The notes under the pieces: model-generated
The model's input: the letters and a program-made list of their open reading frames with translations, nothing else
Database searches by the model: none
Told to the model about the DNA's origin: nothing
In this document: positions 1-64,000 of the stretch, in pieces
Layout of the letters: each line of letters begins with the position of its first letter
Position numbering within the stretch: the stretch's first letter is position 1
Translations under genes and position numbers: made by a program
Source of the DNA: a virus
Strand: one strand, 5' to 3'
DNA: 64,000 nucleotides
Virus record (IMG/VR): IMGVR_UViG_3300031578_000002
Span: 62,001 to 126,000 of that record

Positions 1-2338
1 CATCAAATTTTGTCATAGTAAAATCAGTTTCCCAACCAAATCCATCTAAATTATAATTCATTCCACAATAATATTCGTAAAAATATTTTTGTGTGGAAAA
101 ATCAATTGGTGATATTTGATTTAAAACACTATATAATTCAGCAGCTTTTGAAGGTGCTGGTGTTCCTGACATAAATACTTTTGACATATTCTTGTTCCTG
201 AAGATGTCCTCCTTAAATAGTTTTTTAAAATTTTTGTAGGTATTTGATTTAGTAGATTTTAATCGATGACAATTACTAACTAATATATTATTGGCAAAAT
301 AATTATGATTATCGGCAATTTCTAAATCATATACTTTTTTATTCGATTGACCACATCTTCCAAATTCTCGTCTATTTCCTGATTCCAAAATCTCAATACT
401 CTCCAACCAAACATATTCAATATCTCTGTTTTTCTTTTGTCTAAAAATTTCCATAATTTTCTTTTGTGTGAATTTCCATCCACTTCTATAGCAATTTTTA
501 ATTGAGGTATTGCAATATCTACCGAATAATGAGTTGGTGGTGAAGGTACTATTATTCCCATTTCTTTTAATGGTTTCATTATTGGTGTTGAGAATTCCAT
601 TTCCATATATGTTATTCCAGATATTGCCGAAAAGAGTTTTAATTGCTGTTTTGTTAATTGACCATTCCCACCTCTCGATAGGAAAGTACGACCCCTTGAA
701 GAATTTTTCATTTTCAATAAAGTTTCTTCTGAATACATTGGATTTTTTAATTTCATTCTCATTGAAAGTGCATTTGCTAATTCTGGTCTTTCCTTGTATA
801 CAATTTTTAATGAATTCGATATTTTTACATATGTTTCTTTTGAATGTACCTTTTCTTTTATTTCCACTTGATTCATTCTCCATATTGCAGAACAACTTTT
901 TGAACAAAATTTTCGTGATAATCTTTTTTTTGCTTGAAATTCTTTCCCACAAATTGGGCATGTTATATTCAATAGGGGTGATATGTTTCCATTCAATTCT
1001 TTCGTTATTGCTATTTTCTTCGCATTTTCTTTGGCGGTATATTTTGTCGAACAAGCTTTTGAACATAAAACATGCTCTTTTCTTTTTTTCTGAAATTCCT
1101 TCTGACAGTGTAAACATTTTACTATTGGCAATGATGGAATTTTTTTCAATTCCCATCTTTTTCTCATTGAGCATGTCGTTGAGCAAAACATTTTTTTTGT
1201 ATTTTCTTTTGTTTGAAATTCTATTCCACAACATTGACATAATCTTACGATAATTTGTGGTTTTATTCTTCCCCCTTTTGATAAAATTTTCCCCATATTT
1301 AAAATCTTTAATTGGTATATATTCATTTTTTTCGATAGAAAAAAATTTATGTTCAGGTGTACATTCAATAATTTCACCATTTGATAATTTTACTCTAATT
1401 ATAGTTTTATATCCATTATATAAATACCTATTAATTGATTTTGCTTCAATTTTTTTTAGACTATGATTATAGCTCAAAATTTTAACATTTAATTTATTTT
1501 CAACAATATCCCCGATTTTAATTTTACCAACATTAGTATCTATTAATGTATCATATGTAAAACATTCGTCACTGATAAGACAATCTATTTTACCTATATT
1601 TAATTTTTCGAATTTACTTTTTACTTTATTAAAATCGGATGAATTAAAATACTCATAATTGGTAATAATATATTTAGCGTCTTCGATACTACATGTATTT
1701 TTCTTACCAATAATATGTGCTTTAGAATATGTGAATTTCTCGACTTCATTATAATAATTAAATTTTAATGAATTGGGGGTTATAACAAAAACCTTATTAA
1801 ATGGATTCATTTCACAATATGCAATGGAGATTACAGTTTTACCAGTCCCCATATCGAGTGCCAATAACGCATTTCTAACCACATTTAAGAACATAACACT
1901 TACAATCTGATGTGGATAAAGTTTTATGTTTGGTTTTAAAAATTTATGTACTTGTTCCGAATATTCCTCATATGTTTCTTCAAGTTCTTGTTTATATTTA
2001 ACCCAATGTTCTTTTTTTACATTTAATTCAGCAATAAATTTACGTTTTGCCTCTTCAGCAATTTCAAGTTTTTTTATTTGTTCAATAAATATCTTACGGC
2101 TATCTTCATTACCAAAATCGAAATGAATTTTATTTGATCCTTTATATCTTTTTATTAATAAAAATAATGAAAGCGTTGAAATTTCCCAAACCATCATGCC
2201 TGCATTCCATTTACGTGTGTCTTCAGGGAGTTCTTTTATTCTTTGAGTGATTTGATCATTTATTGGAAACCTAAGATAATACCAATGTCTTTTTGATATT
2301 CTTTCACAATGTACTACGAAAATATTATTGACTTGCAT
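1..2338 (-). CDS. SNF2-type DNA helicase with intein, 3' end outside the window
   Basis: Superfamily 2 helicase of the SNF2 type, probably acting in phage DNA repair, recombination or replication restart (the job UvsW does in T4; that link is inference). The reading frame starts at ATG 2338-2336 and is open to base 1, so the C-terminal helicase lobe lies outside the window. Visible motifs are Walker A (LDMGTGKT, about residue 165), a motif Ia-like stretch VITPNSLKFNYY, motif II ISDE-CH reconstituted across the intein, and motif III-like SGTPAPS. An N-terminal region of about 140 residues precedes the helicase core. An intein interrupts motif II between DE and CH. The upstream neighbour (2396) is on the same strand. 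The frame stays open through the overlapping endonuclease gene at 322-1380, which argues that the helicase is made from one message and matured by protein splicing. Confidence 0.85.
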   Translation of the reverse strand, partial: MQVNNIFVVHCERISKRHWYYLRFPINDQITQRIKELPEDTRKWNAGMMVWEISTLSLFLLIKRYKGSNKIHFDFGNEDSRKIFIEQIKKLEIAEEAKRKFIAELNVKKEHWVKYKQELEETYEEYSEQVHKFLKPNIKLYPHQIVSVMFLNVVRNALLALDMGTGKTVISIAYCEMNPFNKVFVITPNSLKFNYYNEVEKFTYSKAHIIGKKNTCSIEDAKYIITNYEYFNSSDFNKVKSKFEKLNIGKIDCLISDECFTYDTLIDTNVGKIKIGDIVENKLNVKILSYNHSLKKIEAKSINRYLYNGYKTIIRVKLSNGEIIECTPEHKFFSIEKNEYIPIKDFKYGENFIKRGKNKTTNYRKIMSMLWNRISNKRKYKKNVLLNDMLNEKKMGIEKNSIIANSKMFTLSEGISEKKKRACFMFKSLFDKIYRQRKCEENSNNERIEWKHITPIEYNMPNLWERISSKKKIITKILFKKLFCNMENESSGNKRKGTFKRNICKNIEFIKNCIQGKTRISKCTFNENEIKKSNVFRRNFIENEKFFKGSYFPIERWEWSINKTAIKTLFGNIWNNIYGNGILNTNNETIKRNGNNSTFTTNSLFGRYCNTSIKNCYRSGWKFTQKKIMEIFRQKKNRDIEYVWLESIEILESGNRREFGRCGQSNKKVYDLEIADNHNYFANNILVSNCHRLKSTKSNTYKNFKKLFKEDIFRNKNMSKVFMSGTPAPSKAAELYSVLNQISPIDFSTQKYFYEYYCGMNYNLDGFGWETDFTMTKFD
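272..1564 (-). other. Intein (431 codons) in motif II of the SNF2 helicase
   Basis: In-frame protein intron. It begins with Cys1 (codon 1564-1562) in block A, CFTYDTLIDTNVGKIKIGDI. Block B is GEIIECTPEHKF with the usual T-x-x-H. Block F/G is VYDLEIADNHNYFANNIL followed by VSN, ending in Asn (274-272) with Cys+1 of the C-extein next. This is a standard class 1 layout (Cys1, Asn, Cys+1). The host motif becomes DECH after splicing. Between block B and block F lie about 340 codons with no recognisable domain in this frame; that DNA encodes a homing endonuclease in another frame (322-1380). Splicing itself is inferred from the intact terminal motifs. Confidence 0.88.
322..1380 (-). CDS. EDxHD (Vsr-like) homing endonuclease overlapping the intein frame
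   Basis: A 352-codon gene nested inside the intein, read in the other frame from the helicase. Three zinc-knuckle units (CQCC..CSTTC, CLHC..CSKAC, CPIC..CSKSC, about residues 48-160) precede a C-terminal nuclease domain with VDIAIPQLKIAIEVDGNSH and a following Asp-Lys-Arg. This matches the EDxHD family related to Vsr/DUF559 nucleases, known from phage introns and fractured split-intein loci. The upstream ATG lies in intein block B and the TAG falls inside block F, so the gene exactly replaces the usual in-frame endonuclease domain. The true start may be an internal ATG (about 1326 or 1296), since the first 40 codons overlap conserved intein sequence. Likely role: homing of the intein into empty helicase alleles. 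Confidence 0.85.
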   Translation of the reverse strand: MVKLLNVHLNINFFLSKKMNIYQLKILNMGKILSKGGRIKPQIIVRLCQCCGIEFQTKENTKKMFCSTTCSMRKRWELKKIPSLPIVKCLHCQKEFQKKRKEHVLCSKACSTKYTAKENAKKIAITKELNGNISPLLNITCPICGKEFQAKKRLSRKFCSKSCSAIWRMNQVEIKEKVHSKETYVKISNSLKIVYKERPELANALSMRMKLKNPMYSEETLLKMKNSSRGRTFLSRGGNGQLTKQQLKLFSAISGITYMEMEFSTPIMKPLKEMGIIVPSPPTHYSVDIAIPQLKIAIEVDGNSHKRKLWKFLDKRKTEILNMFGWRVLRFWNQEIDENLEDVVNRIKKYMI

Positions 2339-2395
2339 ATTTACATGATATTATGCAAATATAATCAGAATAATTAGAATGTCAACGAAAATATT

Positions 2396-2809
2396 TTAAA
2401 TAACTGTTGTTTTTGTTATTGTGTCGGTAATAACGATATTAATTTGACCATCAACAGGCAATTTTATTTGACCGCATTCATCACCTAAAAAGTCAATTGC
2501 AAACTCGCCTGAGTATCGACCTGATTTAGCTGTTTGTGTTGATTTAAATTTATATGTTAACGTATATTTTTCCTCATCAGGAAATAATTCTCTGTTGGTA
2601 TTAATGACTAAACTTGCAGGTACGTTAGCAATACGATATCGCCCAGTTTCCGTATTTATCATTGAGAATGTAATTGCAACATTATCAAGCATATCATCGG
2701 TAATGTCATATTGCTGTCGAACTTGTTGAAGCAATGGATATTTTAATTCGGGTAAAGTACTGTCTTTTTTTATAAAGAAATTTTTTATATTAAATGTTGA
2801 GTAATTCAT
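2396..2809 (-). CDS. Hypothetical beta-rich virion-type protein (137 aa)
   Basis: Not firmly recognised. The protein looks beta-rich: a segment about possible interactions of type ITFSMINTETGRYRI is followed by YTLTYKFKSTQTAKSGRYSG, EFAIDFLGDE and a closing LPVDGQINIVITD. That general pattern (small polar beta-sandwich with a stepwise strand order) resembles N-terminal domains of baseplate upper proteins (BppU-like), a weak analogy only. No signal peptide or membrane segment. It sits between the helicase gene and a small membrane protein, all on the minus strand. A tail or baseplate accessory protein is the most likely identity, but this is inference from style and position. Confidence 0.5.
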   Translation of the reverse strand: MNYSTFNIKNFFIKKDSTLPELKYPLLQQVRQQYDITDDMLDNVAITFSMINTETGRYRIANVPASLVINTNRELFPDEEKYTLTYKFKSTQTAKSGRYSGEFAIDFLGDECGQIKLPVDGQINIVITDTITKTTVI

Positions 2810-2834
2810 TTATTTGTTGTTAATTATTCTACTG

Positions 2835-3212
2835 TTATTGCCTGTCAATTTCTGACATTAATTTTTCTCTATTGCCGCCAATTAAATTGTTCCTTTTCTT
2901 TAGTGTTGCAGCAATTCCATCGCCAATTAAACCCAATTCTAGTGAATCTATTTCCTCAAAAGAATGTCCGGTAAAACCAGTGTAAAATTTAAATAATACA
3001 TATGAACATAATATTGTCGTTAAATATCTGCGCCAATTATCATGAAACCAAAAGTGCCAACTCCATTTTTTTGGCGTGTTTGTACTATTCATATCACGAC
3101 CACTTGTTTCTGTTAGTCCATATATTATATATCCAATAATAAAATACCACGCATATCCAAATAATTGATTTCCAGTGTAATCTCCAAATATTGTTTTTAT
3201 TATTTCGTTCAT
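2835..3212 (-). CDS. Small membrane protein, possible holin (125 aa)
   Basis: Two hydrophobic segments are clear: LFGYAWYFIIGYIIYGL (about residues 17-33) and YLTTILCSYVLFKFY (about 62-77), separated by a polar Trp/His-rich loop (KKWSWHFWFHDNWRR). A weaker amphipathic stretch, LGLIGDGIAATL, follows, and the C-terminus is charged. Size, topology and basic tail fit a phage holin or another inner-membrane protein, but no lysis enzyme is adjacent, so the function is a guess. A copy of the GTATTTATA element lies 14 nt upstream of the ATG, suggesting expression late in infection. Confidence 0.55.
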   Translation of the reverse strand: MNEIIKTIFGDYTGNQLFGYAWYFIIGYIIYGLTETSGRDMNSTNTPKKWSWHFWFHDNWRRYLTTILCSYVLFKFYTGFTGHSFEEIDSLELGLIGDGIAATLKKRNNLIGGNREKLMSEIDRQ

Positions 3213-3226
3213 ATTATTACTTTTTC

Positions 3227-3235
3227 TATAAATAC
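3227..3235 (-). promoter_or_regulatory. Putative late promoter element GTATTTATA
   Basis: Coding-strand GTATTTATA (TATAAATAC on the plus strand) 14 nt upstream of the ATG of the membrane protein gene at 2835-3212. It belongs to the recurring set described in the findings. Confidence 0.55.
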
Positions 3236-3250
3236 AATTTAATTTTAATT

Positions 3251-3391
3251 CTAAGTATAAAATGGAAAATTCTTATCTTTTGTTCCCATAACGCCATTTG
3301 ATTGATAATGAATATCTACTAAAATGATAAATGGCTCATTAGTACTACCAGCTGGAGCACCACTTAATAAATCAATTGTGAATGTTGCCAT
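3251..3391 (-). CDS. Small hypothetical protein (46 aa)
   Basis: A short open frame, MATFTIDLLSGAPAGSTNEP and onward, ending in TAG at 3253-3251. It is preceded by its own copy of the GTATTTAT element 17 nt upstream and followed by the next gene after about 40 nt, so its spacing matches the neighbouring real genes. Amino-acid composition is ordinary and polar; no membrane segment or known domain. A small virion or accessory protein is possible. Confidence 0.5.
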   Translation of the reverse strand: MATFTIDLLSGAPAGSTNEPFIILVDIHYQSNGVMGTKDKNFPFYT

Positions 3392-3408
3392 CGGTCATCT
3401 CTTTAATA

Positions 3409-3416
3409 ATAAATAC
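3409..3416 (-). promoter_or_regulatory. Putative late promoter element GTATTTAT
   Basis: Coding-strand GTATTTATT, 17 nt upstream of the 46-aa gene at 3251-3391. It lies at the downstream edge of the IS607-type insertion. Confidence 0.45.
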
Positions 3417-3556
3417 TGAATATTTTTGAAATCAACTAAAGTTATTTTAAATTAAAAATGAAGCAAATTTACTTTATTTTTCAATACTTTTTACAACCAT
3501 CTGTTAAATATATATGTAATTATGAATTAAACAGTAATTAATAATATGTAATTATA

Positions 3557-4834
3557 TTACCAATTTATAGTCGAAACTATTGGCGATACTGCAATCACCT
3601 CTATTCCATTATTAACAATCATTTTGCCAATATTTGGAACTGCTTTTCTTAATATGTTTAATGAACCATTTAAATCTGCATTAATTAACCCACCAGATTT
3701 TGATTTAAATAGTCCCCGTTTCACCCTACTACCACAATATATCTCATGCTTACATATTTCTTCATTATCAATAAAACTACATTTTGATGTGTAACTCTCT
3801 TCATTAACCATTACTGTAATTCCTTCTAATTTAGCTTTATACAATAGCATTTCAATAAACCTACTATGTGGTATATTAACGAAATTTTGATTATTCCTTT
3901 TTCCAATATTTATATCTTGCTTCCACTCCCTATTATTACCAATTATTATGGTATTAATATTGTTGAATACTAAATGATTTATAATATATCGGCTTGATTT
4001 GTGCAAATAATCATTTATCTTATTATTTCTTTTATTGGTTAAATTATTTATTCTTTTGCTTGTCTTTAATTGTATTTTTTCTCCCCTTTTATTAGTATAA
4101 TGATTTAAATCGGATTTAAATTTACCCATTTTTTTATTGTAATACTGATTAATTGATTTCAACGGTTTACCGTTTATTATGATTGGTTTTATTACATTAC
4201 TTCCGATACAAGCTAGATTATTTAATCCCAAATCTATTGAGCAATATCTATTATTGTTCTCTTTTAATTTATTTTCTTGTTTCTCATAAACAACTTCAAC
4301 CACATAATGATTACCTTTAGGTATTATTCTACATTGTTTTAACGTATTAATATTTACGTTAGTTTTAATTTTTATGTTTGTTTTAGATAGTTTAATTATA
4401 TTATTTTTTATTTCTGTTTTAGATATGCTACCTAATTCATATATTACTGGATATCTGCCATTTTTATCTTTATATGATGGCAAACTAGGTTTACCCCTAT
4501 ATTTAGACTTATTTCTTGAGTAATCCTTAATTGTAGCAAAAAATGATTTCCAATTTTTATCTAATGACATTAGTGTTTGATTCGATACTTTTCTTGGTAA
4601 TCGAACATAATCACAATCATTTGTATTAATCATTAATTTATTAATATCATAATAATTAAAATAATTAGCATGTTCAATTAAACCCAATTGTTTATCTCCG
4701 CTTGATTTAATAAATTCTTGTCTTACAATATAATTAGCCCTATTATATAAATTTTTTGATAAAAAACATAATTTATCCATTTCACAATAAAATGGATTTG
4801 ATTTTTTAATAATATGTTTTTCAGTTAAAATCAT
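3557..4834 (-). CDS. tnpB: TnpB RNA-guided nuclease homologue, IS607 type (425 aa)
   Basis: RuvC-fold TnpB of the subgroup found with IS607. Conserved parts seen: SIDLGLNNLACIG (first catalytic Asp, about residue 200), GNNREWKQDINIGKRNNQNF, then EESYTSKCSF (catalytic Glu) and NADLNGSLNILRK (last catalytic Asp). The zinc-binding loop between the last two looks reduced (one Cys before and two around KHEIYCG), as is common in this subgroup. Length is normal and the triad is intact, so activity is plausible. The family cuts DNA guided by an omega RNA transcribed from the element end, which would lie around 3440-3600 here. It starts 2 nt after the recombinase stop, indicating translational coupling. 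Confidence 0.88.
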   Translation of the reverse strand: MILTEKHIIKKSNPFYCEMDKLCFLSKNLYNRANYIVRQEFIKSSGDKQLGLIEHANYFNYYDINKLMINTNDCDYVRLPRKVSNQTLMSLDKNWKSFFATIKDYSRNKSKYRGKPSLPSYKDKNGRYPVIYELGSISKTEIKNNIIKLSKTNIKIKTNVNINTLKQCRIIPKGNHYVVEVVYEKQENKLKENNNRYCSIDLGLNNLACIGSNVIKPIIINGKPLKSINQYYNKKMGKFKSDLNHYTNKRGEKIQLKTSKRINNLTNKRNNKINDYLHKSSRYIINHLVFNNINTIIIGNNREWKQDINIGKRNNQNFVNIPHSRFIEMLLYKAKLEGITVMVNEESYTSKCSFIDNEEICKHEIYCGSRVKRGLFKSKSGGLINADLNGSLNILRKAVPNIGKMIVNNGIEVIAVSPIVSTINW

Positions 4835-4836
4835 GG

Positions 4837-5415
4837 TTATGATTCAATAAATTTAATAATTTCTTCTTTATTTTTCTTTTTTCTTAAGCCATACATTCTA
4901 GCAGAAAATGAATAGAATATTGAAATCATATCGTTTAATAAATCTTGTTTATCAACATCAACATGATTTATAATAACAATTTTTTTACCTTTTAGACTTA
5001 AAAATAATGATATATAATTAAAACCAAATCTAGTTAATCTATCTTTATTTTCAATAATTATAATATCCCAATCATTTCTAATTAACAATTTATTTAATTT
5101 AGGTCTATTATCATTCATACCCGAAGCAATTTCTTTAATTTCATCAATAACCACATAGCCATTATTGATTGCAAAATTTCTAATTCTGTTAAGTTGATAA
5201 TCTAATTCTTTTTTTCTATCATTATTAGATACTCTTGCATAGAGTATAGCATTAGTTTGATTATTAACTTCAGGAAATAATGGAATTTTAACATGATTAG
5301 TTTCATCTAAAAAAGCGTTTTTTATTTTACCTGCATTGAATCTATTCCATGCCGTTTTATACGTAACTGAATTTTCTTTAGCATATTCAGATAATTTTTT
5401 ATAAATTTGTTGCAT
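4837..5415 (-). CDS. tnpA: IS607-type serine recombinase TnpA (192 aa)
   Basis: Small serine recombinase with an N-terminal MerR-like helix-turn-helix (LSEYAKENSVTYKTAWNRFN) followed by the resolvase domain. The catalytic segment reads AILYARVSNNDRKKELDYQL, with Ser after ARV as the nucleophile. Later family motifs are EIASGMNDNRPKLNKLL and IIIENKDRLTRFGF. The HTH-first order and size are typical of IS607 transposases, which move via a circular intermediate with little target specificity. The gene appears complete. A GTATTTATT element lies about 20 nt upstream of the ATG. Confidence 0.9.
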   Translation of the reverse strand: MQQIYKKLSEYAKENSVTYKTAWNRFNAGKIKNAFLDETNHVKIPLFPEVNNQTNAILYARVSNNDRKKELDYQLNRIRNFAINNGYVVIDEIKEIASGMNDNRPKLNKLLIRNDWDIIIIENKDRLTRFGFNYISLFLSLKGKKIVIINHVDVDKQDLLNDMISIFYSFSARMYGLRKKKNKEEIIKFIES

Positions 5416-5436
5416 ATGACAATTACAATTAAAGTA

Positions 5437-5444
5437 ATAAATAC
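5437..5444 (-). promoter_or_regulatory. Putative promoter element GTATTTATT
   Basis: Coding-strand GTATTTATT about 20 nt upstream of the recombinase ATG. Interesting because the gene belongs to an insertion element rather than to the phage core; it may be coincidental in AT-rich DNA. Confidence 0.35.
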
Positions 5445-5541
5445 TATCAATATGGAAAAAGTTTCAATATAATGGAATAAATTTACATAATATTTATAAC
5501 TTGTAATTAACACCTTATTCAACATTTGTAATTAATTATAA

Positions 5542-5610
5542 TTAATAGTGTTTTCCAACCATACTTCCAGCCATTTTTACGATTCCAGATGATAATCTTA
5601 TTATTGACAT
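5542..5610 (-). CDS. Very short ORF next to the insertion, possibly a truncated gene
   Basis: Frame MSIIRLSSGIVKMAGSMVGK followed by His-Tyr and TAA. It starts just downstream of the LamG-like gene's stop (5615) and stops right where the IS607 element appears to begin. The spacing suggests the 5' end of a small phage gene cut by the insertion. I found no matching 3' part on the other side near 3440, so a natural 22-residue peptide or chance ORF cannot be excluded. Confidence 0.3.
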   Translation of the reverse strand: MSIIRLSSGIVKMAGSMVGKHY

Positions 5611-5614
5611 AATT

Positions 5615-6949
5615 TTAAGGAATTGGAAATTGTTTTATCGTTCCATCAAACTGCCCCCGCATTGGTGGTTCAAATACTTTGTTACCTACTGCGTAGCCTG
5701 TGGGGTCGATTATTGAATCGCCTACTGCTAACAATGGTTCATCAAATAATCCTGCGAAGGTTCCTCCTATAATAGCCATTAAAGGAGTTGAATAATCGAT
5801 GCTTTCAACTTTTATGGCTTGTGTTTGACCGTTAATTAGTAAAAATAGTGTCCCAGAAATTCTAATAAAGCAATAATATTTATATCCAGTAAGCGTCTGA
5901 GAGGCATACGTTTTGATTAAATTTGTTTCAAAATAGTCGTTTGTAGAATCCTTACCTATTTTTATATCCGTTCCAAATCGCAAAATAACTGCATCAGCTG
6001 TTGGATTAGCCCAAAATCCTATAAAAAAATCAGATATTCCAAATGAGTAAGTATTTGTACTTTGCAATACCTGACCACCAGCAAATAGTAGCCCTGTTTT
6101 AGTCCATTTGGGTTTATTTGTTGAATATGTAAAAACATCAGTGCCTATACTACACTTAATACTTGTAATATTATCGTTCACATCAATAATCACTCCGTCC
6201 AAAAATTTACTGCTTAAAAAGAACTCTTTTAAACCGTCTGCTTTGTAACGTTTAAAGTGTGTGAATTTTTCTTTATATAACTTTGGAATGTCATTTTTTA
6301 AAATTCTGAAACTACTATCAATTGAATGAATTTGGAAGTTATCCATTATTGCCTCGCCGTAGCTGTTGAAGCCATCCCACCCAAAAATCTGTAAGTTATT
6401 TGTGATTCTTATTTTATTAGAATCAGTTGAAAAAATATAATACTGCACCACTCCATCTATGGCGGCAAAATAATTTGCACTATAAATAATACCATCAACA
6501 GACGTATAAGGTAATTTTCCGAGCATGACTTTAATTGGCACATCAAGTCTATCAATAACTCCTGAACTAAATGAGAATATATGTGAAAATGTACCCAAAT
6601 TAAATTCAAGTGTGGTTCCATACCGTAACCCAAGATAACCATAAACCGTATCTCGAAAAAACATAAGATACCTGTTGCCGTAATCGATTGATTTAAACTC
6701 AATTTGGAATTGCAATATAAAAAACTCCAGCTGTTGATCGTATGCTCCGCTTGCCCAAACTAAAGGTTTTTCTCCGTCAAATCGGACCCCCTTACCATAT
6801 TCAAACGTAGGCTGCTTATTAACGTCAGTCTGAACAAAAGCAATATTCTGAGCTTTGTCAGTTATTTGACTGACCTTATTTGTCGAATCTTTAAAGATTC
6901 TATTAGGTAGTTGCATGTCAATATCTATATGAAGTAGTATCTTGCTCAT
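5615..6949 (-). CDS. LamG/concanavalin-like tail or surface protein (444 aa)
   Basis: Appears to contain two lectin-like beta-sandwich units. The first (about residues 1-215) has GVRFDGEKPLVWASG, FQIEFKSIDYGNRYLMFF and DNFQIHSIDSSFRIL; the second (about 225-425) has TKTGLLFAGGQVLQ, FFIGFWANPTADAVILRF and LFDEPLLAVGDSIIDPTGY. Such LamG-type units bind carbohydrates and are common in phage receptor-binding and decoration proteins. The ATG overlaps the stop of the previous gene by 4 nt (ATGA), showing a co-translated pair with a second LamG-like gene. Position downstream of the fibre genes supports a distal tail role. Confidence 0.65.
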   Translation of the reverse strand: MSKILLHIDIDMQLPNRIFKDSTNKVSQITDKAQNIAFVQTDVNKQPTFEYGKGVRFDGEKPLVWASGAYDQQLEFFILQFQIEFKSIDYGNRYLMFFRDTVYGYLGLRYGTTLEFNLGTFSHIFSFSSGVIDRLDVPIKVMLGKLPYTSVDGIIYSANYFAAIDGVVQYYIFSTDSNKIRITNNLQIFGWDGFNSYGEAIMDNFQIHSIDSSFRILKNDIPKLYKEKFTHFKRYKADGLKEFFLSSKFLDGVIIDVNDNITSIKCSIGTDVFTYSTNKPKWTKTGLLFAGGQVLQSTNTYSFGISDFFIGFWANPTADAVILRFGTDIKIGKDSTNDYFETNLIKTYASQTLTGYKYYCFIRISGTLFLLINGQTQAIKVESIDYSTPLMAIIGGTFAGLFDEPLLAVGDSIIDPTGYAVGNKVFEPPMRGQFDGTIKQFPIP

Positions 6950-7707
6950 AATAATGTATTTGGATAAGTTGGAGGTGTGAAGACTTGTTCATTTAAACTC
7001 CATTTTAATGCACTTCCATCCCATCCTATTAATGTTGAGTTTTCATACCTAACTTTTAATTCATCAAAATTTCCAACTAAGCAGTCAGAAGTAAACCCTA
7101 TAAGCATTCCAATATGACTTTTAAATGTTTGAGGATTAAATCCGATAACAGAAATTTCACTTTTAACGTAACAAATACGCCCATCAACAAAAGTAGTACA
7201 AACACCATTTTGAAAAGTTATTAAGTTATGTACCCATGTATTTGAGGGGGTTGGATAAAGTGTTGTACCTCTATCTACCCCTAATTGGGCTGACAGTAAA
7301 AATGTTGGTAAAATAGAATACCCATAAGCCCCATTTGCAGTTAAGACAAGAGTAAACGCATTACTACTGTCAGTTGGGTAGTTAGATATATCAAAAAGTC
7401 TTTGCGAAGAGGTAGCTGCGTCAAACTTTACCCAAAACTCCATTATAAAATTCTGAGAATAGTTAAATGGTACACCCTCTAATTGTTCTCCCCCAACATC
7501 GAAGCGCAAACCGTCACCGTTTTCACTTGGAGTACCTATTTTTTGCCTAAACACGTTTGAATTGTAACGGTTCTTAACCTTAGAAACAAGATTGCTCCCA
7601 TCCTTAGTAACACCATAAGAACTGGATATATCAATAATAGGAGGTGTCTTTATTATCTCTCCAGATATATTTCTTATTATCTTATTATCTTGAAGGATTA
7701 GACTCAT
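6946..7707 (-). CDS. LamG/concanavalin-like tail or surface protein (253 aa)
   Basis: Single LamG-type beta-sandwich. Signature stretches are GDGLRFDVGGEQLEGVPF, NFIMEFWVKFDAATSSQRLF, NTWVHNLITFQNGVCTTFVD and LVGNFDELKVRYENSTL, the usual order of strands and the tryptophan/aspartate-rich turns in this fold. Both ends overlap neighbours by 4 nt (ATGA at 7704-7707 and 6946-6949), so three genes form one coupled unit. Likely part of the host-adsorption apparatus; ligand unknown. Confidence 0.65.
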   Translation of the reverse strand: MSLILQDNKIIRNISGEIIKTPPIIDISSSYGVTKDGSNLVSKVKNRYNSNVFRQKIGTPSENGDGLRFDVGGEQLEGVPFNYSQNFIMEFWVKFDAATSSQRLFDISNYPTDSSNAFTLVLTANGAYGYSILPTFLLSAQLGVDRGTTLYPTPSNTWVHNLITFQNGVCTTFVDGRICYVKSEISVIGFNPQTFKSHIGMLIGFTSDCLVGNFDELKVRYENSTLIGWDGSALKWSLNEQVFTPPTYPNTLL

Positions 7708-8054
7708 ATTGACGGTGTTGTAGTAATTATCAACTTATCGGGGTCAAAACTAGGAAAACATTGTATAATATATTCTTTGATTCTTTGGTCAAAGAAATAA
7801 AATACATTTGAATCATTAGTTGGGTAATTGAATTTGAATTCATATTTATCTCCCTCAAACCCCTCAATTTTCAATGCATTAGTTGGAGAATCGAGCATCT
7901 TTTCTGCGCTCATAAAGAACCCAATCTGTGCTCGAATCCTCACACTATCAACTTTATCGTTTGATATTTCAACGGTATGTGCTGAAATAATGGTTTGTTC
8001 CAAAGGAACTCCTGCATTGGAGATTATTACTTGATTTTGATTAATTATTGCCAT
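7704..8054 (-). CDS. Hypothetical tail-associated protein (116 aa)
   Basis: Not recognised. The start chosen is ATG 8054-8052 (MAIINQNQVIISNAGVPLEQ), because a longer in-frame extension to 8126 would run through the 3' end of the fibre gene and through the promoter-like element at 8066. The protein is polar with alternating beta-type segments, ending DPDKLIITTTPSI. It is translationally coupled to the LamG-like gene downstream and lies just after the long fibre gene, which suggests a small fibre-associated or attachment protein. Confidence 0.55.
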   Translation of the reverse strand: MAIINQNQVIISNAGVPLEQTIISAHTVEISNDKVDSVRIRAQIGFFMSAEKMLDSPTNALKIEGFEGDKYEFKFNYPTNDSNVFYFFDQRIKEYIIQCFPSFDPDKLIITTTPSI

Positions 8055-8065
8055 TATAATATTTT

Positions 8066-8074
8066 TATAAATAT
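8066..8074 (-). promoter_or_regulatory. Putative late promoter element ATATTTATA
   Basis: Coding-strand ATATTTATA, 11 nt upstream of the ATG at 8054. It overlaps the stop-codon region of the fibre gene at 8075. Confidence 0.45.
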
Positions 8075-11000
8075 CTATATTATTTTTTCCATTGTAAAAT
8101 ATATTGAAACCACACCAGAACCCCATGAACTCGAACTCACGTACATATCAGTATCATTAACTGAACTAAAATAAACTCCATTCGTATTAACTAGTACTGC
8201 TTTTACATCAGCACTTGCACCAACAGTTTGAGCATTTACAATATCAGTTCCACCGCTTGTACTGCTAATCGTAATATCACCAGCAGCATTCCCTGATGTT
8301 TCAATGATTATGATCGTATCTATTTGGTATCCTGCTGGTAGATAAGTGCTTAATATTTTATCTGTGCTTATATTTGCTTCAACGCTTCGTAAAATATCTG
8401 TATATGGTACTGTTGGCTGTGGAACTGTTTTGCTGCCTGCTACATCATAACTCCATACATCGCCATCTGCAATTCCTGTTGGATCAACATCTACTAATGA
8501 ATTCAATCTTGGCGATATATCCGTAGATGTTGCTCCGGCATTATCAGCAGCAATTTCAGTACCAATTCCATTTGTTTTAAATGTAAGATATGTTTCTGGA
8601 CTCAATGCAGTACCTGCGTTATTCTTTATTGTATGGCCACCACCAGTTGAGTTAATTGTAATTTTAGTGCTACCAGTTGTTATCGTAATATTTGTTCCTG
8701 CACTTAATGATTTGAATCTTAAATCAACACCGGACTTGCTTGCATATATTCCAACACCACTGCCTAAATTACTTGCAGTATTTATTTCAGCCTGTGTAAT
8801 TGTGCTACAAAACGTTATGTCCGTTGTAGTACATGACATGGCAATGCCCGTTCCAGCCTTTAGTGATTTAAAAGGAAAATTAACCCCTGATTTTGATGTG
8901 AATATACAATATCCTGTACCTAAGTTACTTGCGGTATTTGCTTCACCAGTACCACAAATCGTTATATCATTAGCAGTGTTTGTTATAATAGTGCCAGTTC
9001 CAGCTAATAATGATTTAAATCTCAAATCAACCCCTGATTTGCTTGCATATACACCAGTACCACTTCCTAAATTACTTGCAGTATTTGCTTCAGCAGTACT
9101 ATTAATTGTTATATCAGTTGTTGTACAAGTTATATTAATTGCTGTTCCTGCAAGTAATGATTTAAATGGTAAATTAATACCGGACTTAGAAGTAAATATT
9201 TGATAGCCACTACCTAAATTACTTGCTGTGTTCGCTTCACCAGTACTGCAAATTGTTATATCATTTGCTGTACATGACATGGCAATGCCCGTTCCTGCAA
9301 GTAATGATTTAAATGGGAAATTAACCCCAGATTTTGTAGTAAATATACAATAACCACTACCTAAATTACTTGCCGTATTTACTTCGCCCTGTGCTGCTGA
9401 ATTACATATTGTTATGTCATTTGCAGTACAAGACATGGCAATACCTGTTCCAGCACATAGTGACTTAAATGGAAAATTAACTCCTGATTTTGTAGTAAAT
9501 ATACAATAACCACTACCTAAATTACTTGCCGTATTTACTTCGCCAGTTATCGGTGCAGTACCATAACTTAATTCTTTAGTACTTGTATCATAAAAAACAA
9601 TGTTGCTCTTACTAGCATTTGTTAAACCCGATATGTATGTTTTACCTCTTACGCATAATTTTTCATTATCAAATTCACCATATATTAATGACTTTGCAGC
9701 TGAATTTGCTATATATAACCTGTTCGAGCCCGTCTCATTTAAACCAGCATTATATCCGATTGCAACATTACTATGTCCTAATTCATTACTAGCTAATGCA
9801 TTATGCCCAATACCAACATTATTATTACCTGTATACATATTACTTAATGTATCAGCACCGATTGCAACATTATAACAACCAATGTTATTATTTAAAGCAA
9901 AACTTCCAAATGCAATATTATGATTACCTGAGCTATTAAACGCAAGCGATTGATCTCCAATTGAAATGTTATTTGTACCAGTAGTATTACTATGTTGTGA
10001 ATTACATCCAATACTAATATTATTACTACCACTGGTATTATTACTAAGTGTTGACATGCCGATGCCGATATTGTTACTACCAATTGCACCTGATGCTGTT
10101 AATATATTGCAACCAATAGCAACGTTTCCTTGACTACTAATTGCATTATTCATAATTTTCGATCCAATTGCAACGGTACCATCAATAATTGATGTTGCCA
10201 GAGATAAAACATCTTGTCCAATTGCTATTACATCATTTGCACACGTATTAGAACATAATGCGTTATTACCCATTGCAACAATTCCACAACCATGTATTAT
10301 ACTAAGACCATCAACGAATGATGTAACGTTCGCTCCTGCATTTACACCATAAAAAGTATTTCCACTTAATGCTGTTGAGCTACCGGGTGTACCACACCCA
10401 ATGACTGTCGATTGTTTGGTTAAATCCGACCAGCCAATATCACTTCCAGTAGTGCCACTAGGTGTTGTTCCATAACTTAACTCATTTGTTGATGAATCAT
10501 AATATATAACATCAGTTTTTGTTGAGTTTGTTAAACCCGATATGTATGTTTTTCCTCTTACACAAAGCTTTTCATTGTCAAATTCACCATAAATTAAAGA
10601 TTTATTAGCTGAATTTGCTATATATAACTTGTTTGAGGTTGTTTCATTATAACCCGAACAACTACCGAGAATAACATTACTACTACCAGTTACATTTGAA
10701 TATGCAGCATTTGTTCCAATAATAGTATTATTACTACCAGTTGTTATACCTTTTCCAGCACATACTCCATAAATTGTGTTTCCACTATATGTGCTACCAC
10801 TAATAATCGTTCCACATCCAACAACTGTTGAGGTATTACCAGTACTTGACCAACCAACACTTGTTGAGGTAGTTACACCAACTCTTTTTGTTGTTGAGTT
10901 CCAACATAAATAATTACCACCACCAGCTGGCGTACATAATATCGCCAAGTTCGGTATTGCAACATAGTTAGCAAATGTCGAACTTGCTAATGTAATACTT

Positions 11001-11452
11001 GTACCACCAATAAGCGTTGTGTTAGTATTTCCACTACAAATTGTGTTATTATTTCCGCCGAATATACTAGCATTTACTGCGCATGAAACGTTGTTATATC
11101 CAATCGTTGTAGCACAATCACAAATTGATTTACTACCATTACCTATTACAATGCTCTTATTTCCCATTGAGCATGAACTACTGCCAATTGCAATCGACGT
11201 TGACCCATTAGCATTTACTGATGTACCAATAGCTAATGAAGCATTTCCTGCGACATTATTACATCCAAGTAATAATGTATTTAATTGTACCCCAGTTTTT
11301 AGTATAGTTGCACCAGATATTTGATAGCCAGAATTTGAGCTAATTGTTCCACCAGTGCCACAAACACAGTTATGTCCAGCCAAATATAAATAGTCAGTAC
11401 CGTTTTGATCGAATTGTTTACAATTTAGATTTGGTCTATTATCGTATCCCAT
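8075..11452 (-). CDS. Large modular tail fibre/adhesin (1125 aa)
   Basis: Long repetitive fibre. After a short N-terminus (MGYDNRPNLNCKQF) come YadA/Hia-head-like units of type GSNNTIIGTNAAYSN and GNNNVGIGHNALASN, typical of trimeric beta-roll adhesins. A module with LYIANSA.KSLIYGEFDNEK occurs twice, then six tandem units of about 50 residues starting NTASNLGSG. A unique C-terminal domain (from about residue 1010: LRSVEANISTDKIL to YFTMEKII) is probably the receptor-binding or trimerisation head. It carries unusually many cysteines for a phage fibre. Start ATG 11452 is supported by a GTATTTATA element 18 nt upstream and a terminator just beyond it. Confidence 0.8.
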   Translation of the reverse strand: MGYDNRPNLNCKQFDQNGTDYLYLAGHNCVCGTGGTISSNSGYQISGATILKTGVQLNTLLLGCNNVAGNASLAIGTSVNANGSTSIAIGSSSCSMGNKSIVIGNGSKSICDCATTIGYNNVSCAVNASIFGGNNNTICSGNTNTTLIGGTSITLASSTFANYVAIPNLAILCTPAGGGNYLCWNSTTKRVGVTTSTSVGWSSTGNTSTVVGCGTIISGSTYSGNTIYGVCAGKGITTGSNNTIIGTNAAYSNVTGSSNVILGSCSGYNETTSNKLYIANSANKSLIYGEFDNEKLCVRGKTYISGLTNSTKTDVIYYDSSTNELSYGTTPSGTTGSDIGWSDLTKQSTVIGCGTPGSSTALSGNTFYGVNAGANVTSFVDGLSIIHGCGIVAMGNNALCSNTCANDVIAIGQDVLSLATSIIDGTVAIGSKIMNNAISSQGNVAIGCNILTASGAIGSNNIGIGMSTLSNNTSGSNNISIGCNSQHSNTTGTNNISIGDQSLAFNSSGNHNIAFGSFALNNNIGCYNVAIGADTLSNMYTGNNNVGIGHNALASNELGHSNVAIGYNAGLNETGSNRLYIANSAAKSLIYGEFDNEKLCVRGKTYISGLTNASKSNIVFYDTSTKELSYGTAPITGEVNTASNLGSGYCIFTTKSGVNFPFKSLCAGTGIAMSCTANDITICNSAAQGEVNTASNLGSGYCIFTTKSGVNFPFKSLLAGTGIAMSCTANDITICSTGEANTASNLGSGYQIFTSKSGINLPFKSLLAGTAINITCTTTDITINSTAEANTASNLGSGTGVYASKSGVDLRFKSLLAGTGTIITNTANDITICGTGEANTASNLGTGYCIFTSKSGVNFPFKSLKAGTGIAMSCTTTDITFCSTITQAEINTASNLGSGVGIYASKSGVDLRFKSLSAGTNITITTGSTKITINSTGGGHTIKNNAGTALSPETYLTFKTNGIGTEIAADNAGATSTDISPRLNSLVDVDPTGIADGDVWSYDVAGSKTVPQPTVPYTDILRSVEANISTDKILSTYLPAGYQIDTIIIIETSGNAAGDITISSTSGGTDIVNAQTVGASADVKAVLVNTNGVYFSSVNDTDMYVSSSSWGSGVVSIYFTMEKII
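8640..9545 (-). repeat. Six tandem coding repeats (about 150 nt each) in the fibre gene
   Basis: Six consecutive units share the pattern E-V/A/I-NTASNLGSG, then KSG-V/I-N/D-x-x-FKSL, AGT and ITI or ITIC near the end. Two copies closest to the 5' end are nearly identical in DNA; the others have diverged. Period is about 147-156 nt, kept in frame. Confidence 0.85.
9609..9724 (-). repeat. 116-bp segment identical to one in another fibre gene
   Basis: Base-for-base identical to 14143-14258 in the 380-aa fibre gene; the flanks differ on both sides. It encodes the LYIANSAAKSLIYGEFDN module. A third, diverged copy lies at about 10520-10640. Confidence 0.85.
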
Positions 11453-11470
11453 AATTTATTATTAATTAAA

Positions 11471-11479
11471 TATAAATAC
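11471..11479 (-). promoter_or_regulatory. Putative late promoter element GTATTTATA
   Basis: Coding-strand GTATTTATA, 18 nt before the ATG of the 1125-aa fibre gene and just after a terminator hairpin, the expected place for a new transcription unit. Confidence 0.65.
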
Positions 11480-11504
11480 TAAATTTATAGTAATGTTCAA
11501 TAAA

Positions 11505-11528
11505 AAATCCATCGAATTCGATGGATTT
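11505..11528 (-). terminator. Rho-independent terminator
   Basis: Perfect 12-bp palindrome (AAATCCATCGAA with its complement) followed by a run of six T on the minus strand. It ends the transcript coming from the glycosyltransferase gene at 11577. Confidence 0.8.
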
Positions 11529-11576
11529 AAATTAATGTGAATGAATATTGTTCAGGTATTAACTTTTAATTACCTT

Positions 11577-12482
11577 CTATTTCTGCTTATTTACTGCATT
11601 AATAATTTCGTTAATATCAAATAAATTAACGGTATCATATGGGAATTGTTGTATTTGGCCTGAAATATCATCAACCAAATATGTGTACTTGTCAAAGTTA
11701 TTAATAATATTAGCTTGTGGTGTAATATTAATATTATTATCATATCCGAAAACTTTCGGGGAATTCCCAATATAAAGAACAGTTGATTGTAATCCCAATG
11801 CTGCTGCAATATGAACCCCACTGGAATCAATTAATATCCTTTTTGTTGTTAATGGAAAAACTGCCATCAATTCACGCATCGGTAAATTAACCATTTCAAC
11901 ACCCTGTAATGCTGGTTGTTCCGGTAATCTCATATGTAATATTCTATATGATTTACTATAATAGTTAACCAACTTCCCCGCAATCTCTAACGGTATATCC
12001 CTATACCACGATTTTTTCGAATATTGACCTTGTGGGGAACCACCATGTGTTTGTAATAGCATTATTGGTCTACCATCCGGCTTTATCTTATCCCTAGCAA
12101 TCTCCAACTCTCTTGGGTTTAAATAAAGTTCTGGATTTATCCCATCATGTTTAATACTGAACATTCTACACCATGTTTCTGTTAAATGTTCTTTTCTTAA
12201 AATGTGATTAGTTTCGTTATATGGGTCATGTTTCATTATAATTGTATCATCTTTAATGAACTCCCTAAAATATTTGGTTTCACCATGTAGATAAAATCTA
12301 AAAATATTTGGGTTATTAAAATAAAATGCATCCCATGACCCAACAACTATTAATTTACGGTCTGGATATTGTTTTTTTATTGCACGTATTACGGCTGTCG
12401 CCATTCCATTCTTACCTAACCCTCCTTCTATATGAAATATTATGTACTTGTCATTCTCATTAACTCTTGTATCTACTAACAT
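11577..12482 (-). CDS. GT9-like glycosyltransferase (301 aa)
   Basis: Resembles the ADP-heptose:LPS heptosyltransferase family (GT-B fold). Features: IIFHIEGGLGKNGMATAVIR at the N-terminus (the family's glycine-rich loop), RKLIVVGSWDAF, a central IMLLQTHGG...YSKKSW, and the C-terminal donor-site segment ILIDSSGVHIAAALGLQSTVLYIG, which corresponds to the typical D-S-G-H-A-A/LG motif. Length is slightly short for GT9. It sits alone among fibre genes, so it may modify host surface glycans or the fibres themselves. The donor sugar cannot be told from the sequence. Confidence 0.75.
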   Translation of the reverse strand: MLVDTRVNENDKYIIFHIEGGLGKNGMATAVIRAIKKQYPDRKLIVVGSWDAFYFNNPNIFRFYLHGETKYFREFIKDDTIIMKHDPYNETNHILRKEHLTETWCRMFSIKHDGINPELYLNPRELEIARDKIKPDGRPIMLLQTHGGSPQGQYSKKSWYRDIPLEIAGKLVNYYSKSYRILHMRLPEQPALQGVEMVNLPMRELMAVFPLTTKRILIDSSGVHIAAALGLQSTVLYIGNSPKVFGYDNNINITPQANIINNFDKYTYLVDDISGQIQQFPYDTVNLFDINEIINAVNKQK

Positions 12483-12495
12483 AAGTTTTTATTAA

Positions 12496-13647
12496 TTATA
12501 TATTATTATTTTTATATTTCCAAATAAAACCACCACAGTTATTTGTACTTTCTACTATATGATATTTTATCTTATCACAAGATATATTATTTTGTCGTGA
12601 AGCATCAATAATTGACTCATATTCAAAAATATACTCATTCTGAATACTGTATTTAATAACTGGAGTTTTTCGTTTATTAATTTTCTTCACATACGGAACA
12701 ATCAAATCAGGTAAATTATCTGAATAATAAAAAATAAATTTACCATATGGTATTGATTTTTGTATGCACGTAACAATGTGACCAGAATTAAGATTTAATT
12801 TTCGTGAAGCATCACTAATTGATTTAAATTCATTAATTAATTTTCCATCTAAATCAAATTGTTTAATTGCCTTAACCATACTCGAATATTTATCATGTTT
12901 ACCAATATTAGTAGGTATATTGTCTTTATAATACCAATAAAAATTATTAAATTGTTTACATCTACCTCTTAAACAACAATTAATTCCAGATTGTAAAATA
13001 TTAGTTTTTCTATAAGCATCCGCTTGACTTTCATATTCAGAAATAAATTTACCATCTAATGAATATTGAATTATTGGCGTTTTATGTTTTAATAATTTTT
13101 TAAATTCAAATATCTCAGCATTTTCTTTCGATGAAAATAAATATGTACCACGATATGCACTACCTCCCTTTTGGTCAATAATTCTAAATATTCCCTGTGG
13201 ATTAATATTATAGCATTCTGAAAACGCTAAAACGGATTTATATTCTTTTAAGAATTCCCCATCTTCTGTGTATTGAAAAACTTTTCTTTTAAATGAAGAA
13301 CCACCCTCTCCGCCATCAGTTAAATTAGTTAATCTAATTCCATCATCTCTATATTTCTTGATGTAATAAATCTCTAAAATTTCATGTTCATATTTATTTA
13401 TTATTTCATTGAATTTAATTTCACACTCATCAAGAACTTTCATTTCAATTTTTAAACCAAGTTTAAGTATTTTATTAATAACATTATCCTTAAATGTATT
13501 TTTCTCTCTTTTTTTACCACATATATTCAAATGCGAATTATATCTTCTTTTTAGATTTGAAGTAAAACCAATGTAAAATACACTATTATTTCTTGGGTCA
13601 ATCAATCCATAAATATATACTTTATTATCAATTTTTTTATATACCAT
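12496..13647 (-). CDS. GIY-YIG homing endonuclease with NUMOD-type repeats (383 aa)
   Basis: N-terminal GIY-YIG nuclease domain: VYIYGLIDPRNNSVFYIGFT, SNLKRRYNSH, then the E-x(n)-E region LEIYYIKKYRD and LTDGGEGG. The rest is a string of NUMOD/IENR1-like DNA-binding units of type VFQYTEDGEFLKEYKSVLAF, IQYSLDGKFISEYESQADAY, IKQFDLDGKLINEFKSISDA and IKYSIQNEYIFEYESIIDAS. That is the standard build of free-standing phage homing endonucleases. It lies between a glycosyltransferase gene and a fibre gene in an otherwise morphogenetic block, as expected for a selfish insertion. It has its own distant promoter element and an upstream terminator. Confidence 0.9.
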   Translation of the reverse strand: MVYKKIDNKVYIYGLIDPRNNSVFYIGFTSNLKRRYNSHLNICGKKREKNTFKDNVINKILKLGLKIEMKVLDECEIKFNEIINKYEHEILEIYYIKKYRDDGIRLTNLTDGGEGGSSFKRKVFQYTEDGEFLKEYKSVLAFSECYNINPQGIFRIIDQKGGSAYRGTYLFSSKENAEIFEFKKLLKHKTPIIQYSLDGKFISEYESQADAYRKTNILQSGINCCLRGRCKQFNNFYWYYKDNIPTNIGKHDKYSSMVKAIKQFDLDGKLINEFKSISDASRKLNLNSGHIVTCIQKSIPYGKFIFYYSDNLPDLIVPYVKKINKRKTPVIKYSIQNEYIFEYESIIDASRQNNISCDKIKYHIVESTNNCGGFIWKYKNNNI

Positions 13648-13708
13648 ACACTCACTCTAAATTTAAAACAATAATACATTTTTATTTATAATTTTTTATA
13701 TTTTTTTA

Positions 13709-13717
13709 TAAATACAA
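13709..13717 (-). promoter_or_regulatory. Putative late promoter element GTATTTATA
   Basis: Coding-strand GTATTTATA about 62 nt upstream of the GIY-YIG endonuclease ATG, just downstream of a terminator hairpin. Coordinates may be off by one. Confidence 0.5.
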
Positions 13718-13721
13718 ATAA

Positions 13722-13750
13722 AAACGGAAAAGATGTATTTTTTCCGTTTT
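13722..13750 (-). terminator. Rho-independent terminator
   Basis: Stem of about 11 bp (AAAACGGAAAA paired with TTTTCCGTTTT) just after the stop of the 380-aa fibre gene at 13770. Boundaries are approximate by 1-2 nt. Confidence 0.65.
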
Positions 13751-13769
13751 AAATTAAATATTTTTACGA

Positions 13770-14912
13770 TTAGCTTATAAATGCTAAACTAAACCATTGA
13801 TCAAGTGCTTGATCATACATTAATTCCAGTGCACCATAATTTGTATTAATAACACCATTTCCAATCCCATCAATGCCGCTACTACCCCCAGTAATTGTTA
13901 TATTGTTAGTTAATGCCAATCCAGATACGTCTTTAATCTTAAATGTTTGTCCATCTATTGGTGGTGACGGTAATGTAATTGTTGTACCACTAACGGTATT
14001 ATTAACTAATATTACATACGAACTACCTGTTGTTAATAATGTTGAACCAGTAATGATTGTTTTTGAATAAATATTGTTATTCGATGGTGCTATTGAATAG
14101 GTTAACTCATTGGTGTTATCGTCATAATATATGATATTGACTTTACTAGCATTTGTTAAACCCGATATGTATGTTTTACCTCTTACGCATAATTTTTCAT
14201 TATCAAATTCACCATATATTAATGACTTTGCAGCTGAATTTGCTATATATAACCTGTTTGAACTCGTCTCATTATAACCCGAACATGTACCTAAAAATAT
14301 ATTCGATGAACCCGTTACATTATGAAAACCCGAATTAATACCTTGGGCAATATTACCTGAACCTGTAGTATTAAACATTAATGCAGCACTACCATTAGCA
14401 ACATTGTTTGAACCAGTCGTATTGCAATGCAATGCACATAAACCAATTCCAACATTATTAACTCCAATATTATTAATATTATTTCCCACTTCTTGACCAA
14501 TATATATTGAAGTCAGAGTTGTTCTAAGAATTGTTGTTCCACTAATCTGATAACCATTATCAGTACTTAAATAACCACTAGAAATTGTTAATGTATTTGT
14601 ATTGGCATTAATTTCGGTATTACCTGTTAATGTACCACCTAAAACAACAGTAGAACCAGATATTGACAATCCATTTGCCGCAAATGCGGTGTTAACAAAT
14701 TTTAATCTCAAATCTGTATCAGTAATACCATTATAATACCAATATTCATCATTACCAACATTTACTGTAAGTCCACTATATCTTAATGCTAATGGAATTA
14801 CTGTATTAACATCTGATGTCGAAGAATATGGTTGATTTGAACTATTTAAATATTTTGTATCAACAGGTTTACCTGCATTAATTTTTATGTTATCATTTAG
14901 TATTATTGCCAT
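13770..14912 (-). CDS. Tail fibre/adhesin paralogue (380 aa)
   Basis: N-terminal 65 residues (VDTKYLNSSNQPYSSTSDVN ... RYSGLTVNVGNDEYWY) match the N-terminus of the 868-aa fibre at 15959, suggesting a shared virion-attachment domain. A middle section carries YadA-like NNVGIGLCALHCNTTGSNN units and the LYIANSAAKSLIYGEFDN module identical in DNA to the large fibre. The C-terminus (GQTFKIKDVSGLALTNNITI ... NTNYGALELMYD) is again related to that of the 868-aa protein. It therefore looks like a short mosaic fibre assembled from parts of its neighbours. Confidence 0.75.
   Translation of the reverse strand: MAIILNDNIKINAGKPVDTKYLNSSNQPYSSTSDVNTVIPLALRYSGLTVNVGNDEYWYYNGITDTDLRLKFVNTAFAANGLSISGSTVVLGGTLTGNTEINANTNTLTISSGYLSTDNGYQISGTTILRTTLTSIYIGQEVGNNINNIGVNNVGIGLCALHCNTTGSNNVANGSAALMFNTTGSGNIAQGINSGFHNVTGSSNIFLGTCSGYNETSSNRLYIANSAAKSLIYGEFDNEKLCVRGKTYISGLTNASKVNIIYYDDNTNELTYSIAPSNNNIYSKTIITGSTLLTTGSSYVILVNNTVSGTTITLPSPPIDGQTFKIKDVSGLALTNNITITGGSSGIDGIGNGVINTNYGALELMYDQALDQWFSLAFIS
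14143..14258 (-). repeat. 116-bp segment identical to one in the large fibre gene
   Basis: Identical to 9609-9724; same reading frame and same protein module. Confidence 0.85.
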
Positions 14913-14942
14913 TATATACTTATTTTATTTTTCATTTTAATA

Positions 14943-15926
14943 TTAAGTCAACGACATTGATGATGTTAATGATGTTTGATAATTACTAATATATACATTA
15001 TAGCTTTGATTACTCCAACACGCTGAATCAGCTAATACAAGATCAGCTACTGGAAATAGATTACATGCCGGACTTACACCACCACCAATTGATCCGTTAT
15101 TTAATGCTGTTATGTACCAACAAGTTTTTGCCGATACACTAGCTGGTACTGCAAACCATAAATAATCATCATCTGTCGTATTAAAATTAATACTGATTGA
15201 GCCTGAACTAGTTGCCAAAACTTTTGTTCCACCAGTTACCATTACGCCACTTGCGACTGGACGATTTTCACCAGCAGCACCCGGACATGTACATTTTCCC
15301 CAATAATATGGTAAATATGCTGTTACTGTATAATTACTTGAATTGAATTGTGTTGTGCAGCTATTTTTAGCACTACCCCTCCATGATTGTGTTTGTCCAC
15401 ATGAAATAAATGTTTTTGTTGTAATTGTTGCCGATTGTGGCGAACTGGTAGAACCACTTGAGCTTAATGTAAGTGCTGCGGTTATATCCAAAATACACAT
15501 CGTATTTGCTTGAACATTAGCTCCATTAGTGAATGTCCAACTAAATGGCTTAGAGCCACTTATCTGACAACCAACTTCAACAGGTGTGCTAATATTAGTG
15601 CTAAAACTACTAAATGAAGGTAATTGATATGGTACTAAAATATCTTTTAATAAACAATTAGTTGTTTTACCGGTTAATACACTTCCAGCAATCAGTCCAC
15701 CAACAGTTGTTGTAGAAGGACTTGATAGATTATATAATGCACTGCCACCCAATTCATCAACATATTGTTTATCAACGATCTGTGTATTCCCAGTAAATGT
15801 AGGATGTATGCAATAATATAAATTACCTGTTGTTGCAATAAATGTATCACCAGATAACGTTAATGCATCATTACCGCACTGATAAACATGTTTATTTCCA
15901 ATATTAATTTTATTTGTTAATGCCAT
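14943..15926 (-). CDS. Cysteine-rich fibre-region protein (327 aa)
   Basis: Beta-rich, Ser/Thr-rich protein, paralogous to the 370-aa protein at 18568: both contain Y-N-x-S/T-SP-S/T-TxTVGGL, a VGCQISGSKPF/AGCQIAFTACG segment, a YYWG/YFWG stretch and end with an aromatic VYISNYQTSL/FYVSNYPTSI motif. It has more than ten cysteines, including CTCPG. Probably an adhesin or fibre tip protein. The start is ATG 15926 (MALTNKINIGNKHVYQCGND). Confidence 0.65.
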   Translation of the reverse strand: MALTNKINIGNKHVYQCGNDALTLSGDTFIATTGNLYYCIHPTFTGNTQIVDKQYVDELGGSALYNLSSPSTTTVGGLIAGSVLTGKTTNCLLKDILVPYQLPSFSSFSTNISTPVEVGCQISGSKPFSWTFTNGANVQANTMCILDITAALTLSSSGSTSSPQSATITTKTFISCGQTQSWRGSAKNSCTTQFNSSNYTVTAYLPYYWGKCTCPGAAGENRPVASGVMVTGGTKVLATSSGSISINFNTTDDDYLWFAVPASVSAKTCWYITALNNGSIGGGVSPACNLFPVADLVLADSACWSNQSYNVYISNYQTSLTSSMSLT

Positions 15927-15958
15927 CTTATTTCATTAAACATTCTATTTTAAAATTA

Positions 15959-18565
15959 TTAGTTAACAAATGCAGTTGCACTCCAAAAAAGTCCGTTATA
16001 TATAAATGTAATTGAACCATAATCGGTATTAATAAATGCACATCCATTAGATAAACCATTAATACAATTACCATTGCCATCAACAGTTACTGGATACGTT
16101 AACGATCCACCTTGAATATCAGAAATTATTACCTTCTGTCCGGTTTGGACATTTGGCGATGGTAATAAATATATACATGCACAATCAAATGCAGTATACC
16201 CAGTCACACCAATATATTCATCACTACATGTAAGATAAAAGGGATTTGAATCTGTAAATCTTACGCTAACATTATTTAGCCTTCTATCAACATATTCTTT
16301 ATCAACAATACTACGATTAGTATAGTATGCACTATTATCAGTAGAATATGTCATGCCTGAAACAGTAATAACACATATTTTACCACCAGAACCCGATAAT
16401 GCTGAACTTCCAAATATAATATCTCCACCTTTCGTACATGTTGTTATGGTACTACTTGTTTTATTAAAGTTTAAATACGCACAACTTAAAGAATTTGTTG
16501 AGACAATACAAGTATTTGTATTAGTTAATGCTCCACCGAGACAAACTTGATGACCAGAGCAGCTAATACCATTTGTGCCACCAGTTACGTAAATCGTTTC
16601 AATGTTACCAATTCTAGTGTTGGTATTTCCGGTATATGTACTATATGTTGTTGTGTTTACTTTACTATTTAATGCCGTACTTAATGTACCCGTATATGGA
16701 TTAACATTAAAAGTATCTCCAGACCATGTAATTGAGTTACCTGCAAGCGATGATCCATCAACAGAAATTGTATTTAAACTAATATCAATGCCCGTTCCTG
16801 AAAGATATGCATTAGGTAAATTAAATAATGTAAATGTAAGTGTATCACCGCTAACAATTGGATTTGGCGTTGTTACAGCCCATAGTGAATTATACTGTGT
16901 TGCGCCACTTGTTACCGGAATTAAGTCACCGTTACTAATTTCGCCAGAAGGAATAAAATTATAGTCATCAGTACGACCCCAAGTACCAGTACTTGCACTA
17001 TATATACCATTATAAACAGAATTAGTTTGATTCTTAACCAGAACTCTCATTCCCGCAGTTGTTTGAATACTATCAACAATCGTTAAACCGCTTAACGTAG
17101 TATTACCAGTTGTTGCAACAGCAACCGAATCACGTAATTTCAGCCCAACAGCAATACTATCTACATAATATTTTGTTGGTATCCAACATGTATTGGTTGA
17201 ATAATAATTTCCACCATAAAATAACCCCTCACTTAATGTTGTAGATAAATTAACAGTACCGCCTGTTGTTGATAACATAACACCCGTACTATTTGCGCAA
17301 ACAACGTTATTATTATTCGCAATGCTTGCACTTGTACTTGTTAATTTAGCATAACTATTACTAAATTGTGTTTGAGTACAATTAGTAGTATAATAAATAC
17401 GACTATTATTAAAGCTATCACAGGCGTTAAAATTATTAATATTTGCTAATGTAAGTCCATATAAACCCACACCATTTATTGTTGTTCCAGAAGTTAAATT
17501 ACCACCAAGTGCAATTGTTGCACCATCACTAAGTATACGCACACCATTTATTGCAGCAGTAATTGTCCCTGTTCCACCACCACTTGTACTTGAAAATATT
17601 GTAATGGAATCAGAATTTTGCACAATTGTTGTACCCCCACTACCGACAAGCGTTCTAAATTGTAATGTACTACCACTTTTTTGAGAGTATACCTGATAAC
17701 CACCACCAACATTTTGTCCATTTACAACAGCAGTTGTACCAGATAAGTAAATAAATGCTTCATCATATGATATATTAATATAATCTGGTGTTTTTGATTT
17801 AATCGTTCTATCATATATTAAATTGTTCAATGTTTTTGCATAAACTGGTCCACCAATTGCTAATGTCGATCCTGTTGATAAGCTTCCATTAACTGAACTA
17901 ACAGTTAATTTACCTTTTGACAATGGTGCAGACCATGAAGTATTCATGAATACCTCAGATGAATTAGTATAATATGTACAACCAATTTCAAATTGTCCTA
18001 TTTGACTTTGAATGCAACCATCAATTAATATCCACCCAAGTAAATTTGAACTACCCACATATTCATTCCAAATAAACGATTTTGCTGGTGTTTCATTTTT
18101 CACATAACCTCTTTTTGCAATGCCATCGGTTGATGTACCTACATGAACTTTTCCATCAGTACCCCTATAGTAATTATTATAAATTGAACAATAATTACCT
18201 TGATAATCTAAATAATTAGCACCTAAAGTACTAAAGGGTATGACACATAATTGTTGAACACCACTAACACCACTAAAAGCACCAATATTTGTACCGCCAG
18301 TTACATAATTGCCTTGTGGAATCAATGTATCATATTTTTTCTCAACTAAACACGTATCCAATACACCCGTCTTATACCAATGTTCTTTACCGCCAATATT
18401 AACCGTTAATCCAGTATATCTTTCACTTGAGATGATTGTCGTATTAACCTCAGTACATGCAGAATATGGTAAATGACTACCGCAATAAACTCTATTACTT
18501 AAATAACGTTTGTCAATTGGATTAGGTGCTGCAATTTTTATATTTTCATTATATTGTATTGTCAT
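15959..18565 (-). CDS. Large tail fibre/adhesin (868 aa)
   Basis: Mosaic fibre. N-terminal attachment-like domain (IDKRYLSNRVYCGSHLPYSA ... RYTGLTVNIGGKEHWY) shared with the 380-aa fibre. A region at about residues 90-210 (FIWNEYVGSSNLLGWILIDG) is unique. Then GYQVYSQKSGSTLQFRTLVG resembles the NTASNLGSG repeat units of the 1125-aa fibre. The segment GLKLRDSVAVATTGNTTLSG ... VKNQTNSVYNGIYSASTGTW is a known phage fibre module of the type GIYxVxxxGxWxRxxDxD. The C-terminus (GQKVIISDIQGGSLTYPVTV ... NTDYGSITFIYNG) is shared with the 380-aa protein. It stops 33 nt before the next gene. Confidence 0.78.
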   Translation of the reverse strand: MTIQYNENIKIAAPNPIDKRYLSNRVYCGSHLPYSACTEVNTTIISSERYTGLTVNIGGKEHWYKTGVLDTCLVEKKYDTLIPQGNYVTGGTNIGAFSGVSGVQQLCVIPFSTLGANYLDYQGNYCSIYNNYYRGTDGKVHVGTSTDGIAKRGYVKNETPAKSFIWNEYVGSSNLLGWILIDGCIQSQIGQFEIGCTYYTNSSEVFMNTSWSAPLSKGKLTVSSVNGSLSTGSTLAIGGPVYAKTLNNLIYDRTIKSKTPDYINISYDEAFIYLSGTTAVVNGQNVGGGYQVYSQKSGSTLQFRTLVGSGGTTIVQNSDSITIFSSTSGGGTGTITAAINGVRILSDGATIALGGNLTSGTTINGVGLYGLTLANINNFNACDSFNNSRIYYTTNCTQTQFSNSYAKLTSTSASIANNNNVVCANSTGVMLSTTGGTVNLSTTLSEGLFYGGNYYSTNTCWIPTKYYVDSIAVGLKLRDSVAVATTGNTTLSGLTIVDSIQTTAGMRVLVKNQTNSVYNGIYSASTGTWGRTDDYNFIPSGEISNGDLIPVTSGATQYNSLWAVTTPNPIVSGDTLTFTLFNLPNAYLSGTGIDISLNTISVDGSSLAGNSITWSGDTFNVNPYTGTLSTALNSKVNTTTYSTYTGNTNTRIGNIETIYVTGGTNGISCSGHQVCLGGALTNTNTCIVSTNSLSCAYLNFNKTSSTITTCTKGGDIIFGSSALSGSGGKICVITVSGMTYSTDNSAYYTNRSIVDKEYVDRRLNNVSVRFTDSNPFYLTCSDEYIGVTGYTAFDCACIYLLPSPNVQTGQKVIISDIQGGSLTYPVTVDGNGNCINGLSNGCAFINTDYGSITFIYNGLFWSATAFVN

Positions 18566-18567
18566 AA

Positions 18568-19680
18568 TTAACTATTTTTAAACGTCATACTATAATTTAT
18601 ACTTGTTGGGTAATTGCTAACATAAAAACAATAATTAACACTTGACCAACAACTACTTGGTGAATCAATTGCTGCCGTCGTTGCCGCAGAAAATAAGTCA
18701 CCTGAAATTGTTCCAGTATTCGATGAAAAATTACCAGCAATCCATTTAGTTTTTGCAGTAGATGTTGCGGGAATTGCAAGCCAAATATAGTTTCCAGTTG
18801 TATTATAATTTGTAACAATTGTATCGCCAGTACTATGTCCAATACAAACATTACCAGCAGTACAAGCATTATTTATTAGTGCTTGACCGATTGTTGGCGT
18901 GGTTCCAGTACTTCCCCAAAAATATGGATATACGCCTGTAATTGTAATTTGTTTTGAAGGTGATGTGGTTCCAGCAGCACAACATGTCATTCCAATAATT
19001 GTTCCATCGCTTTTCTTCGGATAGTCACCTGTTAAATATGATACATTTCCATAAACAACATTATTTCCAATTTGAACTGCTCTTGATGCGAGAGCCACAC
19101 TATTAGTTAAGCTAGATGATGATACATTACAAATAACACCACCAATATCGGTATAATTATATGTTGAAGGCAATCCTGTTCTCACCGAAGGTCCACCACA
19201 ATAAGCGGGTACGACACTACCTTGACTATATGTTCCACATGCAGTAAATGCAATTTGACAACCCGCTTCAAATAATGTTCCTGATGGCGTTAATGATAAC
19301 GTATTTGAATTTGCAACACATGTAGGCGCTAGTGTTGGTGCTAATATTAACTCAAGAACTCTTGATAAATCACAACCAGTAATTGATGTTAATGAGTTTA
19401 ATCCACCAACAGTACATGTTGTTGGAGATGTACAATTATAAATTGTTGAGCTGCCTGATGCTGAAGATTGAGCTAATTCAATTTGATTTTTTGTTGAGGA
19501 ATATGTTAATACATATCCATTAGTTTCACCTGTCACTATAATAGGTATGCTACCGCCATCACCAGTAAGTGATAATCCACTAACACTTGTAATTATGGTT
19601 TGTCCATCTAATGTCAATGTTGTTCCACTTAATTGTTGAAACTGAAGAGAATCTAAATTCGGACGTGCAAAAAATGTCAT
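18568..19680 (-). CDS. Cysteine-rich fibre-region protein (370 aa), first gene of the unit
   Basis: Paralogue of the 327-aa protein at 14943 with an added N-terminus (MTFFARPNLDSLQFQQLSGT; the phrase RPNLxxxQF also opens the 1125-aa fibre). Other matching parts are TIYNCTSPTTCTVGGL, YFWGSTGTTPT, NYIWLAIPATSTAKTKWI and CFYVSNYPTSINYSM. High cysteine content again. It is the promoter-proximal gene of a minus-strand run of fibre genes and overlaps none; the next gene starts 2 nt after its stop. Confidence 0.68.
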   Translation of the reverse strand: MTFFARPNLDSLQFQQLSGTTLTLDGQTIITSVSGLSLTGDGGSIPIIVTGETNGYVLTYSSTKNQIELAQSSASGSSTIYNCTSPTTCTVGGLNSLTSITGCDLSRVLELILAPTLAPTCVANSNTLSLTPSGTLFEAGCQIAFTACGTYSQGSVVPAYCGGPSVRTGLPSTYNYTDIGGVICNVSSSSLTNSVALASRAVQIGNNVVYGNVSYLTGDYPKKSDGTIIGMTCCAAGTTSPSKQITITGVYPYFWGSTGTTPTIGQALINNACTAGNVCIGHSTGDTIVTNYNTTGNYIWLAIPATSTAKTKWIAGNFSSNTGTISGDLFSAATTAAIDSPSSCWSSVNYCFYVSNYPTSINYSMTFKNS

Positions 19681-19709
19681 TTTATCATGTTTTTATATAA
19701 TTATTAATT

Positions 19710-19728
19710 CTAAACTTTTGAAGTTTAG
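19710..19728 (-). promoter_or_regulatory. Leader hairpin in the fibre transcript
   Basis: Perfect 8-bp stem with a 3-nt loop (CTAAACTT, CAA, AAGTTTAG on the minus strand) in the 60-nt leader between the promoter element at 19740 and the ATG at 19680. It may stabilise the message or control translation. Confidence 0.35.
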
Positions 19729-19739
19729 CTTTATCTATA

Positions 19740-19747
19740 ATAAATAC
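19740..19747 (-). promoter_or_regulatory. Putative late promoter element GTATTTAT
   Basis: Coding-strand GTATTTATTA 60 nt upstream of the first fibre-unit gene and about 33 nt downstream of a strong terminator. Confidence 0.6.
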
Positions 19748-19780
19748 AAAAAATTCTAATTAAAAACGACATAACATAAA

Positions 19781-19810
19781 AAACCTCATAAGAATTTTCT
19801 TATGAGGTTT
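19781..19810 (-). terminator. Strong Rho-independent terminator
   Basis: Perfect 12-bp stem (AAACCTCATAAG with its complement) and 6-nt loop, followed on the minus strand by six T. It closes transcription coming from the non-coding and tRNA region and insulates the fibre promoter at 19740. Confidence 0.85.
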
Positions 19811-19937
19811 CTATTTAAAAAGTTATTATTAATTTAGTTCTTTTACTGCAATCACATTTTTTAAAAATCCTGTAATTGACTATTAATTTTCTATTTATCT
19901 TTGACCCAATTTCTTCCCTTATTATATAATTTCAACC

Positions 19938-19945
19938 ATAAATAC
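19938..19945 (-). promoter_or_regulatory. Putative promoter of a short non-coding transcript
   Basis: Coding-strand GTATTTATG with no gene before the terminator at 19781-19810. A transcript of about 130-150 nt with no ORF longer than a few codons would result. Confidence 0.4.
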
Positions 19946-19970
19946 TATAAACATTTAAAAATAAAATTGA

Positions 19971-20004
19971 GCAAAGTTTGATATGTTCAATGTCAAATCT
20001 TTGC
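19971..20004 (-). terminator. Terminator-like hairpin
   Basis: Stem GCAAAG plus TTGA paired with TCAA plus CTTTGC, with one mismatch and an 11-nt loop; T-rich sequence follows on the minus strand. It probably ends a transcript from the tRNA region before the promoter element at 19938. Confidence 0.55.
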
Positions 20005-20370
20005 CCAATCCATTTTGGAATTATATCTTCTTATATAAGAGAAGAAGTTCTTCCATAATTTCAGCTGTTCAATAACTTTTATCAGGAATCTTGCTAACCA
20101 TAACAATGTTATGCGCTTCACACACCATAAAAGAGCTGAGTATTTCTACTTATCCTAAGTGTGTACCTTTGAGTAACTACTCTTTTAGCCAAGTTATTTA
20201 CTCTTTTTTCACAGCCAAAAATCTTTTTTGAAAAAGACTGTACTTCTACAGCCAAAACCATTCTTAATCATCAAATGTTAGACAGCACGCCTCATTTTTA
20301 TGAAAAAACTGGTACTGACAGCTAAAAATAATAATGTGGGAATATTTTAAAAGTATTTTTTGTTTTTTAT
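20005..20370. other. Gene-free stretch with imperfect hairpins and a short repeated motif
   Basis: No convincing ORF on either strand. A 7-bp stem AAAAGAG/CTCTTTT encloses about 45 nt (near 20127-20185) containing smaller inverted repeats. The phrase ACAGCCAAAA or ACAGCTAAAA recurs three times (about 20212, 20250 and 20319). It may be part of a processed tRNA-region transcript or decayed tRNA genes; nothing firmer can be said. Confidence 0.4.
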
Positions 20371-20371
20371 G

Positions 20372-20414
20372 CAAGTTCTACGGACTTGTGACTTAACCGC
20401 TTGTCTAATCATCC
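20372..20414 (-). tRNA. tRNA-like 5' half, anticodon GUA by position, no T-arm downstream
   Basis: Canonical 5' half on the minus strand: acceptor strand GGATGAT, T8-A9, D-stem GAC/GTC around an AAGCGGTTAA loop, A26, then a perfect 5-bp anticodon stem CAAGT/ACTTG with loop CCGTAGA. By position the anticodon is GTA (Tyr), but base 33 is C instead of T. No T-arm follows within several hundred bases. Instead, a T-arm and a matching 3' acceptor strand lie just upstream (20421-20450). This is a broken, or possibly rearranged, tRNA gene. Confidence 0.45.
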
Positions 20415-20420
20415 TCTAAG

Positions 20421-20523
20421 AGATAATTGTGGATTCGAACCACTGATTTACTGTAAACACTTTACGTTTTCCCTTTGTATTTTAAAGAACTCTACCAAAA
20501 GACCAACCATTTGGTATATTATC
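20421..20523 (-). tRNA. tRNA-like sequence with a clear T-arm, anticodon unresolved
   Basis: The 3' part is tRNA-like on the minus strand: GTGG-TTCGAAT-CCAC T-arm followed by AATTATC, and before it a GTAAA/TTTAC hairpin that could be a long variable arm. The 5' part can be folded (GATAAT pairs with ATTATC; TCTTT/AAAGG anticodon-like stem), but the loop lacks the invariant T33, so I cannot assign an anticodon. The 3' acceptor strand also pairs with the 5' half at 20414 (7 bp, two G-T). Confidence 0.4.
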
Positions 20524-20584
20524 GCTCTTTTTTATTTTTTTAACACATTTGAATTTGCCATATTATACTAAATTTTAATTTTAA

Positions 20585-20593
20585 TATAAATAC
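20585..20593 (-). promoter_or_regulatory. Putative promoter element GTATTTATA in the tRNA region
   Basis: Coding-strand GTATTTATA between the Ser-like tRNA (20620) and the tRNA-like sequence at 20523; 62 nt upstream of the latter. Confidence 0.45.
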
Positions 20594-20619
20594 CAAACAA
20601 ATTCAAAAAAGCCCAAGTA

Positions 20620-20700
20620 GGGAGAACAGGACTCGAACCTGTAACTCATTGTTTTCAACACAATTGCTTTACCTTTTACTGAAAACACCATTAGTTCTCC
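20620..20700 (-). tRNA. tRNA, probably Ser (UGA by position), atypical
   Basis: Minus strand. T-arm ACAGG-TTCGAGT-CCTGT is perfect. The anticodon arm ATTGT-GTTGAAA-ACAAT is perfect, with T33 and TGA at 34-36. GGAGAAC at the 5' end can pair with GTTCTCC at the 3' end, although this uses the last two bases of the T-stem. The D-arm region is about 10 nt longer than usual, and the variable loop is only 5 nt, which is wrong for a bacterial serine tRNA. Either a degenerate tRNA or one with an unusual structure. Confidence 0.55.
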
Positions 20701-20837
20701 TTGTGTAAGGAGCATTGAGATAGTATTCTTTGTTTTTTATTTTGCTATCTCCCCATATTAAATATGATAAAGAACTTTAGAAGAAATTTGTCAGTGTAGT
20801 TTTGTTTTTGAAAAACCATCAATTTACTTGGGTAAGT

Positions 20838-22136
20838 GTAAAACCCATTCATCACGTAGTATGGGTGAGATGTAAGCGGCCACTATAATAAAATGTAAAT
20901 AAAATTTATACTTTCTTTAAACTTTTTGATTTTTCTTGGTATTTATATATGATGTTGAAAGCTTTTAAATATAGACTTAACCCGAATAAAGAACAAATTG
21001 TTCTTCTTAATAAGCATATTGGCGCAAGTAGGTTTCTATATAATTTAGCTTTGGAAACTAAACAAATTGCTTATGCCGGTAATAAACATAACCTTTCTTG
21101 TTTTGAATTACATTCACAACTAAAAGAATTAAAAGAAGAATGTCCTTGGTTAAAAGAACTTAATTCACAATCTCTACAACAAGCTATAACTAATCTAGAT
21201 AAAGCATATACAACTTTTTTTAAAGGTCAAAATTCATTCCCAAAATTTAAAAAGAAATCTAATGGTGGTAGTTTTAATATACCACAAAGAGTTATAGTAG
21301 AAAATAATAAATTAATTATACCTAAATTTACAAAGAAAAATGGAATAGATATAATCTTACATAGACCAATTAAAGGTGAAATAAGACAAGCAACAATATC
21401 TAAAATACCTACCGGTAAATATTTTGTAAGTATTTTATGTGAAACTGGTGAACAAAATAAACCAAAACCTAAGATTAAAGAAGAAACAACAATAGGAATT
21501 GATTTAGGGATTAAAGATTTTGTAATTACCTCTAATAGTGAAGTGTTTGACAATCCAAAATATTTAAGAAAGGCACAAGATAAATTAAAATATATACAGA
21601 GTAAATATTCAAAAAATAAAGGAAAAAAAATAAAACAAAAATTAGCTAAGTTACATGAAAAAGTAACAAATAAAAGAAAAGATTATTTGCATAAAGTATC
21701 AACTAAATTAATTCGTGAGAACCAAACGATTTGTTTAGAAGATTTGAATGTATCAGGTATGATTAAAAATCATAAGTTAGCACAAAGCATTAGTGATGTT
21801 GGTTGGTCTACATTTGTGACTATGTCAGAATACAAAGCTGAATGGTATGGAACAAATATACTTCGTATTGGTAGATTTGAACCTAGTAGTAAGACATGTT
21901 CATGTTGTGGTAACATTAACGAAGAACTAACATTAAAAGATCGTGAATGGACTTGTGTTAGGTGTAACACTAAACACGACAGAGATATAAATGCTGCTGT
22001 AAATATTAAAAATTTTAGTTTAAGAAATATCTTGTCAGGGACTGACAGGAAAAATCATGACGAACTGCCTACGTTAGTAGGAGTACTGACTCATGAAGCC
22101 CAACCCATCAGCACTGCTGTGGGTGGGTAGTTCACT
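20838..22136 (+). mobile_element. IS200/IS605-type TnpB element without tnpA
   Basis: Left end GTAAAACCCAT with hairpin ACCCAT/ATGGGT (20843-20866) and the shared sequence ATGTAAGCGG. Right end is a hairpin ACCCA-CAGCA/TGCTG-TGGGT (22103-22124) followed by GGGTAGTTCACT. The same ends bound the second element at 53042-54456. Only tnpB is present, so movement would need a transposase in trans. It sits in the tRNA region. Confidence 0.75.
20949..22130 (+). CDS. tnpB: TnpB RNA-guided nuclease homologue, IS605 type (393 aa)
   Basis: Complete TnpB. N-terminal MMLKAFKYRLNPNKEQIVLL and GASRFLYNLAL are the family start. The RuvC triad is intact: GIDLGIKDF (Asp, about residue 185), LEDLNVSGM (Glu, about 260) and HDRDINAAVNI (Asp). 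The zinc finger is CSCCG with CVRCN. These proteins cut DNA under an omega RNA that ends in the element's right end; here the RNA would overlap the 3' part of the gene to about 22136, and its guide would be the flanking DNA after that point. The last 60 codons are RNA scaffold-like. A GTATTTATA motif directly abuts the ATG. Confidence 0.9.
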   Translation: MMLKAFKYRLNPNKEQIVLLNKHIGASRFLYNLALETKQIAYAGNKHNLSCFELHSQLKELKEECPWLKELNSQSLQQAITNLDKAYTTFFKGQNSFPKFKKKSNGGSFNIPQRVIVENNKLIIPKFTKKNGIDIILHRPIKGEIRQATISKIPTGKYFVSILCETGEQNKPKPKIKEETTIGIDLGIKDFVITSNSEVFDNPKYLRKAQDKLKYIQSKYSKNKGKKIKQKLAKLHEKVTNKRKDYLHKVSTKLIRENQTICLEDLNVSGMIKNHKLAQSISDVGWSTFVTMSEYKAEWYGTNILRIGRFEPSSKTCSCCGNINEELTLKDREWTCVRCNTKHDRDINAAVNIKNFSLRNILSGTDRKNHDELPTLVGVLTHEAQPISTAVGG

Positions 22137-22265
22137 GAAATAACGAACAGTTTCCTTTTTATTTTTTCATTAATTTAAAGAACGTTGTCCTAAGACGATA
22201 CAAACATAAAATTAATTATTTTAATTTGCAAGCTTTTTATAAAAAAAATATAATTGTCTTGGGTA

Positions 22266-22274
22266 TATAAATAC
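22266..22274 (-). promoter_or_regulatory. Putative promoter element facing the tRNA region across the insertion
   Basis: Coding-strand GTATTTATA on the minus strand with no minus-strand gene following until the tRNAs beyond the TnpB element. It may be the original promoter of the tRNA region, now separated by 1.3 kb of insertion. The rest of 22137-22313 holds no gene I can see. Confidence 0.4.
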
Positions 22275-22313
22275 GTAATGTTTTTACAAAATGTTATATT
22301 TTTAATAAAATAT

Positions 22314-25300
22314 TTATTCTTTTTTTATAACAGCTTGACCTTTACGTAGTTTCGTTAATATTTCTTGAACGTTTTTGTTTTTATTATCAATTTCATCGGG
22401 ATCAATTAGGTTTTGCTCAATAACTGATAATGGCAAATCCTCAATTATTTTAGGTTTTGGTATTATCAGTTTTTCTTCCTTAGCTTCTGAAATTATCTTA
22501 ACATCATCTAGCTCGATTTCTACTGACTCGGCAATATTTTCAGTTTCTGTATTACCTGTCCATTCAAAAAGCGATGTATCAATATTTGATGCTTCGATTT
22601 CATCGGTGTCATTAAATAGTTTTCCAGTTTCTAAGTCATCATTATCCTCACAAATTTCTATTAATTTGTTATCTTTAACCTCATTAATAATTATTTCAGG
22701 TGATTGTTGTATGTTTGATTCAACATTCATATTTATTCTTAATAATTCATTGATCTTTTGTGGATTATTCATAACACCATCACCCACATCATTATTATTT
22801 AATTCATCAATTAATATTCTTTCTCGATTAATAATTGCCTCATGAATATTTATTGTTGTGGACTTTTCAGCTAATTTATCAGCATTTTTTTCAAGATTTT
22901 CAATGTCCTTTTCATCATAATGTTTTAAATTTTTATATGTTTTAGTATATATGTATCTAGAGTCATTGATAATAATTTCCATAGTATCATTATTAAAAAT
23001 GCAGTCTTCAAATGTTTGACCATCCTTTGCAAATCTAGCTTTTAATATTCTAATGTTTGCAAAGTTTGCCTCTTGTTGTGCTGGTGTTTTAGCAACGCTC
23101 ATGAAAAAGTGTGCTTTTTGTATTCTCTTAATACTACCACCTGACTGATGTGCTTCAACAAATTCAGCACCAAAGCCTGAACGGTTTGATTGTATAGCCG
23201 ACCAAGCTGGTATATTAAAATCTGATGATAATGCTTCAAATCCTTTAATTATTGCCAACTCAGCTTCATTTCTATCCGGGGACTTTTTATGTGATTCTAC
23301 ACAATCAAGATAATCCAAAACAAGTAGATCGAACTTAAATCCATACTTTTTTTGATAATTGGTCATCCAATTTCGGATATCCATCATCGTAGTATTTTCT
23401 TGACTAAATCTTTTTATTATTAATCTACCTTTACCTTCAAGGGTTTTAACCTTTTCATGCACTACTTTAGTAACTCGCTCATTTTCATCTTCATCATTAA
23501 GCTTACTTAATGCTGACTTAGCCCATATTGTATAATGTTTACGTTTTATTTGGTCTTTAGTATCTTCAAAAATTATTTGTGCAACATTTTTTTCATCTTC
23601 ATATGCAGTATTTGCGATAATTGTTAATGCCGTGGTATTATGTGTTAATACATAATCATCAATAACATATAAATGATCATCATTTTCAACATATATACAA
23701 GTAGCCTCTTCTTCATGAGAATATTCAATATTTTTTATAAATTTATTGTATTCATATTTATTTCGAAATACAATTCTATCGAGTTTGGCAGGTAATGTAC
23801 AGGGAATAATATCGTTATTTGGGAAACTTATTGTTAAACGATAATTATTTTTACCGGGAATTTTGATACCAATTTTATTAGTATAAAATTTAATTTTTTC
23901 GGTTGTTCTACAGGTACCTCCTAATGATAAGACTAACTCTTTAACATTTTTTGATAGTTCTTTTGATACTGTTGTATATATAATTGCCCCATTTTTTCCA
24001 ACACCACCATTCGAATCAATTAATCCTTGTAACAATTTTTCTCTATATTCAATAGAATTATATAAATAATTTTGTGGGATAAATTTTGTACTCGAATTGG
24101 TTCCATATAACCCAAGCTCATTTTCTAATACGCTTCTTGAATTTAGTAAGGATAACCTATACAATTTTTTATAATTCTCTTTTCTGCCTTCATATTCATG
24201 GACAACAATTGATTGATCAATATTTTTTATTTTATCTACTATGAATCTGTCTGATGTTGTTATATACGGTTGATTTTTTCTCGTAATACATCCATCTCCC
24301 AATAAAACACCCATAATATATGGGTCAATTTTAACATCAACTTTATTAAATTGAATTGGCATTACGTTTGGTAATCTATAATTCAAACTGCCATTTAGAT
24401 TGAAGTCTTTCATCATTTCTGATGTCGTTAATACTTGAAAAGTATGATCTGGAATGCTTAGCGTTTTACCATTTATTTTTGTTTTTCGATTTCTTTGTTT
24501 AAATGAATTAACCGACCATAAATGTTCTGAATCACAAAACGATGTTGTTTGATCTGAAAAAATGATTTTATATATTTTTCTTATACCTTGTGGATATACC
24601 GCTAGTATTTTTTGTGGATTACCATCACTACCAAATATTGTGTCATTTACTTTTAACGTACCGTTTTCTACCCAACCATTTAATGTCAATACTTTATGAC
24701 TGTTAGGCAATGCTTTTCCTACACCACTTGGCGTTAATATTAATCCAATCTCTCCTTTACCTAAGCCACCACCAGTAAGTGAATCAATCACGCCAATACC
24801 TGTTGGTATTGTTTCTCTGAATTCTTTTCTTAAAGCACGATCAATACCCTCAGTAACGTCCTCACAGTCATCCTCATCATCGCCAATATGTGTTATTTTT
24901 TGAAATCTATCCTCGATTGCAACTACAGCGTATTTATTTTTAATTTCACCGGTTTTAACTTTATCAATAATACCCTCAGCTAATTTACGATATTCTTGTT
25001 GTTTAATAAATCCTGTTGTTGATTTTTGAATTACATCGCCATCATAAAGCATTTGCTTATTTATTATTCTAGTATTCCATAACTCAATACGCTTTAAAAT
25101 ACCAAATAACGATTCTTCTTCAACAACATTATTAGGTTTTTTATATCTATTTATTGCATGGTGAATACTTTGATTTTGAAGGTTAGGTACTTTTTGAAAT
25201 TCTTTATAATACTCTAAAATTATTAAAAATAATCGTTTTAAATTTGGATCATCGAAATATTCAATTGCTAGATCGGGTATGACCTTTTCAGCAAATTCTG

Positions 25301-25385
25301 GCTCAACCAATAATTGCCACATTAAATGTTCTTGAAATTCAATGCCTAAATATGCGGATAATGTATTCTCGGATGTGTTTACCAT
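22314..25385 (-). CDS. DnaB/gp41-like replicative helicase with intein (1023 aa)
   Basis: Replicative 5'-3' helicase of the DnaB/T4 gp41 type. An N-terminal domain (AYLGIEFQEHLMWQLLVEPE) precedes the RecA-like core: ETIPTGIGVIDSLTGGGLGK, Walker A TPSGVGK-TT reconstituted across the intein, Walker B-like FDLLVLDYLDCVES, and SAIQSNRSGFGAEFVEAHQS, with sensor-like KRIQKAHFFMSVA. The extein is about 664 residues, longer than T4 gp41 because of an acidic C-terminal tail of about 200 residues (EIANDD-type, many Glu/Asp) of unknown role. It is followed by the IS/tRNA region and preceded by a hairpin at 25407. It heads the block of replication genes. Confidence 0.88.
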   Translation of the reverse strand: MVNTSENTLSAYLGIEFQEHLMWQLLVEPEFAEKVIPDLAIEYFDDPNLKRLFLIILEYYKEFQKVPNLQNQSIHHAINRYKKPNNVVEEESLFGILKRIELWNTRIINKQMLYDGDVIQKSTTGFIKQQEYRKLAEGIIDKVKTGEIKNKYAVVAIEDRFQKITHIGDDEDDCEDVTEGIDRALRKEFRETIPTGIGVIDSLTGGGLGKGEIGLILTPSGVGKALPNSHKVLTLNGWVENGTLKVNDTIFGSDGNPQKILAVYPQGIRKIYKIIFSDQTTSFCDSEHLWSVNSFKQRNRKTKINGKTLSIPDHTFQVLTTSEMMKDFNLNGSLNYRLPNVMPIQFNKVDVKIDPYIMGVLLGDGCITRKNQPYITTSDRFIVDKIKNIDQSIVVHEYEGRKENYKKLYRLSLLNSRSVLENELGLYGTNSSTKFIPQNYLYNSIEYREKLLQGLIDSNGGVGKNGAIIYTTVSKELSKNVKELVLSLGGTCRTTEKIKFYTNKIGIKIPGKNNYRLTISFPNNDIIPCTLPAKLDRIVFRNKYEYNKFIKNIEYSHEEEATCIYVENDDHLYVIDDYVLTHNTTALTIIANTAYEDEKNVAQIIFEDTKDQIKRKHYTIWAKSALSKLNDEDENERVTKVVHEKVKTLEGKGRLIIKRFSQENTTMMDIRNWMTNYQKKYGFKFDLLVLDYLDCVESHKKSPDRNEAELAIIKGFEALSSDFNIPAWSAIQSNRSGFGAEFVEAHQSGGSIKRIQKAHFFMSVAKTPAQQEANFANIRILKARFAKDGQTFEDCIFNNDTMEIIINDSRYIYTKTYKNLKHYDEKDIENLEKNADKLAEKSTTINIHEAIINRERILIDELNNNDVGDGVMNNPQKINELLRINMNVESNIQQSPEIIINEVKDNKLIEICEDNDDLETGKLFNDTDEIEASNIDTSLFEWTGNTETENIAESVEIELDDVKIISEAKEEKLIIPKPKIIEDLPLSVIEQNLIDPDEIDNKNKNVQEILTKLRKGQAVIKKE
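23637..24713 (-). other. Class 3-type intein with LAGLIDADG domain (359 codons) in the helicase Walker A
   Basis: Inserted between GVGK and TT of Walker A, a frequent intein site in phage and bacterial helicases. It starts with Ala (ALPNSHKVLTLNGW) instead of Cys or Ser. Block B contains SEHLW with Trp; the block F region is TCIYVENDDHLYVIDDYVLT followed by HN, then Thr. The Trp in block B, Cys in block F and Thr before HN make the WCT triplet that defines class 3 inteins. An endonuclease domain of the dodecapeptide type is visible: MGVLLGDGCI and LLQGLIDSNGG. Confidence 0.88.
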
Positions 25386-25406
25386 TAAACTTTTTTGTAT
25401 ATGAAA

Positions 25407-25434
25407 GTCGCTGTAATTATTAATTTACAGCGAC
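25407..25434. terminator. Strong hairpin between helicase and upstream gene
   Basis: Stem GTCGCTGTAA with its complement, 8-nt loop. It ends the minus-strand transcript of the 25450 gene; the T-tract is better on the plus strand (GTTTTTT), so it may work in both directions. Confidence 0.65.
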
Positions 25435-25449
25435 GTTTTTTGTATGTAG

Positions 25450-26088
25450 CTAATTAACTCTAATTCTTCTTAACATTTCTTCCCTTTTTGAGATGGAAAG
25501 TTCTCTTATTTGATTAATTGATAATCCTTTATAGTTTATGAGGTTATAATCATCCCACATATTTTTAATATCGCTTTTTTTGATTTTTTCGAAAATATTA
25601 TCTGCTATATCAACAACAGCATCTGTTAATTCAATTGACCATCTTGCCACAGGATTAAATCCTTCAACATAAAACAATCGTTCAACAATTGGGTTATTGT
25701 TAATGTAAAAACCAATTTTACATTCAACGCCACGTATTGTTTTATCATCAATTTGATTTGTGATTGGCTGTGGGCTATATTTCATACCTTGTCTAAGGTT
25801 AGATGGATATGAATTAATTATATTTAATTGATATTTATATAATTCATATTCAGTATTTAGTGAATTAGGTTTTGATGTATCTATTCTACCAGTTTCAATA
25901 TCTACGATATATTCCCGTTTTGACAACATCTTTTGCAATTTAGTTATCGCCCTTGGGAGAATATCCCGAATATCAATTGAATATCTCGTGAATGGATTAA
26001 ATTGATTTGCATCAAAAATTTTTTCACATAATAATACGTTTTCTTGATGTAAAGAAAACTTAAATACATTATTGTCCTTTTCGTTCAT
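25450..26088 (-). CDS. Hypothetical protein in the replication block (212 aa)
   Basis: Not recognised. It contains an internal duplication: EKIFDANQFNPFTRYSIDIR near residue 30 and ERLFYVEGFNPVARWSIELT near residue 140, suggesting two copies of a small domain. The C-terminus is helical and basic (ISKREEMLRRIRVN). Its place between the replicative helicase and the 5' nuclease suggests a replication accessory role such as a helicase loader or primase partner, but nothing in the sequence proves it. Confidence 0.55.
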   Translation of the reverse strand: MNEKDNNVFKFSLHQENVLLCEKIFDANQFNPFTRYSIDIRDILPRAITKLQKMLSKREYIVDIETGRIDTSKPNSLNTEYELYKYQLNIINSYPSNLRQGMKYSPQPITNQIDDKTIRGVECKIGFYINNNPIVERLFYVEGFNPVARWSIELTDAVVDIADNIFEKIKKSDIKNMWDDYNLINYKGLSINQIRELSISKREEMLRRIRVN

Positions 26089-26154
26089 TTTATTTATTAT
26101 TAATAAATTATTTATTACAAATATAATTAGATTTAATCAAATTTGAAAGCATTT

Positions 26155-27207
26155 TTATACAATACCTTTATTATTTTTATAATATTCTGTAAGTAATTGC
26201 TTTTCATTCATAATTACAGTATAAAAAGGTTCGACATAGCTTGAGAAAGTACTGTTATATACAGATAAAAATTCATCTTCTATCATCATTTTATATAAAT
26301 TTTTACTTCCCCTATCTTCAGGTGATAATGGTATTTCTAATTGTTTTAATTCTTCAATTGCTTGTTCATTAAGTATTGGCTCTCTTAAATTTACCAATTT
26401 AAAATTTGTTCTTAATCTATCGATATTATTTAAAAGATTTGTTAATGATTTTAATGGTTTCTTTTTTTCTAAAATTCTTTGTCTATTAATTTCATCAGCT
26501 TTTATACATATCTCTTTAACAGTTAAATGCTTGAACTTTAATTCGGGAAAATATTTCAATAGTGTATCTTCCTTAATACCATCAATCCCTTTTACGTTGT
26601 CTGACACATCACCAGAAATAATTTTAATTGCTAATGCATTACTATAATGATGATTAAAATGCATGATATAATTTGTTTTATTTACTGGTTGATTAATGTT
26701 GGGGAATAAAATTGTTATATTTAAATCTAATAATTGAGCAAAATCACGGTCATTGGAATATAAGAAAATCTCTTCTTTGTTATTATGTTCAAGACAATAT
26801 GCAGCGATTAAATCATCAGCTTCAATATCGTCAACCTCAATTTGTCTTAAAAATAATTCTTCAGCGTATGCCTGAATACGTTTCCTTTGTTTTAAAATTG
26901 ATTCGTCCTTTTCTTTTTCCCTACGAATTTCAGCTGCGGTCATTTCAATTTTCTTGTGCCACTCTTTGCTTTTTCGATTTGCTTTATATGCTAGATCAAT
27001 TCGATGCCGATATATACCCGCACCTTCACCGTCCCAAACAAGAACTACTTTATTAATCATGTGTTGCTTAACCAACATGCGTGTTGTTGTTAAAAATTGA
27101 TACAAACCACCAATATGACCGAATTTGGTGGTTTGTACCTCTTTTGCCCCATGAAATGAACGTTTTAATAAATTTGATCCATCAATTAAAAGTGTTCGTA
27201 TTTTCAT
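26155..27207 (-). CDS. FEN-type 5' nuclease (T4 RNase H-like, 350 aa)
   Basis: 5'-3' exonuclease/flap endonuclease that removes RNA primers and flaps on the lagging strand. Motifs: LLIDGSNLLKRSFHGA (first metal ligand Asp), VVLVWDGEGAGIYRHRID, VDDIEADDLIAAYC with the Asp/Glu cluster, LYSNDRDFAQLL, and the helix-hairpin-helix region IISGDVSDNVKGIDGI. All key acidic residues are present. Length is somewhat greater than T4 RNase H. Its ATG overlaps the endonuclease gene's stop (27207), and it lies close to UvsX and SSB genes, which fits a replication cluster. Confidence 0.87.
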   Translation of the reverse strand: MKIRTLLIDGSNLLKRSFHGAKEVQTTKFGHIGGLYQFLTTTRMLVKQHMINKVVLVWDGEGAGIYRHRIDLAYKANRKSKEWHKKIEMTAAEIRREKEKDESILKQRKRIQAYAEELFLRQIEVDDIEADDLIAAYCLEHNNKEEIFLYSNDRDFAQLLDLNITILFPNINQPVNKTNYIMHFNHHYSNALAIKIISGDVSDNVKGIDGIKEDTLLKYFPELKFKHLTVKEICIKADEINRQRILEKKKPLKSLTNLLNNIDRLRTNFKLVNLREPILNEQAIEELKQLEIPLSPEDRGSKNLYKMMIEDEFLSVYNSTFSSYVEPFYTVIMNEKQLLTEYYKNNKGIV

Positions 27208-27977
27208 TATTCAATTAATTTTAAATGTTGACGCAATTCAGTTATCCAATTATTATTACATGCGATTCTATATGCACAAGTGAAATTTTTTTTAAACTCA
27301 TTAATACTAGTAAAATCATTTACATATTTAATTAAATTCTCTTTTGACCAAAATGATGATGGATACCTCTTTTTATAATTCAACATTGGATATATTATGT
27401 CTTTCCAACCATTATCTCTAATTTTCAAATACAACGCATTGTTTCTTTTCATTAAATCCCCAACAGATTTGTATTCTAACACTATTAATTTAACATATTC
27501 AAGATCATCATATCGATGTTTTTTTCCTGTCCATCCAATTGATCCGGTTTTTGCCCTATTTAATATTTTCCAACCATTATTTTTATATCTTACAACATAT
27601 TCTTCCTCTAAGTTAATTGCTTGATCAACTTCCACATAATCAGTCAATTGCTTATATACAGGAATAATACCGGTATTATTAATAAACATCGTTACCGTAT
27701 CTCCTGATTTATTCATTCTTTTAATTTGTCTTTGCTCCATTGAATATGTTAAGCCAATATATACTGAATTGACTTCAGAAAATTCAAGTGCATAAATACA
27801 TCGATGATGTGCATTATTTAATGGTTTCATATGAGAACAAATATTTTGCAGATATTTATGTCGCTTACTGGCTGAATATGCAGGATTATCATATAATCTA
27901 AAATCACGTTTATTATTATATTTTAATGCAACTTCTTTACACGCATCAAATGTCCAATATCCTCTAGGTTTTCTCAT
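27207..27977 (-). CDS. GIY-YIG homing endonuclease (256 aa)
   Basis: Central GIY-YIG domain: CIYALEFSEVNSVYIGLTYS (the family's two aromatic-glycine motifs), followed by QRQIKRMNKSGD and EEEYVVRYKNNGWKILN. Repeats of the type YWTFDACKEVALKYNNKRDF and FWSKENLIKYVNDFTSINEF surround it and resemble DNA-binding repeats found in phage GIY-YIG proteins. The start chosen is ATG 27977 (MRKPRGYW), because the upstream in-frame ATG at 28001 lies within the terminator hairpin. It is wedged between two essential recombination/replication genes, a usual spot for a homing gene. Confidence 0.82.
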   Translation of the reverse strand: MRKPRGYWTFDACKEVALKYNNKRDFRLYDNPAYSASKRHKYLQNICSHMKPLNNAHHRCIYALEFSEVNSVYIGLTYSMEQRQIKRMNKSGDTVTMFINNTGIIPVYKQLTDYVEVDQAINLEEEYVVRYKNNGWKILNRAKTGSIGWTGKKHRYDDLEYVKLIVLEYKSVGDLMKRNNALYLKIRDNGWKDIIYPMLNYKKRYPSSFWSKENLIKYVNDFTSINEFKKNFTCAYRIACNNNWITELRQHLKLIE

Positions 27978-27988
27978 AAAAAAATAAA

Positions 27989-28018
27989 AATCTCCGACCA
28001 TGTTAATAATCAGAGATT
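27989..28018 (-). terminator. Rho-independent terminator after the UvsX-like gene
   Basis: 9-bp stem AATCTCTGA with TCGGAGATT (one G-T pair), 12-nt loop, then TTTTTATTTTTTT on the minus strand. Confidence 0.7.
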
Positions 28019-28025
28019 TTTTTTA

Positions 28026-29138
28026 TTATTCCGATTTATCAATTAAATCATAAAGTAATTTTCCATCATTTCCTTCAATTCTTTCACCTGTATCAATATC
28101 AGATACGTCCAAATTATCATTTCCAAATAAATTACGAAAATATAAGATGTTCTTCTTTTTATATTCCTCAATACCTTCTGATGTTATAAATCCATGTGGT
28201 ACAGAAATTATTGATCCTTCCATCGAAATTCCACCAAGTGGTCCATCTATCTGATTTTTTAGTACGTTAATCTTCACAGATACCCCATAAGAAATTTCAC
28301 GTTTTTTCGATACTGCTGTAATTCTTTTAACCCCTTTAGTTAAAATTCCGCCAAAATAATATTGTAATCTTGGCACATATTCCCATGTGCGACCACCTTT
28401 CATTGTAATCGCATTGTTCATTGCATCACGTCCAATTTTTTGGACTGCAATTACAGTATTTGTATAAGGCTTATCAAGTTTTCTGCTATTTGGGATTACA
28501 TCGTTAAATAAATACATGAATTCTTTTTCATATGCCCCTGCATTCCAAAAATTACTATCATTTTCATTTTTTTCCGCAGCATTAATTGTTTTATTACAAT
28601 TTAATGTACCAATTGAATCAATTGCAAATAATAAATCATATGGTAAGTTTCCATCATTTTGCTCACGTAAAAAATAACGAATACAATTTGCTAAATCTTC
28701 AATTGAGGCATAACTTCTGCTTTTATCTAAAGGCCTACCAAAATGTTCAAGTAAATATTCATTATCAATAAAAATATAATCACTTGTAAAATCAAAGCCC
28801 ATTAGCCCCAATCTATATTTTCCTAAATTATTTTCTAAATCAATTATTATTGGAAGTAATCCCATTTTTTGTCCAGCAACAATACCTAACGATACCGCAG
28901 TTGATTTCCCACTATTAGAGTAGCCACAACATGTTGAAACATACCCTTTAGGAAATCCGGGTAACCCCGTAACATTTTCCATTGCTTCATCGATTTTTAT
29001 CCATTCAAGTGGTTTGTCTGGTATATCAACCGATCCTGTTTTTTTCTTAAAATCTTCTAAAGAAAAATTCTTTTTAGGTGTAGGTTTTCTTGTATTTACT
29101 TGAATATTATCACTATTCAATATTTCTTTTTTTGCCAT
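28026..29138 (-). CDS. uvsX: UvsX/RecA-like recombinase (370 aa)
   Basis: Strand-exchange recombinase of the T4 UvsX type. Walker A is CCGYSNSGKSTAVSL (about residue 70), Walker B YDLLFAIDSIG. Other matching parts are IIIDLENNLGKYRLGLMGFD and FNDVIPNSRKL...NTVIAVQKIG, and ITMKGGRTWEYVPRLQYYFG corresponds to the DNA-binding loop region. The N-terminal part DKPLEWIKIDEAMENVTGLP is the usual entry into the core. It lies directly downstream of the SSB gene on the same strand, as expected for proteins acting on the same single-stranded DNA. Confidence 0.85.
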   Translation of the reverse strand: MAKKEILNSDNIQVNTRKPTPKKNFSLEDFKKKTGSVDIPDKPLEWIKIDEAMENVTGLPGFPKGYVSTCCGYSNSGKSTAVSLGIVAGQKMGLLPIIIDLENNLGKYRLGLMGFDFTSDYIFIDNEYLLEHFGRPLDKSRSYASIEDLANCIRYFLREQNDGNLPYDLLFAIDSIGTLNCNKTINAAEKNENDSNFWNAGAYEKEFMYLFNDVIPNSRKLDKPYTNTVIAVQKIGRDAMNNAITMKGGRTWEYVPRLQYYFGGILTKGVKRITAVSKKREISYGVSVKINVLKNQIDGPLGGISMEGSIISVPHGFITSEGIEEYKKKNILYFRNLFGNDNLDVSDIDTGERIEGNDGKLLYDLIDKSE

Positions 29139-29211
29139 AATTAAACTTATATAAAGTTAATATTAGGGGAATGTTTCATCCCCTAATTAATAATTAAATT
29201 TTCATGATTGT

Positions 29212-30423
29212 TTAAAAGGGAAGATCATCGTATTGATTGCTATCTTCGATACTTTGATTACTTTCTTCAGCACTAGCACTTGCCGTAATTTCCTTACCAA
29301 CATCTACTGCATCATCAGTGTATGTACCAACATTAGCCTCAGTAATATTACTGATCGTTACTCTTGGGTATTCTTCTTCATCTAAATCCGTTGCGTATTC
29401 AAAATTATCATCGTCAGAATCTAGATTGCGTGTACGAGTATTTGCTGCTTCTTCAAGATCAGGACGACCCGGAAATACCCAATGTTTATTATTGGCATCA
29501 GTATCTTCCCAATATGGATTGGTACCGTTCACAACTGCTTTGAGAAATTCAAAAGGTGGCATTCCCGGAGCTTGTTTTGGCTTAAATACATCTCTCCAAA
29601 TAACATCATCTTCAAGCCACTGCGTCATAACTTGGTCATCAGCACTTAATCGTGACTTTCCTCTAGCAGTAATTGCAGATATTGATTTATATGTACGACC
29701 ATTAAGCTCACTATCGGTCATAATAATGCTTAAATCAGTACCTGTTATTGGATCAGAAAAGTCCGCTTGTTGTGTTGACATATAATCTTCTAGAATTGGA
29801 AGTAATTTGTCAAGAGTTCCTTGGTTTTTATAGCTATGTTTAAATCTCCAGAACTTAACACCATCCTTTTCAAGACCTTTATCAATACCACGAACAATGT
29901 AAAATTTCTTAGCTTCCCATTTAATTGCCTCTTTGTAAATTTCATCATTTTTTGCTTTAACCCGTAGTTGCATGTCATTCATATTTTCCTTTTTAATACC
30001 CTTTAATGATGGGTCTTGTTCAGAAATTTTTGATTTATACTTTGCACATAAAGGGCATGGTGCAGGAACCAAAATTGGATTATTATTTGAGTCAAACATT
30101 ACTTTTCCTTCAGAATCAAGTTTAGGAACTTTAGGATCATTATGTGCGGGACAATAGATTATTGTTCCGTGCTTTTTCTTTCCACCTGCAGCATTTGTTG
30201 TTACAACATGGAAGAACGCTTCTTCAATATGTTTTTTACCGGCTTTGGGGGAGAGAATTCTAAAAATTTCTTTTGATTTTCTTGGAACAAAATACTTTGA
30301 CAATAAGTCTTCTCGTTTGTTTCCTTTTGATTGTGATTGTTTTTTCTGATAGTCAGAAAACATTTTTTTTAATTCTAACAAATTACCGCCTTGGGCATTT
30401 GTTGTTGTGTTTTGATTTTCCAT
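29212..30423 (-). CDS. gp32-like single-stranded DNA-binding protein (403 aa)
   Basis: T4 gp32-type SSB. A basic, glutamine-rich N-terminus (KKMFSDYQKKQSQSKGNKRE) resembles the gp32 cooperative domain. The OB core contains a likely zinc site with YCPAHNDP and CPLCAKYK, then KFYIVRGIDKGLEKDGVKFW and GTDLSIIMTDSELNGRTYKS. The C-terminus is very acidic and ends SNQYDDLPF, the same type of tip bacterial SSB uses to recruit partner proteins. Longer than T4 gp32 (301 aa). Its promoter element is 71 nt upstream. Abundant expression would be expected. Confidence 0.85.
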   Translation of the reverse strand: MENQNTTTNAQGGNLLELKKMFSDYQKKQSQSKGNKREDLLSKYFVPRKSKEIFRILSPKAGKKHIEEAFFHVVTTNAAGGKKKHGTIIYCPAHNDPKVPKLDSEGKVMFDSNNNPILVPAPCPLCAKYKSKISEQDPSLKGIKKENMNDMQLRVKAKNDEIYKEAIKWEAKKFYIVRGIDKGLEKDGVKFWRFKHSYKNQGTLDKLLPILEDYMSTQQADFSDPITGTDLSIIMTDSELNGRTYKSISAITARGKSRLSADDQVMTQWLEDDVIWRDVFKPKQAPGMPPFEFLKAVVNGTNPYWEDTDANNKHWVFPGRPDLEEAANTRTRNLDSDDDNFEYATDLDEEEYPRVTISNITEANVGTYTDDAVDVGKEITASASAEESNQSIEDSNQYDDLPF

Positions 30424-30494
30424 TTCAATTTAATTTTTCAGTTACTATTATTTTTCAATTATTAAGTTACAGTACAAATATATCTTCAATTTAA

Positions 30495-30503
30495 TATAAA
30501 TAC
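30495..30503 (-). promoter_or_regulatory. Putative promoter element GTATTTATA
   Basis: Coding-strand GTATTTATA 71 nt upstream of the SSB gene; the only clear copy in front of a replication gene. Confidence 0.5.
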
Positions 30504-30528
30504 AAGGATTTTTAAAAATAATTAGTTA

Positions 30529-31935
30529 TTATTTAACAATTTTGCTTGAAACTATCGTAAATGATAATGTTTGTTTATTTTCATAATAATCACCATTTTT
30601 CATTCTAATTTGTAAATAATAATCTTGGGGTATTAGCCATGATGTATCGAGATTAAATTCATATCCGGTATTTGTTCTATTTATATTGGTGAACGGTATT
30701 ACGTCAATCTCATATTTATTCCCAATTGTTGTAAATAATCTATATTCAATATCTAATGGTAAAAAATTATTTTGGTTTGGATATAATTCTTTTATAGTTA
30801 ATTGAATTTTCCTCATATTTCCCGCAACAATTTTCTCTCTTTCATTTATTCCCCAAAAATAAAAACTGTAATTATCAAAATTTATAAGATTTGACCTATC
30901 GAACGTATAATAATTTTTTTCTGATATTAAATAAAACTCACTTGAATAAGTAGTGTTCTTATTATTTATTGTTAAATTCCATTCATCTCTAAATAAAACT
31001 GCATCAGGATATGTTTGAGAATCAATGTTTAATATTATTTTATAAACACCTTTACTTACATTAATTATTGAGTCACCCGTTAATGCGCTAACTAATTTAT
31101 CCTCATAATCAAATATCATGACATTATTAACTACAATATTTTGTGAAAACCCACCAATATTTACATAAAGATATAGCTCATTGTCTTTATCAAGATAAAA
31201 ATAATTTCTATCGTCAGTAATTGTATCATCAATTATTGTTTCAATGTATGGTTCATACCAAGTATTAGTATTTTTTGCATAAAATGCTACGGCTTGTCTA
31301 AATTCAGTTAATAATGACTCATATTCATCAGAAAATTTAATACCCAGACCATACGAGGTTCCACTATAAACAGAAGTACCTGTATATCCAGTGTTAAATA
31401 ATCTTTGATTGACATAATCAGTAATGTCAATACTAATGTCCTCATTACCTTTATCAAATCTTTGTGTTCCAATTATTTCAGTTGTTCCTGAATTATAAAT
31501 GCCATCATCATGCCAACTAGTTATTGTTGTTGCAGAATACCAATTAGATGCCTGTTCTCTTATATTTGGATTTAATGTATAATCATATATGAAATCATAT
31601 CCACTCCCTTCATCCCAATCTTGATTAATATTAAATAAATCCAAATTAAAACTACTTGCTCTTTCAATTATTGACGAATACGAATTTTTTGTTAATGATT
31701 GTCGTGAAATGGTATTAGTTAAATGTAATACATGACTTACAATTCTATTTGAATTAATTATGTTATTTGATATTTTATTTTGTAAATTAGTTAAGTCAAC
31801 ATCAAAGATAAACCTACTTACTTGGGCATTAATTGTACCAAATGAAATTTCAGCCACGGGATTCTGCGAATTATTTGTAAGATTATTGGCTATAATCGAA
31901 TTATTTTTACTGAAGTATGACCTAAATATTGACAT
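30529..31935 (-). CDS. Hypothetical virion structural protein (468 aa)
   Basis: Start placed at ATG 31935 (MSIFRSYFSKNNSIIANN), because the longer frame to 31998 runs through a terminator and the promoter element at 31948. The middle has a DNRLRE-like pattern (NQDWDEGSGYDFIYDYTL, NWYSATTITSWHDDGIY, DISIDITDYVNQRLF), a beta-sandwich seen in secreted and virion surface proteins. C-terminal beta-rich segments look immunoglobulin-like (NKYEIDVIPFTNINRTNTGY; YYLQIRMKNGDYYE). Likely baseplate or tail; role not known. Confidence 0.6.
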   Translation of the reverse strand: MSIFRSYFSKNNSIIANNLTNNSQNPVAEISFGTINAQVSRFIFDVDLTNLQNKISNNIINSNRIVSHVLHLTNTISRQSLTKNSYSSIIERASSFNLDLFNINQDWDEGSGYDFIYDYTLNPNIREQASNWYSATTITSWHDDGIYNSGTTEIIGTQRFDKGNEDISIDITDYVNQRLFNTGYTGTSVYSGTSYGLGIKFSDEYESLLTEFRQAVAFYAKNTNTWYEPYIETIIDDTITDDRNYFYLDKDNELYLYVNIGGFSQNIVVNNVMIFDYEDKLVSALTGDSIINVSKGVYKIILNIDSQTYPDAVLFRDEWNLTINNKNTTYSSEFYLISEKNYYTFDRSNLINFDNYSFYFWGINEREKIVAGNMRKIQLTIKELYPNQNNFLPLDIEYRLFTTIGNKYEIDVIPFTNINRTNTGYEFNLDTSWLIPQDYYLQIRMKNGDYYENKQTLSFTIVSSKIVK

Positions 31936-31947
31936 TTTTCTTTTTAC

Positions 31948-31956
31948 TATAAATAC
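31948..31956 (-). promoter_or_regulatory. Putative late promoter element GTATTTATA
   Basis: Coding-strand GTATTTATA 12 nt upstream of ATG 31935, immediately after the terminator at 31971. Confidence 0.6.
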
Positions 31957-31970
31957 AATATAAAAAAAAA

Positions 31971-31987
31971 GACTACACTTAGTAGTC
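31971..31987 (-). terminator. Rho-independent terminator
   Basis: Stem GACTAC/GTAGTC with a 5-nt loop followed by nine T on the minus strand, after the 722-aa gene. Confidence 0.75.
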
Positions 31988-32010
31988 CTTATTTTCAAAT
32001 AAAATTTAAA

Positions 32011-34179
32011 TTATTTATTATCCCGATATTTTTTCCATAATCCAAAGAATTCATCTTTTTGATCTTCAGGTAAGTTATCAAAATCTTTATTTTTATATTC
32101 CTGATATTTTTTATAATCTTGAGAATTTTCAGTATTTGGCGTGTTATTGGTGTCGCCGCCAACGGCAGATGTTGCACCCGCAGCACCCACAATTGTCTCA
32201 TCCAAATCATTATTTTCATCATCCAAATCTTCTTTATCCCAATAATCTCTTTCATCCGCAGCATAATCAAATTCTTCTCCGACATTTTTCGGTTGATAAC
32301 CTAATAATATGTCTTCTAAATTTTTATCGCTTTCAGCATCTTTTGCAGCTTCTTCCTGTGCCGAGTCTTCCGGTGTATCCATAGCTGTATAATATTCGGG
32401 ATTTTCAGATAAATGATCTAACACGATTTCTATTGCGATTAACGGGTCAGTAGTATGCTCTCTCTCAACATCTAATCCCATTATTATTTGTTTTGGGTCA
32501 AAATTTAGTGGGGATTTTCCATCACCCTTTCCACCATGAAGAATTTCACCTTGTTCTTCTTTATCTTGTGCTAATTGTTTAATATCATCAGGTTCTGGCT
32601 CTAATGACATACCAACTTCTTCCTCATTTAATTTTGATAGATCATATTGTAATTCAATATAGTCAAGTCTTGGGTTCCATGACATGATGTATCCATCCTT
32701 TTCATATACCTTATCTTCTCTACCATGACCTAAAGTATTAGTTCCGTCATGTTCACCGGGATAATGCCATTGTTTTAAATATTCCAATGCAGCATCCGGT
32801 CCTTCTCTATCTAATCGCTCAAGTGGTTCATATGCCTCATCACCCTGCAAAAAAACAACGTTCTCATATTTATCATGGTCAGTTGATTCACCAACGCTAA
32901 TTTTAGTTTTTTTTGTTCTATGTTTTTTTGGTTTTGGGTATTTACTTCCTGTCGAAAACTCCTTACCAATTTCCATTTCCTTTGGGTAATCGGTTTCGTT
33001 CATCATCTCTAAATCTTTATGATAAAGATCAATTGCACGTATTTTAACTAATTCAATTAATTTATTTTTAGGTATTTGATATAAATTAATTCCTAATTCA
33101 TTCATTAGTTCTTTTTGTGCTTTTATTATTAATTCTTTTTTGAATTCTGGTGATATTGTATTATAATAATTTTTTACAGTGTCTTTAGCATTTACCGTAG
33201 AAATATCATTTTCAAGAAATGGTTCCGCTATCGATGGATAAACCCTTTTTCTTCCCATTGCCATGTGATTACCACTATTATTTATTTCAGTTGGGCTAGT
33301 GTTAACACCATTTAATCTTTTTATTTCATTTGAAATCTCATTATGTGTTGGTGAATAATTCGGATTTCTACTTGTTTTATTTCTAGCAACTAAGTTATCA
33401 TATGCTTGGCTAACTTGAGCTTCTTCTTCAGGAGTTAAATCATCAACAGGCTCATCAATATCGTTGTTATTATCATCAGCGTCGAAATCGATCTTTTCAC
33501 CAGTATAATCGTGAGGTAAACTTAAAAAATCATCTTCTTCGGCATCGTCATCAATTTCTTCACTAACAAATTTATTTAATTCAGGTGAACTTACTCTAAG
33601 CTTAGAATTTGTTGGCTTTTCATCTGCATATGCCTTATTTGTTTGCATATTTTCAGTACCTTTTCTATATGGTATTTTATCAATAAATTCAACAGCTTTT
33701 GCATATTTTTCATCAAGTTCACTACTGTTTTGATCAATATCTGCATAATTACTGATTGCATCTATTATTTCATTACCATGTTTTTCATTGAACTCTTTAA
33801 CACTATTACCATTTTCAGGTAAGTCCATTCCACGACTATTTGTTGAATTAGTGTACTTAAATCTAATTAAACTTGCACTATCTACTGAAAGTATTCCTTC
33901 TTGATCACCCTCAGTAACATTAATTCTGAATACAAAAGTAATTTGATTGTTATTATTATCAACACCACTTATTTCAACAAGTGTCTCATCATTTTTTGTT
34001 TGAGTATTACTACGATCAATTTTAAATGTCCCGTTAACTAATTCACTGAATGAATTTTCAATAACATTTAATGGCGTTGGGTTGTTACCTAAAATATCTT
34101 CATTTAAATGCATTTTATTGACACCCTGAAACATTTCAAGAAATCTTTCTTTACTACCAACTGGATTATATATTTTCAT
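32011..34179 (-). CDS. Acidic internal or structural virion protein (722 aa)
   Basis: Very acidic protein with long low-complexity Asp/Glu/Asn stretches (IDDDAEEDDF, FDADDNNNDIDEP). The N-terminus MKIYNPVGSKERFLEMFQGV then NKMHLNEDI closely matches that of the neighbouring 34192 protein. A conserved block near residues 440-510 (ALEYLKQWHYPGEHDG ... KVYEKDGYIMSWNPRLDYIE) corresponds to a small domain that recurs in phage and bacterial proteins. Size and acidity resemble scaffold or core proteins, but position and the shared N-terminal tag are the only evidence for packaging in the head. Confidence 0.6.
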   Translation of the reverse strand: MKIYNPVGSKERFLEMFQGVNKMHLNEDILGNNPTPLNVIENSFSELVNGTFKIDRSNTQTKNDETLVEISGVDNNNNQITFVFRINVTEGDQEGILSVDSASLIRFKYTNSTNSRGMDLPENGNSVKEFNEKHGNEIIDAISNYADIDQNSSELDEKYAKAVEFIDKIPYRKGTENMQTNKAYADEKPTNSKLRVSSPELNKFVSEEIDDDAEEDDFLSLPHDYTGEKIDFDADDNNNDIDEPVDDLTPEEEAQVSQAYDNLVARNKTSRNPNYSPTHNEISNEIKRLNGVNTSPTEINNSGNHMAMGRKRVYPSIAEPFLENDISTVNAKDTVKNYYNTISPEFKKELIIKAQKELMNELGINLYQIPKNKLIELVKIRAIDLYHKDLEMMNETDYPKEMEIGKEFSTGSKYPKPKKHRTKKTKISVGESTDHDKYENVVFLQGDEAYEPLERLDREGPDAALEYLKQWHYPGEHDGTNTLGHGREDKVYEKDGYIMSWNPRLDYIELQYDLSKLNEEEVGMSLEPEPDDIKQLAQDKEEQGEILHGGKGDGKSPLNFDPKQIIMGLDVEREHTTDPLIAIEIVLDHLSENPEYYTAMDTPEDSAQEEAAKDAESDKNLEDILLGYQPKNVGEEFDYAADERDYWDKEDLDDENNDLDETIVGAAGATSAVGGDTNNTPNTENSQDYKKYQEYKNKDFDNLPEDQKDEFFGLWKKYRDNK

Positions 34180-34191
34180 TTTTTATAAGTT

Positions 34192-34665
34192 TTATTCGAA
34201 TATTATTGGATACTTTTTGCCAAATTCTCTCATAACAACACCAGCAAACGCATTTGCCTCATTTTCAATATCAGTGCCATCATTACCTGAATTTTGAGTT
34301 ATTTGTCCTTTTATTGATTGATCCGTATGTTTTAACTCATGTGCTAATGTTCTTAATGTATCAGCCAGATTTCTATTTTTATCAACAACTTTAATTTTTT
34401 TTGCTGTGGGGGCATTTACACCAAACGATTTCATGTTTTTAGCTTCATTTTCACCATAAGAAATTGTAATTTCTGGCATATTTTTATTTAATTTAAGTTT
34501 GTTGTCAACAAATTTTATAAATAACTTAATTATTTTTATTCTTTCACTTCTAGGAATGATGTTTTCATTTAACATATGTTTAGTCTCACTTAACACGATA
34601 TTATTAACTTTTTGAGTCATCTCAAATAAACGTTCTTTTGATCCATATGAATGAAATACTTTCAT
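34192..34665 (-). CDS. HExxH zinc metalloprotease-like protein with shared N-terminal tag (157 aa)
   Basis: Contains TLRTLAHELKHTDQSIKGQI with a HELKH zinc-protease motif and a downstream DIENEANAFAGVVMREF in which Glu could be the third zinc ligand, typical of gluzincin-like peptidases such as phage ImmA/IrrE-like or SprT-like proteins. The N-terminal 18 residues (MKVFHSYGSKERLFEMTQKV) match the tag in the neighbouring 722-aa protein, and LNE follows in both. The start is placed at ATG 34665 for that reason; an upstream in-frame ATG (34683) overlaps the preceding gene. Perhaps an injected or head-associated protease. Confidence 0.65.
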   Translation of the reverse strand: MKVFHSYGSKERLFEMTQKVNNIVLSETKHMLNENIIPRSERIKIIKLFIKFVDNKLKLNKNMPEITISYGENEAKNMKSFGVNAPTAKKIKVVDKNRNLADTLRTLAHELKHTDQSIKGQITQNSGNDGTDIENEANAFAGVVMREFGKKYPIIFE

Positions 34666-34669
34666 AATC

Positions 34670-35383
34670 TTAGCTAATATCATTAAAACTGTCCTGAATA
34701 TCTATTTTTGATTTTTGTGGCAGTTCATCAAAATCAGCAACAAATGTACCGTCAGGAAGTTTTTTTATTCCCTTTTCCATTTCTTGATTACGTTTTTCAT
34801 TAAACCAATTTCCCGACCAAAAATCGTTCAAATTAAAATAATATGGATATGAGACATTTGTTTTATTCATTAGTTTTTCAGTATCTGTTGGTTCACGAAC
34901 TTCTTCTACATCAGTATTAAGTGTACTTATTTTATTATTTAAGCCCTGAACAACAGTATTTAAACTTTCCAATTGATCATGAATACTTTTCATTGCCTCA
35001 ATATTGTGTTTAATAATTTCATTTTGAATGTCATTTACTTGATTTTCAGGTTCTTGCTGTATGGATGAAGAATCTGCATCAACAGACATTTCGGGTGCAG
35101 GTGGAACTTGTGTACTATCTTGATCATCACCTTGATCAAATTCAGGTGTTGGTGTTTCAGCCGGAATTGGTATATCATTTGATGGCGCAGGTGGAACACT
35201 TCCCTCTGGTTTTGGTGCGTCTTCTTGTTCTCCAGCTTCATTTGTTAGCTTAGGGAACTCATCAAATTCTTCATTTGCACCCACTAATGGACGATATTTA
35301 GCAGTTTCATTGATTTTATAATCAACACGATATTTAATCTTTCGAATTTCTTCAGAGAGACTAATTAAATTTTCTTTCTTCAT
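34670..35383 (-). CDS. Proline/acid-rich coiled-coil protein (237 aa)
   Basis: Three parts: an N-terminal helical region (LISLSEEIRKIKYRVDYKIN), a disordered Pro/Asp/Glu/Gln-rich linker (about residues 50-110, with PPAPSND and ETPTPEFDQGDD), and a coiled-coil segment (HNIEAMKSIHDQLESLNTVV, then LNNKISTLNTDVEEV). The C-terminal part has SYPYYFNLNDFWSGNWFNEK and a conserved-looking aromatic cluster. No enzyme motif. Likely a structural, scaffold or internal virion protein; the gene overlaps none but lies within 5 nt of the metalloprotease-like gene. Confidence 0.55.
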   Translation of the reverse strand: MKKENLISLSEEIRKIKYRVDYKINETAKYRPLVGANEEFDEFPKLTNEAGEQEDAPKPEGSVPPAPSNDIPIPAETPTPEFDQGDDQDSTQVPPAPEMSVDADSSSIQQEPENQVNDIQNEIIKHNIEAMKSIHDQLESLNTVVQGLNNKISTLNTDVEEVREPTDTEKLMNKTNVSYPYYFNLNDFWSGNWFNEKRNQEMEKGIKKLPDGTFVADFDELPQKSKIDIQDSFNDIS

Positions 35384-35395
35384 TAAATTAATATA

Positions 35396-35581
35396 TTAAT
35401 ATTGTTCTCTAAGTAACATGCGTCCTTGATTATCAATGAACTTACGATCTATTCTTTCGATAAGACCCTGACGATCATTAATAATAACTGTCTTAAAATT
35501 TTTATCTTTCAATTCATTATCTTCCTGAACTTCAGACTTGTTAATAAAATTATTAAGTACTTTTTCTATTTTATCTTCCAT
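35396..35581 (-). CDS. Small hypothetical protein (61 aa)
   Basis: Short, charged, mostly helical (MEDKIEKVLNNFINKSEVQE) ending in RGRMLLREQY-like basic/aromatic residues (DNQGRMLLREQY). It has a promoter element 19 nt upstream and is 12 nt from the following gene, so it opens the operon of virion genes running down to about 32 kb. Function unknown. Confidence 0.55.
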   Translation of the reverse strand: MEDKIEKVLNNFINKSEVQEDNELKDKNFKTVIINDRQGLIERIDRKFIDNQGRMLLREQY

Positions 35582-35600
35582 AGTAAATATATTTATTAAA

Positions 35601-35609
35601 TATAAATAC
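35601..35609 (-). promoter_or_regulatory. Putative late promoter element GTATTTATA
   Basis: Coding-strand GTATTTATA (preceded by A) 19 nt upstream of the 61-aa gene at 35581. Confidence 0.6.
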
Positions 35610-35628
35610 TACGTTATCTTCATTTTGA

Positions 35629-36255
35629 CTAAATAGAAACCAGATATCTTTTAAGATTTGTGAAATTTGGAAAGAGTTTATAATAAGATTGATAATAACT
35701 TCCATCAATATCAGAAATTAAGGTTTTGGTTCGTTCTGCAATCTTTATTATAATATCGTCAATATCAAATTGGAAATATTGAAATAATGTTAAGCTTATC
35801 CCCCATATTTTATTATCATTTGAAATATAAATCATTTCATTTTTGAAATTATATGTGGATTTAATTTCTTTGGGGATTATATCTAAAAGGTCTTGAATGT
35901 CTTTTATTTGAAAAAATACTGGGTCTAGATTTATATACGTATATTTTGGTGCAAAATAAAAATCAGGTACGTGATTTATAAAACTATCAACACCTTTAAT
36001 GTGTGAAGGCTTGCTTTCCTCAAAGCTACACTCCCAATATAACTCATTTGTTATTATCTTCTTTTTTAATATGTCAGCATTTTGTATTATTAAATTATTT
36101 GGATTACATTTTTTCATAAACGACCATCCCACATATAATGTCGGTAATGTCTTATCTAAATTATCATATTCAATAGGTTCACAAATATAATTAACATAGT
36201 CAACACCATTGTGATTAACAAGTTCCTTTTCATAGATAACATTTGCAATTTTCAT
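35629..36255 (-). CDS. Hypothetical protein at the end of the sugar island (208 aa)
   Basis: Not recognised by motif. Aromatic-rich sequence with YVGWSFMKKCNPNNLIIQNA, LYWECSFEESKPSHIKGVDS and FYFAPKYTYINLDPVFFQIK. It follows the WecB-like epimerase gene by 10 nt on the same strand, so it is likely co-expressed with the sugar genes. It could be a capping or acceptor protein for that pathway, but there is no direct evidence. Confidence 0.5.
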   Translation of the reverse strand: MKIANVIYEKELVNHNGVDYVNYICEPIEYDNLDKTLPTLYVGWSFMKKCNPNNLIIQNADILKKKIITNELYWECSFEESKPSHIKGVDSFINHVPDFYFAPKYTYINLDPVFFQIKDIQDLLDIIPKEIKSTYNFKNEMIYISNDNKIWGISLTLFQYFQFDIDDIIIKIAERTKTLISDIDGSYYQSYYKLFPNFTNLKRYLVSI

Positions 36256-36265
36256 AATTTATTTT

Positions 36266-37279
36266 TTATAAATCTTTTAATATTTCATATATATACTCAG
36301 CAGAATGTCCATCACCAAAAGGACAATCATAATTAATTTGATAATTATTCAAATGATTATTAAATGCAATTCTTAAATCTTTTGGTTTTTCAATCATCCA
36401 CGTACTTTGATATTGTGCTTCGGGCCTTTCAGTAATTTTTCGGCAAGTTAAACATATTTTATTAAAAAAACTACATTCTTCTTGTAAACCTCCGCTATCA
36501 GTAATTACTAACTTAGTTTTAATTAATAATTTTAATAATTCATCATGTGACATTGGTTCAACGACATTGACATTTGTTAATACATGCCTATGTTTCTGTA
36601 CATTTGGATTTGGGTGTAAGGGAATGATGAATTCTAGTTCAGGATGCTCAATTGCTAAGTTATTTATTTCGATAAACCACTCATTTATCCAATGATGGTT
36701 TTCACGTCTATGTATTGTTACTAAAACTTTATTGGTGTATTCACATTCGTCCTTATACATTAATAAGTTATCTAAAACAGTATTACCAACAACAAACTTA
36801 TCACCTAAAATTCTCTCATTCTCAAGATTTTGCTGATTTAATAATGTTGGACATAAGTGAATGTCAGTTATTTGTGAAACTAATCGTCTATTTTGCTCTT
36901 CAGGATAAGGATTAGCATTATCATATGTTCGTAGTCCAGCCTCTAAATGAATTACCTTAATTCCGTGATGAAATGCGGATAATGCAACTGCCAATACAGA
37001 TGTTGTATCACCTTGGACTAATACGTGTGAGGGCTGTACATCATGAGTAAGAATCCAAGAAAATGTTTCAGTCATTGTTGATTTAATTATATCATTTAAT
37101 CTATTATTATTGGTGTTTGGAATTTTTAATTTAAAATCAACTTTCACTTCATTTAACAAATCCTGATGTTGCCCAGTAAATAATAATTTATATTCAAAAT
37201 TATTATTATTAAACACATTTATTAATGGTAATATTTTAATAAATTCCGGTCTAGTACCAAACGCTATAAGTAAATTCAT
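36266..37279 (-). CDS. wecB: UDP-N-acetylglucosamine 2-epimerase (WecB-like, 337 aa)
   Basis: Converts UDP-GlcNAc to UDP-ManNAc. Family motifs are all present: IAFGTRPEFIK, LLFTGQHQDLL, VLVQGDTTSVLAVALSAF, VIHLEAGLRTYD, PYPEEQNRRLVSQ, VTIHRRENHH, LIKTKLVITDSGGLQEECSF and CRKITERPEA. Length (337) is slightly shorter than bacterial WecB (about 375). It overlaps the upstream GT-A gene by 4 nt, and the whole block 36-45 kb reads as one minus-strand set. ManNAc-derived sugars feed capsule or glycoprotein glycosylation, so the phage may supply a donor for the neighbouring transferases. Confidence 0.88.
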   Translation of the reverse strand: MNLLIAFGTRPEFIKILPLINVFNNNNFEYKLLFTGQHQDLLNEVKVDFKLKIPNTNNNRLNDIIKSTMTETFSWILTHDVQPSHVLVQGDTTSVLAVALSAFHHGIKVIHLEAGLRTYDNANPYPEEQNRRLVSQITDIHLCPTLLNQQNLENERILGDKFVVGNTVLDNLLMYKDECEYTNKVLVTIHRRENHHWINEWFIEINNLAIEHPELEFIIPLHPNPNVQKHRHVLTNVNVVEPMSHDELLKLLIKTKLVITDSGGLQEECSFFNKICLTCRKITERPEAQYQSTWMIEKPKDLRIAFNNHLNNYQINYDCPFGDGHSAEYIYEILKDL

Positions 37280-38031
37280 ATTATCCTCATTTTAAATTCA
37301 TTTGGTGCTTTTATTGCTTTAAACCAATCGGATGGGACTATTGGGTGTAAATTAGTTGTATTTTCATTCCAATTTAACCATTTAGTTTTATACCAATTTT
37401 CTTTATTGAATTGATGTGCATGTCCCCATGTATTAATTTTAGACCAACATTCTTCATCTGTTAAAACATATGATGCATGACCACATATTGATGTTAATTG
37501 TTTGATTTTTGTACCTGATGGTCGCCTACACCTAACAAATCTATTATTATAATTTAAATTAATGCAAACTTCAGGATATCCACAAACAATATTGCCGTCA
37601 GTCTTAATAATAATGTGTTCAAAATCTTTCCAATATGTTACCCAAGGAGTCGTATAATATTCAAAATTAGGATTTAATTCAATATCATTAATTAATTTTT
37701 TTAATTCATTAATATTATAAAATTCATCAGCATCAATAATTAATAAATAGTCCATTCCATCACGCTTGGCTGCATCAAGACACGCATTTCTTTGGTCTTC
37801 ATCTAATTTCCAATCGCCGATAATCAATTCAATTTTATTATAATACTGTGATTGTTTTAATATATCTGGATTTGATTTATTTTTAAATAAATCTCTTGCT
37901 TGTGGATTATACGACCAAGGATACTCACTCCATGCCACATATATCTTATCAACGAACGGAGCAATCATATCAATGTTTTTTAAAATCCATCTATCCTGAT
38001 TAAAAAATAATAAATGTGTAGCTATTTTCAT
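37276..38031 (-). CDS. GT-A glycosyltransferase-like protein (251 aa)
   Basis: Starts MKIATHLLFFNQDRWILKNI and has a DxD-type metal motif in GMDYLLIIDADEFYNINEL. A further segment, TTPWVTYWKDFEHIIIKTDG, and a C-terminal histidine-rich region (GHASYVLTDEECWSKINTWG HAHQF) follow. The pattern resembles GT2/GT92-like transferases. It overlaps both neighbours by 4 nt (37276-37279 and 38028-38031), so translation is coupled with the epimerase. Donor and acceptor unknown. Confidence 0.65.
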   Translation of the reverse strand: MKIATHLLFFNQDRWILKNIDMIAPFVDKIYVAWSEYPWSYNPQARDLFKNKSNPDILKQSQYYNKIELIIGDWKLDEDQRNACLDAAKRDGMDYLLIIDADEFYNINELKKLINDIELNPNFEYYTTPWVTYWKDFEHIIIKTDGNIVCGYPEVCINLNYNNRFVRCRRPSGTKIKQLTSICGHASYVLTDEECWSKINTWGHAHQFNKENWYKTKWLNWNENTTNLHPIVPSDWFKAIKAPNEFKMRII

Positions 38032-38969
38032 GTTAAAAAAACTTGTTTAAATTTGTTCATTACATTTTCAGGACTATAATTACGGTATGAATTCCAATCC
38101 TTACTATTATCGGGTCTAAAATAATTTAATATTTCTAACAAATCATCTTTATTAAAATATGTTATTGCTTTATTCCCTAACATTTGAAGATGCGCTGATT
38201 CTCGCTGAGTACCACCAAATGTAATAACCGGTTTATTTCTTATTGAAAACTCAGCAACAGATAAACCAAATGTCTCACCCACTGTTCTAGCATGCAGCAT
38301 TGCATTACATGTATTAATAAATTTTGTTTTATATATTAAATCTTGACTTCCATCTAAATAAATTACCCTTGGAGAATCAACAAATTTATTAGTGTACATA
38401 AAAAGAAAATAAATATCTTTTCGAGAAGTAACTATTTCTTTAACAGCATTCTGAGCAAATAATATGTCAAATGTTTCCGCACCACCATGCCGCCCAAATA
38501 CCATAACATCTTTTGGTATGTTAAGCTCTGTTCTTAAGTCATCATCAATATCTGGTAAGTTGACCATGTGAGGCACAAATGGTTGATTATATTTTCTTCC
38601 TAGCCATTCTGAAACATAAGCATATACATTACCATGTGGTTGATAATTCTGAAACACTACGTGGTTGACAGATTTTCTATTTTTTGAAATAATACCATCA
38701 TTCATTCCAGCCTTAATTGCATAAAACACATCTACCTTATTTTCATCAAGTATTCTTTCAACATCATTAAAGTCTTTATAAAAAAAAACTGGAAATCTTT
38801 TTTTAAAATTTTCAATGGCTGATGGATGTGAGTAATTCCATATTTCAGGGTGTTTTGTAATAATAATACTTTCATTACCCAACAATCCCTCATTATACCT
38901 AGCATAATCATATAGTGCTACTTCTGTTCCTCTTAACGATAATTGATTACTATGAAATGCTATTTTCAT
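38028..38969 (-). CDS. GT-B glycosyltransferase, GT4-like (313 aa)
   Basis: N-terminal FHSNQLSLRGTEVALYDYAR is the typical acceptor-domain start (G-T-E/A-V). The C-terminal donor domain shows VMVFGRHGGAETFDILFAQN, FLFMYTNKFVDSPRVIYLDG and the E-x7-E-like segment ARTVGETFGLSVAEFSIRNK. It lacks a long N-terminal domain, so it is shorter than bacterial GT4 enzymes. Part of the coupled sugar gene block. Confidence 0.72.
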   Translation of the reverse strand: MKIAFHSNQLSLRGTEVALYDYARYNEGLLGNESIIITKHPEIWNYSHPSAIENFKKRFPVFFYKDFNDVERILDENKVDVFYAIKAGMNDGIISKNRKSVNHVVFQNYQPHGNVYAYVSEWLGRKYNQPFVPHMVNLPDIDDDLRTELNIPKDVMVFGRHGGAETFDILFAQNAVKEIVTSRKDIYFLFMYTNKFVDSPRVIYLDGSQDLIYKTKFINTCNAMLHARTVGETFGLSVAEFSIRNKPVITFGGTQRESAHLQMLGNKAITYFNKDDLLEILNYFRPDNSKDWNSYRNYSPENVMNKFKQVFLT

Positions 38970-38993
38970 TTAAGTATTTTATTTGTCATAATA

Positions 38994-39617
38994 TTACAAT
39001 TGTTTTGCAATTGAGCAACCACAATTACTATTAGAATCTTTAAAAGATTGAAAATTATTAAATTTATTCTTCATCTCATCCCATGCAAGCCAAACGCCAC
39101 AATCAGGATGTGTTCTCATGTAATAATCATGTGCCCAAATAAAATAATTATTTATTACATTATTTTTTAATATTAATTCTATTTCTTTTTTTACATGTTC
39201 ACGAGTATGATTGCCATCTTGAACATATAAATCAAAATCTAATGAAGATAATAGATAATGTAATGAATCATCAAGAACCCTTTCGAAATTATTTGAATGT
39301 AATTTGTTATATTCTAATCTCTCAACTATATCAAGTAAAACTACTTCACCAAAACCATTTTTATCTATTGCCTGTAAAATATGGTTTGAGCTACGGCCTA
39401 AATAATTACCAATTTCTAAAATTCTCTTAGGTTTTATTATACGAATTAGAACATATATTGATTTACCTTCACTTTCCCAAACGCTTCCACCGGGTTCTTC
39501 AGGATATCCCCCATATATTGCTTCATCATAATAATTCATAAACGTTTCTAAATCAACACCAGTTAATTTATTAAAACCATCGTAATACGATTTTTGAAAG
39601 TCATCTCTTTTGTTCAT
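38994..39617 (-). CDS. Class I SAM methyltransferase-like protein (207 aa)
   Basis: Rossmann-type motif I: RILEIGNYLGRSSNHILQAI, followed by GEVVLLDIVERLEYNKLHSN and DFDLYVQDGNHTREHVKKEI (motif II/III region). This resembles the Methyltransf_24 / TylF-like group often found in sugar biosynthesis islands. The start is placed at ATG 39617 (MNKRDDFQKSYYDG), since the longer frame overlaps the upstream gene by 28 nt. Possible target: a sugar or peptide of the surface modification pathway. Confidence 0.65.
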   Translation of the reverse strand: MNKRDDFQKSYYDGFNKLTGVDLETFMNYYDEAIYGGYPEEPGGSVWESEGKSIYVLIRIIKPKRILEIGNYLGRSSNHILQAIDKNGFGEVVLLDIVERLEYNKLHSNNFERVLDDSLHYLLSSLDFDLYVQDGNHTREHVKKEIELILKNNVINNYFIWAHDYYMRTHPDCGVWLAWDEMKNKFNNFQSFKDSNSNCGCSIAKQL

Positions 39618-39630
39618 ATATTTAAAAAAT

Positions 39631-40278
39631 TTAATCACTCCAACCTCTAATACCAGCATTTTTATGTAAAAACCCTAGATTTTCGGCAAGTATTTTATTA
39701 TAGTTATTATTCGAATGTTCATAGATAATTTGTTTTATTTTAACATCATATTTATTTATTGTGTTATATAACCAAACTTCTGGTGATGGGGAGAATCTCA
39801 TATCAACAGGTAATTCATTTTCGTTTGAAAATGTTCTTTGTGCTTCAAATAATTTCTTAGCAGCTATTTTGTTTATATAAAAACTTTCCATCATGTAATA
39901 ATTTTTACCGTAACAATGTGGTTGCCTACAAATAACATCAACATCATTATTAACTATTTGTTGAATATTATTTTTAACAACATCAATATATTTGGGGTTT
40001 ATTTTAACGTCATCGTGAGAAAATATAACCACATTACTATCATCATTTAACGTTTCTTTTATAGATGTAATACATCCATTAACACATCCTACTTTATGCC
40101 CATTACCAACATATCTGATAAATTTTATTTTTAAATCATTAAAATAATTTAAATTAAATTTATCGTCATTATATGCTACAAATATATTACTATCAGGAAA
40201 ATAATTTAATTCACTTTCAATTGTTTCCCTTAATGTTATATGTCTATTCTGGACGTTATGTGCAAAAGATATCTTCAT
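39631..40278 (-). CDS. GT-A-like glycosyltransferase (215 aa)
   Basis: Begins MKISFAHNVQNRHITLRETI and carries NVVIFSHDDVKINPKYIDVV, an HDD metal-type motif in a GT2-like fold, plus GCVNGCITSIKETLNDD before it. The C-terminus has RFSPSPEVWLYNTINKYDVK. Its stop overlaps the upstream gene by one base. Size and order fit small phage GT-A proteins. Function is a guess beyond sugar transfer. Confidence 0.6.
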   Translation of the reverse strand: MKISFAHNVQNRHITLRETIESELNYFPDSNIFVAYNDDKFNLNYFNDLKIKFIRYVGNGHKVGCVNGCITSIKETLNDDSNVVIFSHDDVKINPKYIDVVKNNIQQIVNNDVDVICRQPHCYGKNYYMMESFYINKIAAKKLFEAQRTFSNENELPVDMRFSPSPEVWLYNTINKYDVKIKQIIYEHSNNNYNKILAENLGFLHKNAGIRGWSD

Positions 40279-40919
40279 TATTTAATTTTATATATTTTAT
40301 AATTTCCACCTAAATTCCATTGATTTAGACTTCCAGTATTTGATTCATACATTAATTCTACTTCGGGAAATAACATTTGAAATCTTTCAACAAAATCATA
40401 ATGATTATAATCATCAATGACAACATATGAACCAGAAACTAATCTATTCTTACCATGTAAAAACGCAATGCTTCTACCATTACCATGTGGGCCATCAACA
40501 ACCATTAAATTAATAACATCTGGTAATTGTTCATCTAAAATATCATAAAACGTATTTCTTTGTCTTGTATGAACAGCTGTTATTTTATTAAAAAACATAC
40601 TGTTATTATATTTTTTATACTGAAATTGAATGTCAAAATCACTATCATTACATTCAACTAATTTAGTTATATTTAACTTTAAATTAGGATGTTGTATTTT
40701 ACAAGCATATTCTATATTATCATCAAATGAGGTTATATTTAAATTATGTCCATTAATAACTAAGTCAACGAAGAATTCGGTGGAGATACCAGAACCAAAT
40801 TCAACAACATTTATTGGATTAATTTTCATTGATTCTATAATAGTTTTAATATTACTAAAACATTCTTTTGACAAACCCCAACCATCATTTTTATACTTAT
40901 CTAAATCTACCATATACAA
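40278..40919 (-). CDS. Methyltransferase-like protein (213 aa)
   Basis: Rossmann-type motif INVVEFGSGISTEFFVDLVI (motif I), then LNITSFDDNIEYACKIQHPN and INLMVVDGPHGNGRSIAFLH with the acidic post-II position. C-terminal GSYVVIDDYNHYDFVERFQM. This matches class I SAM-dependent methyltransferases that act on small molecules or sugars. A second ATG at 40913 (MVDLDKYK) may be the true start. Overlaps the GT-D gene by 13 nt. Confidence 0.65.
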   Translation of the reverse strand: MYMVDLDKYKNDGWGLSKECFSNIKTIIESMKINPINVVEFGSGISTEFFVDLVINGHNLNITSFDDNIEYACKIQHPNLKLNITKLVECNDSDFDIQFQYKKYNNSMFFNKITAVHTRQRNTFYDILDEQLPDVINLMVVDGPHGNGRSIAFLHGKNRLVSGSYVVIDDYNHYDFVERFQMLFPEVELMYESNTGSLNQWNLGGNYKIYKIK

Positions 40920-41632
40920 ATCTTATTTAATGTTGATGCACCTAATTGATATCCTCTTGTTATTTTTAATTGTAAAAATTGATCTAAAATTGAGCCGATA
41001 TCTATATATGTGTTATTTTTACTATAATTAAACCATAATTCATATGTTAATATATTAGATAAAGGACCCGCAGCAAATAAAAATAACTCATTTTCGACCT
41101 TATTGTTATTTATATAATTTCCAATTTTACTAATTAAATAATAATCATCTTTCCATGCATCAGTACCAACATACCAAACACTTTTAGGTTTAAATGGTAA
41201 ATCATTTAATTTTGAATTTTTATTAATTACTAAATTTATATAATGATTAGATAATTCTGGTATTAATTCATTAATTGTTCTTTTATAATTAGCATTTACG
41301 AATATATTTGCCCACGTAAGGTGTTCTTCGTTTTGACCAGACTTATCTTTCATGTATTCATATTTTTCTTGTCCAACACAACAGGGACAAGCAACACCAA
41401 TATAATAATTATTATCTTTACTTACATATGATGTAATTAATTTATTTCTAATATCAACGTATTGAGGCATATTTGAATCATATCTAAATTCACCATTACC
41501 TTTACTGCGTATGTCAATTGATTTGCCCTCTAATATCATTAATTCGCCATCACCCCAACGAGAAAGAGAGAAATGCTCACCTAATTTAATTTTATTTAGA
41601 AACATATCAAAATCACCACCAAATGTTTTCAT
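40907..41632 (-). CDS. GT-D fold glycosyltransferase (DUF1792-type, 241 aa)
   Basis: The signature FSLSRWGDGELMILEGKSID near residue 20 is the GT-D family's S-x-x-R-x-GDGE motif, which binds donor and metal. A later FAAGPLSNILTYELWF and NTYIDIGSILDQFL match the G-x-G..K and DIGxxxD positions, although the usual Lys is not obvious. GT-D enzymes add glucose to O-glycans on serine-rich proteins in streptococci. Here it could extend glycans on virion or host proteins (inference). Confidence 0.7.
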   Translation of the reverse strand: MKTFGGDFDMFLNKIKLGEHFSLSRWGDGELMILEGKSIDIRSKGNGEFRYDSNMPQYVDIRNKLITSYVSKDNNYYIGVACPCCVGQEKYEYMKDKSGQNEEHLTWANIFVNANYKRTINELIPELSNHYINLVINKNSKLNDLPFKPKSVWYVGTDAWKDDYYLISKIGNYINNNKVENELFLFAAGPLSNILTYELWFNYSKNNTYIDIGSILDQFLQLKITRGYQLGASTLNKICIW

Positions 41633-41633
41633 A

Positions 41634-42377
41634 CTATTTAATATTGTTTACTGTCTTCCACCCATTATTAATACAATCAATACAAACCTTATTTCTAGTT
41701 TCAATGTGTGATCCTTTTAACCATGAAGCATTTTCATCACTACCAACCCTGATTCCAGTAGCATAATCTGAACTCCATGAATCTTTATTGTTTTCAGGGT
41801 GTGGTGGAACAAAAGTGTTAATATTTCCATATTTTTGGGCTAAATATGAAAACATAATATCTTCACCATTATCCCAAGTAACAGGTTTTTCATACCAAAT
41901 ATATTTTGACCATTCTTGTCTAAAAAACCATGCATGTCCAACTAAATCTACTCTAGCTGTGGTGCTTAAATGCTGACCATTCCAACCAACCTTTTCAAAC
42001 GGTGTATAACCCTTTCCTTTTAATAACACACCGCTACCGCCTAAAATACCATTGGTTTCAGGATTTTCAATTGTTTTGAGACAATTTTTAAACCAATCTT
42101 TATTCGGAATTGTATCATCATCAAATATTGCAATATATTTTGTTCTAAGTAGTAACGGAATTGTGAACCTTCCAAAAAATTTAGTATTCCAATTACATTC
42201 ATATGTGTTAATTTTTTCATCCATAGGTAAAAATTGTTCAACATCACTTAAATTATACCAAATATGAATATTTTCGCTTAAAATACCTACTGATTGATTT
42301 TTAATTGCCAAAATTTGTTGCTCAAGTATATGTGGTCTTTTATATACGTTTAAAATTACACTAATTTCATTGTTCAT
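41634..42377 (-). CDS. GT-A glycosyltransferase, GT2-like (247 aa)
   Basis: Start placed at ATG 42377 (MNNEISVILNVYKRPHIL), which begins a regular GT2 N-terminus; the longer frame to 42515 lies inside the upstream gene. DxD motif in TKYIAIFDDDTIPNKDWFKN. GGSGVLLKGKGYTPFEKVG and the acceptor-side WSKYIWYEKPVTWDNGED (ED motif) follow. It carries a C-terminal cysteine pair near residues 236-239 (KVCIDCINNG). Overlaps the upstream gene by 11 nt. Confidence 0.72.
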   Translation of the reverse strand: MNNEISVILNVYKRPHILEQQILAIKNQSVGILSENIHIWYNLSDVEQFLPMDEKINTYECNWNTKFFGRFTIPLLLRTKYIAIFDDDTIPNKDWFKNCLKTIENPETNGILGGSGVLLKGKGYTPFEKVGWNGQHLSTTARVDLVGHAWFFRQEWSKYIWYEKPVTWDNGEDIMFSYLAQKYGNINTFVPPHPENNKDSWSSDYATGIRVGSDENASWLKGSHIETRNKVCIDCINNGWKTVNNIK

Positions 42378-43254
42378 AATTAATTTCTTTATTAATAAAG
42401 TTTTTTGTATAAACCCTTTTTGTTTTTCTAACTGTTGGGTGAAGTTTAGAATCATCATTTCCATCATGCCACACCAACGAATTTTCAAACCGATAAATTT
42501 TAATTCCAAACTCAATCATTCTTTCTTTTATTCTCACCCATGTATATGATGATGTCTTAGGTGTAACACGTTCTTTAATATTATCTAATTCATAATTAAA
42601 TAGCTTTAAAAACTGTGTGTCTAATAACATGCCGCCATCAATAAATATTTCTTTCTCATTAAACCAAAATGATTCAATTGGAGCGTTCTTGTTAAAATTA
42701 TAAAGATGAAAACTAAACGCCATGTAATTATTAGAAATCTCCTTAACTTCAAAAAATTTACTCAATAAATGATCTAAAAATTCATCACACAAAATGAAAT
42801 CATCATCTAATTGAACTATACCACACGATTTAAAATTACTTGCCAGATTCCACATTGAATTTATTGTCAACCAATAATTTATTTTACCACCATTAATATC
42901 ATTTTTTAAGTATATTATATCTGGAAACATAAACTCTAATTCCGAATATCTAATATCATTAGAGCCATCATTCATTAGTATTATTTTAAATGAATATTTT
43001 GTTTTTTGAGAAAAAAATTGTTCTAATAATCTAAGTATTTTCTCATATCTATCAAAAGATGAAATACATATAATAACATCATAATCCGTTATCTCAGGTT
43101 TAATATATTTACCATAATCAATTACGTTATTAATTTTATTATCAACGACATTAGAACTACCTGCAACAACATTACCCATTCTTAATAAAGTTCTTTCATT
43201 ATTACTTAATTTAACGTCTATTGCCTCTGTCTGTCTTGCTAATTTATTTCCCAT
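42367..43254 (-). CDS. GT-A glycosyltransferase, GT2-like (295 aa)
   Basis: N-terminal part (LARQTEAIDVKLSNNERTLL) is unusual and may be a targeting or coiled region. The catalytic domain starts at DYDVIICISSFDRYEKILRL. SFKIILMNDGSNDIRYSELE has the ND/DG motif, and SCGIVQLDDDFILCDEFLDH has DDD as the metal-binding triad. A later SLVWHDGNDDSKLHPT may be the acceptor side. Starts 52 nt after the previous gene's stop. Confidence 0.72.
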   Translation of the reverse strand: MGNKLARQTEAIDVKLSNNERTLLRMGNVVAGSSNVVDNKINNVIDYGKYIKPEITDYDVIICISSFDRYEKILRLLEQFFSQKTKYSFKIILMNDGSNDIRYSELEFMFPDIIYLKNDINGGKINYWLTINSMWNLASNFKSCGIVQLDDDFILCDEFLDHLLSKFFEVKEISNNYMAFSFHLYNFNKNAPIESFWFNEKEIFIDGGMLLDTQFLKLFNYELDNIKERVTPKTSSYTWVRIKERMIEFGIKIYRFENSLVWHDGNDDSKLHPTVRKTKRVYTKNFINKEINYEQ

Positions 43255-43306
43255 AGCAATTTTTTTTTTATTGTTTTTTTAATACTAAATGGTCTTCTTA
43301 TCATAT

Positions 43307-44920
43307 TTAATTTTGTTTTAATACTTCTAAATACAAGTCATGTATTTTTTTCGCTGAAATATTACTATGATATTTTTCAATATCATCTGGAACCTGCTGT
43401 AGTTCTTTATTTAAAATTTCTCCTTTATTGTTCACAGTATAAATCCATCCGGGTTTACCACATAAAAATCCTTCAATTGTTGTCCGACCTTTAAATATTC
43501 CAGCGGTATAATCACATTTTTTTATAAAATCCTCTACATTTGACTTAACACCAAAATATTTTACATGATTATTCATATTAGTAATATCTATATTAAGAAT
43601 ATTTTCACCAATAATCCATAATTCTTGATTGTTATTTTGAGTAGTCCAAACTAAATCGGAAATAATTCGTTGTCTTAAATGATCAATTGTTCCTATAAAT
43701 AACACTACTTCTTTTTTGTTTTTTATTTGTTTATAATTGACATTAAATCTTTTTGTATCAAAAGGATTATCAATAATAGTAATGTTACTATCACTTATAT
43801 TAAATGTTTTAATGTAATCTGTAATTGTCTCTCTAATTGAGATGTATTTTTTTATATTAGAATTTATTATTGGTTCTTCAAATACTGGAATAACTTCACT
43901 TCTTATATGCATTACCGCCGGTGTATTTGGGTACATTTGTAATATTTGTTCGCCAATCGGTTTATGATTAATATGAATGATATCAAAATCAATTTCATTT
44001 TTATAAAAAACTAATTGATTTTCATTGTTAATTCTATAATTAGGTGCACTTGCAATATGATATACTTTTACACCATTTTTTTGTGCTTTACTAAGTAATG
44101 GTTCACCAACAACTGATGAGATTATCGTTACATCACACCCTAATTTAACTAATTCTCTAGATAATTCATAATTACTAACTTCGGAACCAGTATAATTTTT
44201 AAAAAACTGACAGCAAATTAAAACTTTAAGTTTATCTTCTGATATGTGTTTAATAGATAACTCATTTTTATATTGTTTAATAAATTGTTTTCGATTATTA
44301 TCCCATTGATTATTAACTTCTCCAACAGATTTATGTAAAATTCTTATTGAAGTAGTTACACCTATATTACAACCATCTAGATAATTGGGTATACAAAAAC
44401 TTAGATCATAAAAATGAAAACCTTTATAATTTTCATCAAATTTGTGAATTATTGTGTCGGGATTAAATGACATAAATACACCATCAATTAACACAACATC
44501 TTTAACATTATAGATTTCATTTGAGTATTCACTTATCCATGTATTATTACCATCGGTATGTCCCACAATACCACACATTTTACTTCTGTCTTCCCACCAC
44601 ATACCTGATTCTGGTAAATAGGTGCTGCCCGCTAAACCAACAATATCAAAATTAGTACAATTATATTTAGTTAATAATGATTTACCCCAATTTTTGGTTT
44701 TAATAATAATGTCATTATGACACATAACAAAAATACTGTTTTTTTCATAATATTCTTTAATTCCTCTATTATATATCTCAGATAAACTATATTGATTAAA
44801 ATTCGGATAACAAACTACTTTATGTTTTACACCAATAGTATCGTGTATATGGTTAATAAATTCATTATTAGCTTCCTCACTTAACTGCGAGGAAAATATA
44901 ACAATAATATTTGTTTTCAT
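43307..44920 (-). CDS. Two-domain glycosyltransferase (GT-A plus GT4-like, 537 aa)
   Basis: The first about 230 residues form a GT-A module of the Glyco_tranf_2_5 type: MKTNIIVIFSSQLSEEANNE, NSIFVMCHNDIIIKTKNWGK, DIVGLAGSTYLPESGMWWED and VVLIDGVFMSFNPDTIIHKF. From about residue 235 a GT-B domain starts: KVLICCQFFKNYTGSEVSNY, FDIIHINHKPIGEQILQMYP, ITIIDNPFDTKRFNVNYK and EVVLFIGTIDHLRQRIISDL, ending GRTTIEGFLCGKPGWIYTV. Fusion of two transferases suggests sequential transfer on one acceptor. First gene of the sugar block, downstream of baseplate genes. Confidence 0.75.
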   Translation of the reverse strand: MKTNIIVIFSSQLSEEANNEFINHIHDTIGVKHKVVCYPNFNQYSLSEIYNRGIKEYYEKNSIFVMCHNDIIIKTKNWGKSLLTKYNCTNFDIVGLAGSTYLPESGMWWEDRSKMCGIVGHTDGNNTWISEYSNEIYNVKDVVLIDGVFMSFNPDTIIHKFDENYKGFHFYDLSFCIPNYLDGCNIGVTTSIRILHKSVGEVNNQWDNNRKQFIKQYKNELSIKHISEDKLKVLICCQFFKNYTGSEVSNYELSRELVKLGCDVTIISSVVGEPLLSKAQKNGVKVYHIASAPNYRINNENQLVFYKNEIDFDIIHINHKPIGEQILQMYPNTPAVMHIRSEVIPVFEEPIINSNIKKYISIRETITDYIKTFNISDSNITIIDNPFDTKRFNVNYKQIKNKKEVVLFIGTIDHLRQRIISDLVWTTQNNNQELWIIGENILNIDITNMNNHVKYFGVKSNVEDFIKKCDYTAGIFKGRTTIEGFLCGKPGWIYTVNNKGEILNKELQQVPDDIEKYHSNISAKKIHDLYLEVLKQN

Positions 44921-44969
44921 CTAAATATTTTCAACAAATATATTAATTATATATAAGATTGTCAAGTAA

Positions 44970-45281
44970 TTATTTAATATATTCAGTTAAATACATTTCG
45001 TAATATGACTTTGCTCTATCTAATGGGTATGGAATTCTTATTAACGTGCCATCGGGAATATCAAATTCTGTTAAAAAGCCACCATTAGCATATATAATTA
45101 AAAAATCATAAAATGGATTTCCATAATATTTCTGAGATAAAATATCTAATCTACTTGTTTCACCATTCCAATATTCATATTTATCACTGGTACTTACTGG
45201 AATGTTAATAAATGGCATTAATTCAGTCGTTCCATCTGACTTTTTTAATATTGAATATCTATTATAATCTCTATACGGCAT
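44970..45281 (-). CDS. Baseplate wedge protein, gp53/LysM-like (103 aa)
   Basis: Small protein with MPYRDYNRYSILKKSDGTTE, then YWNGETSRLDILSQKYYGNP and FYDFLIIYANGGFLTEFDIP plus GTLIRIPYPLDRAKSY. This is the LysM-like pattern of T4 gp53 and P2 gpX-type tail proteins (Y-x-G-x(5)-D-x-x-A..Y-G-x-P). The start at ATG 45281 is 4 nt after the preceding stop; a longer frame to 45446 overlaps that gene and is rejected. It joins the baseplate wedge in T4. Confidence 0.75.
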   Translation of the reverse strand: MPYRDYNRYSILKKSDGTTELMPFINIPVSTSDKYEYWNGETSRLDILSQKYYGNPFYDFLIIYANGGFLTEFDIPDGTLIRIPYPLDRAKSYYEMYLTEYIK

Positions 45282-45285
45282 AATT

Positions 45286-48200
45286 TTATATTGTATTTTT
45301 CTTATCTGTAATATTAATATTTTCACGATATGTTGCATTATCAGTTGCTGCCTTAGATGGCTTTGCATATAATCCTTGACCACTATACGTTGAATTTGCA
45401 TAATAATTATATGCAATCGCATTTTGAAGAGCATCAATTGGTCCAATTAATGATTGACCGCCAATTAACTTCATTTGTAATGTAACTTTTGCAATCATTG
45501 GTTGTACACCAAACCCCTCTGGGTTCATATCCCAAGGTGCCTCATTATAATCAATTGTAACGTTTTCAATAATAATTTTAGTATAAAAGAAATCTCCTAC
45601 ACGAAGAATACAAATTGGTTGTTTACCAAACACTGAATTTTTTGCACGAATTTCATTTGTTATTGGATCAATAATTGGATGATCTTTTGATGCACCTTGT
45701 CTTGTACACTGTTGTAAGAACGTTAACCTTCTATGAAAATCTTCGGGTGTTTGTGTTTGTAATATAGGGTAATAATTGTGATTAATTACTGCTTCATGGC
45801 CTTCCAATATTGCTTTGTCTCTTGGGTTAAACAACACGTCATTAATACCATTATCGAAATTAATTATTTGTGACTCTAATTCAACGATTCTTGTTTCTAA
45901 ATCACTTTTTGTGTTAATTTGATCAATTGTCAGTTTTTGTTCTTTTGATGGTATGACTTTACTATTTCTTGCAATTTTAATTGATACATATCTTTCTTGT
46001 TTAACTTTTATATTATTTACTTTTGTTGGATCACCACCATCAATGCTACCACCAACACTACCCAAATTTATTGGCTGATTAAATAATGTATCAGTTTTCA
46101 TATCAGGAAACATTGCTTTTAATCTTGATGTAATTAATGTTTCAACAGCATTAATTCTTCTTTGAGTAAGTTCTTTATTATAACTATCACCATTTAATAT
46201 TGTTGAATGACCTTCAAGGGTAATTTGATAATAATCACGATTTAATTCATTTGAAAATGCCTTGATTAAATTATCATTTAATTTACAATTACTATTAAAT
46301 TGACCAGAGGTTCCTGTTGCCTGATACTGTGATATTGTTGATCCCAATAAACTGTAGGTATTATCAGTGTTTTTTATTAATCCATTAATAAAATAAGCAT
46401 TCATATTTAAACCATCACTATCACCCGCATTATTACCATTTGGTAAACCTTTAATTATTTCATAAATATAATTATTATACATGGTATCGATAATTGTGTT
46501 TACTGTGGCATCATTATGTGGTGTGTCATTAGGAAAATATACTGTGACTTCATCAAAACTTAAATTTGTATCAGGTTCTTGATTAGACTCAATAGGTCCT
46601 TCAATTGCAGCTAATTTAGCTTTTAAATCTTCAAGTTGTTTTTGAATATTATCAATTGTTGCTTTTGTTGTTAATGGATTTCCACCAAAAGCAAAAAAGT
46701 CAGCAACGTTCTTTTTTGAATTGTTTTTATCTTTATCATTGTAAATATTTATTAGATGTTGAGGATGATCCATTAATAACGTAAAGTTTAATGTTGCACT
46801 TCTTTCAGAATTCATATAATTATACATTGGTTCATTCCTACCCAACATAACTGTTGATTCATATTTTGCAACAGAAGTTTCATTAATTTGTATATCATAT
46901 GGGGGAAACCACATCATACGTCCATTGAATGGACCAACTTCTGTTACAGGTATTGGAGAATCATCATCAATAAATGCATTATTACCACTTTTTCTTGCTG
47001 TAATAGCTAAATTTTCAATACTAAACATTAAGTTTCTATTGTCAATACCACTTCCAACATTATTTAATGTTGGGTGAATTCTTGGTATAACAGTTCTATA
47101 ATTAACAGAATTTGGATTTCCACCATATCCTTTATTACCGACATATCTTATAGATTTATCAAATCTATCGTATTTATCAATAATTGAATGTTGGCGATTG
47201 CCAATTTTATTATTAGTTTGACTTGCAATTGCATAATCACTATTATTTCCTTTCCATAATGGTGAACCATTAAATCCAACAATACTATCGTCATTAATAA
47301 ATGCTTTTCTTGTTATATCAACAAATGCACCAGAACTTGCATTTAACAAATTTCTTGTATATTCTAATAAACCCCGTTGTATTTTATATTCATATACAAT
47401 ATCAACGGATTGTGAATTGTCCAATATAGTATTATCATCATCGCCACGTAAATTAGATAATTGGCCTTTAACATTATCAGTAATTCCATCTCTACCCCAA
47501 ATTAACTGATTATCAATATTATTTCTATCTTCATTACTAATATAATCTTCGGGAACTCTATCGTGTTTTATGGTTTTATCAACATTTCCAAAATTATTTT
47601 TTACATAAGTAATATCAGGAGCATATTCATTAATTCCATTAGTATTACTATTTGCTAAACTAATATTCATTTCAGTATTAGCAATACCATCAGAATCCCA
47701 GCTTGTTGATTGAATTAATAAATATGGATGTTGAATACTATTATAATAATTAAAAAAAACCACATTTCTACTATATATTGTCGTAATTTGATTTTGTAAT
47801 TTTACATCAGCAAATTTAGAACCACTATATTTTACAATTGCAGTACTTGTTTCATCGCCACCAGCATCAACATATGATTTATATATGTTTCTGTTAATGT
47901 TCAAATAAAACTGTCCTAATTGTGCATTACCAGTATTTGCAATATAATTAGCATTAGATGTTCCACCACTAAATGTATCTGGTACAGATACTTGATTGAA
48001 ATATAGTGCATTTTCAATTTTATCTAAAAAACTTGCATTTCTATCTTTTGTAATACTCCAATTAATTGGTGATGAAAATAATTTACCTTTACCAGTAATT
48101 GCACCTACAATGTCAATTGATGGTAAATATTGTTTTGCAATATGTGATGCAGAATTATAAAACATTTGTTTTCCTAACATCACCGTACCAATGTCAGTTA

Positions 48201-48468
48201 ATGGTGTTGAATTACCAATTCTTGAGATTAAACTATTTTGAAGATTAACTGCATTATATTGAGGAATTACACTAAGAACACTGCCAATTCCTTTTGCAAT
48301 TTTTCCTTTATCTTTAAGTGAAAGTTTATCAATATTTTCATATTCATTATCAAGATTATAAGGATTACGTGAAATTAAAAAATTTCTAAATTCTTCAGAT
48401 GTTTGAAAATTATTATTAATACCACTAATAATTTTATCTGTTGTTAATCTTGAATCACCATCAGCCAT
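45286..48468 (-). CDS. Large baseplate/tail protein with OmpA-like domain (1060 aa)
   Basis: The N-terminal about 560 residues are not recognised but include repeated structural phrases (DGRMMWFPPYDIQINETSVA-like GRMMWFPPYDIQINETSVAK). At about residues 640-810 there is an OmpA-like fold: VTVYFPNDTPHNDATVNTII, then DYYQITLEGHSTILNGDSYN and KELTQRRINAVETLITSR, close to the peptidoglycan-binding consensus. The C-terminal about 150 residues (FHRRLTFLQQCTRQGASKD, ICILRVGDFFYTKIIIENVT, WDMNPEGFGVQPMIAKVTLQ) resemble tube-initiating baseplate proteins of contractile phages. It lies between the tape measure and the gp53-like gene, as expected for a baseplate hub or tube initiator. Confidence 0.7.
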   Translation of the reverse strand: MADGDSRLTTDKIISGINNNFQTSEEFRNFLISRNPYNLDNEYENIDKLSLKDKGKIAKGIGSVLSVIPQYNAVNLQNSLISRIGNSTPLTDIGTVMLGKQMFYNSASHIAKQYLPSIDIVGAITGKGKLFSSPINWSITKDRNASFLDKIENALYFNQVSVPDTFSGGTSNANYIANTGNAQLGQFYLNINRNIYKSYVDAGGDETSTAIVKYSGSKFADVKLQNQITTIYSRNVVFFNYYNSIQHPYLLIQSTSWDSDGIANTEMNISLANSNTNGINEYAPDITYVKNNFGNVDKTIKHDRVPEDYISNEDRNNIDNQLIWGRDGITDNVKGQLSNLRGDDDNTILDNSQSVDIVYEYKIQRGLLEYTRNLLNASSGAFVDITRKAFINDDSIVGFNGSPLWKGNNSDYAIASQTNNKIGNRQHSIIDKYDRFDKSIRYVGNKGYGGNPNSVNYRTVIPRIHPTLNNVGSGIDNRNLMFSIENLAITARKSGNNAFIDDDSPIPVTEVGPFNGRMMWFPPYDIQINETSVAKYESTVMLGRNEPMYNYMNSERSATLNFTLLMDHPQHLINIYNDKDKNNSKKNVADFFAFGGNPLTTKATIDNIQKQLEDLKAKLAAIEGPIESNQEPDTNLSFDEVTVYFPNDTPHNDATVNTIIDTMYNNYIYEIIKGLPNGNNAGDSDGLNMNAYFINGLIKNTDNTYSLLGSTISQYQATGTSGQFNSNCKLNDNLIKAFSNELNRDYYQITLEGHSTILNGDSYNKELTQRRINAVETLITSRLKAMFPDMKTDTLFNQPINLGSVGGSIDGGDPTKVNNIKVKQERYVSIKIARNSKVIPSKEQKLTIDQINTKSDLETRIVELESQIINFDNGINDVLFNPRDKAILEGHEAVINHNYYPILQTQTPEDFHRRLTFLQQCTRQGASKDHPIIDPITNEIRAKNSVFGKQPICILRVGDFFYTKIIIENVTIDYNEAPWDMNPEGFGVQPMIAKVTLQMKLIGGQSLIGPIDALQNAIAYNYYANSTYSGQGLYAKPSKAATDNATYRENINITDKKNTI

Positions 48469-48485
48469 TATAATATTTATTTTTA

Positions 48486-48493
48486 ATAAATAC
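48486..48493 (-). promoter_or_regulatory. Putative late promoter element GTATTTATT
   Basis: Coding-strand GTATTTATTA, 17 nt upstream of the 1060-aa gene. Confidence 0.6.
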
Positions 48494-48881
48494 TTGTAAA
48501 AGAATTTTATTGTTTATATTTTTACATTGCGAAATTCTTACCTAAGCGCAGGTTTTTAAAATAAATATTTGTTTCAAACATTACTTGGAATAATGTATTA
48601 TGATTACATTAATATTTTATATATTTTTGAATTAGAATTAAAATTTCTGTTAAGAGATGAATATAACATCCCCTTTATGTCAATTTTTAATTAAATTCGA
48701 AGAAGTTAATAACAAACTTGTAAATTTGTTCTTTGTTTATAAAAACGAAGAAAAAGTTTTTTGAACGGGTTTGAAAGAAAATTTAAATTGTTTGCTTGTT
48801 TTGATTAGTAAAAAATCTTGTCAAAGTTACAAAAAATTATTTTAATATCCTAATATTTATATTGATTTTAGGAAAAAAAAA
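48494..48881. other. Gene-free stretch after the tape measure gene
   Basis: About 390 nt, very AT-rich, with no terminator-grade hairpin that I can see. A 35-codon plus-strand ORF (48657-48764, MNITSPLCQFLIKFEEVNNK) has plausible composition but opposite orientation and no promoter element. On the minus strand a TTGACA-like box is followed by GGGGATG and TATATT. I see no clear function. Confidence 0.35.
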
Positions 48882-51347
48882 TTATTTACTACTTTTTCCT
48901 CCCTTAGCAAATTCATTTTTTTCAATTGCGATAACAGTATTATAAACTTTATGCATAAATTTATCACCGTCAAGATTTAATGTAATATCATTTGATAATA
49001 ATACTTTACCATTATTTGCAAATTCAACTTTTAATGGAGATTTTAATAAGTTTGATAATTCAGCTAACATACCACCACCCTTAATATTCATTCCAGAAAT
49101 TGATTTTACTGCATTTTCAACGGCAATAAAATCATCTTTGCTTCCAGACATCATTGTATTAATTTGCTTAAATGCATCACCAACTTTTTCTAAATCAGGT
49201 GCATGTTTTGCAATTCTATTTAATAATAATGAAAATGCTGCAACACCAACAACACCAGTTGTCATCCCCATCATTGCCAATGAAATAGCACCAATTCCAC
49301 CAGCTAGTGTAAACATTGATGGGCCAGCATCTTTTCCAGCGATAACTAATTTAGATAAACCTTCTGACATATATCCAATTCCTGCAGCTGCAATACCAAT
49401 ACCTGCACCAATACCTAGCGCAACAACCCCTAATGCCGCTAATCCAGCAGCACCAACAGTTGCTGTGGTTCCTAAAATTGCTAATGGTATAACAAAAGCA
49501 GCAATAGCACCAGCTAATGATAAAATAACTTTAGGTAGTGCATTTAATCCTGTTTTATCTAGTTTTGACATAGAATCAGCAAGTTTGCTAATGCCTGTAG
49601 CTGCTAAAGCAATACCACCACCAATACCTAATGCAGCAGCACCGATTCCACCACCAGTAGCTAAATTCTTTATACCTTTAGCTTTTGTTAATTCAGCAGC
49701 CCCTTTACGTATTCCACCTTTTGGTGTGAATAAACTTCCACCAGATGTTGTACTTTTATTGTTTGATAAAAATTTACCAACACTACCTCTACCTCCAAGT
49801 AATTTTCCACTTTCAGCCCATTTATTGGCACCAGTAATAATTAAATTTGAGGTAATTCGCCATGCACCTGCTGCGGCAAGTAATATACCAGCAGCAGCAG
49901 CAATTCCTCCACCGCCCTTTCCAGCAAGTTTACTAAATTGGTCTGCTAGTCCACTAAGTGGTTTTAGTATAATATTTATACCTCTTAATAATGGTAATAA
50001 TGCAGATTTTAATGTTTCAATTGTTGCTTTAAATGTTTCGTCAAAAGTCATTGCATTTTTTGCTCGATCTTGTAATAAAACTTGTTCTTTAGCAAATGAT
50101 TTTGCTTGTTTTTCAGTTAAGGTACTAATATCTGTCATAGTACCAGCAAGTTCGACTTGAAATCTTCCGGATTGTTTGTTAAAAATTGCTGCACCTTGAA
50201 TAAGTTCCTTTTCTCTTCCAGTTAAGCCCGTACCTGCTAATTGTCGATTTATTTTTTCCATATCAGCACGTCTTTCAGCAATTTCAGTAATACTTTCTTT
50301 TGACATACCTAATGATTTAGCAACAGCAGCTAATCTATCCCTATCAGCTGGACTTATAAATTTTTCAAAACTACCATCAGACATTTTTCTAAATGTTACA
50401 ATACCTTTAGTCATATCTGATATTTTTTCAGTAAATTTGGCTGGGTCATTACGTGATAAAAATAACATTTGAAATGGATCAGTTTTTGCAAATTCACCAC
50501 CCATTACCTGTAATTGTGCGGTTAAATCAATTGCACCTTCAAGTGTTCTAGAAACATCTGCAGCATTTAATGCATCACTAATATTAATTTTAAATTTTTC
50601 TGCATACATTGCCATTTGAGCAAAGCCCTTAACTCCTTGTTGAAAGGTATATGTATTTAATTTTTTAAAATTATCACTAACATTTTTTAATACTTTAGTT
50701 GTATTAACACCCATTCTTTCTGAAGTGTCAACAACACCTTGAACATAATTCATTGTGGATTTCGCATCAAATCCCATTATTTCAAATTGTGCACCTAATT
50801 TTGTTGCTTGTTCAATACCTAATCCAGTACCTTTACCAATTGAGGTAATATCCTCAACCATTTGTGCAGACATTACACGTGCTCTACCAGTTTCATCAGC
50901 ATAACCTTGCATTATTGATTGAGTATCAGCAAGACTTCCACCCATTCTTGTTACAAATCCGGCACTTTTCTCAAATGATCCTCTCATCATTTCAGCTTTA
51001 GCACCACTCATTCCAAGACTAAGAATAGTACTTCTAATTATTTTATCTTGTTGTTGTAAATATCCCCAACCAATTTTAAATAAATCATTAGTACCTTTAA
51101 TAAGTTTAATTGTATTTTCTCTGGACTTATTAGATTCTTTTATGACATTATTATACTTTTGTTCTTGCTCAACTAATATTTTTTGACGTTTTAAAAGTTC
51201 ATCATAGGCAATTTTAGCATCTTCATTGCCACCATTACTTTCTTTCTGTAATTCAGAAAGTCTTTTGTAATTATCATTAATTTCAGCAGTAATAAGTTTT
51301 TGTTGAATTAATAAATCTGTTGATGATTTTAAATCGTCTTTTGCCAT
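48882..51347 (-). CDS. Tail tape measure protein (821 aa)
   Basis: Sets tail length and is ejected with DNA. N-terminal coiled-coil helices (TDLLIQQKLITAEINDNYKR) precede the characteristic region GTNDLFKIGWGYLQQQDKI, RSTILSLGMSGAKAEMMRG and repeated helical units (FAQMAMYAEKFKINISDAL). From about residue 490 come several Gly/Ala-rich hydrophobic segments (GIAAAAGILLAAAGAW, GIGAAALGIGGGIALAATGI, then one long segment LAALGVVALGIGAGIGIAAA) typical of tape measures. At about 0.15 nm per residue the tail would be near 120 nm (family rule, not measured). It is preceded by the chaperone pair. Confidence 0.82.
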   Translation of the reverse strand: MAKDDLKSSTDLLIQQKLITAEINDNYKRLSELQKESNGGNEDAKIAYDELLKRQKILVEQEQKYNNVIKESNKSRENTIKLIKGTNDLFKIGWGYLQQQDKIIRSTILSLGMSGAKAEMMRGSFEKSAGFVTRMGGSLADTQSIMQGYADETGRARVMSAQMVEDITSIGKGTGLGIEQATKLGAQFEIMGFDAKSTMNYVQGVVDTSERMGVNTTKVLKNVSDNFKKLNTYTFQQGVKGFAQMAMYAEKFKINISDALNAADVSRTLEGAIDLTAQLQVMGGEFAKTDPFQMLFLSRNDPAKFTEKISDMTKGIVTFRKMSDGSFEKFISPADRDRLAAVAKSLGMSKESITEIAERRADMEKINRQLAGTGLTGREKELIQGAAIFNKQSGRFQVELAGTMTDISTLTEKQAKSFAKEQVLLQDRAKNAMTFDETFKATIETLKSALLPLLRGINIILKPLSGLADQFSKLAGKGGGGIAAAAGILLAAAGAWRITSNLIITGANKWAESGKLLGGRGSVGKFLSNNKSTTSGGSLFTPKGGIRKGAAELTKAKGIKNLATGGGIGAAALGIGGGIALAATGISKLADSMSKLDKTGLNALPKVILSLAGAIAAFVIPLAILGTTATVGAAGLAALGVVALGIGAGIGIAAAGIGYMSEGLSKLVIAGKDAGPSMFTLAGGIGAISLAMMGMTTGVVGVAAFSLLLNRIAKHAPDLEKVGDAFKQINTMMSGSKDDFIAVENAVKSISGMNIKGGGMLAELSNLLKSPLKVEFANNGKVLLSNDITLNLDGDKFMHKVYNTVIAIEKNEFAKGGKSSK

Positions 51348-51365
51348 AAAAATATATTATACTAA

Positions 51366-51374
51366 TATAAATAC
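51366..51374 (-). promoter_or_regulatory. Putative late promoter element GTATTTATA
   Basis: Coding-strand GTATTTATA, 18 nt upstream of the tape measure ATG. Confidence 0.65.
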
Positions 51375-51377
51375 AAA

Positions 51378-51404
51378 AGATCAAGATTTTTATTTTCTTG
51401 ATCT
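51378..51404 (-). terminator. Rho-independent terminator overlapping the small ORF's end
   Basis: 9-bp stem AGATCAAGA with TCTTGATCT, 9-nt loop; T-rich sequence follows on the minus strand. It lies between the chaperone frameshift ORF and the tape measure promoter. Confidence 0.6.
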
Positions 51405-51569
51405 CATGTTATTTTTATTTCTTTCTCGTTCTTGTATTTTTTCTATTTCTTCATTTTCCTTTTCTAATAAGAACAAAAAATGTCGTCTACGATATATTGG
51501 TAAATTTTCAATATATTCGGCTTGAAATTTAGCATGTTTTGTTAAAATGTAAATTTCTTCATCAATCAT
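51390..51569 (-). CDS. Tail-chaperone C-terminal extension ORF (59 aa), reached by -1 frameshift
   Basis: A 59-residue charged, helical ORF (MIDEEIYILTKHAKFQAEYI ... RNKNNMRSRK). It lies directly between the gp26-like gene and the tape measure and is in the -1 frame of that gene, with no stop between a nine-T run and its ATG. This is the position and arrangement of the tail assembly chaperone extension (lambda gpT; gp51 next to gp26 in some T4-like phages). It may be expressed only as a fusion, alone from its own ATG, or both. Confidence 0.65.
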   Translation of the reverse strand: MIDEEIYILTKHAKFQAEYIENLPIYRRRHFLFLLEKENEEIEKIQERERNKNNMRSRK

Positions 51570-51586
51570 TTTTTTATATTCCCCCG

Positions 51587-52507
51587 CTAGGTGTTTGGGA
51601 AAAAAAAATCTAATCCAACACTTAAATCAGCATTAAATGTATATCCATCTTTAGCTGTAAAGGTATATTCCATATCAACATCAGGACCAACAGCTAATAT
51701 TTTTTTACGAATAGTAAATGCATCTAATGCAGGCATTGCATCAACAAATTTATCAATATATGTTCTATCGGTATTATCATTAATTGAAATAATACCGGCT
51801 TTTAATCTCATTGTTGAATATTGACTATATTCTTCACCATAAGCCTCTTTAATTGACTCGGCCTTTTTAAATATCATATTATCTTCACCTGATGTAAGTA
51901 ATTTAAATTTAACCATTTTTTTACGCATTGGTAACTCAACAAAAAAATGTCCATTTTGATCGGGAAATTCAGTAATTTCTTTATATCTTAGTTTAAGTAA
52001 ATCAACTGTTGTTTTAAATGGAATATTTGTTCGTGGATCAGTAACTTGTACTGTATAATCTGAACCATAACTTGAACTACGTAAAAATAAAATAATTGCA
52101 TTTCTATCACCAGAAAGTAAATCATCAGGATTAACACCTTTAGTCTTTATTTTACGTTTTAATAAAATATTTAACACTGTACCACTTTCAATTAGCGATG
52201 GTGTTGTTAATAAATCTTCATCTTTAGATGTCATATATTCAACATTAACCTCAGATAACCCGTTCGAGTAAAACAAACCTTTTGATGGTAACTTAACAAT
52301 TTCATATGTAGTTATTAAATCAGGATCGGTTTCTTTTGACATTGTTTTTTCAAAATCATCTTGGTTAAATGATGTTGATTTTGAAGTAAAATTGGAGTTT
52401 AATTCTACTGGTGTATTAACTGATTCAGAAGTATTGTGAACATCTTTATATTTTTTTAACATTTCAGAAACAGATTCTTTTTGTGGTATATTTTCTTGTA
52501 AATTCAT
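51587..52507 (-). CDS. gp26-like protein, tail assembly chaperone candidate (306 aa)
   Basis: Similar to the T4_baseplate (gp26) family: YEIVKLPSKGLFYSNGLSEV, VEYMTSKDEDLLTTPSLIES, VNPDDLLSGDRNAIILFLRS and GSDYTVQVTDPRTNIPFKTT are the conserved blocks. A disordered N-terminus (about 60 residues) precedes them. The end GLDFFFPNT is encoded by a nine-T run that can serve as a -1 slip site, giving a fusion with the 59-residue ORF. Immediately upstream of the tape measure, as tail chaperones are. It is divergent from the phoH remnant. Confidence 0.75.
   Translation of the reverse strand: MNLQENIPQKESVSEMLKKYKDVHNTSESVNTPVELNSNFTSKSTSFNQDDFEKTMSKETDPDLITTYEIVKLPSKGLFYSNGLSEVNVEYMTSKDEDLLTTPSLIESGTVLNILLKRKIKTKGVNPDDLLSGDRNAIILFLRSSSYGSDYTVQVTDPRTNIPFKTTVDLLKLRYKEITEFPDQNGHFFVELPMRKKMVKFKLLTSGEDNMIFKKAESIKEAYGEEYSQYSTMRLKAGIISINDNTDRTYIDKFVDAMPALDAFTIRKKILAVGPDVDMEYTFTAKDGYTFNADLSVGLDFFFPNT
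51599..51608 (-). promoter_or_regulatory. Predicted -1 ribosomal frameshift site
   Basis: On the minus strand, GA followed by nine T and CCC. Zero frame reads GAT TTT TTT TTC CCA AAC ACC TAG; slipping back one base on T-TTT-TTC leads into an open frame through CCC AAA CAC CTA and on to the ATG at 51569. It sits six codons before the gp26-like stop. Confidence 0.6.
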
Positions 52508-52541
52508 TTTATAAAAATTTATATTTTATTATTATTTTTAA

Positions 52542-52549
52542 ATAAATAC
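52542..52549 (-). promoter_or_regulatory. Putative late promoter element GTATTTAT
   Basis: Coding-strand GTATTTATTT about 34 nt upstream of the gp26-like gene, in the divergent gap facing phoH. Confidence 0.5.
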
Positions 52550-52653
52550 TCTAAAAAAAATTTTAGATTATTCAAGATAATTAATTAATGTTCGTATTAG
52601 TATATAATTAAATGAATATAAATTACTGCTGTTAATTAAAGTAAAACTTGAAT

Positions 52654-53091
52654 ATGACTAAAAATAAATTTAAAGATGAGGCTGAATATAATAACATGTT
52701 ATCAGTAAATAGTAATTCACAAATTTTAAAAGTAAAAGAAGAAATAAATAGACTAATACCGAAAGACATTAAAATAATTGCTAAAAATGAAAGTCAAATA
52801 AAATTAATAAATTCAATAAAAAATAATGAGATAACAATATGTTCTGGATTAGCTGGTTCAGGTAAAACTTTTGTTGCTGTTGCATTTGCTTTAAATTTAT
52901 TGACCAAATTAAATAATCGATATAAAAAAATTTATTTAGTTAAGTCAGTAACTGCGTTGAAGGGAGAAGAACTTGGATATTTAAAAGGGGATTTAAATGA
53001 AAAAATTGGTCCATTTATGTGGTCATTTTATAAAACGGAGCGTAAATCCCACCCATCGTTTTTACGTGGGTGGGATGTAAGCGGTCACTAA
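52654..53091 (+). pseudogene. phoH: phoH-like gene, N-terminal remnant broken by an insertion
   Basis: PhoH-family P-loop ATPase start: QIKLINSIKNNEITICSGLA, Walker A AGSGKTFVAVAFALNLL, and KKIYLVKSVTALKGEELGYL then KGDLNEKIGPFMW. After SFYKTE (53040) the frame runs into the IS605-type left end and stops at 53091. No sequence for the second half (Walker B DEAQ region) exists on the far side of the element, so the gene is truncated, not merely interrupted. The start is ATG 52654; the annotation with an upstream TTG is unnecessary. Normal family length is well over 200 residues; about 129 remain. Confidence 0.82.
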
Positions 53092-53180
53092 CCTTGTAAT
53101 AATATGTATTGACGAATGGTATCTGGACTTGCTTCACCAATTGAGCAAACGAAATAACCATCACTCCAAAGACGGAACAC
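53088..53180 (-). pseudogene. tnpA: Relic of the IS200/IS605 Y1 transposase (C-terminal 30 codons)
   Basis: On the minus strand the frame reads VFRLWSDGYFVCSIGEASPD then TIRQYILLQG and TAG at 53090-53088. This matches the highly conserved C-terminus of IS200-type TnpA (LWSxGYFxxSxG). The rest of the gene, including the HUH and catalytic tyrosine, is missing; the preceding 60 nt are unrelated AT-rich DNA. The element is therefore immobile on its own. Confidence 0.8.
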
Positions 53181-53250
53181 TTACAAAATAATTTGTGTTT
53201 TTGTAAAAAAATATTGTGCTTTTACAAAAGTTTAGACTATTTAATAATAG

Positions 53251-54450
53251 ATGAAAGTAATTAATAAGACATATAGATTTAGGATTTCACCTAATAAAGA
53301 GCAGGAAGTGTTACTAAATAAGCACTTTGGTTGTTCTCGCTTTGTCTATAATTACTTTTTAAATGAACGTAAAGAGCAATATCAACAAGATAAGAAATCA
53401 GACAATTATTATGCACAAGCAAAAACTCTAACTGATTTAAAAAAGCAAGAAGATACTATTTGGTTAAAAGAGGTAAATAGTCAAACCCTTCAATTTGCTT
53501 TACGTTCTTTAGATACTGCTTACGTAAATTTCTTTAGAGGTAATGCACAATTTCCAAAATTTAAATCAAGAAAACACAAAAATACTTTCACAATTCCCCA
53601 ATTCGGAGTGTTAACCGATGACAAAATATCAATACCTAAATTTAAAGAAGGAATTAAAGTAAAATTACATAGAAAGGTTAATGGCAAAATTGGTAAAATG
53701 AGTATTACCCGAACACCTACTGGTAAATATTATGTATCAATATTCACGGAACAACATATTGAAGAATTACTTAAAACAAATAAACAAGTTGGAATTGACC
53801 TTGGAATTAAAGATTTTGTAATTACATCTGATAATAAGAAATTTAAAAATAATAAATATACAAAGAAATATGCAAGAGAATTAAAGAAAGCACAACAGCA
53901 TCTTTCTCGTAAAACAAAAGGTAGCAATTCGTTTGAAAAACAAAAACTCAAAGTTGCCTTAATTCACGAGAAAATTGCAAGTTGTAGATTAGACGCTTTA
54001 CATAAAGTTTCACATCAACTGGTTAATCAATATGACTTATTATCAGTTGAGGACTTGAATGTAAAAGGTATGATTAAAAACCACAAATTATCCAAACATA
54101 TTGCTGATGCAAGTTGGGGTACTTTTGTTACATTACTACAATACAAATGTAATTGGTATGGAAAAGAACTTGTAAAAGTAAATCGTTTCTATCCTTCAAG
54201 CAAGACTTGTAATGTTTGTGGATGGATAAATCAAGACTTAAATCTTTTGATTAGAGAGTGGACTTGTAATAATTGTGGTGAACATCACGACAGAGATGTT
54301 AATGCAAGTATCAATATTCTAAAAGAAGGATTAAAAATATATCGTCAGGAACTGGCGATTACAAAGGTGGAGAGTAAATCAGACGTTAGTAATAACGCAC
54401 GCTCAATGAAACCTGAAGCCCAACCCATCGCCTTTGGCGTGGGTGGGTAG
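53251..54450 (+). CDS. tnpB: TnpB RNA-guided nuclease homologue, IS605 type (399 aa)
   Basis: Complete TnpB, same type as the copy at 20949 but clearly diverged. N-terminus MKVINKTYRFRISPNKEQEV, then GCSRFVYNYFLNERKEQYQQ. RuvC triad intact: VGIDLGIKDFVIT (Asp), SVEDLNVKGM (Glu) and HHDRDVNASINIL (Asp). Zinc finger CNVCG with CNNCG. The guide of its omega RNA would start at the right end (about 54457) and read into the phage DNA before the 54471 gene. Ends with a tail rich in polar residues overlapping the RNA scaffold. Confidence 0.9.
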   Translation: MKVINKTYRFRISPNKEQEVLLNKHFGCSRFVYNYFLNERKEQYQQDKKSDNYYAQAKTLTDLKKQEDTIWLKEVNSQTLQFALRSLDTAYVNFFRGNAQFPKFKSRKHKNTFTIPQFGVLTDDKISIPKFKEGIKVKLHRKVNGKIGKMSITRTPTGKYYVSIFTEQHIEELLKTNKQVGIDLGIKDFVITSDNKKFKNNKYTKKYARELKKAQQHLSRKTKGSNSFEKQKLKVALIHEKIASCRLDALHKVSHQLVNQYDLLSVEDLNVKGMIKNHKLSKHIADASWGTFVTLLQYKCNWYGKELVKVNRFYPSSKTCNVCGWINQDLNLLIREWTCNNCGEHHDRDVNASINILKEGLKIYRQELAITKVESKSDVSNNARSMKPEAQPIAFGVGG

Positions 54451-54470
54451 TTCACTAACGGAGGCAACAA

Positions 54471-54752
54471 ATGGAAATTAAAATATTGGTTATATATGTC
54501 GGTGTTATGGGTATTAGAAGTGAAGATATTGACACGTTTGTTAATAAAGTCAGTAAAAAAATAATACCCGAAACCTTTCAGGGTGAAATTATCATAATTC
54601 CAGTACAATCATTAGATACAAAAATTGAATGTATTAATCCAAAATATATAACCGAAAGTGAATTAATTAGAGAAAATACAGAATTAATAAAAGAATTACA
54701 AAATAATCTTAAATATCAAGCAGAATTATTAAAACAAAAAAAATATGAGTAA
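54471..54752 (+). CDS. Hypothetical protein (93 aa)
   Basis: Starts 20 nt after the TnpB stop with GGAGG 8-12 nt before the ATG, one of the few Shine-Dalgarno-like sites seen. N-terminal half beta/alpha (MEIKILVIYVGVMGIRSEDI, IIIIPVQSLDTKIECINPKY), C-terminal half helical and probably coiled (ENTELIKELQNNLKYQAELL). No known domain. It overlaps the next gene by 8 nt, so belongs to the plus-strand operon. Confidence 0.6.
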   Translation: MEIKILVIYVGVMGIRSEDIDTFVNKVSKKIIPETFQGEIIIIPVQSLDTKIECINPKYITESELIRENTELIKELQNNLKYQAELLKQKKYE

Positions 54753-55491
54753 ATTACAAATAGGTATTGACATTAATGAAATTTTACGTGCAAGATGGCT
54801 TCAATTTGATAGATTTTATGTACAAGAATTTGGCGAAGAAGGTGCACCAAAAGATGAGCCATATGTTTACGATTATTTTAATAACTATCAATTTAATGAT
54901 GTTATTGAAACAAACAAAGAACTGCGAGAACCGGAAGAAACTCCAGACGCAATCAACCCAATTGATTATCAAGTAGATAATAAAACTGGAGAAGCACCTG
55001 CGGATTTTTTATTGTTTAAAAAACCCGAAAAAACAATAATTACAGCAAAAGAAGTTTATAATCGTTTTATGTATGAAGATTATTTATTTGAAATTCATGG
55101 TGCGGCACCTGTAATGTATAAAAATATGGATTTACATGTAAATAATTTTTATTTAAAATATTCAGAAACAGCAAATTTTACATTATTTTCTGTTGAAAAT
55201 AGATTTAGTATACCTCCAACACTTTTTTTCTTAAGTAAAATCTCAAGTAGATTTAAAAATATTTCATTTGTTGACAAACCATTAGAAATGTGGAATAATA
55301 TCGACGTATTAATTACAACCGATCCTGAAATATTAAAAATGGGTGCACCTTGGGGTAAAAAACTAATTAAACTTATTAGACCATATAATAAAAATATTTC
55401 TGTTGGTCAGCTAGAAGTGTTACAAATTGCAGATTTAATAGATAATAAGTCATTTGAAAAAATAATTAAATATAAAAATATAAAAAAATGA
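54745..55491 (+). CDS. HAD-like protein of unknown substrate (248 aa)
   Basis: The first residues KLQIGIDINEILRARWLQFD contain a D-x-N motif in the place of the HAD superfamily's D-x-D, and later RFKNISFVDKPLEMWNNIDV and LITTDPEILKMG could be motifs II/III. The second Asp of motif I is Asn, so phosphatase activity is uncertain. A long insertion (about residues 25-95, polar) is unusual. It overlaps both neighbours by 4-8 nt, so it is likely part of a sugar-related operon with the two transferases downstream. Confidence 0.5.
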   Translation: MSKLQIGIDINEILRARWLQFDRFYVQEFGEEGAPKDEPYVYDYFNNYQFNDVIETNKELREPEETPDAINPIDYQVDNKTGEAPADFLLFKKPEKTIITAKEVYNRFMYEDYLFEIHGAAPVMYKNMDLHVNNFYLKYSETANFTLFSVENRFSIPPTLFFLSKISSRFKNISFVDKPLEMWNNIDVLITTDPEILKMGAPWGKKLIKLIRPYNKNISVGQLEVLQIADLIDNKSFEKIIKYKNIKK

Positions 55492-56624
55492 GTGAAGAAT
55501 TAAAAACTTCAGTACAAGATGCTGAAACAGAAAAAATTGAAAAGGTAAGACAATCATTAAATAATATAGTTAATAAAAAATCAAAATTTCTATTTTGTAT
55601 TCCAGATTCTCCATCACCAACGGCTAGTGTATATGAAATGTATTTTCATGCAACAGTTGTAAAAAATATGGGATACGAAGTTATTATAATGGTTGAAAGA
55701 GGTGATTATGTCGTACCAACATGGATTGAAAGTGAATTAACTAGTTATAAACATATTTCAATGTCTGATCCAAAATTAACTGTTGGACCTGAAGATATTA
55801 TGGTAATACCTGAAGTATACTCAAACATTATGGAACAAACAAAAAATTTGCCATGTGTAAGAATAGGATTATTACAATCTGTTGATTATATGATGAATGC
55901 ATTAATTCCGGGAACTGATTGGACATCTTTTGGTATTCATGACATAATTACTACTTCTGAAACACTTAAAGAATGGGTTGATTTATTTTATAATAAAAAA
56001 TTTAAAATAAATGTGTATAACATTGGTATTCCCGATTATTTTGAAAAATCAACAATACCACAAAAACCAATTATTTCTGTTGTTGGTAGAAATCAAAATG
56101 AAATTTCAAAATTTGTTAAGTTATTCTTTAATAAATATCCTCAATATAATTGGGTAACATTTGATCCTATGGTAACTAAAAGTAAACCACCACAACCAAT
56201 GCGTAGAGTAGACTTTGCAAAAAGATTACAAGGTAATTTCGCTGCGGTATGGGTTGATAGAATTTCAAGTTTTGGTACATTTCCATTAGAATGTATGAAA
56301 TCTGGGGTAATTCCAATCTGTTTAAAACCAGATATTATGCCAGAATATATGATAAATAGAGATGAAAATAATATTCCTATTAGTGCAATTGATGGTGCTG
56401 GGGTATGGACAAATAACTACTATGATTTACCGATATTAACTGGTGAAGTATTAATTAAATTTCTGGATGATAGTATTAATGAGGAGATATACACAGAAAT
56501 GAATAATGTTGTTTCCAAATACACACAAGAAATCAGCGAAAAACAATTAGTCGATATATATACAGAATATATTAATCAAAGAATCAGTCTGTTTGAGTCA
56601 GCACTTCAACCAATTGTTGAATAA
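55488..56624 (+). CDS. GT-B glycosyltransferase-like protein (378 aa)
   Basis: After an N-terminal helical part the acceptor domain opens with KSKFLFCIPDSPSPTASVYE and HATVVKNMGYEVIIMVERGD. The donor domain includes KPIISVVGRNQNEISKFVKL, YPQYNWVTFDPMVTKSKPPQ and WVDRISSFGTFPLECMKSGV, a G-T-F-P-L-E motif equivalent to the E-x7-E loop in GT4. ATG overlaps the previous stop by 4 nt. Substrate unknown. Confidence 0.65.
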   Translation: MSEELKTSVQDAETEKIEKVRQSLNNIVNKKSKFLFCIPDSPSPTASVYEMYFHATVVKNMGYEVIIMVERGDYVVPTWIESELTSYKHISMSDPKLTVGPEDIMVIPEVYSNIMEQTKNLPCVRIGLLQSVDYMMNALIPGTDWTSFGIHDIITTSETLKEWVDLFYNKKFKINVYNIGIPDYFEKSTIPQKPIISVVGRNQNEISKFVKLFFNKYPQYNWVTFDPMVTKSKPPQPMRRVDFAKRLQGNFAAVWVDRISSFGTFPLECMKSGVIPICLKPDIMPEYMINRDENNIPISAIDGAGVWTNNYYDLPILTGEVLIKFLDDSINEEIYTEMNNVVSKYTQEISEKQLVDIYTEYINQRISLFESALQPIVE

Positions 56625-56654
56625 AAAATAATTTAAACTTAAATAAATAAAAAT

Positions 56655-57455
56655 ATGAATAATATAACAATAATAATTCCTATCCACGAATTTAGTGAAA
56701 ATATAAGTACTTATTTGGATAAGGCAATTGAGTCAATTGAGAAACAAGAAGGTGTTAATGAAAAGCCTAAGTTGATTGTGATTTCAGCTGCAGAATGTGG
56801 TGATACTGTTTTAGAATATTTAAAAAGTAAAGAAAATCTAGTATATACTCATGTAAAAAATGAAGAAAAAACTGATTATCAATCACAAGTAAATCTTGCT
56901 GTAGAATCAGTAACAACTGATTATTTTTCAGTCCTTGAGTTTGACGATGAGTTCGGCACAACATTTATTAAACAAGCAGAAAAATATATATCTGCATATC
57001 CAAGTATTGATATTTTTTTAAATTTAATTATTGAGGTTAATGAAAAAAATGAGGGAATTAAATTAACAAACGAAACTGTTTGGGCACAACAATTCGTTGG
57101 TGAAAACGGTGAAATGGGTTATTTAAATGTTAACGCATTAAAACAGTATACTGATTTCAAACTTTCAGGGGCAATAATTAAAAAATCTGAATTTAAAAAC
57201 ATTGGTGGATATAAATCAAATATAAAATTAGCATTTATGTATGAATTTCTACTGAGGGCAATAAATAATGCTTGTAAAGTCTTTACAATACCTAAGATTA
57301 ATTATAAACATTTGGCTGTTCGTGAGAATAGTTTATTTGATAATTATCAAAAAACAATGCCAGTCGCTGAAAGAAAATTTTGGTTTGAAATCGCAACCAA
57401 AGAGTCTAATTTTATGAATGATAGAATTATTGATATGTCAAGACTTCAAAAATAA
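56655..57455 (+). CDS. GT-A glycosyltransferase, GT2-like (266 aa)
   Basis: Regular GT2 start MNNITIIIPIHEFSENISTY, metal-type motif YFSVLEFDDEFGTTFIKQAE, acceptor-side FKLSGAIIKKSEFKNIGGYK and NNACKVFTIPKINYKHLAVR. Length matches small GT2 enzymes. Third of three sugar-related genes on the plus strand, just before the sigma factor. The acceptor could be DNA, virion protein or host surface; nothing here decides. Confidence 0.72.
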   Translation: MNNITIIIPIHEFSENISTYLDKAIESIEKQEGVNEKPKLIVISAAECGDTVLEYLKSKENLVYTHVKNEEKTDYQSQVNLAVESVTTDYFSVLEFDDEFGTTFIKQAEKYISAYPSIDIFLNLIIEVNEKNEGIKLTNETVWAQQFVGENGEMGYLNVNALKQYTDFKLSGAIIKKSEFKNIGGYKSNIKLAFMYEFLLRAINNACKVFTIPKINYKHLAVRENSLFDNYQKTMPVAERKFWFEIATKESNFMNDRIIDMSRLQK

Positions 57456-57479
57456 CCATAAAATATTATATTATGATAA

Positions 57480-58232
57480 ATGAAGAAAACAAGTACGGGT
57501 GCATATTATTTTGCTGAAAAGGAAGAACAGGCTGTTATTGATTATATTAATTCTGACTCAATTGATGAAAAAAATAGAATATATAATGAAATATTAATCA
57601 TCCCGTTCAGAAAAATGATTGAAACTATCATTAGGGTATACCCAATACACATAGGTAATTATGAAACAAGTGAGGTTGAGTCAAATGCACTTACACATCT
57701 TATTGAGCATATGGTTAAGTATAACCCAAATAAAATTACAAAATCTGGCGAAAAAACAAAAGCGTTTAGTTATTGTCAGACAATAATAAGAAATTATTAT
57801 AAAGATCACAGTCGAAAAAGTAATCTTGAAAAGAAAATTAATTTATCGTTTGATGACTATGTTGACGAGGTTAATGAAAATTCCGAATATACATATGAAC
57901 TTGAACTTGAAAATCAACAACATCTAGAAAAATTAATTAATGATGTCGTTATTAAAATTGAAGATAAAATTAATAATGACGTTTTAATGAAAAAAAATGA
58001 AATAATTGTTGGTGATGCAATAGTGAATGTATTAAGAAATTGGCATGTATTATTCATGGAAGATACACCTGATGGAAAATATGATAAAAAGGTAACAAAT
58101 AAATTTGCAAAAAATAAAATACTTTTTTATTTAAAGGAACAAACGGGATTATCAACAAAAGAAATTCGTATTGGTATTAAGCCTTTTAAGGAAATATATT
58201 TCATTGAAAAAATGGATTATTTTGATGATTAA
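57480..58232 (+). CDS. gp55-like late sigma factor (250 aa)
   Basis: Resembles the sigma factor for late transcription of T4-like phages. The key match is TKAFSYCQTIIRNYYKDHSR, which fits the family's N-P-H/F-A-Y-I-T/Q-x-I-x-x-N-A-F-x-x-R-I-K pattern, preceded by THLIEHMVKYNPNKITKSGE. N-terminal MKKTSTGAYYFAEKEEQAVI also fits. The protein is larger than T4 gp55 (185 aa) and has a C-terminal part ending in KEIRIGIKPFKEIYFIEKMD. It would direct host polymerase to the GTATTTATA elements (inference). Identity is based on motif only. Confidence 0.6.
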   Translation: MKKTSTGAYYFAEKEEQAVIDYINSDSIDEKNRIYNEILIIPFRKMIETIIRVYPIHIGNYETSEVESNALTHLIEHMVKYNPNKITKSGEKTKAFSYCQTIIRNYYKDHSRKSNLEKKINLSFDDYVDEVNENSEYTYELELENQQHLEKLINDVVIKIEDKINNDVLMKKNEIIVGDAIVNVLRNWHVLFMEDTPDGKYDKKVTNKFAKNKILFYLKEQTGLSTKEIRIGIKPFKEIYFIEKMDYFDD

Positions 58233-58256
58233 TATTAATAGTATTAATTTTAAAAC

Positions 58257-58264
58257 TATTTATA
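58257..58264 (+). promoter_or_regulatory. Putative late promoter element on the plus strand
   Basis: CTATTTATATA, 16 nt upstream of the ATG at 58281. It shows that the element follows the coding strand in both genome orientations. Confidence 0.5.
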
Positions 58265-58280
58265 TACAAAACCATATAAA

Positions 58281-58682
58281 ATGAGGCCACAACGAAAAGA
58301 ATTAAAATTTGATGAAAAGAGTGTAAATAACCTTTTACAGGAAATTTATAATGAATCTCATAACATAAAAGCAAAAATTACCAGACTTTTTACAAAATGG
58401 GAATTGAAAATTAAAGAGACTGGTGAAATTGCCGCAATTGGTGATCAAATTGTAAAATTAATTGCTGCTGAGGCAAAAAACCAAGATCAAAAAATAATGC
58501 TGTTAAAATATCTAAAAGAAGTCGTTTTTGATATAAAAAATGGTAATACAAATAATGATTCTGGTGGTAATACTCAAAAAAAAGACGAAAAGGAATCTGT
58601 GATAACATCAGATAGAAGAAACGAATTACTTAATTTTGTTGCAGAAGAAATCGAGAGAAAAGAAAAGGAAAGGAATAAATAA
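58281..58682 (+). CDS. Hypothetical helical protein (133 aa)
   Basis: All-helical, charged protein (LQEIYNESHNIKAKITRLFT, LIAAEAKNQDQKIMLLKYLK) with a disordered KKDEKES linker and a helical C-terminus ending EIERKEKERNK. No known domain. It overlaps the following structural gene by one base. Might be a chaperone or scaffold for baseplate parts, or a transcription co-activator next to the sigma factor; the sequence supports neither specifically. Confidence 0.55.
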   Translation: MRPQRKELKFDEKSVNNLLQEIYNESHNIKAKITRLFTKWELKIKETGEIAAIGDQIVKLIAAEAKNQDQKIMLLKYLKEVVFDIKNGNTNNDSGGNTQKKDEKESVITSDRRNELLNFVAEEIERKEKERNK

Positions 58683-60019
58683 TGAGTTTGGCAGATAATA
58701 AAAAAAGTGTTTTTACAAAAATTAAAGCATATAATTCAATTGCTGCCACAGGTAAAATGCCAAAGCAGACAAATTCCTATTCTTCAATTAATAATAGTAA
58801 AGAAGTAATTCCATTTTTATTGGACACATTAAAATGTGTTGCTGGAACAGAAGCATTAAAAATTTTATTAGGTAAAATGCTTACAAACATGTTAAAAAAT
58901 GTTGAGCCAAACTTAAAAACAGGTATAAAAAAACAATTTACTCAATCAAATTCTGATGATGAGTTATCAAATGATTTCGTAACAAATGGTGTGTCAATGT
59001 CAGTAAAAACAATTGATACAGCAGGAAAACTAAAAATATCACCAACATCAACAGAAACCGGGGGAAATTTAATATATGCATCACCAAATGATAATAACTT
59101 TGATTATAAGGCCCATGATGCAATCAGACTTGAAGGAACAAATATCAATTGTAATAACATGTCAATTAAATACGACTCAGTTAATGACGGATTTAATATT
59201 AAACCAAATATAAATAATAATAACTTAAAAGTTGGTACATATTTTAATAACTACATCGATAAAACACAAATTATAAATACACAAGAAATTGTGAGTAAAA
59301 CAATGGATAAAATATTTGGAACACTTTCCAAAGATCAAGATAAAACCGAAGATGAAATTTATGATGAATTACAAATAGAAAAAATGTTAGAGCAAGTGAT
59401 CAATGGCGATGACTCATTTGAGATATCACCTGATGTATTAGGTCAATTAAGACAACAAGCAACAGAAATTGCTAATGGTGCAACTAGTTATGATTTAGGT
59501 TGTGGTATCATGCCAGTAACATTATCAATAGACACTTTAAATAATATTATGACATCAATTTCTGGATCAACAAATGCATTTGCTGTTGGAAACGCTATTG
59601 AAAGTGCACTTAATGATAGCATTGATGATACCGATGAAAATAAACAAACAATTAAAGATAATTTTCTTCAAAAGTTTATTAACATTTTAGTTATAAAAAT
59701 ATTACATGCAGTAACTACTGCACCACAAATACGAGTTCTCATGGCGATAATGGGTTCACTACAAAATCAGGGGGATATACTACTTAGTGATGCTAAAGCT
59801 GACATGAAAAAATGGAAAATTTACATTAAATGCATGGCAAAAGATATCTTAAAAATGGTTGCAGAATTCATTTTTAATTTAGCTATTGGATATTTAATAA
59901 AACTTTTAACACCAATAATAAAAAAAGTAGGTAAAGAACAAATTACACAATTTTCAAACATAATTAAAAGTTTTTCTGGTAGATTTGGAAAGTTAGCGGA
60001 AAAAACTGCAACGGGATAA
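58682..60019 (+). CDS. Hypothetical baseplate-region structural protein (445 aa)
   Basis: Large protein with a helical N-terminus (VIPFLLDTLKCVAGTEALKI), polar beta-type middle (SMSVKTIDTAGKLKISPTST, ISYDS-like SIKYDSVNDGFNIKPNINN) and a long hydrophobic/helical C-terminus (LVIKILHAVTTAPQIRVLMA, AEFIFNLAIGYLIKLLTPII). Not recognised. Gene order (followed by the spike gene) suggests a baseplate or tail-tip component. Strong C-terminal hydrophobicity is unusual for a soluble virion part and might contact the host membrane. Confidence 0.6.
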   Translation: MSLADNKKSVFTKIKAYNSIAATGKMPKQTNSYSSINNSKEVIPFLLDTLKCVAGTEALKILLGKMLTNMLKNVEPNLKTGIKKQFTQSNSDDELSNDFVTNGVSMSVKTIDTAGKLKISPTSTETGGNLIYASPNDNNFDYKAHDAIRLEGTNINCNNMSIKYDSVNDGFNIKPNINNNNLKVGTYFNNYIDKTQIINTQEIVSKTMDKIFGTLSKDQDKTEDEIYDELQIEKMLEQVINGDDSFEISPDVLGQLRQQATEIANGATSYDLGCGIMPVTLSIDTLNNIMTSISGSTNAFAVGNAIESALNDSIDDTDENKQTIKDNFLQKFINILVIKILHAVTTAPQIRVLMAIMGSLQNQGDILLSDAKADMKKWKIYIKCMAKDILKMVAEFIFNLAIGYLIKLLTPIIKKVGKEQITQFSNIIKSFSGRFGKLAEKTATG

Positions 60020-60032
60020 AATAAACATAAAT

Positions 60033-60203
60033 ATGATTGTAGATCAAAAATCAAATAAACAAATTGTAGGTGTTTACCTTATTGATAATAATATTGATGG
60101 TGCTCAGCTTGCAACAACAACCAAACCCGGTATAATTAGAATTTTTCTAATAAGATTACTTTTGGGATGGAAGTGGATAAGTATTAAAGAATTAAAAAAG
60201 TAA
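60033..60203 (+). CDS. Small hypothetical protein (56 aa)
   Basis: Open frame MIVDQKSNKQIVGVYLIDNN ... ISIKELKK, ending 1 nt before the next ATG. C-terminal IIRIFLIRLLLGWKWISI could be a short amphipathic or membrane-active helix. Its position in an uninterrupted run of closely spaced genes supports expression. Function unknown. Confidence 0.55.
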   Translation: MIVDQKSNKQIVGVYLIDNNIDGAQLATTTKPGIIRIFLIRLLLGWKWISIKELKK

Positions 60204-60204
60204 A

Positions 60205-60612
60205 ATGGCAATTGATTTTAGTAATACTGACTCTATAATTGGTGGATTTAATAAAGTTTTAAATCTTTCGTCTGTTGGAAGTCCTCCACCAATACCAACA
60301 GCACTTATTTTGACAGGTGTTCCACAACGATCTGGGTTATCACCTATCAAAATAGCAACAAAAATTATTTCTAGAAAGAGTGAGGCTGGACTACCAATTG
60401 GTCCTCTACCTAATGGTAATACAAATCCTGATGAAATTATGGAAAGAATTAGAATTGAAGAAATAATAAAGGCATTACAAGAAGATGCAATAATCAGCGT
60501 AGGAATTCCACCGGGAATAACATTATCAGCAGCAGGTGTTTCACCAGCAGGTCCAGTTTCAGTATTTGGGGCAACAATTTATGTTGCAAAAGGTTATGGA
60601 GTAATACAATAA
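60205..60612 (+). CDS. Hypothetical baseplate-region protein (135 aa)
   Basis: Proline/glycine-rich segments (SSVGSPPPIPTALILTGVPQ, ISVGIPPGITLSAAGVSPAG) around one helix (DEIMERIRIEEIIKALQEDA). The final VSVFGATIYVAKGYGVIQ is beta-like. The style resembles small baseplate or tail-tip connectors, but no family can be named. Overlaps the next gene by one base. Confidence 0.55.
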   Translation: MAIDFSNTDSIIGGFNKVLNLSSVGSPPPIPTALILTGVPQRSGLSPIKIATKIISRKSEAGLPIGPLPNGNTNPDEIMERIRIEEIIKALQEDAIISVGIPPGITLSAAGVSPAGPVSVFGATIYVAKGYGVIQ

Positions 60613-60821
60613 TGGAAAATCTAAAAGAAAAAACACCGACGGAATTATTAAAGATTGGTAATGATGTTAAAGCAATGCACGATAAATTAAAACTTGAAAT
60701 AATTAACGATACAATAATTGTTGATGAATTATCTAAAAAAATTAATGATAAACTAATACAATTAAATAAATTAGAGGAAAATTATGTTCTAGTTGTTGAA
60801 GAGATTAATAATAGAGAATAA
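60612..60821 (+). CDS. Small coiled-coil protein (69 aa)
   Basis: Almost entirely helical with heptad-like Leu/Ile spacing (KEKTPTELLKIGNDVKAMHD, LSKKINDKLIQLNKLEENYV). ATG overlaps the upstream stop and its stop overlaps the next ATG (TAATGAG), so three genes are tightly coupled. Likely a trimeric or chaperone-like partner of the spike protein downstream. Confidence 0.55.
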   Translation: MENLKEKTPTELLKIGNDVKAMHDKLKLEIINDTIIVDELSKKINDKLIQLNKLEENYVLVVEEINNRE

Positions 60822-61717
60822 TGAGAAAAGAAGGTAATCAAATATTACATACAAGTAATCCATATAAACAAAGTTCGGCATCTATCGTTCCTAATAGAAC
60901 AATTTACTATGGAACTGTTGTTAATATTGATGATGGCATGGATGGTGCAAACCTTCAAGTAAGAATACCTGATTTAGATAATAGAATTAGTGATGATAAT
61001 TTGCCTTGGTGTTATCCGTTAATGCCAAAATATTTTCATGTCTATCCTCAAGTTGGCGAAATTGTTAGAATATTTCTTGAAGACATTAAGTTTTCTGAAA
61101 GAAGTAGATTTTGGTTAGGGAGTGTTATATCACAGCCACATAAAATCGGATTTGATTCTAAATTAACAGCACTTTCAACAACTAATTATGCTTTAGTCCA
61201 GCCAGAAAAGGCACCATCAACATATCCTAATGCACAAGGGGTTTTTCCTGAAAAATCTGATGTCGCAATTGTTGGTAAAGTAAATACCGATATTATTCTT
61301 AGGTTAAATGAGGTACATATAAGAGCAGGTAAGCATGAAAACGATAATATTTTAAATTTAAACACAAAAAACCCCGCTGAAATTAGTATGGTCTTTGAAC
61401 CACAACCTAATTTAAATGGTGTTTATTATAGTAATACCATTATTATGAGTGACAAAATTGCGTTAATATCACACAATGGAAATCCGCAATTTAAAGCAGC
61501 ACGACAAACACCTAATGATAGAATACGCATATTTGACGAAGCGCACCCAATTGCACGTGCAGATGTTCTAATTGAAGCACTTAATGTAATTAGAGATGCA
61601 CTAATAAATCATATACATGGATATTCAGGGATTAATGCTGAAAAAACTGAAGTAATTACAAAACTCGAAAATTTAAAATTTGAACCAATTTCACAAAAAA
61701 ATGTTGTAACTAATTAA
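60821..61717 (+). CDS. gp5-like baseplate spike with OB-fold (298 aa)
   Basis: The N-terminal domain matches the gp5/VgrG OB-fold: RTIYYGTVVNIDDGMDGANL then QVRIPDLDN, LPWCYPLMPKYFHVYPQVGE, IVRIFLEDIKFSERSRFWLG. This is the spike base that joins hub and membrane-piercing needle. A middle region (KVNTDIILRLNEVHIRAGKH) begins a needle-type fold, but the T4 lysozyme domain is absent. The C-terminus is short and helical. The gene fits the baseplate hub position. Confidence 0.75.
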   Translation: MRKEGNQILHTSNPYKQSSASIVPNRTIYYGTVVNIDDGMDGANLQVRIPDLDNRISDDNLPWCYPLMPKYFHVYPQVGEIVRIFLEDIKFSERSRFWLGSVISQPHKIGFDSKLTALSTTNYALVQPEKAPSTYPNAQGVFPEKSDVAIVGKVNTDIILRLNEVHIRAGKHENDNILNLNTKNPAEISMVFEPQPNLNGVYYSNTIIMSDKIALISHNGNPQFKAARQTPNDRIRIFDEAHPIARADVLIEALNVIRDALINHIHGYSGINAEKTEVITKLENLKFEPISQKNVVTN

Positions 61718-61739
61718 ATTAATTGTAGATTTGTAATCT

Positions 61740-62519
61740 ATGAACGTACCTGTTGAGCTATTTACATCTTTTAATGAAATATCCTTTATTGATGACATAC
61801 ATAAGTATTATATCAATAATAAAGAATTAATATCAGTTACAACATTAATTCATAAATATCAAGAAGAGTTTGATGTTGAATATTGGTCTGAATATAAAGG
61901 AAATGAATTAGGAATAAAACCTGAAATAATTAAAAGGGCTTGGACATTCATTAATAATAAAGGAACTATTAAAGGTTCTGCAATACATGACTATGCAGAA
62001 AATTTATTTCAAAATAAAATATATAAATATCCTAAAGATTTAGTTTTAAATAAATTTGGATTTGATCCGGTTTGGAATGAATATGTTATAACAAAAAATC
62101 ATGTTGATAAGTTTTATAATGACGTTCAGGGAAAATTAATTCCAATCCGAACCGAAATGGTCGTTTATGATAAACAATCATTAATTGGTGGAATGTTGGA
62201 TATTTTATTTTTTAATGTTAGATGGAACTGTTTTCAAATATACGATTGGAAAACTAATAAAAAATTTACTAAAGAATGTAAAGATAGACGTTTAATTAAC
62301 GATTTATTCGTATTGGAAGATAGTGATTTAGTTATATATTCGCTACAGCTTAGTTTATATAAGTACATTATAGAAAAAAATACTGGAATTAAACTTGGAA
62401 AATCATATGTTGTTTGGTTTTCACATAATAACCCAACATATGAAATTATTGAAACTATAGACATGTCATATTATGTTAAATTGATAATTACTAATCGCAT
62501 TAATGACCTTAAAAATTAA
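61740..62519 (+). CDS. PD-(D/E)XK nuclease, Cas4/RecB-like (259 aa)
   Basis: Exonuclease-type core: IPIRTEMVVYDKQSLIGGML (Glu then D-x-x-x-x-x-G-G-x-x-D), DILFFNVRWNCFQIYDWKTN (D-W-K catalytic set) and DLVIYSLQLSLYKYIIEKNT, the Q-x-x-x-Y motif of RecB/Cas4 nucleases. N-terminal LISVTTLIHKYQEEFDVEYW and GSAIHDYAENLFQNKIYKY contain the conserved helical His. It may process DNA ends during replication or packaging. It meets the minus-strand endonuclease gene tail to tail (4-nt overlap). Confidence 0.78.
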   Translation: MNVPVELFTSFNEISFIDDIHKYYINNKELISVTTLIHKYQEEFDVEYWSEYKGNELGIKPEIIKRAWTFINNKGTIKGSAIHDYAENLFQNKIYKYPKDLVLNKFGFDPVWNEYVITKNHVDKFYNDVQGKLIPIRTEMVVYDKQSLIGGMLDILFFNVRWNCFQIYDWKTNKKFTKECKDRRLINDLFVLEDSDLVIYSLQLSLYKYIIEKNTGIKLGKSYVVWFSHNNPTYEIIETIDMSYYVKLIITNRINDLKN

Positions 62520-63181
62520 AGTAGTTTAAATTGTATACGCTTTCTATATAATCCCAACTGATATTCATCATAATCTGAATATAAATAATTTTCAAATTTT
62601 ACCAAATCTTTTTTATTCGTAATTCTTATTTGTGAAGATTTTCCACCACGGCTTTCAACAATTCTTATTTTATAATTAGATATATTAATTGATTCAAATA
62701 ATTTAACAATAAAATTCCAATCTTGTATTTCATTTCCTGTAAATGCAATAGAATGATGACCCTTATTTTTTATTGTCACTGAACCATCACCATCAAAGAA
62801 TCCCCTAAACCAATATGGTTTTAAATTGTCAGGTATTCTATTTAAAATTAATTCTGGTGATTTAGTTTTAATTCTATATTCATTTTCAATTAAAAACTCA
62901 CCAAATATTCTACCTGATACCCAATTAACTGATATTGTTTTTGGTGATTTTGCATATGTGCCTACGTTATTACACGTAAATGTATTCCAATTTCCAGAAA
63001 ATTTTAATATTTTACTGAACGTATGATTATCATCTTCTTTTGCTGAATGTTTTACTATTGGAGTTTTTGCTGAATTATTTGCAAATGTAACATGACCATC
63101 TGCCCACAGTAAACCTAAAATATATGCAACTTCTTTATCTTTAATATCTTCAAATAAAGAAAAATTTATTCTGTTTTTCAT
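62516..63181 (-). CDS. LAGLIDADG homing endonuclease (221 aa)
   Basis: Two dodecapeptide motifs: EVAYILGLLWADGHV (first) and YWFRGFFDGDGSV (second), the usual monomeric double-motif arrangement. Other family parts are TFTCNNVGTYAKSPKTISVN and SHSIAFTGNE-like HHSIAFTGNEIQDWNFIVKL. The start is set at ATG 63181 (MKNRINFSLFEDIKDKE), because the upstream frame would begin inside the tail-tube terminator. It sits between the tail tube gene and a nuclease gene as a free-standing homing gene. Confidence 0.88.
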   Translation of the reverse strand: MKNRINFSLFEDIKDKEVAYILGLLWADGHVTFANNSAKTPIVKHSAKEDDNHTFSKILKFSGNWNTFTCNNVGTYAKSPKTISVNWVSGRIFGEFLIENEYRIKTKSPELILNRIPDNLKPYWFRGFFDGDGSVTIKNKGHHSIAFTGNEIQDWNFIVKLFESINISNYKIRIVESRGGKSSQIRITNKKDLVKFENYLYSDYDEYQLGLYRKRIQFKLL

Positions 63182-63217
63182 GATAATTTGTGTTAGTTTC
63201 CCATTGTTAAAGTTAAT

Positions 63218-63242
63218 AAAAGACCACAAGTTGTGGTCTTTT
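63218..63242 (-). terminator. Rho-independent terminator after the tail tube gene
   Basis: Stem AAAAGACCAC/GTGGTCTTTT with a 5-nt loop and T-rich flank on the minus strand. It sits between tail tube and the homing endonuclease. Confidence 0.78.
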
Positions 63243-63267
63243 TAATATATTTTTACTAACCGTTTGA

Positions 63268-63759
63268 TTATAAGTTAAGAATACATCTATATGGTTGAAG
63301 TTCTAGTGTGATGTTTGTTAATTCATCATTTCCATAGTCATTATCACCAAAATCAATACTAACGATTTGGCATTGATCTAATGTCCATTGCTCAACCATA
63401 ACACCGGTTGGGTCAAGTGATTTTAATAAGATATTTTTCTTATATCCAGCTGCATAACCCATACGTCCAGTAAGTGATTCTGCATGTTCCCGAACCCATT
63501 CCATAAGAATTTGTGATGTTGATGGACCGATTGGATCGATAAACGTTACTGATACTGTATCCCAAGTATATCTACCAGCAACATAATTTTGCTCATTCAT
63601 ATATTGGATTGGAACACTATTAATCTTCATCGATGGCCTTTTAAATTTCTGAACTTGCCATACTTCGGTACCTACAGTTTCATCGAATTCTGCGAAGAAT
63701 CTATTTACTCTTTTTGGTTCATACGTAAATGGTATTGACCTTATCATTTCTCCTGCCAT
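63268..63759 (-). CDS. Tail tube protein, T4 gp19-like (163 aa)
   Basis: Strong match in pattern to gp19: FTYEPKRVNRFFAEFDETVG, VWQVQKFKRPSMKINSVPIQ, YTWDTVSVTFIDPIGPSTSQ, ILMEWVREHAESLTGRMGYA and WTLDQCQIVSIDFGDNDYGN, ITLELQPYRCILNL. Size is that of T4 gp19 (163 aa). Multiple hexameric rings would form the inner tube; the sheath gene is probably just outside the window. Promoter element 38 nt upstream, terminator downstream: an abundant single-gene transcript. Confidence 0.9.
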   Translation of the reverse strand: MAGEMIRSIPFTYEPKRVNRFFAEFDETVGTEVWQVQKFKRPSMKINSVPIQYMNEQNYVAGRYTWDTVSVTFIDPIGPSTSQILMEWVREHAESLTGRMGYAAGYKKNILLKSLDPTGVMVEQWTLDQCQIVSIDFGDNDYGNDELTNITLELQPYRCILNL

Positions 63760-63797
63760 GTCTTATATTTATTAAATTTTACTTATTATTATTCTAC

Positions 63798-63806
63798 TAT
63801 AAATAC
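63798..63806 (-). promoter_or_regulatory. Putative late promoter element GTATTTATA
   Basis: Coding-strand GTATTTATA 38 nt upstream of the tail tube ATG. Confidence 0.65.
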
Positions 63807-63838
63807 TCATATATTGAAAACAATTCGGAATAATTTAA

Positions 63839-64000
63839 TTATTTTGGAAATTTACCGGTTCTTAAATACATTCGATAATCACTTTTACTTAAACCATCAA
63901 TAATTCTTTGTTTATCAACAACATTATTATTTGTCGTATTAATCACTTCTTTTTCAGGTGTTATTATTTCTTCTACGTTTTGTTTAACTTCAGTATTAAT
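63839..64000 (-). CDS. C-terminal end of a gene continuing past the window
   Basis: Minus-strand frame open from base 64000 to TAA at 63841-63839. It encodes a polar, charged tail: INTEVKQNVEEIITPEKEVI then RIIDGLSKSDYRMYLRTGKF and PK. The aromatic ending is like the C-terminus of several virion proteins. Gene identity cannot be told from this part; position suggests the tail sheath or another structural gene (inference). Confidence 0.6.
   Translation of the reverse strand: MNTEVKQNVEEIITPEKEVINTTNNNVVDKQRIIDGLSKSDYRMYLRTGKFPK

What the first reader, a model, noticed from the sequence alone, without database searches (positions are those of the whole stretch)
51390..51608. Predicted -1 programmed frameshift making a tail-chaperone fusion upstream of the tape measure
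A run of nine T followed by CCC lies six codons before the gp26-like stop. One step back leads into a frame with no stop, through ten codons, to the ATG of a 59-codon ORF that ends just before the tape measure. This reproduces the lambda gpG/gpGT plan in a T4-like tail module, where gp26-type proteins are not usually drawn as frameshifted. It suggests that gp26-like and gp51-like proteins here are a frameshifted chaperone pair.
Basis: partly seen in the sequence, partly recalled or inferred. Interest (0 to 1): 0.62.

Follow-up and report, generated by a model that had tools for sequence, protein, structure and literature searches.

The report
Frameshifted tail-assembly chaperone in T4-like phage
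An uncultured T4-like phage almost certainly makes a longer version of its tail-building chaperone by letting the ribosome slip back one base on a run of T's, a strategy already described for phages of this kind, seen here as a strongly conserved new example.

Summary
The PF12322 (T4 gp26/gp51 family) gene at 52507-51587 (-) ends GAT TTT TTT TTC CCA AAC ACC TAG. One step back opens a stop-free frame to 51390, 42 nt before an 821-aa tape-measure-like ORF.

In 61 distinct sequences (window included) the -1 relation is always kept. An in-phase U UUU UUY heptamer is always present. The codon-position signal flips from frame 0 to frame -1 across the site. The ten bridging codons evolve as -1 codons. 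The internal ATG is sometimes lost, so the 59-codon ORF is the tail of a fusion (372 aa), not a gene.

The downstream domain is homologous to cyanophage gp51, and through it to the C-terminus of T4 gp51. T4 has two PF12322 genes, divergently oriented; this clade has one.

Best reading: -1 ribosomal frameshifting that gives TAC-N and TAC-NC. Transcriptional slippage is not excluded for the window alone. Vladimirov et al. 2022 identified the T4-like chaperone genes, so this is a new member of a known kind.

Less expected: a related clade (66 distinct sequences) joins the same two domains through a +1 (or -2) shift near FF[WYF]P.

The parts
51587..52507 (-). TAC-N: PF12322 (T4 gp26/gp51 family) protein, 306 aa, frame-0 product, stop codon included
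   Evidence: Pfam E=2.4e-9 over the curated cut-off; phrog_150 E=1.3e-9; AlphaFold2 mean pLDDT 85 and Foldseek matches to T4-like baseplate hub proteins in BFVD
51599..51608 (-). Slip site T TTT TTT TTC: overlapping in-phase heptamers U UUU UUU (51608-51602) and U UUU UUC (51605-51599)
   Evidence: Sequence; an in-phase UUUUUUY heptamer is present in 61/61 distinct clade sequences
51587..51589 (-). Frame-0 stop TAG that ends TAC-N
51570..51599 (-). Bridge: ten -1-frame codons (PKHLAGEYKK) between the slip site and the internal ATG
   Evidence: Frame -1 third positions most variable (p=5e-5); synonymous/nonsynonymous differences 3047/1010 in frame -1 against 197/3802 and 164/3937 in the other frames
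51390..51569 (-). 59-codon -1-frame ORF (stop included): C-terminal domain of the fusion TAC-NC (gp51-like)
   Evidence: Homologous to the C domains of the +1 clade and of cyanophage gp51; AlphaFold2 helix at residues 4-23 spans the bridge and the internal Met
48882..51347 (-). Putative tape measure protein, 821 aa
   Evidence: Follows 42 nt after the C domain; relatives have a 817-857-aa ORF at the same place where it is complete, with few exceptions; weak similarity to the annotated tape measure of Flavobacterium phage immuto (E=2e-4). Function inferred from position.

Best explanation
The locus encodes a tail-assembly chaperone in two forms. Most ribosomes read frame 0 and stop at TAG 51589-51587, giving TAC-N (306 aa). 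A minority slip back one base on GAU UUU UUU UUC, where tRNA-Phe can re-pair one base upstream, and read on for 69 codons. This gives TAC-NC (372 aa): TAC-N with a C-terminal helical domain. By analogy with lambda gpG/gpGT, TAC-N coats the tape measure protein encoded next, and the extra domain recruits tail tube subunits. Shown here: sequence, conservation, frame-specific selection, domain homology and synteny. Inferred: that the ribosome (not RNA polymerase) slips, the minority ratio, and the chaperone role.
For: -1 relation and open frame in 61/61 distinct sequences; in-phase UUUUUUY in 61/61 and fixed Phe codon choice at the site; coding phase flips at the site; bridge selected as -1 codons; internal ATG dispensable; one predicted helix spans bridge and internal Met. 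The same arrangement with T TTT TTC is found in 80/80 cyanophage-type loci, and in Syn9, Cr30 and HTVC008M. Position directly before the tape-measure-like ORF. C domain homologous by chain to the T4 gp51 C-terminus. One PF12322 gene here against two in T4 and RB43. Published assignment of the family as tail-assembly chaperones.
Against: No experimental evidence of slipping or of either protein. No stimulatory RNA structure found. U9 could also cause transcriptional slippage. The PDB fold match to the HK97 chaperone 2ob9 is not significant (E=1.1). The window C domain shows no direct profile match to T4 gp51.
Confidence: 0.83

Rival explanations
1. Transcriptional slippage: RNA polymerase adds one U in the U9 run, so a fraction of mRNAs encode the same fusion without ribosomal slipping.
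For: The run is 8-9 T in every clade member; long homopolymer runs are known sites of polymerase slippage (general knowledge). The protein product would be identical.
Against: The homologous junction in cyanophages has only six T's (GT TTT TTC or AT TTT TTC) yet keeps the -1 plan in 80/80 loci. Every clade member keeps a heptamer in ribosomal phase, even the nine in which one base of the run or its flank changed.
Confidence: 0.12
2. The 59-codon ORF is a separate small gene translated by re-initiation at ATG 51569 after the TAG at 51587, as annotated for gp51 in cyanophages.
For: An ATG is present in the window and in 55/61 distinct sequences; P-SSM2 is annotated with a separate gp51.
Against: The ten codons before the ATG are under -1-frame protein-level selection. 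ATG is replaced by TTA, GTT or ATA in four sequences and TTG in two. The predicted first helix begins before the Met. In T4 the domain is part of one longer protein.
Confidence: 0.04
3. The protein is a structural baseplate hub component rather than a tail-assembly chaperone; the extension would make a minor structural variant.
For: Family names say baseplate hub; older T4 literature reports genetic support for gp26 in the hub (PMC3004832).
Against: The same review tabulates gp26 and gp51 as hub assembly chaperones and says gp51 is absent from the final particle. The pair sits directly before the tape-measure-like ORF, as G/GT-type genes do. Vladimirov 2022 assigns the T4-like genes as tail-assembly chaperones.
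Confidence: 0.06
4. Chance: a T-run and an open frame without function.
For: T9 runs occur five times on the two strands of this AT-rich window.
Against: Conservation across 61 distinct sequences and the wobble-phase switch.
Confidence: 0.01

Closest known systems
T4-like tail-assembly chaperones TAC-N/TAC-NC (Vladimirov, Gautam & Davidson 2022, Virology 566:9-15; PMID 34826709; paper not held, cited through PMC10885494 and PMC12846349)
   Same: Same family (PF12322), same place before the tape measure, short and long forms; poly-T slip sites are cited for TAC-N genes of T4-like phages.
   Different: The window belongs to an uncultured clade with U UUU UUC inside DFFFP and a stop three codons later; whether the paper covers this clade could not be checked.
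T4 genes 26 and 51
   Same: Both PF12322; gp51 has the C-terminal domain that matches cyanophage gp51.
   Different: T4 has two separate, divergent genes, so no frameshift; the window has one gene and an overlapping -1 frame.
Cyanophage gp26/gp51 (P-SSM2, Syn9)
   Same: -1 frame, T TTT TTC just before the stop, small gp51 C domain, 80/80 loci.
   Different: Stop follows one codon after the site; only six T's; C domain only distantly similar (hhalign 77%).
Lambda gpG/gpGT frameshift (Levin 1993; Xu 2004)
   Same: Two forms of a chaperone from a -1 shift near the end of the first ORF, directly before the tape measure (PMC5009743).
   Different: Different slip sequence (GGGAAAG in lambda, from memory); no detectable sequence homology was found to any solved chaperone.
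Vandenendeviridae/Andersonviridae chaperone frameshift (phage Adele, PMC12846349)
   Same: -1 frame kept open in all genomes and a conserved poly-T motif at the end of TAC-N.
   Different: GTTTTT motif; different myovirus family; homology to the window gene not tested.

Membership tests
T4-like tail-assembly chaperone family (PF12322) | Match to the PF12322 profile above its curated cut-off | tested here: met
   37.6 bits against cut-off 24.5, E=2.4e-9
T4-like tail-assembly chaperone family (PF12322) | Gene lies directly upstream of the tape measure gene | tested here: met
   C domain ends 42 nt before an 821-aa ORF; relatives the same. The ORF's identity as tape measure is itself inferred.
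T4-like tail-assembly chaperone family (PF12322) | Long form carries a C-terminal domain homologous to the gp51 C-terminus | tested here: met
   Only by chain: window to cyanophage gp51 77% (E=2e-5), cyanophage gp51 to T4 gp51 96.8% (E=3e-10); direct comparison negative
T4 two-gene (26 + 51) strategy | Second, fused PF12322 gene in the genome | tested here: not met
   One PF12322 match in the window record and one above cut-off in each of seven large relatives, two in T4 and RB43. The window record may be a fragment.
G/GT-type programmed -1 frameshift | In-phase X XXY YYZ heptamer near the end of the first ORF | tested here: met
   U UUU UUU and U UUU UUC in the window; at least one in 61/61
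G/GT-type programmed -1 frameshift | Uninterrupted overlapping -1 frame under coding selection from the slip site on | tested here: met
G/GT-type programmed -1 frameshift | Fusion product made at a defined minor ratio by the ribosome | not testable with these tools
   Needs reporter assay, mass spectrometry and mRNA sequencing
G/GT-type programmed -1 frameshift | Stimulatory RNA structure (an accessory of many sites, not required of all) | tested here: not met
   Window z-score -0.27; no consensus structure in 60 relatives; pseudoknots not modelled
Lambda/HK97 tail-assembly chaperone fold | Structural similarity to a solved chaperone | tested here: inconclusive
   2ob9_B (HK97 chaperone) has the highest probability of the listed PDB hits (0.38) but E=1.1 and TMq 0.20
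Lambda/HK97 tail-assembly chaperone fold | Binding to tape measure and tail tube proteins | not testable with these tools
   Needs biochemistry

The most novel reading that the evidence does not exclude
Within one homologous chaperone junction the recoding direction has switched. The window's clade and cyanophages use -1 on UUUUUUY. A large related clade (66 distinct sequences, including Flavobacterium and Microcystis phages) must shift +1 (or -2) near F-F-[W/Y/F]-P, where the CC of the proline codon is invariant, to reach the same C domain. If undescribed, this is a natural experiment on how a phage lineage changes the sign of a programmed frameshift while keeping the protein fusion.
Probability: 0.4. 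Interest if true: 0.5.

Novelty: new member of a known kind. Interest (0 to 1): 0.35.

Why it matters
It adds a strongly conserved sequence case for frameshifting in T4-like chaperones, in a clade of phages with records up to 349 kb and only distant relatives (below 40% identity) among deposited phages. It fits the view that T4's separate genes 26 and 51 replaced a frameshift. In these phages and in cyanophages, gp26 and the small gp51 should be annotated as one recoded gene. The comparison with the +1 clade makes it testable which sequence changes turn a -1 site into a +1 site.

Tried and rejected
CCCAAAC (51599-51593) as the slip site: in phase in only 14/61, rejected as the conserved signal. 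Downstream hairpin: window z-score -0.27, and alifold on 60 relatives gave no structure; pseudoknots were not modelled. Independent start at the internal ATG: not conserved. Direct homology of the C domain to T4 gp51: negative; found only through cyanophage gp51. Solved structures by sequence: none. Structure match of the C domain in the PDB: none. PHROG/Pfam for the C domain and the 821-aa ORF: no meaningful match. The Vladimirov paper was not held, so its content comes from two later papers and, for its abstract, from memory.

Full report
OBSERVATION. The window is part of a 140,815-base IMG/VR virus record. On the minus strand, a 306-aa ORF (52507-51587) ends GAT TTT TTT TTC CCA AAC ACC TAG. 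Frame -1 is open from 40 nt before this stop to 51390 and reads ...FFFPKHLAGEYKKMIDEEIYILTKHAKFQAEYIENLPIYRRRHFLFLLEKENEEIEKIQERERNKNNMRSRK. T9 runs are not rare here (five of at least 9 on the two strands of a 28.9% GC window), so the case rests on conservation.

IDENTITY. The 306-aa protein is PF12322 (E=2.4e-9) and phrog_150 (E=1.3e-9). T4 gp26 and gp51 are both PF12322 (8.8e-64 and 3.9e-52). gp51 extends beyond gp26 at its C-terminus (phrog_150 positions 13-280 against 14-235), and the two are similar to each other (BLASTP E=2e-6). In T4 they are divergent neighbours, so no shift between them is possible there.

RELATIVES OF THE WINDOW'S CLADE. Scans of viral contigs and one genome contig gave, with the window, 82 sequences, 61 of them distinct. 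All 61 keep the -1 relation and an uninterrupted frame. The core is GA[T/C] TTT TTT T[T/C][C/T]. In phase, 52 hold both U UUU UUU and U UUU UUC, 6 hold only UUUUUUC and 3 only UUUUUUU; none lacks one. At the site the three Phe codons are 100%, 100% and 0% TTT, while seven other conserved Phe columns are 69-92% TTT.

WHERE THE FRAME CHANGES. Column entropy is highest at frame-0 third positions upstream of the site (excess 0.64 bits, p=1e-4), at frame -1 third positions between stop and ATG (0.78 bits, p=5e-5), and at frame -1 third positions beyond the ATG (0.81 bits, 0 of 20,000 shuffles). In the bridge, single-base codon differences are synonymous 3047 to 1010 in frame -1, against 197 to 3802 and 164 to 3937 in the other frames. 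These pairwise counts are not independent of ancestry, but ancestry alone does not explain the contrast between frames. The internal ATG is replaced in 6/61. AlphaFold2 of the -1 domain (mean pLDDT 89) puts one helix at residues 4-23, across the bridge and the internal Met. The selected product is therefore the fusion.

WIDER FAMILY. All 80 loci found with P-SSM2 gp26 have T TTT TTC directly before the last codon and stop, with the gp51 domain in frame -1. Syn9 and Caulobacter phage Cr30 and HTVC008M (read, translated) agree. A sister group at 35-42% identity needs a +1 (or -2) shift: 66 distinct sequences, nearly all with F-F-[W/Y/F]-P, the proline CC invariant and its third base free. There the nearest upstream +1 stop can lie only 14 nt before the proline codon, so the shift must happen at or after this motif. 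The C domains are homologous: window to +1 clade 96.7%, window to cyanophage gp51 77%, cyanophage gp51 to the T4 gp51 C-terminus 96.8%; window to T4 directly is negative.

COPY NUMBER. One PF12322 gene is found in the window record, in seven large clade records (counting matches above cut-off) and in cyanophages and several others, but two in T4 and RB43. This fits the idea that a second, fused gene replaces the frameshift. Records may be incomplete.

MECHANISM. The simplest reading is tRNA-Phe slippage by -1 on U UUU UUY. It gives TAC-N (306 aa) and a minority TAC-NC (372 aa), encoded just before the 821-aa putative tape measure (817-857 aa in nearly all relatives where it is complete). No stimulatory RNA structure was found. 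Transcriptional slippage on U8-U9 would give the same protein. The six-T sites in cyanophages and the preservation of phase argue against it, but do not exclude it for the window. Function as a chaperone is inferred from family, position and published work. The PDB fold search gives the HK97 chaperone 2ob9 the highest probability of the listed hits, without significance.

PRIOR KNOWLEDGE. [quoted passage not shown] Vladimirov et al. 2022 then identified the T4-like chaperone genes. PMC10885494 cites it for one short gene plus one fused long gene in some T4-like phages. PMC12846349 cites it for poly-T slip sites in TAC-N genes of T4-like phages. From memory, its abstract names genes 26 and 51 and says frameshifting is conserved in several T4-like groups; the paper is not held. 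The window is therefore a new, well-supported member of a known kind.

VERDICT. Observation confirmed, interpretation supported with corrections, novelty limited. The open points are the mode of slippage in the window and the +1 sister clade.

Noticed in passing
L014-L017 and most of L032-L099 (e.g. L016:6632-6937): Related phages carry the homologous C domain in the +1 (or -2) frame after a conserved F-F-[W/Y/F]-P motif, so the direction of recoding differs from the window's clade.
   Followed up: partly
window 52648-53091 and 53251-54450 (+): A PhoH-like ORF matches only profile positions 2-84 of 205 and stops shortly before an IS200/IS605-type TnpB transposase ORF; no other PhoH match in the record. 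The phoH gene looks truncated by the insertion.
   Followed up: partly
L020:3803-5229 (T4 genes 26 and 51): T4 gp26 and gp51 are paralogues in PF12322, and gp51 has an extra C-terminal domain like cyanophage gp51; in line with the published chaperone assignment.
   Followed up: yes
L269 (JAKQEK010000355.1): The only clade member found among prokaryote genome contigs lies in a Bacteroidota metagenome-assembled genome, and distant relatives infect Flavobacterium: a weak hint of a Bacteroidota host.
   Followed up: no
L018/L115 (Stenotrophomonas phage RAS14), L019 (LR756511.1), L116 (Rhodothermus phage RM378): More distant PF12322 genes also end over a longer ORF in another frame: -1 in RAS14 and LR756511.1, +1 in RM378; slip sites not analysed.
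   Followed up: no
window 45286-48468 and 44970-45446 (-): A 1060-aa ORF downstream of the tape measure has a weak OmpA-like stretch (E=0.0023, below cut-off); the next ORF resembles a baseplate wedge subunit (phrog_7145, E=6.4e-5).
   Followed up: no
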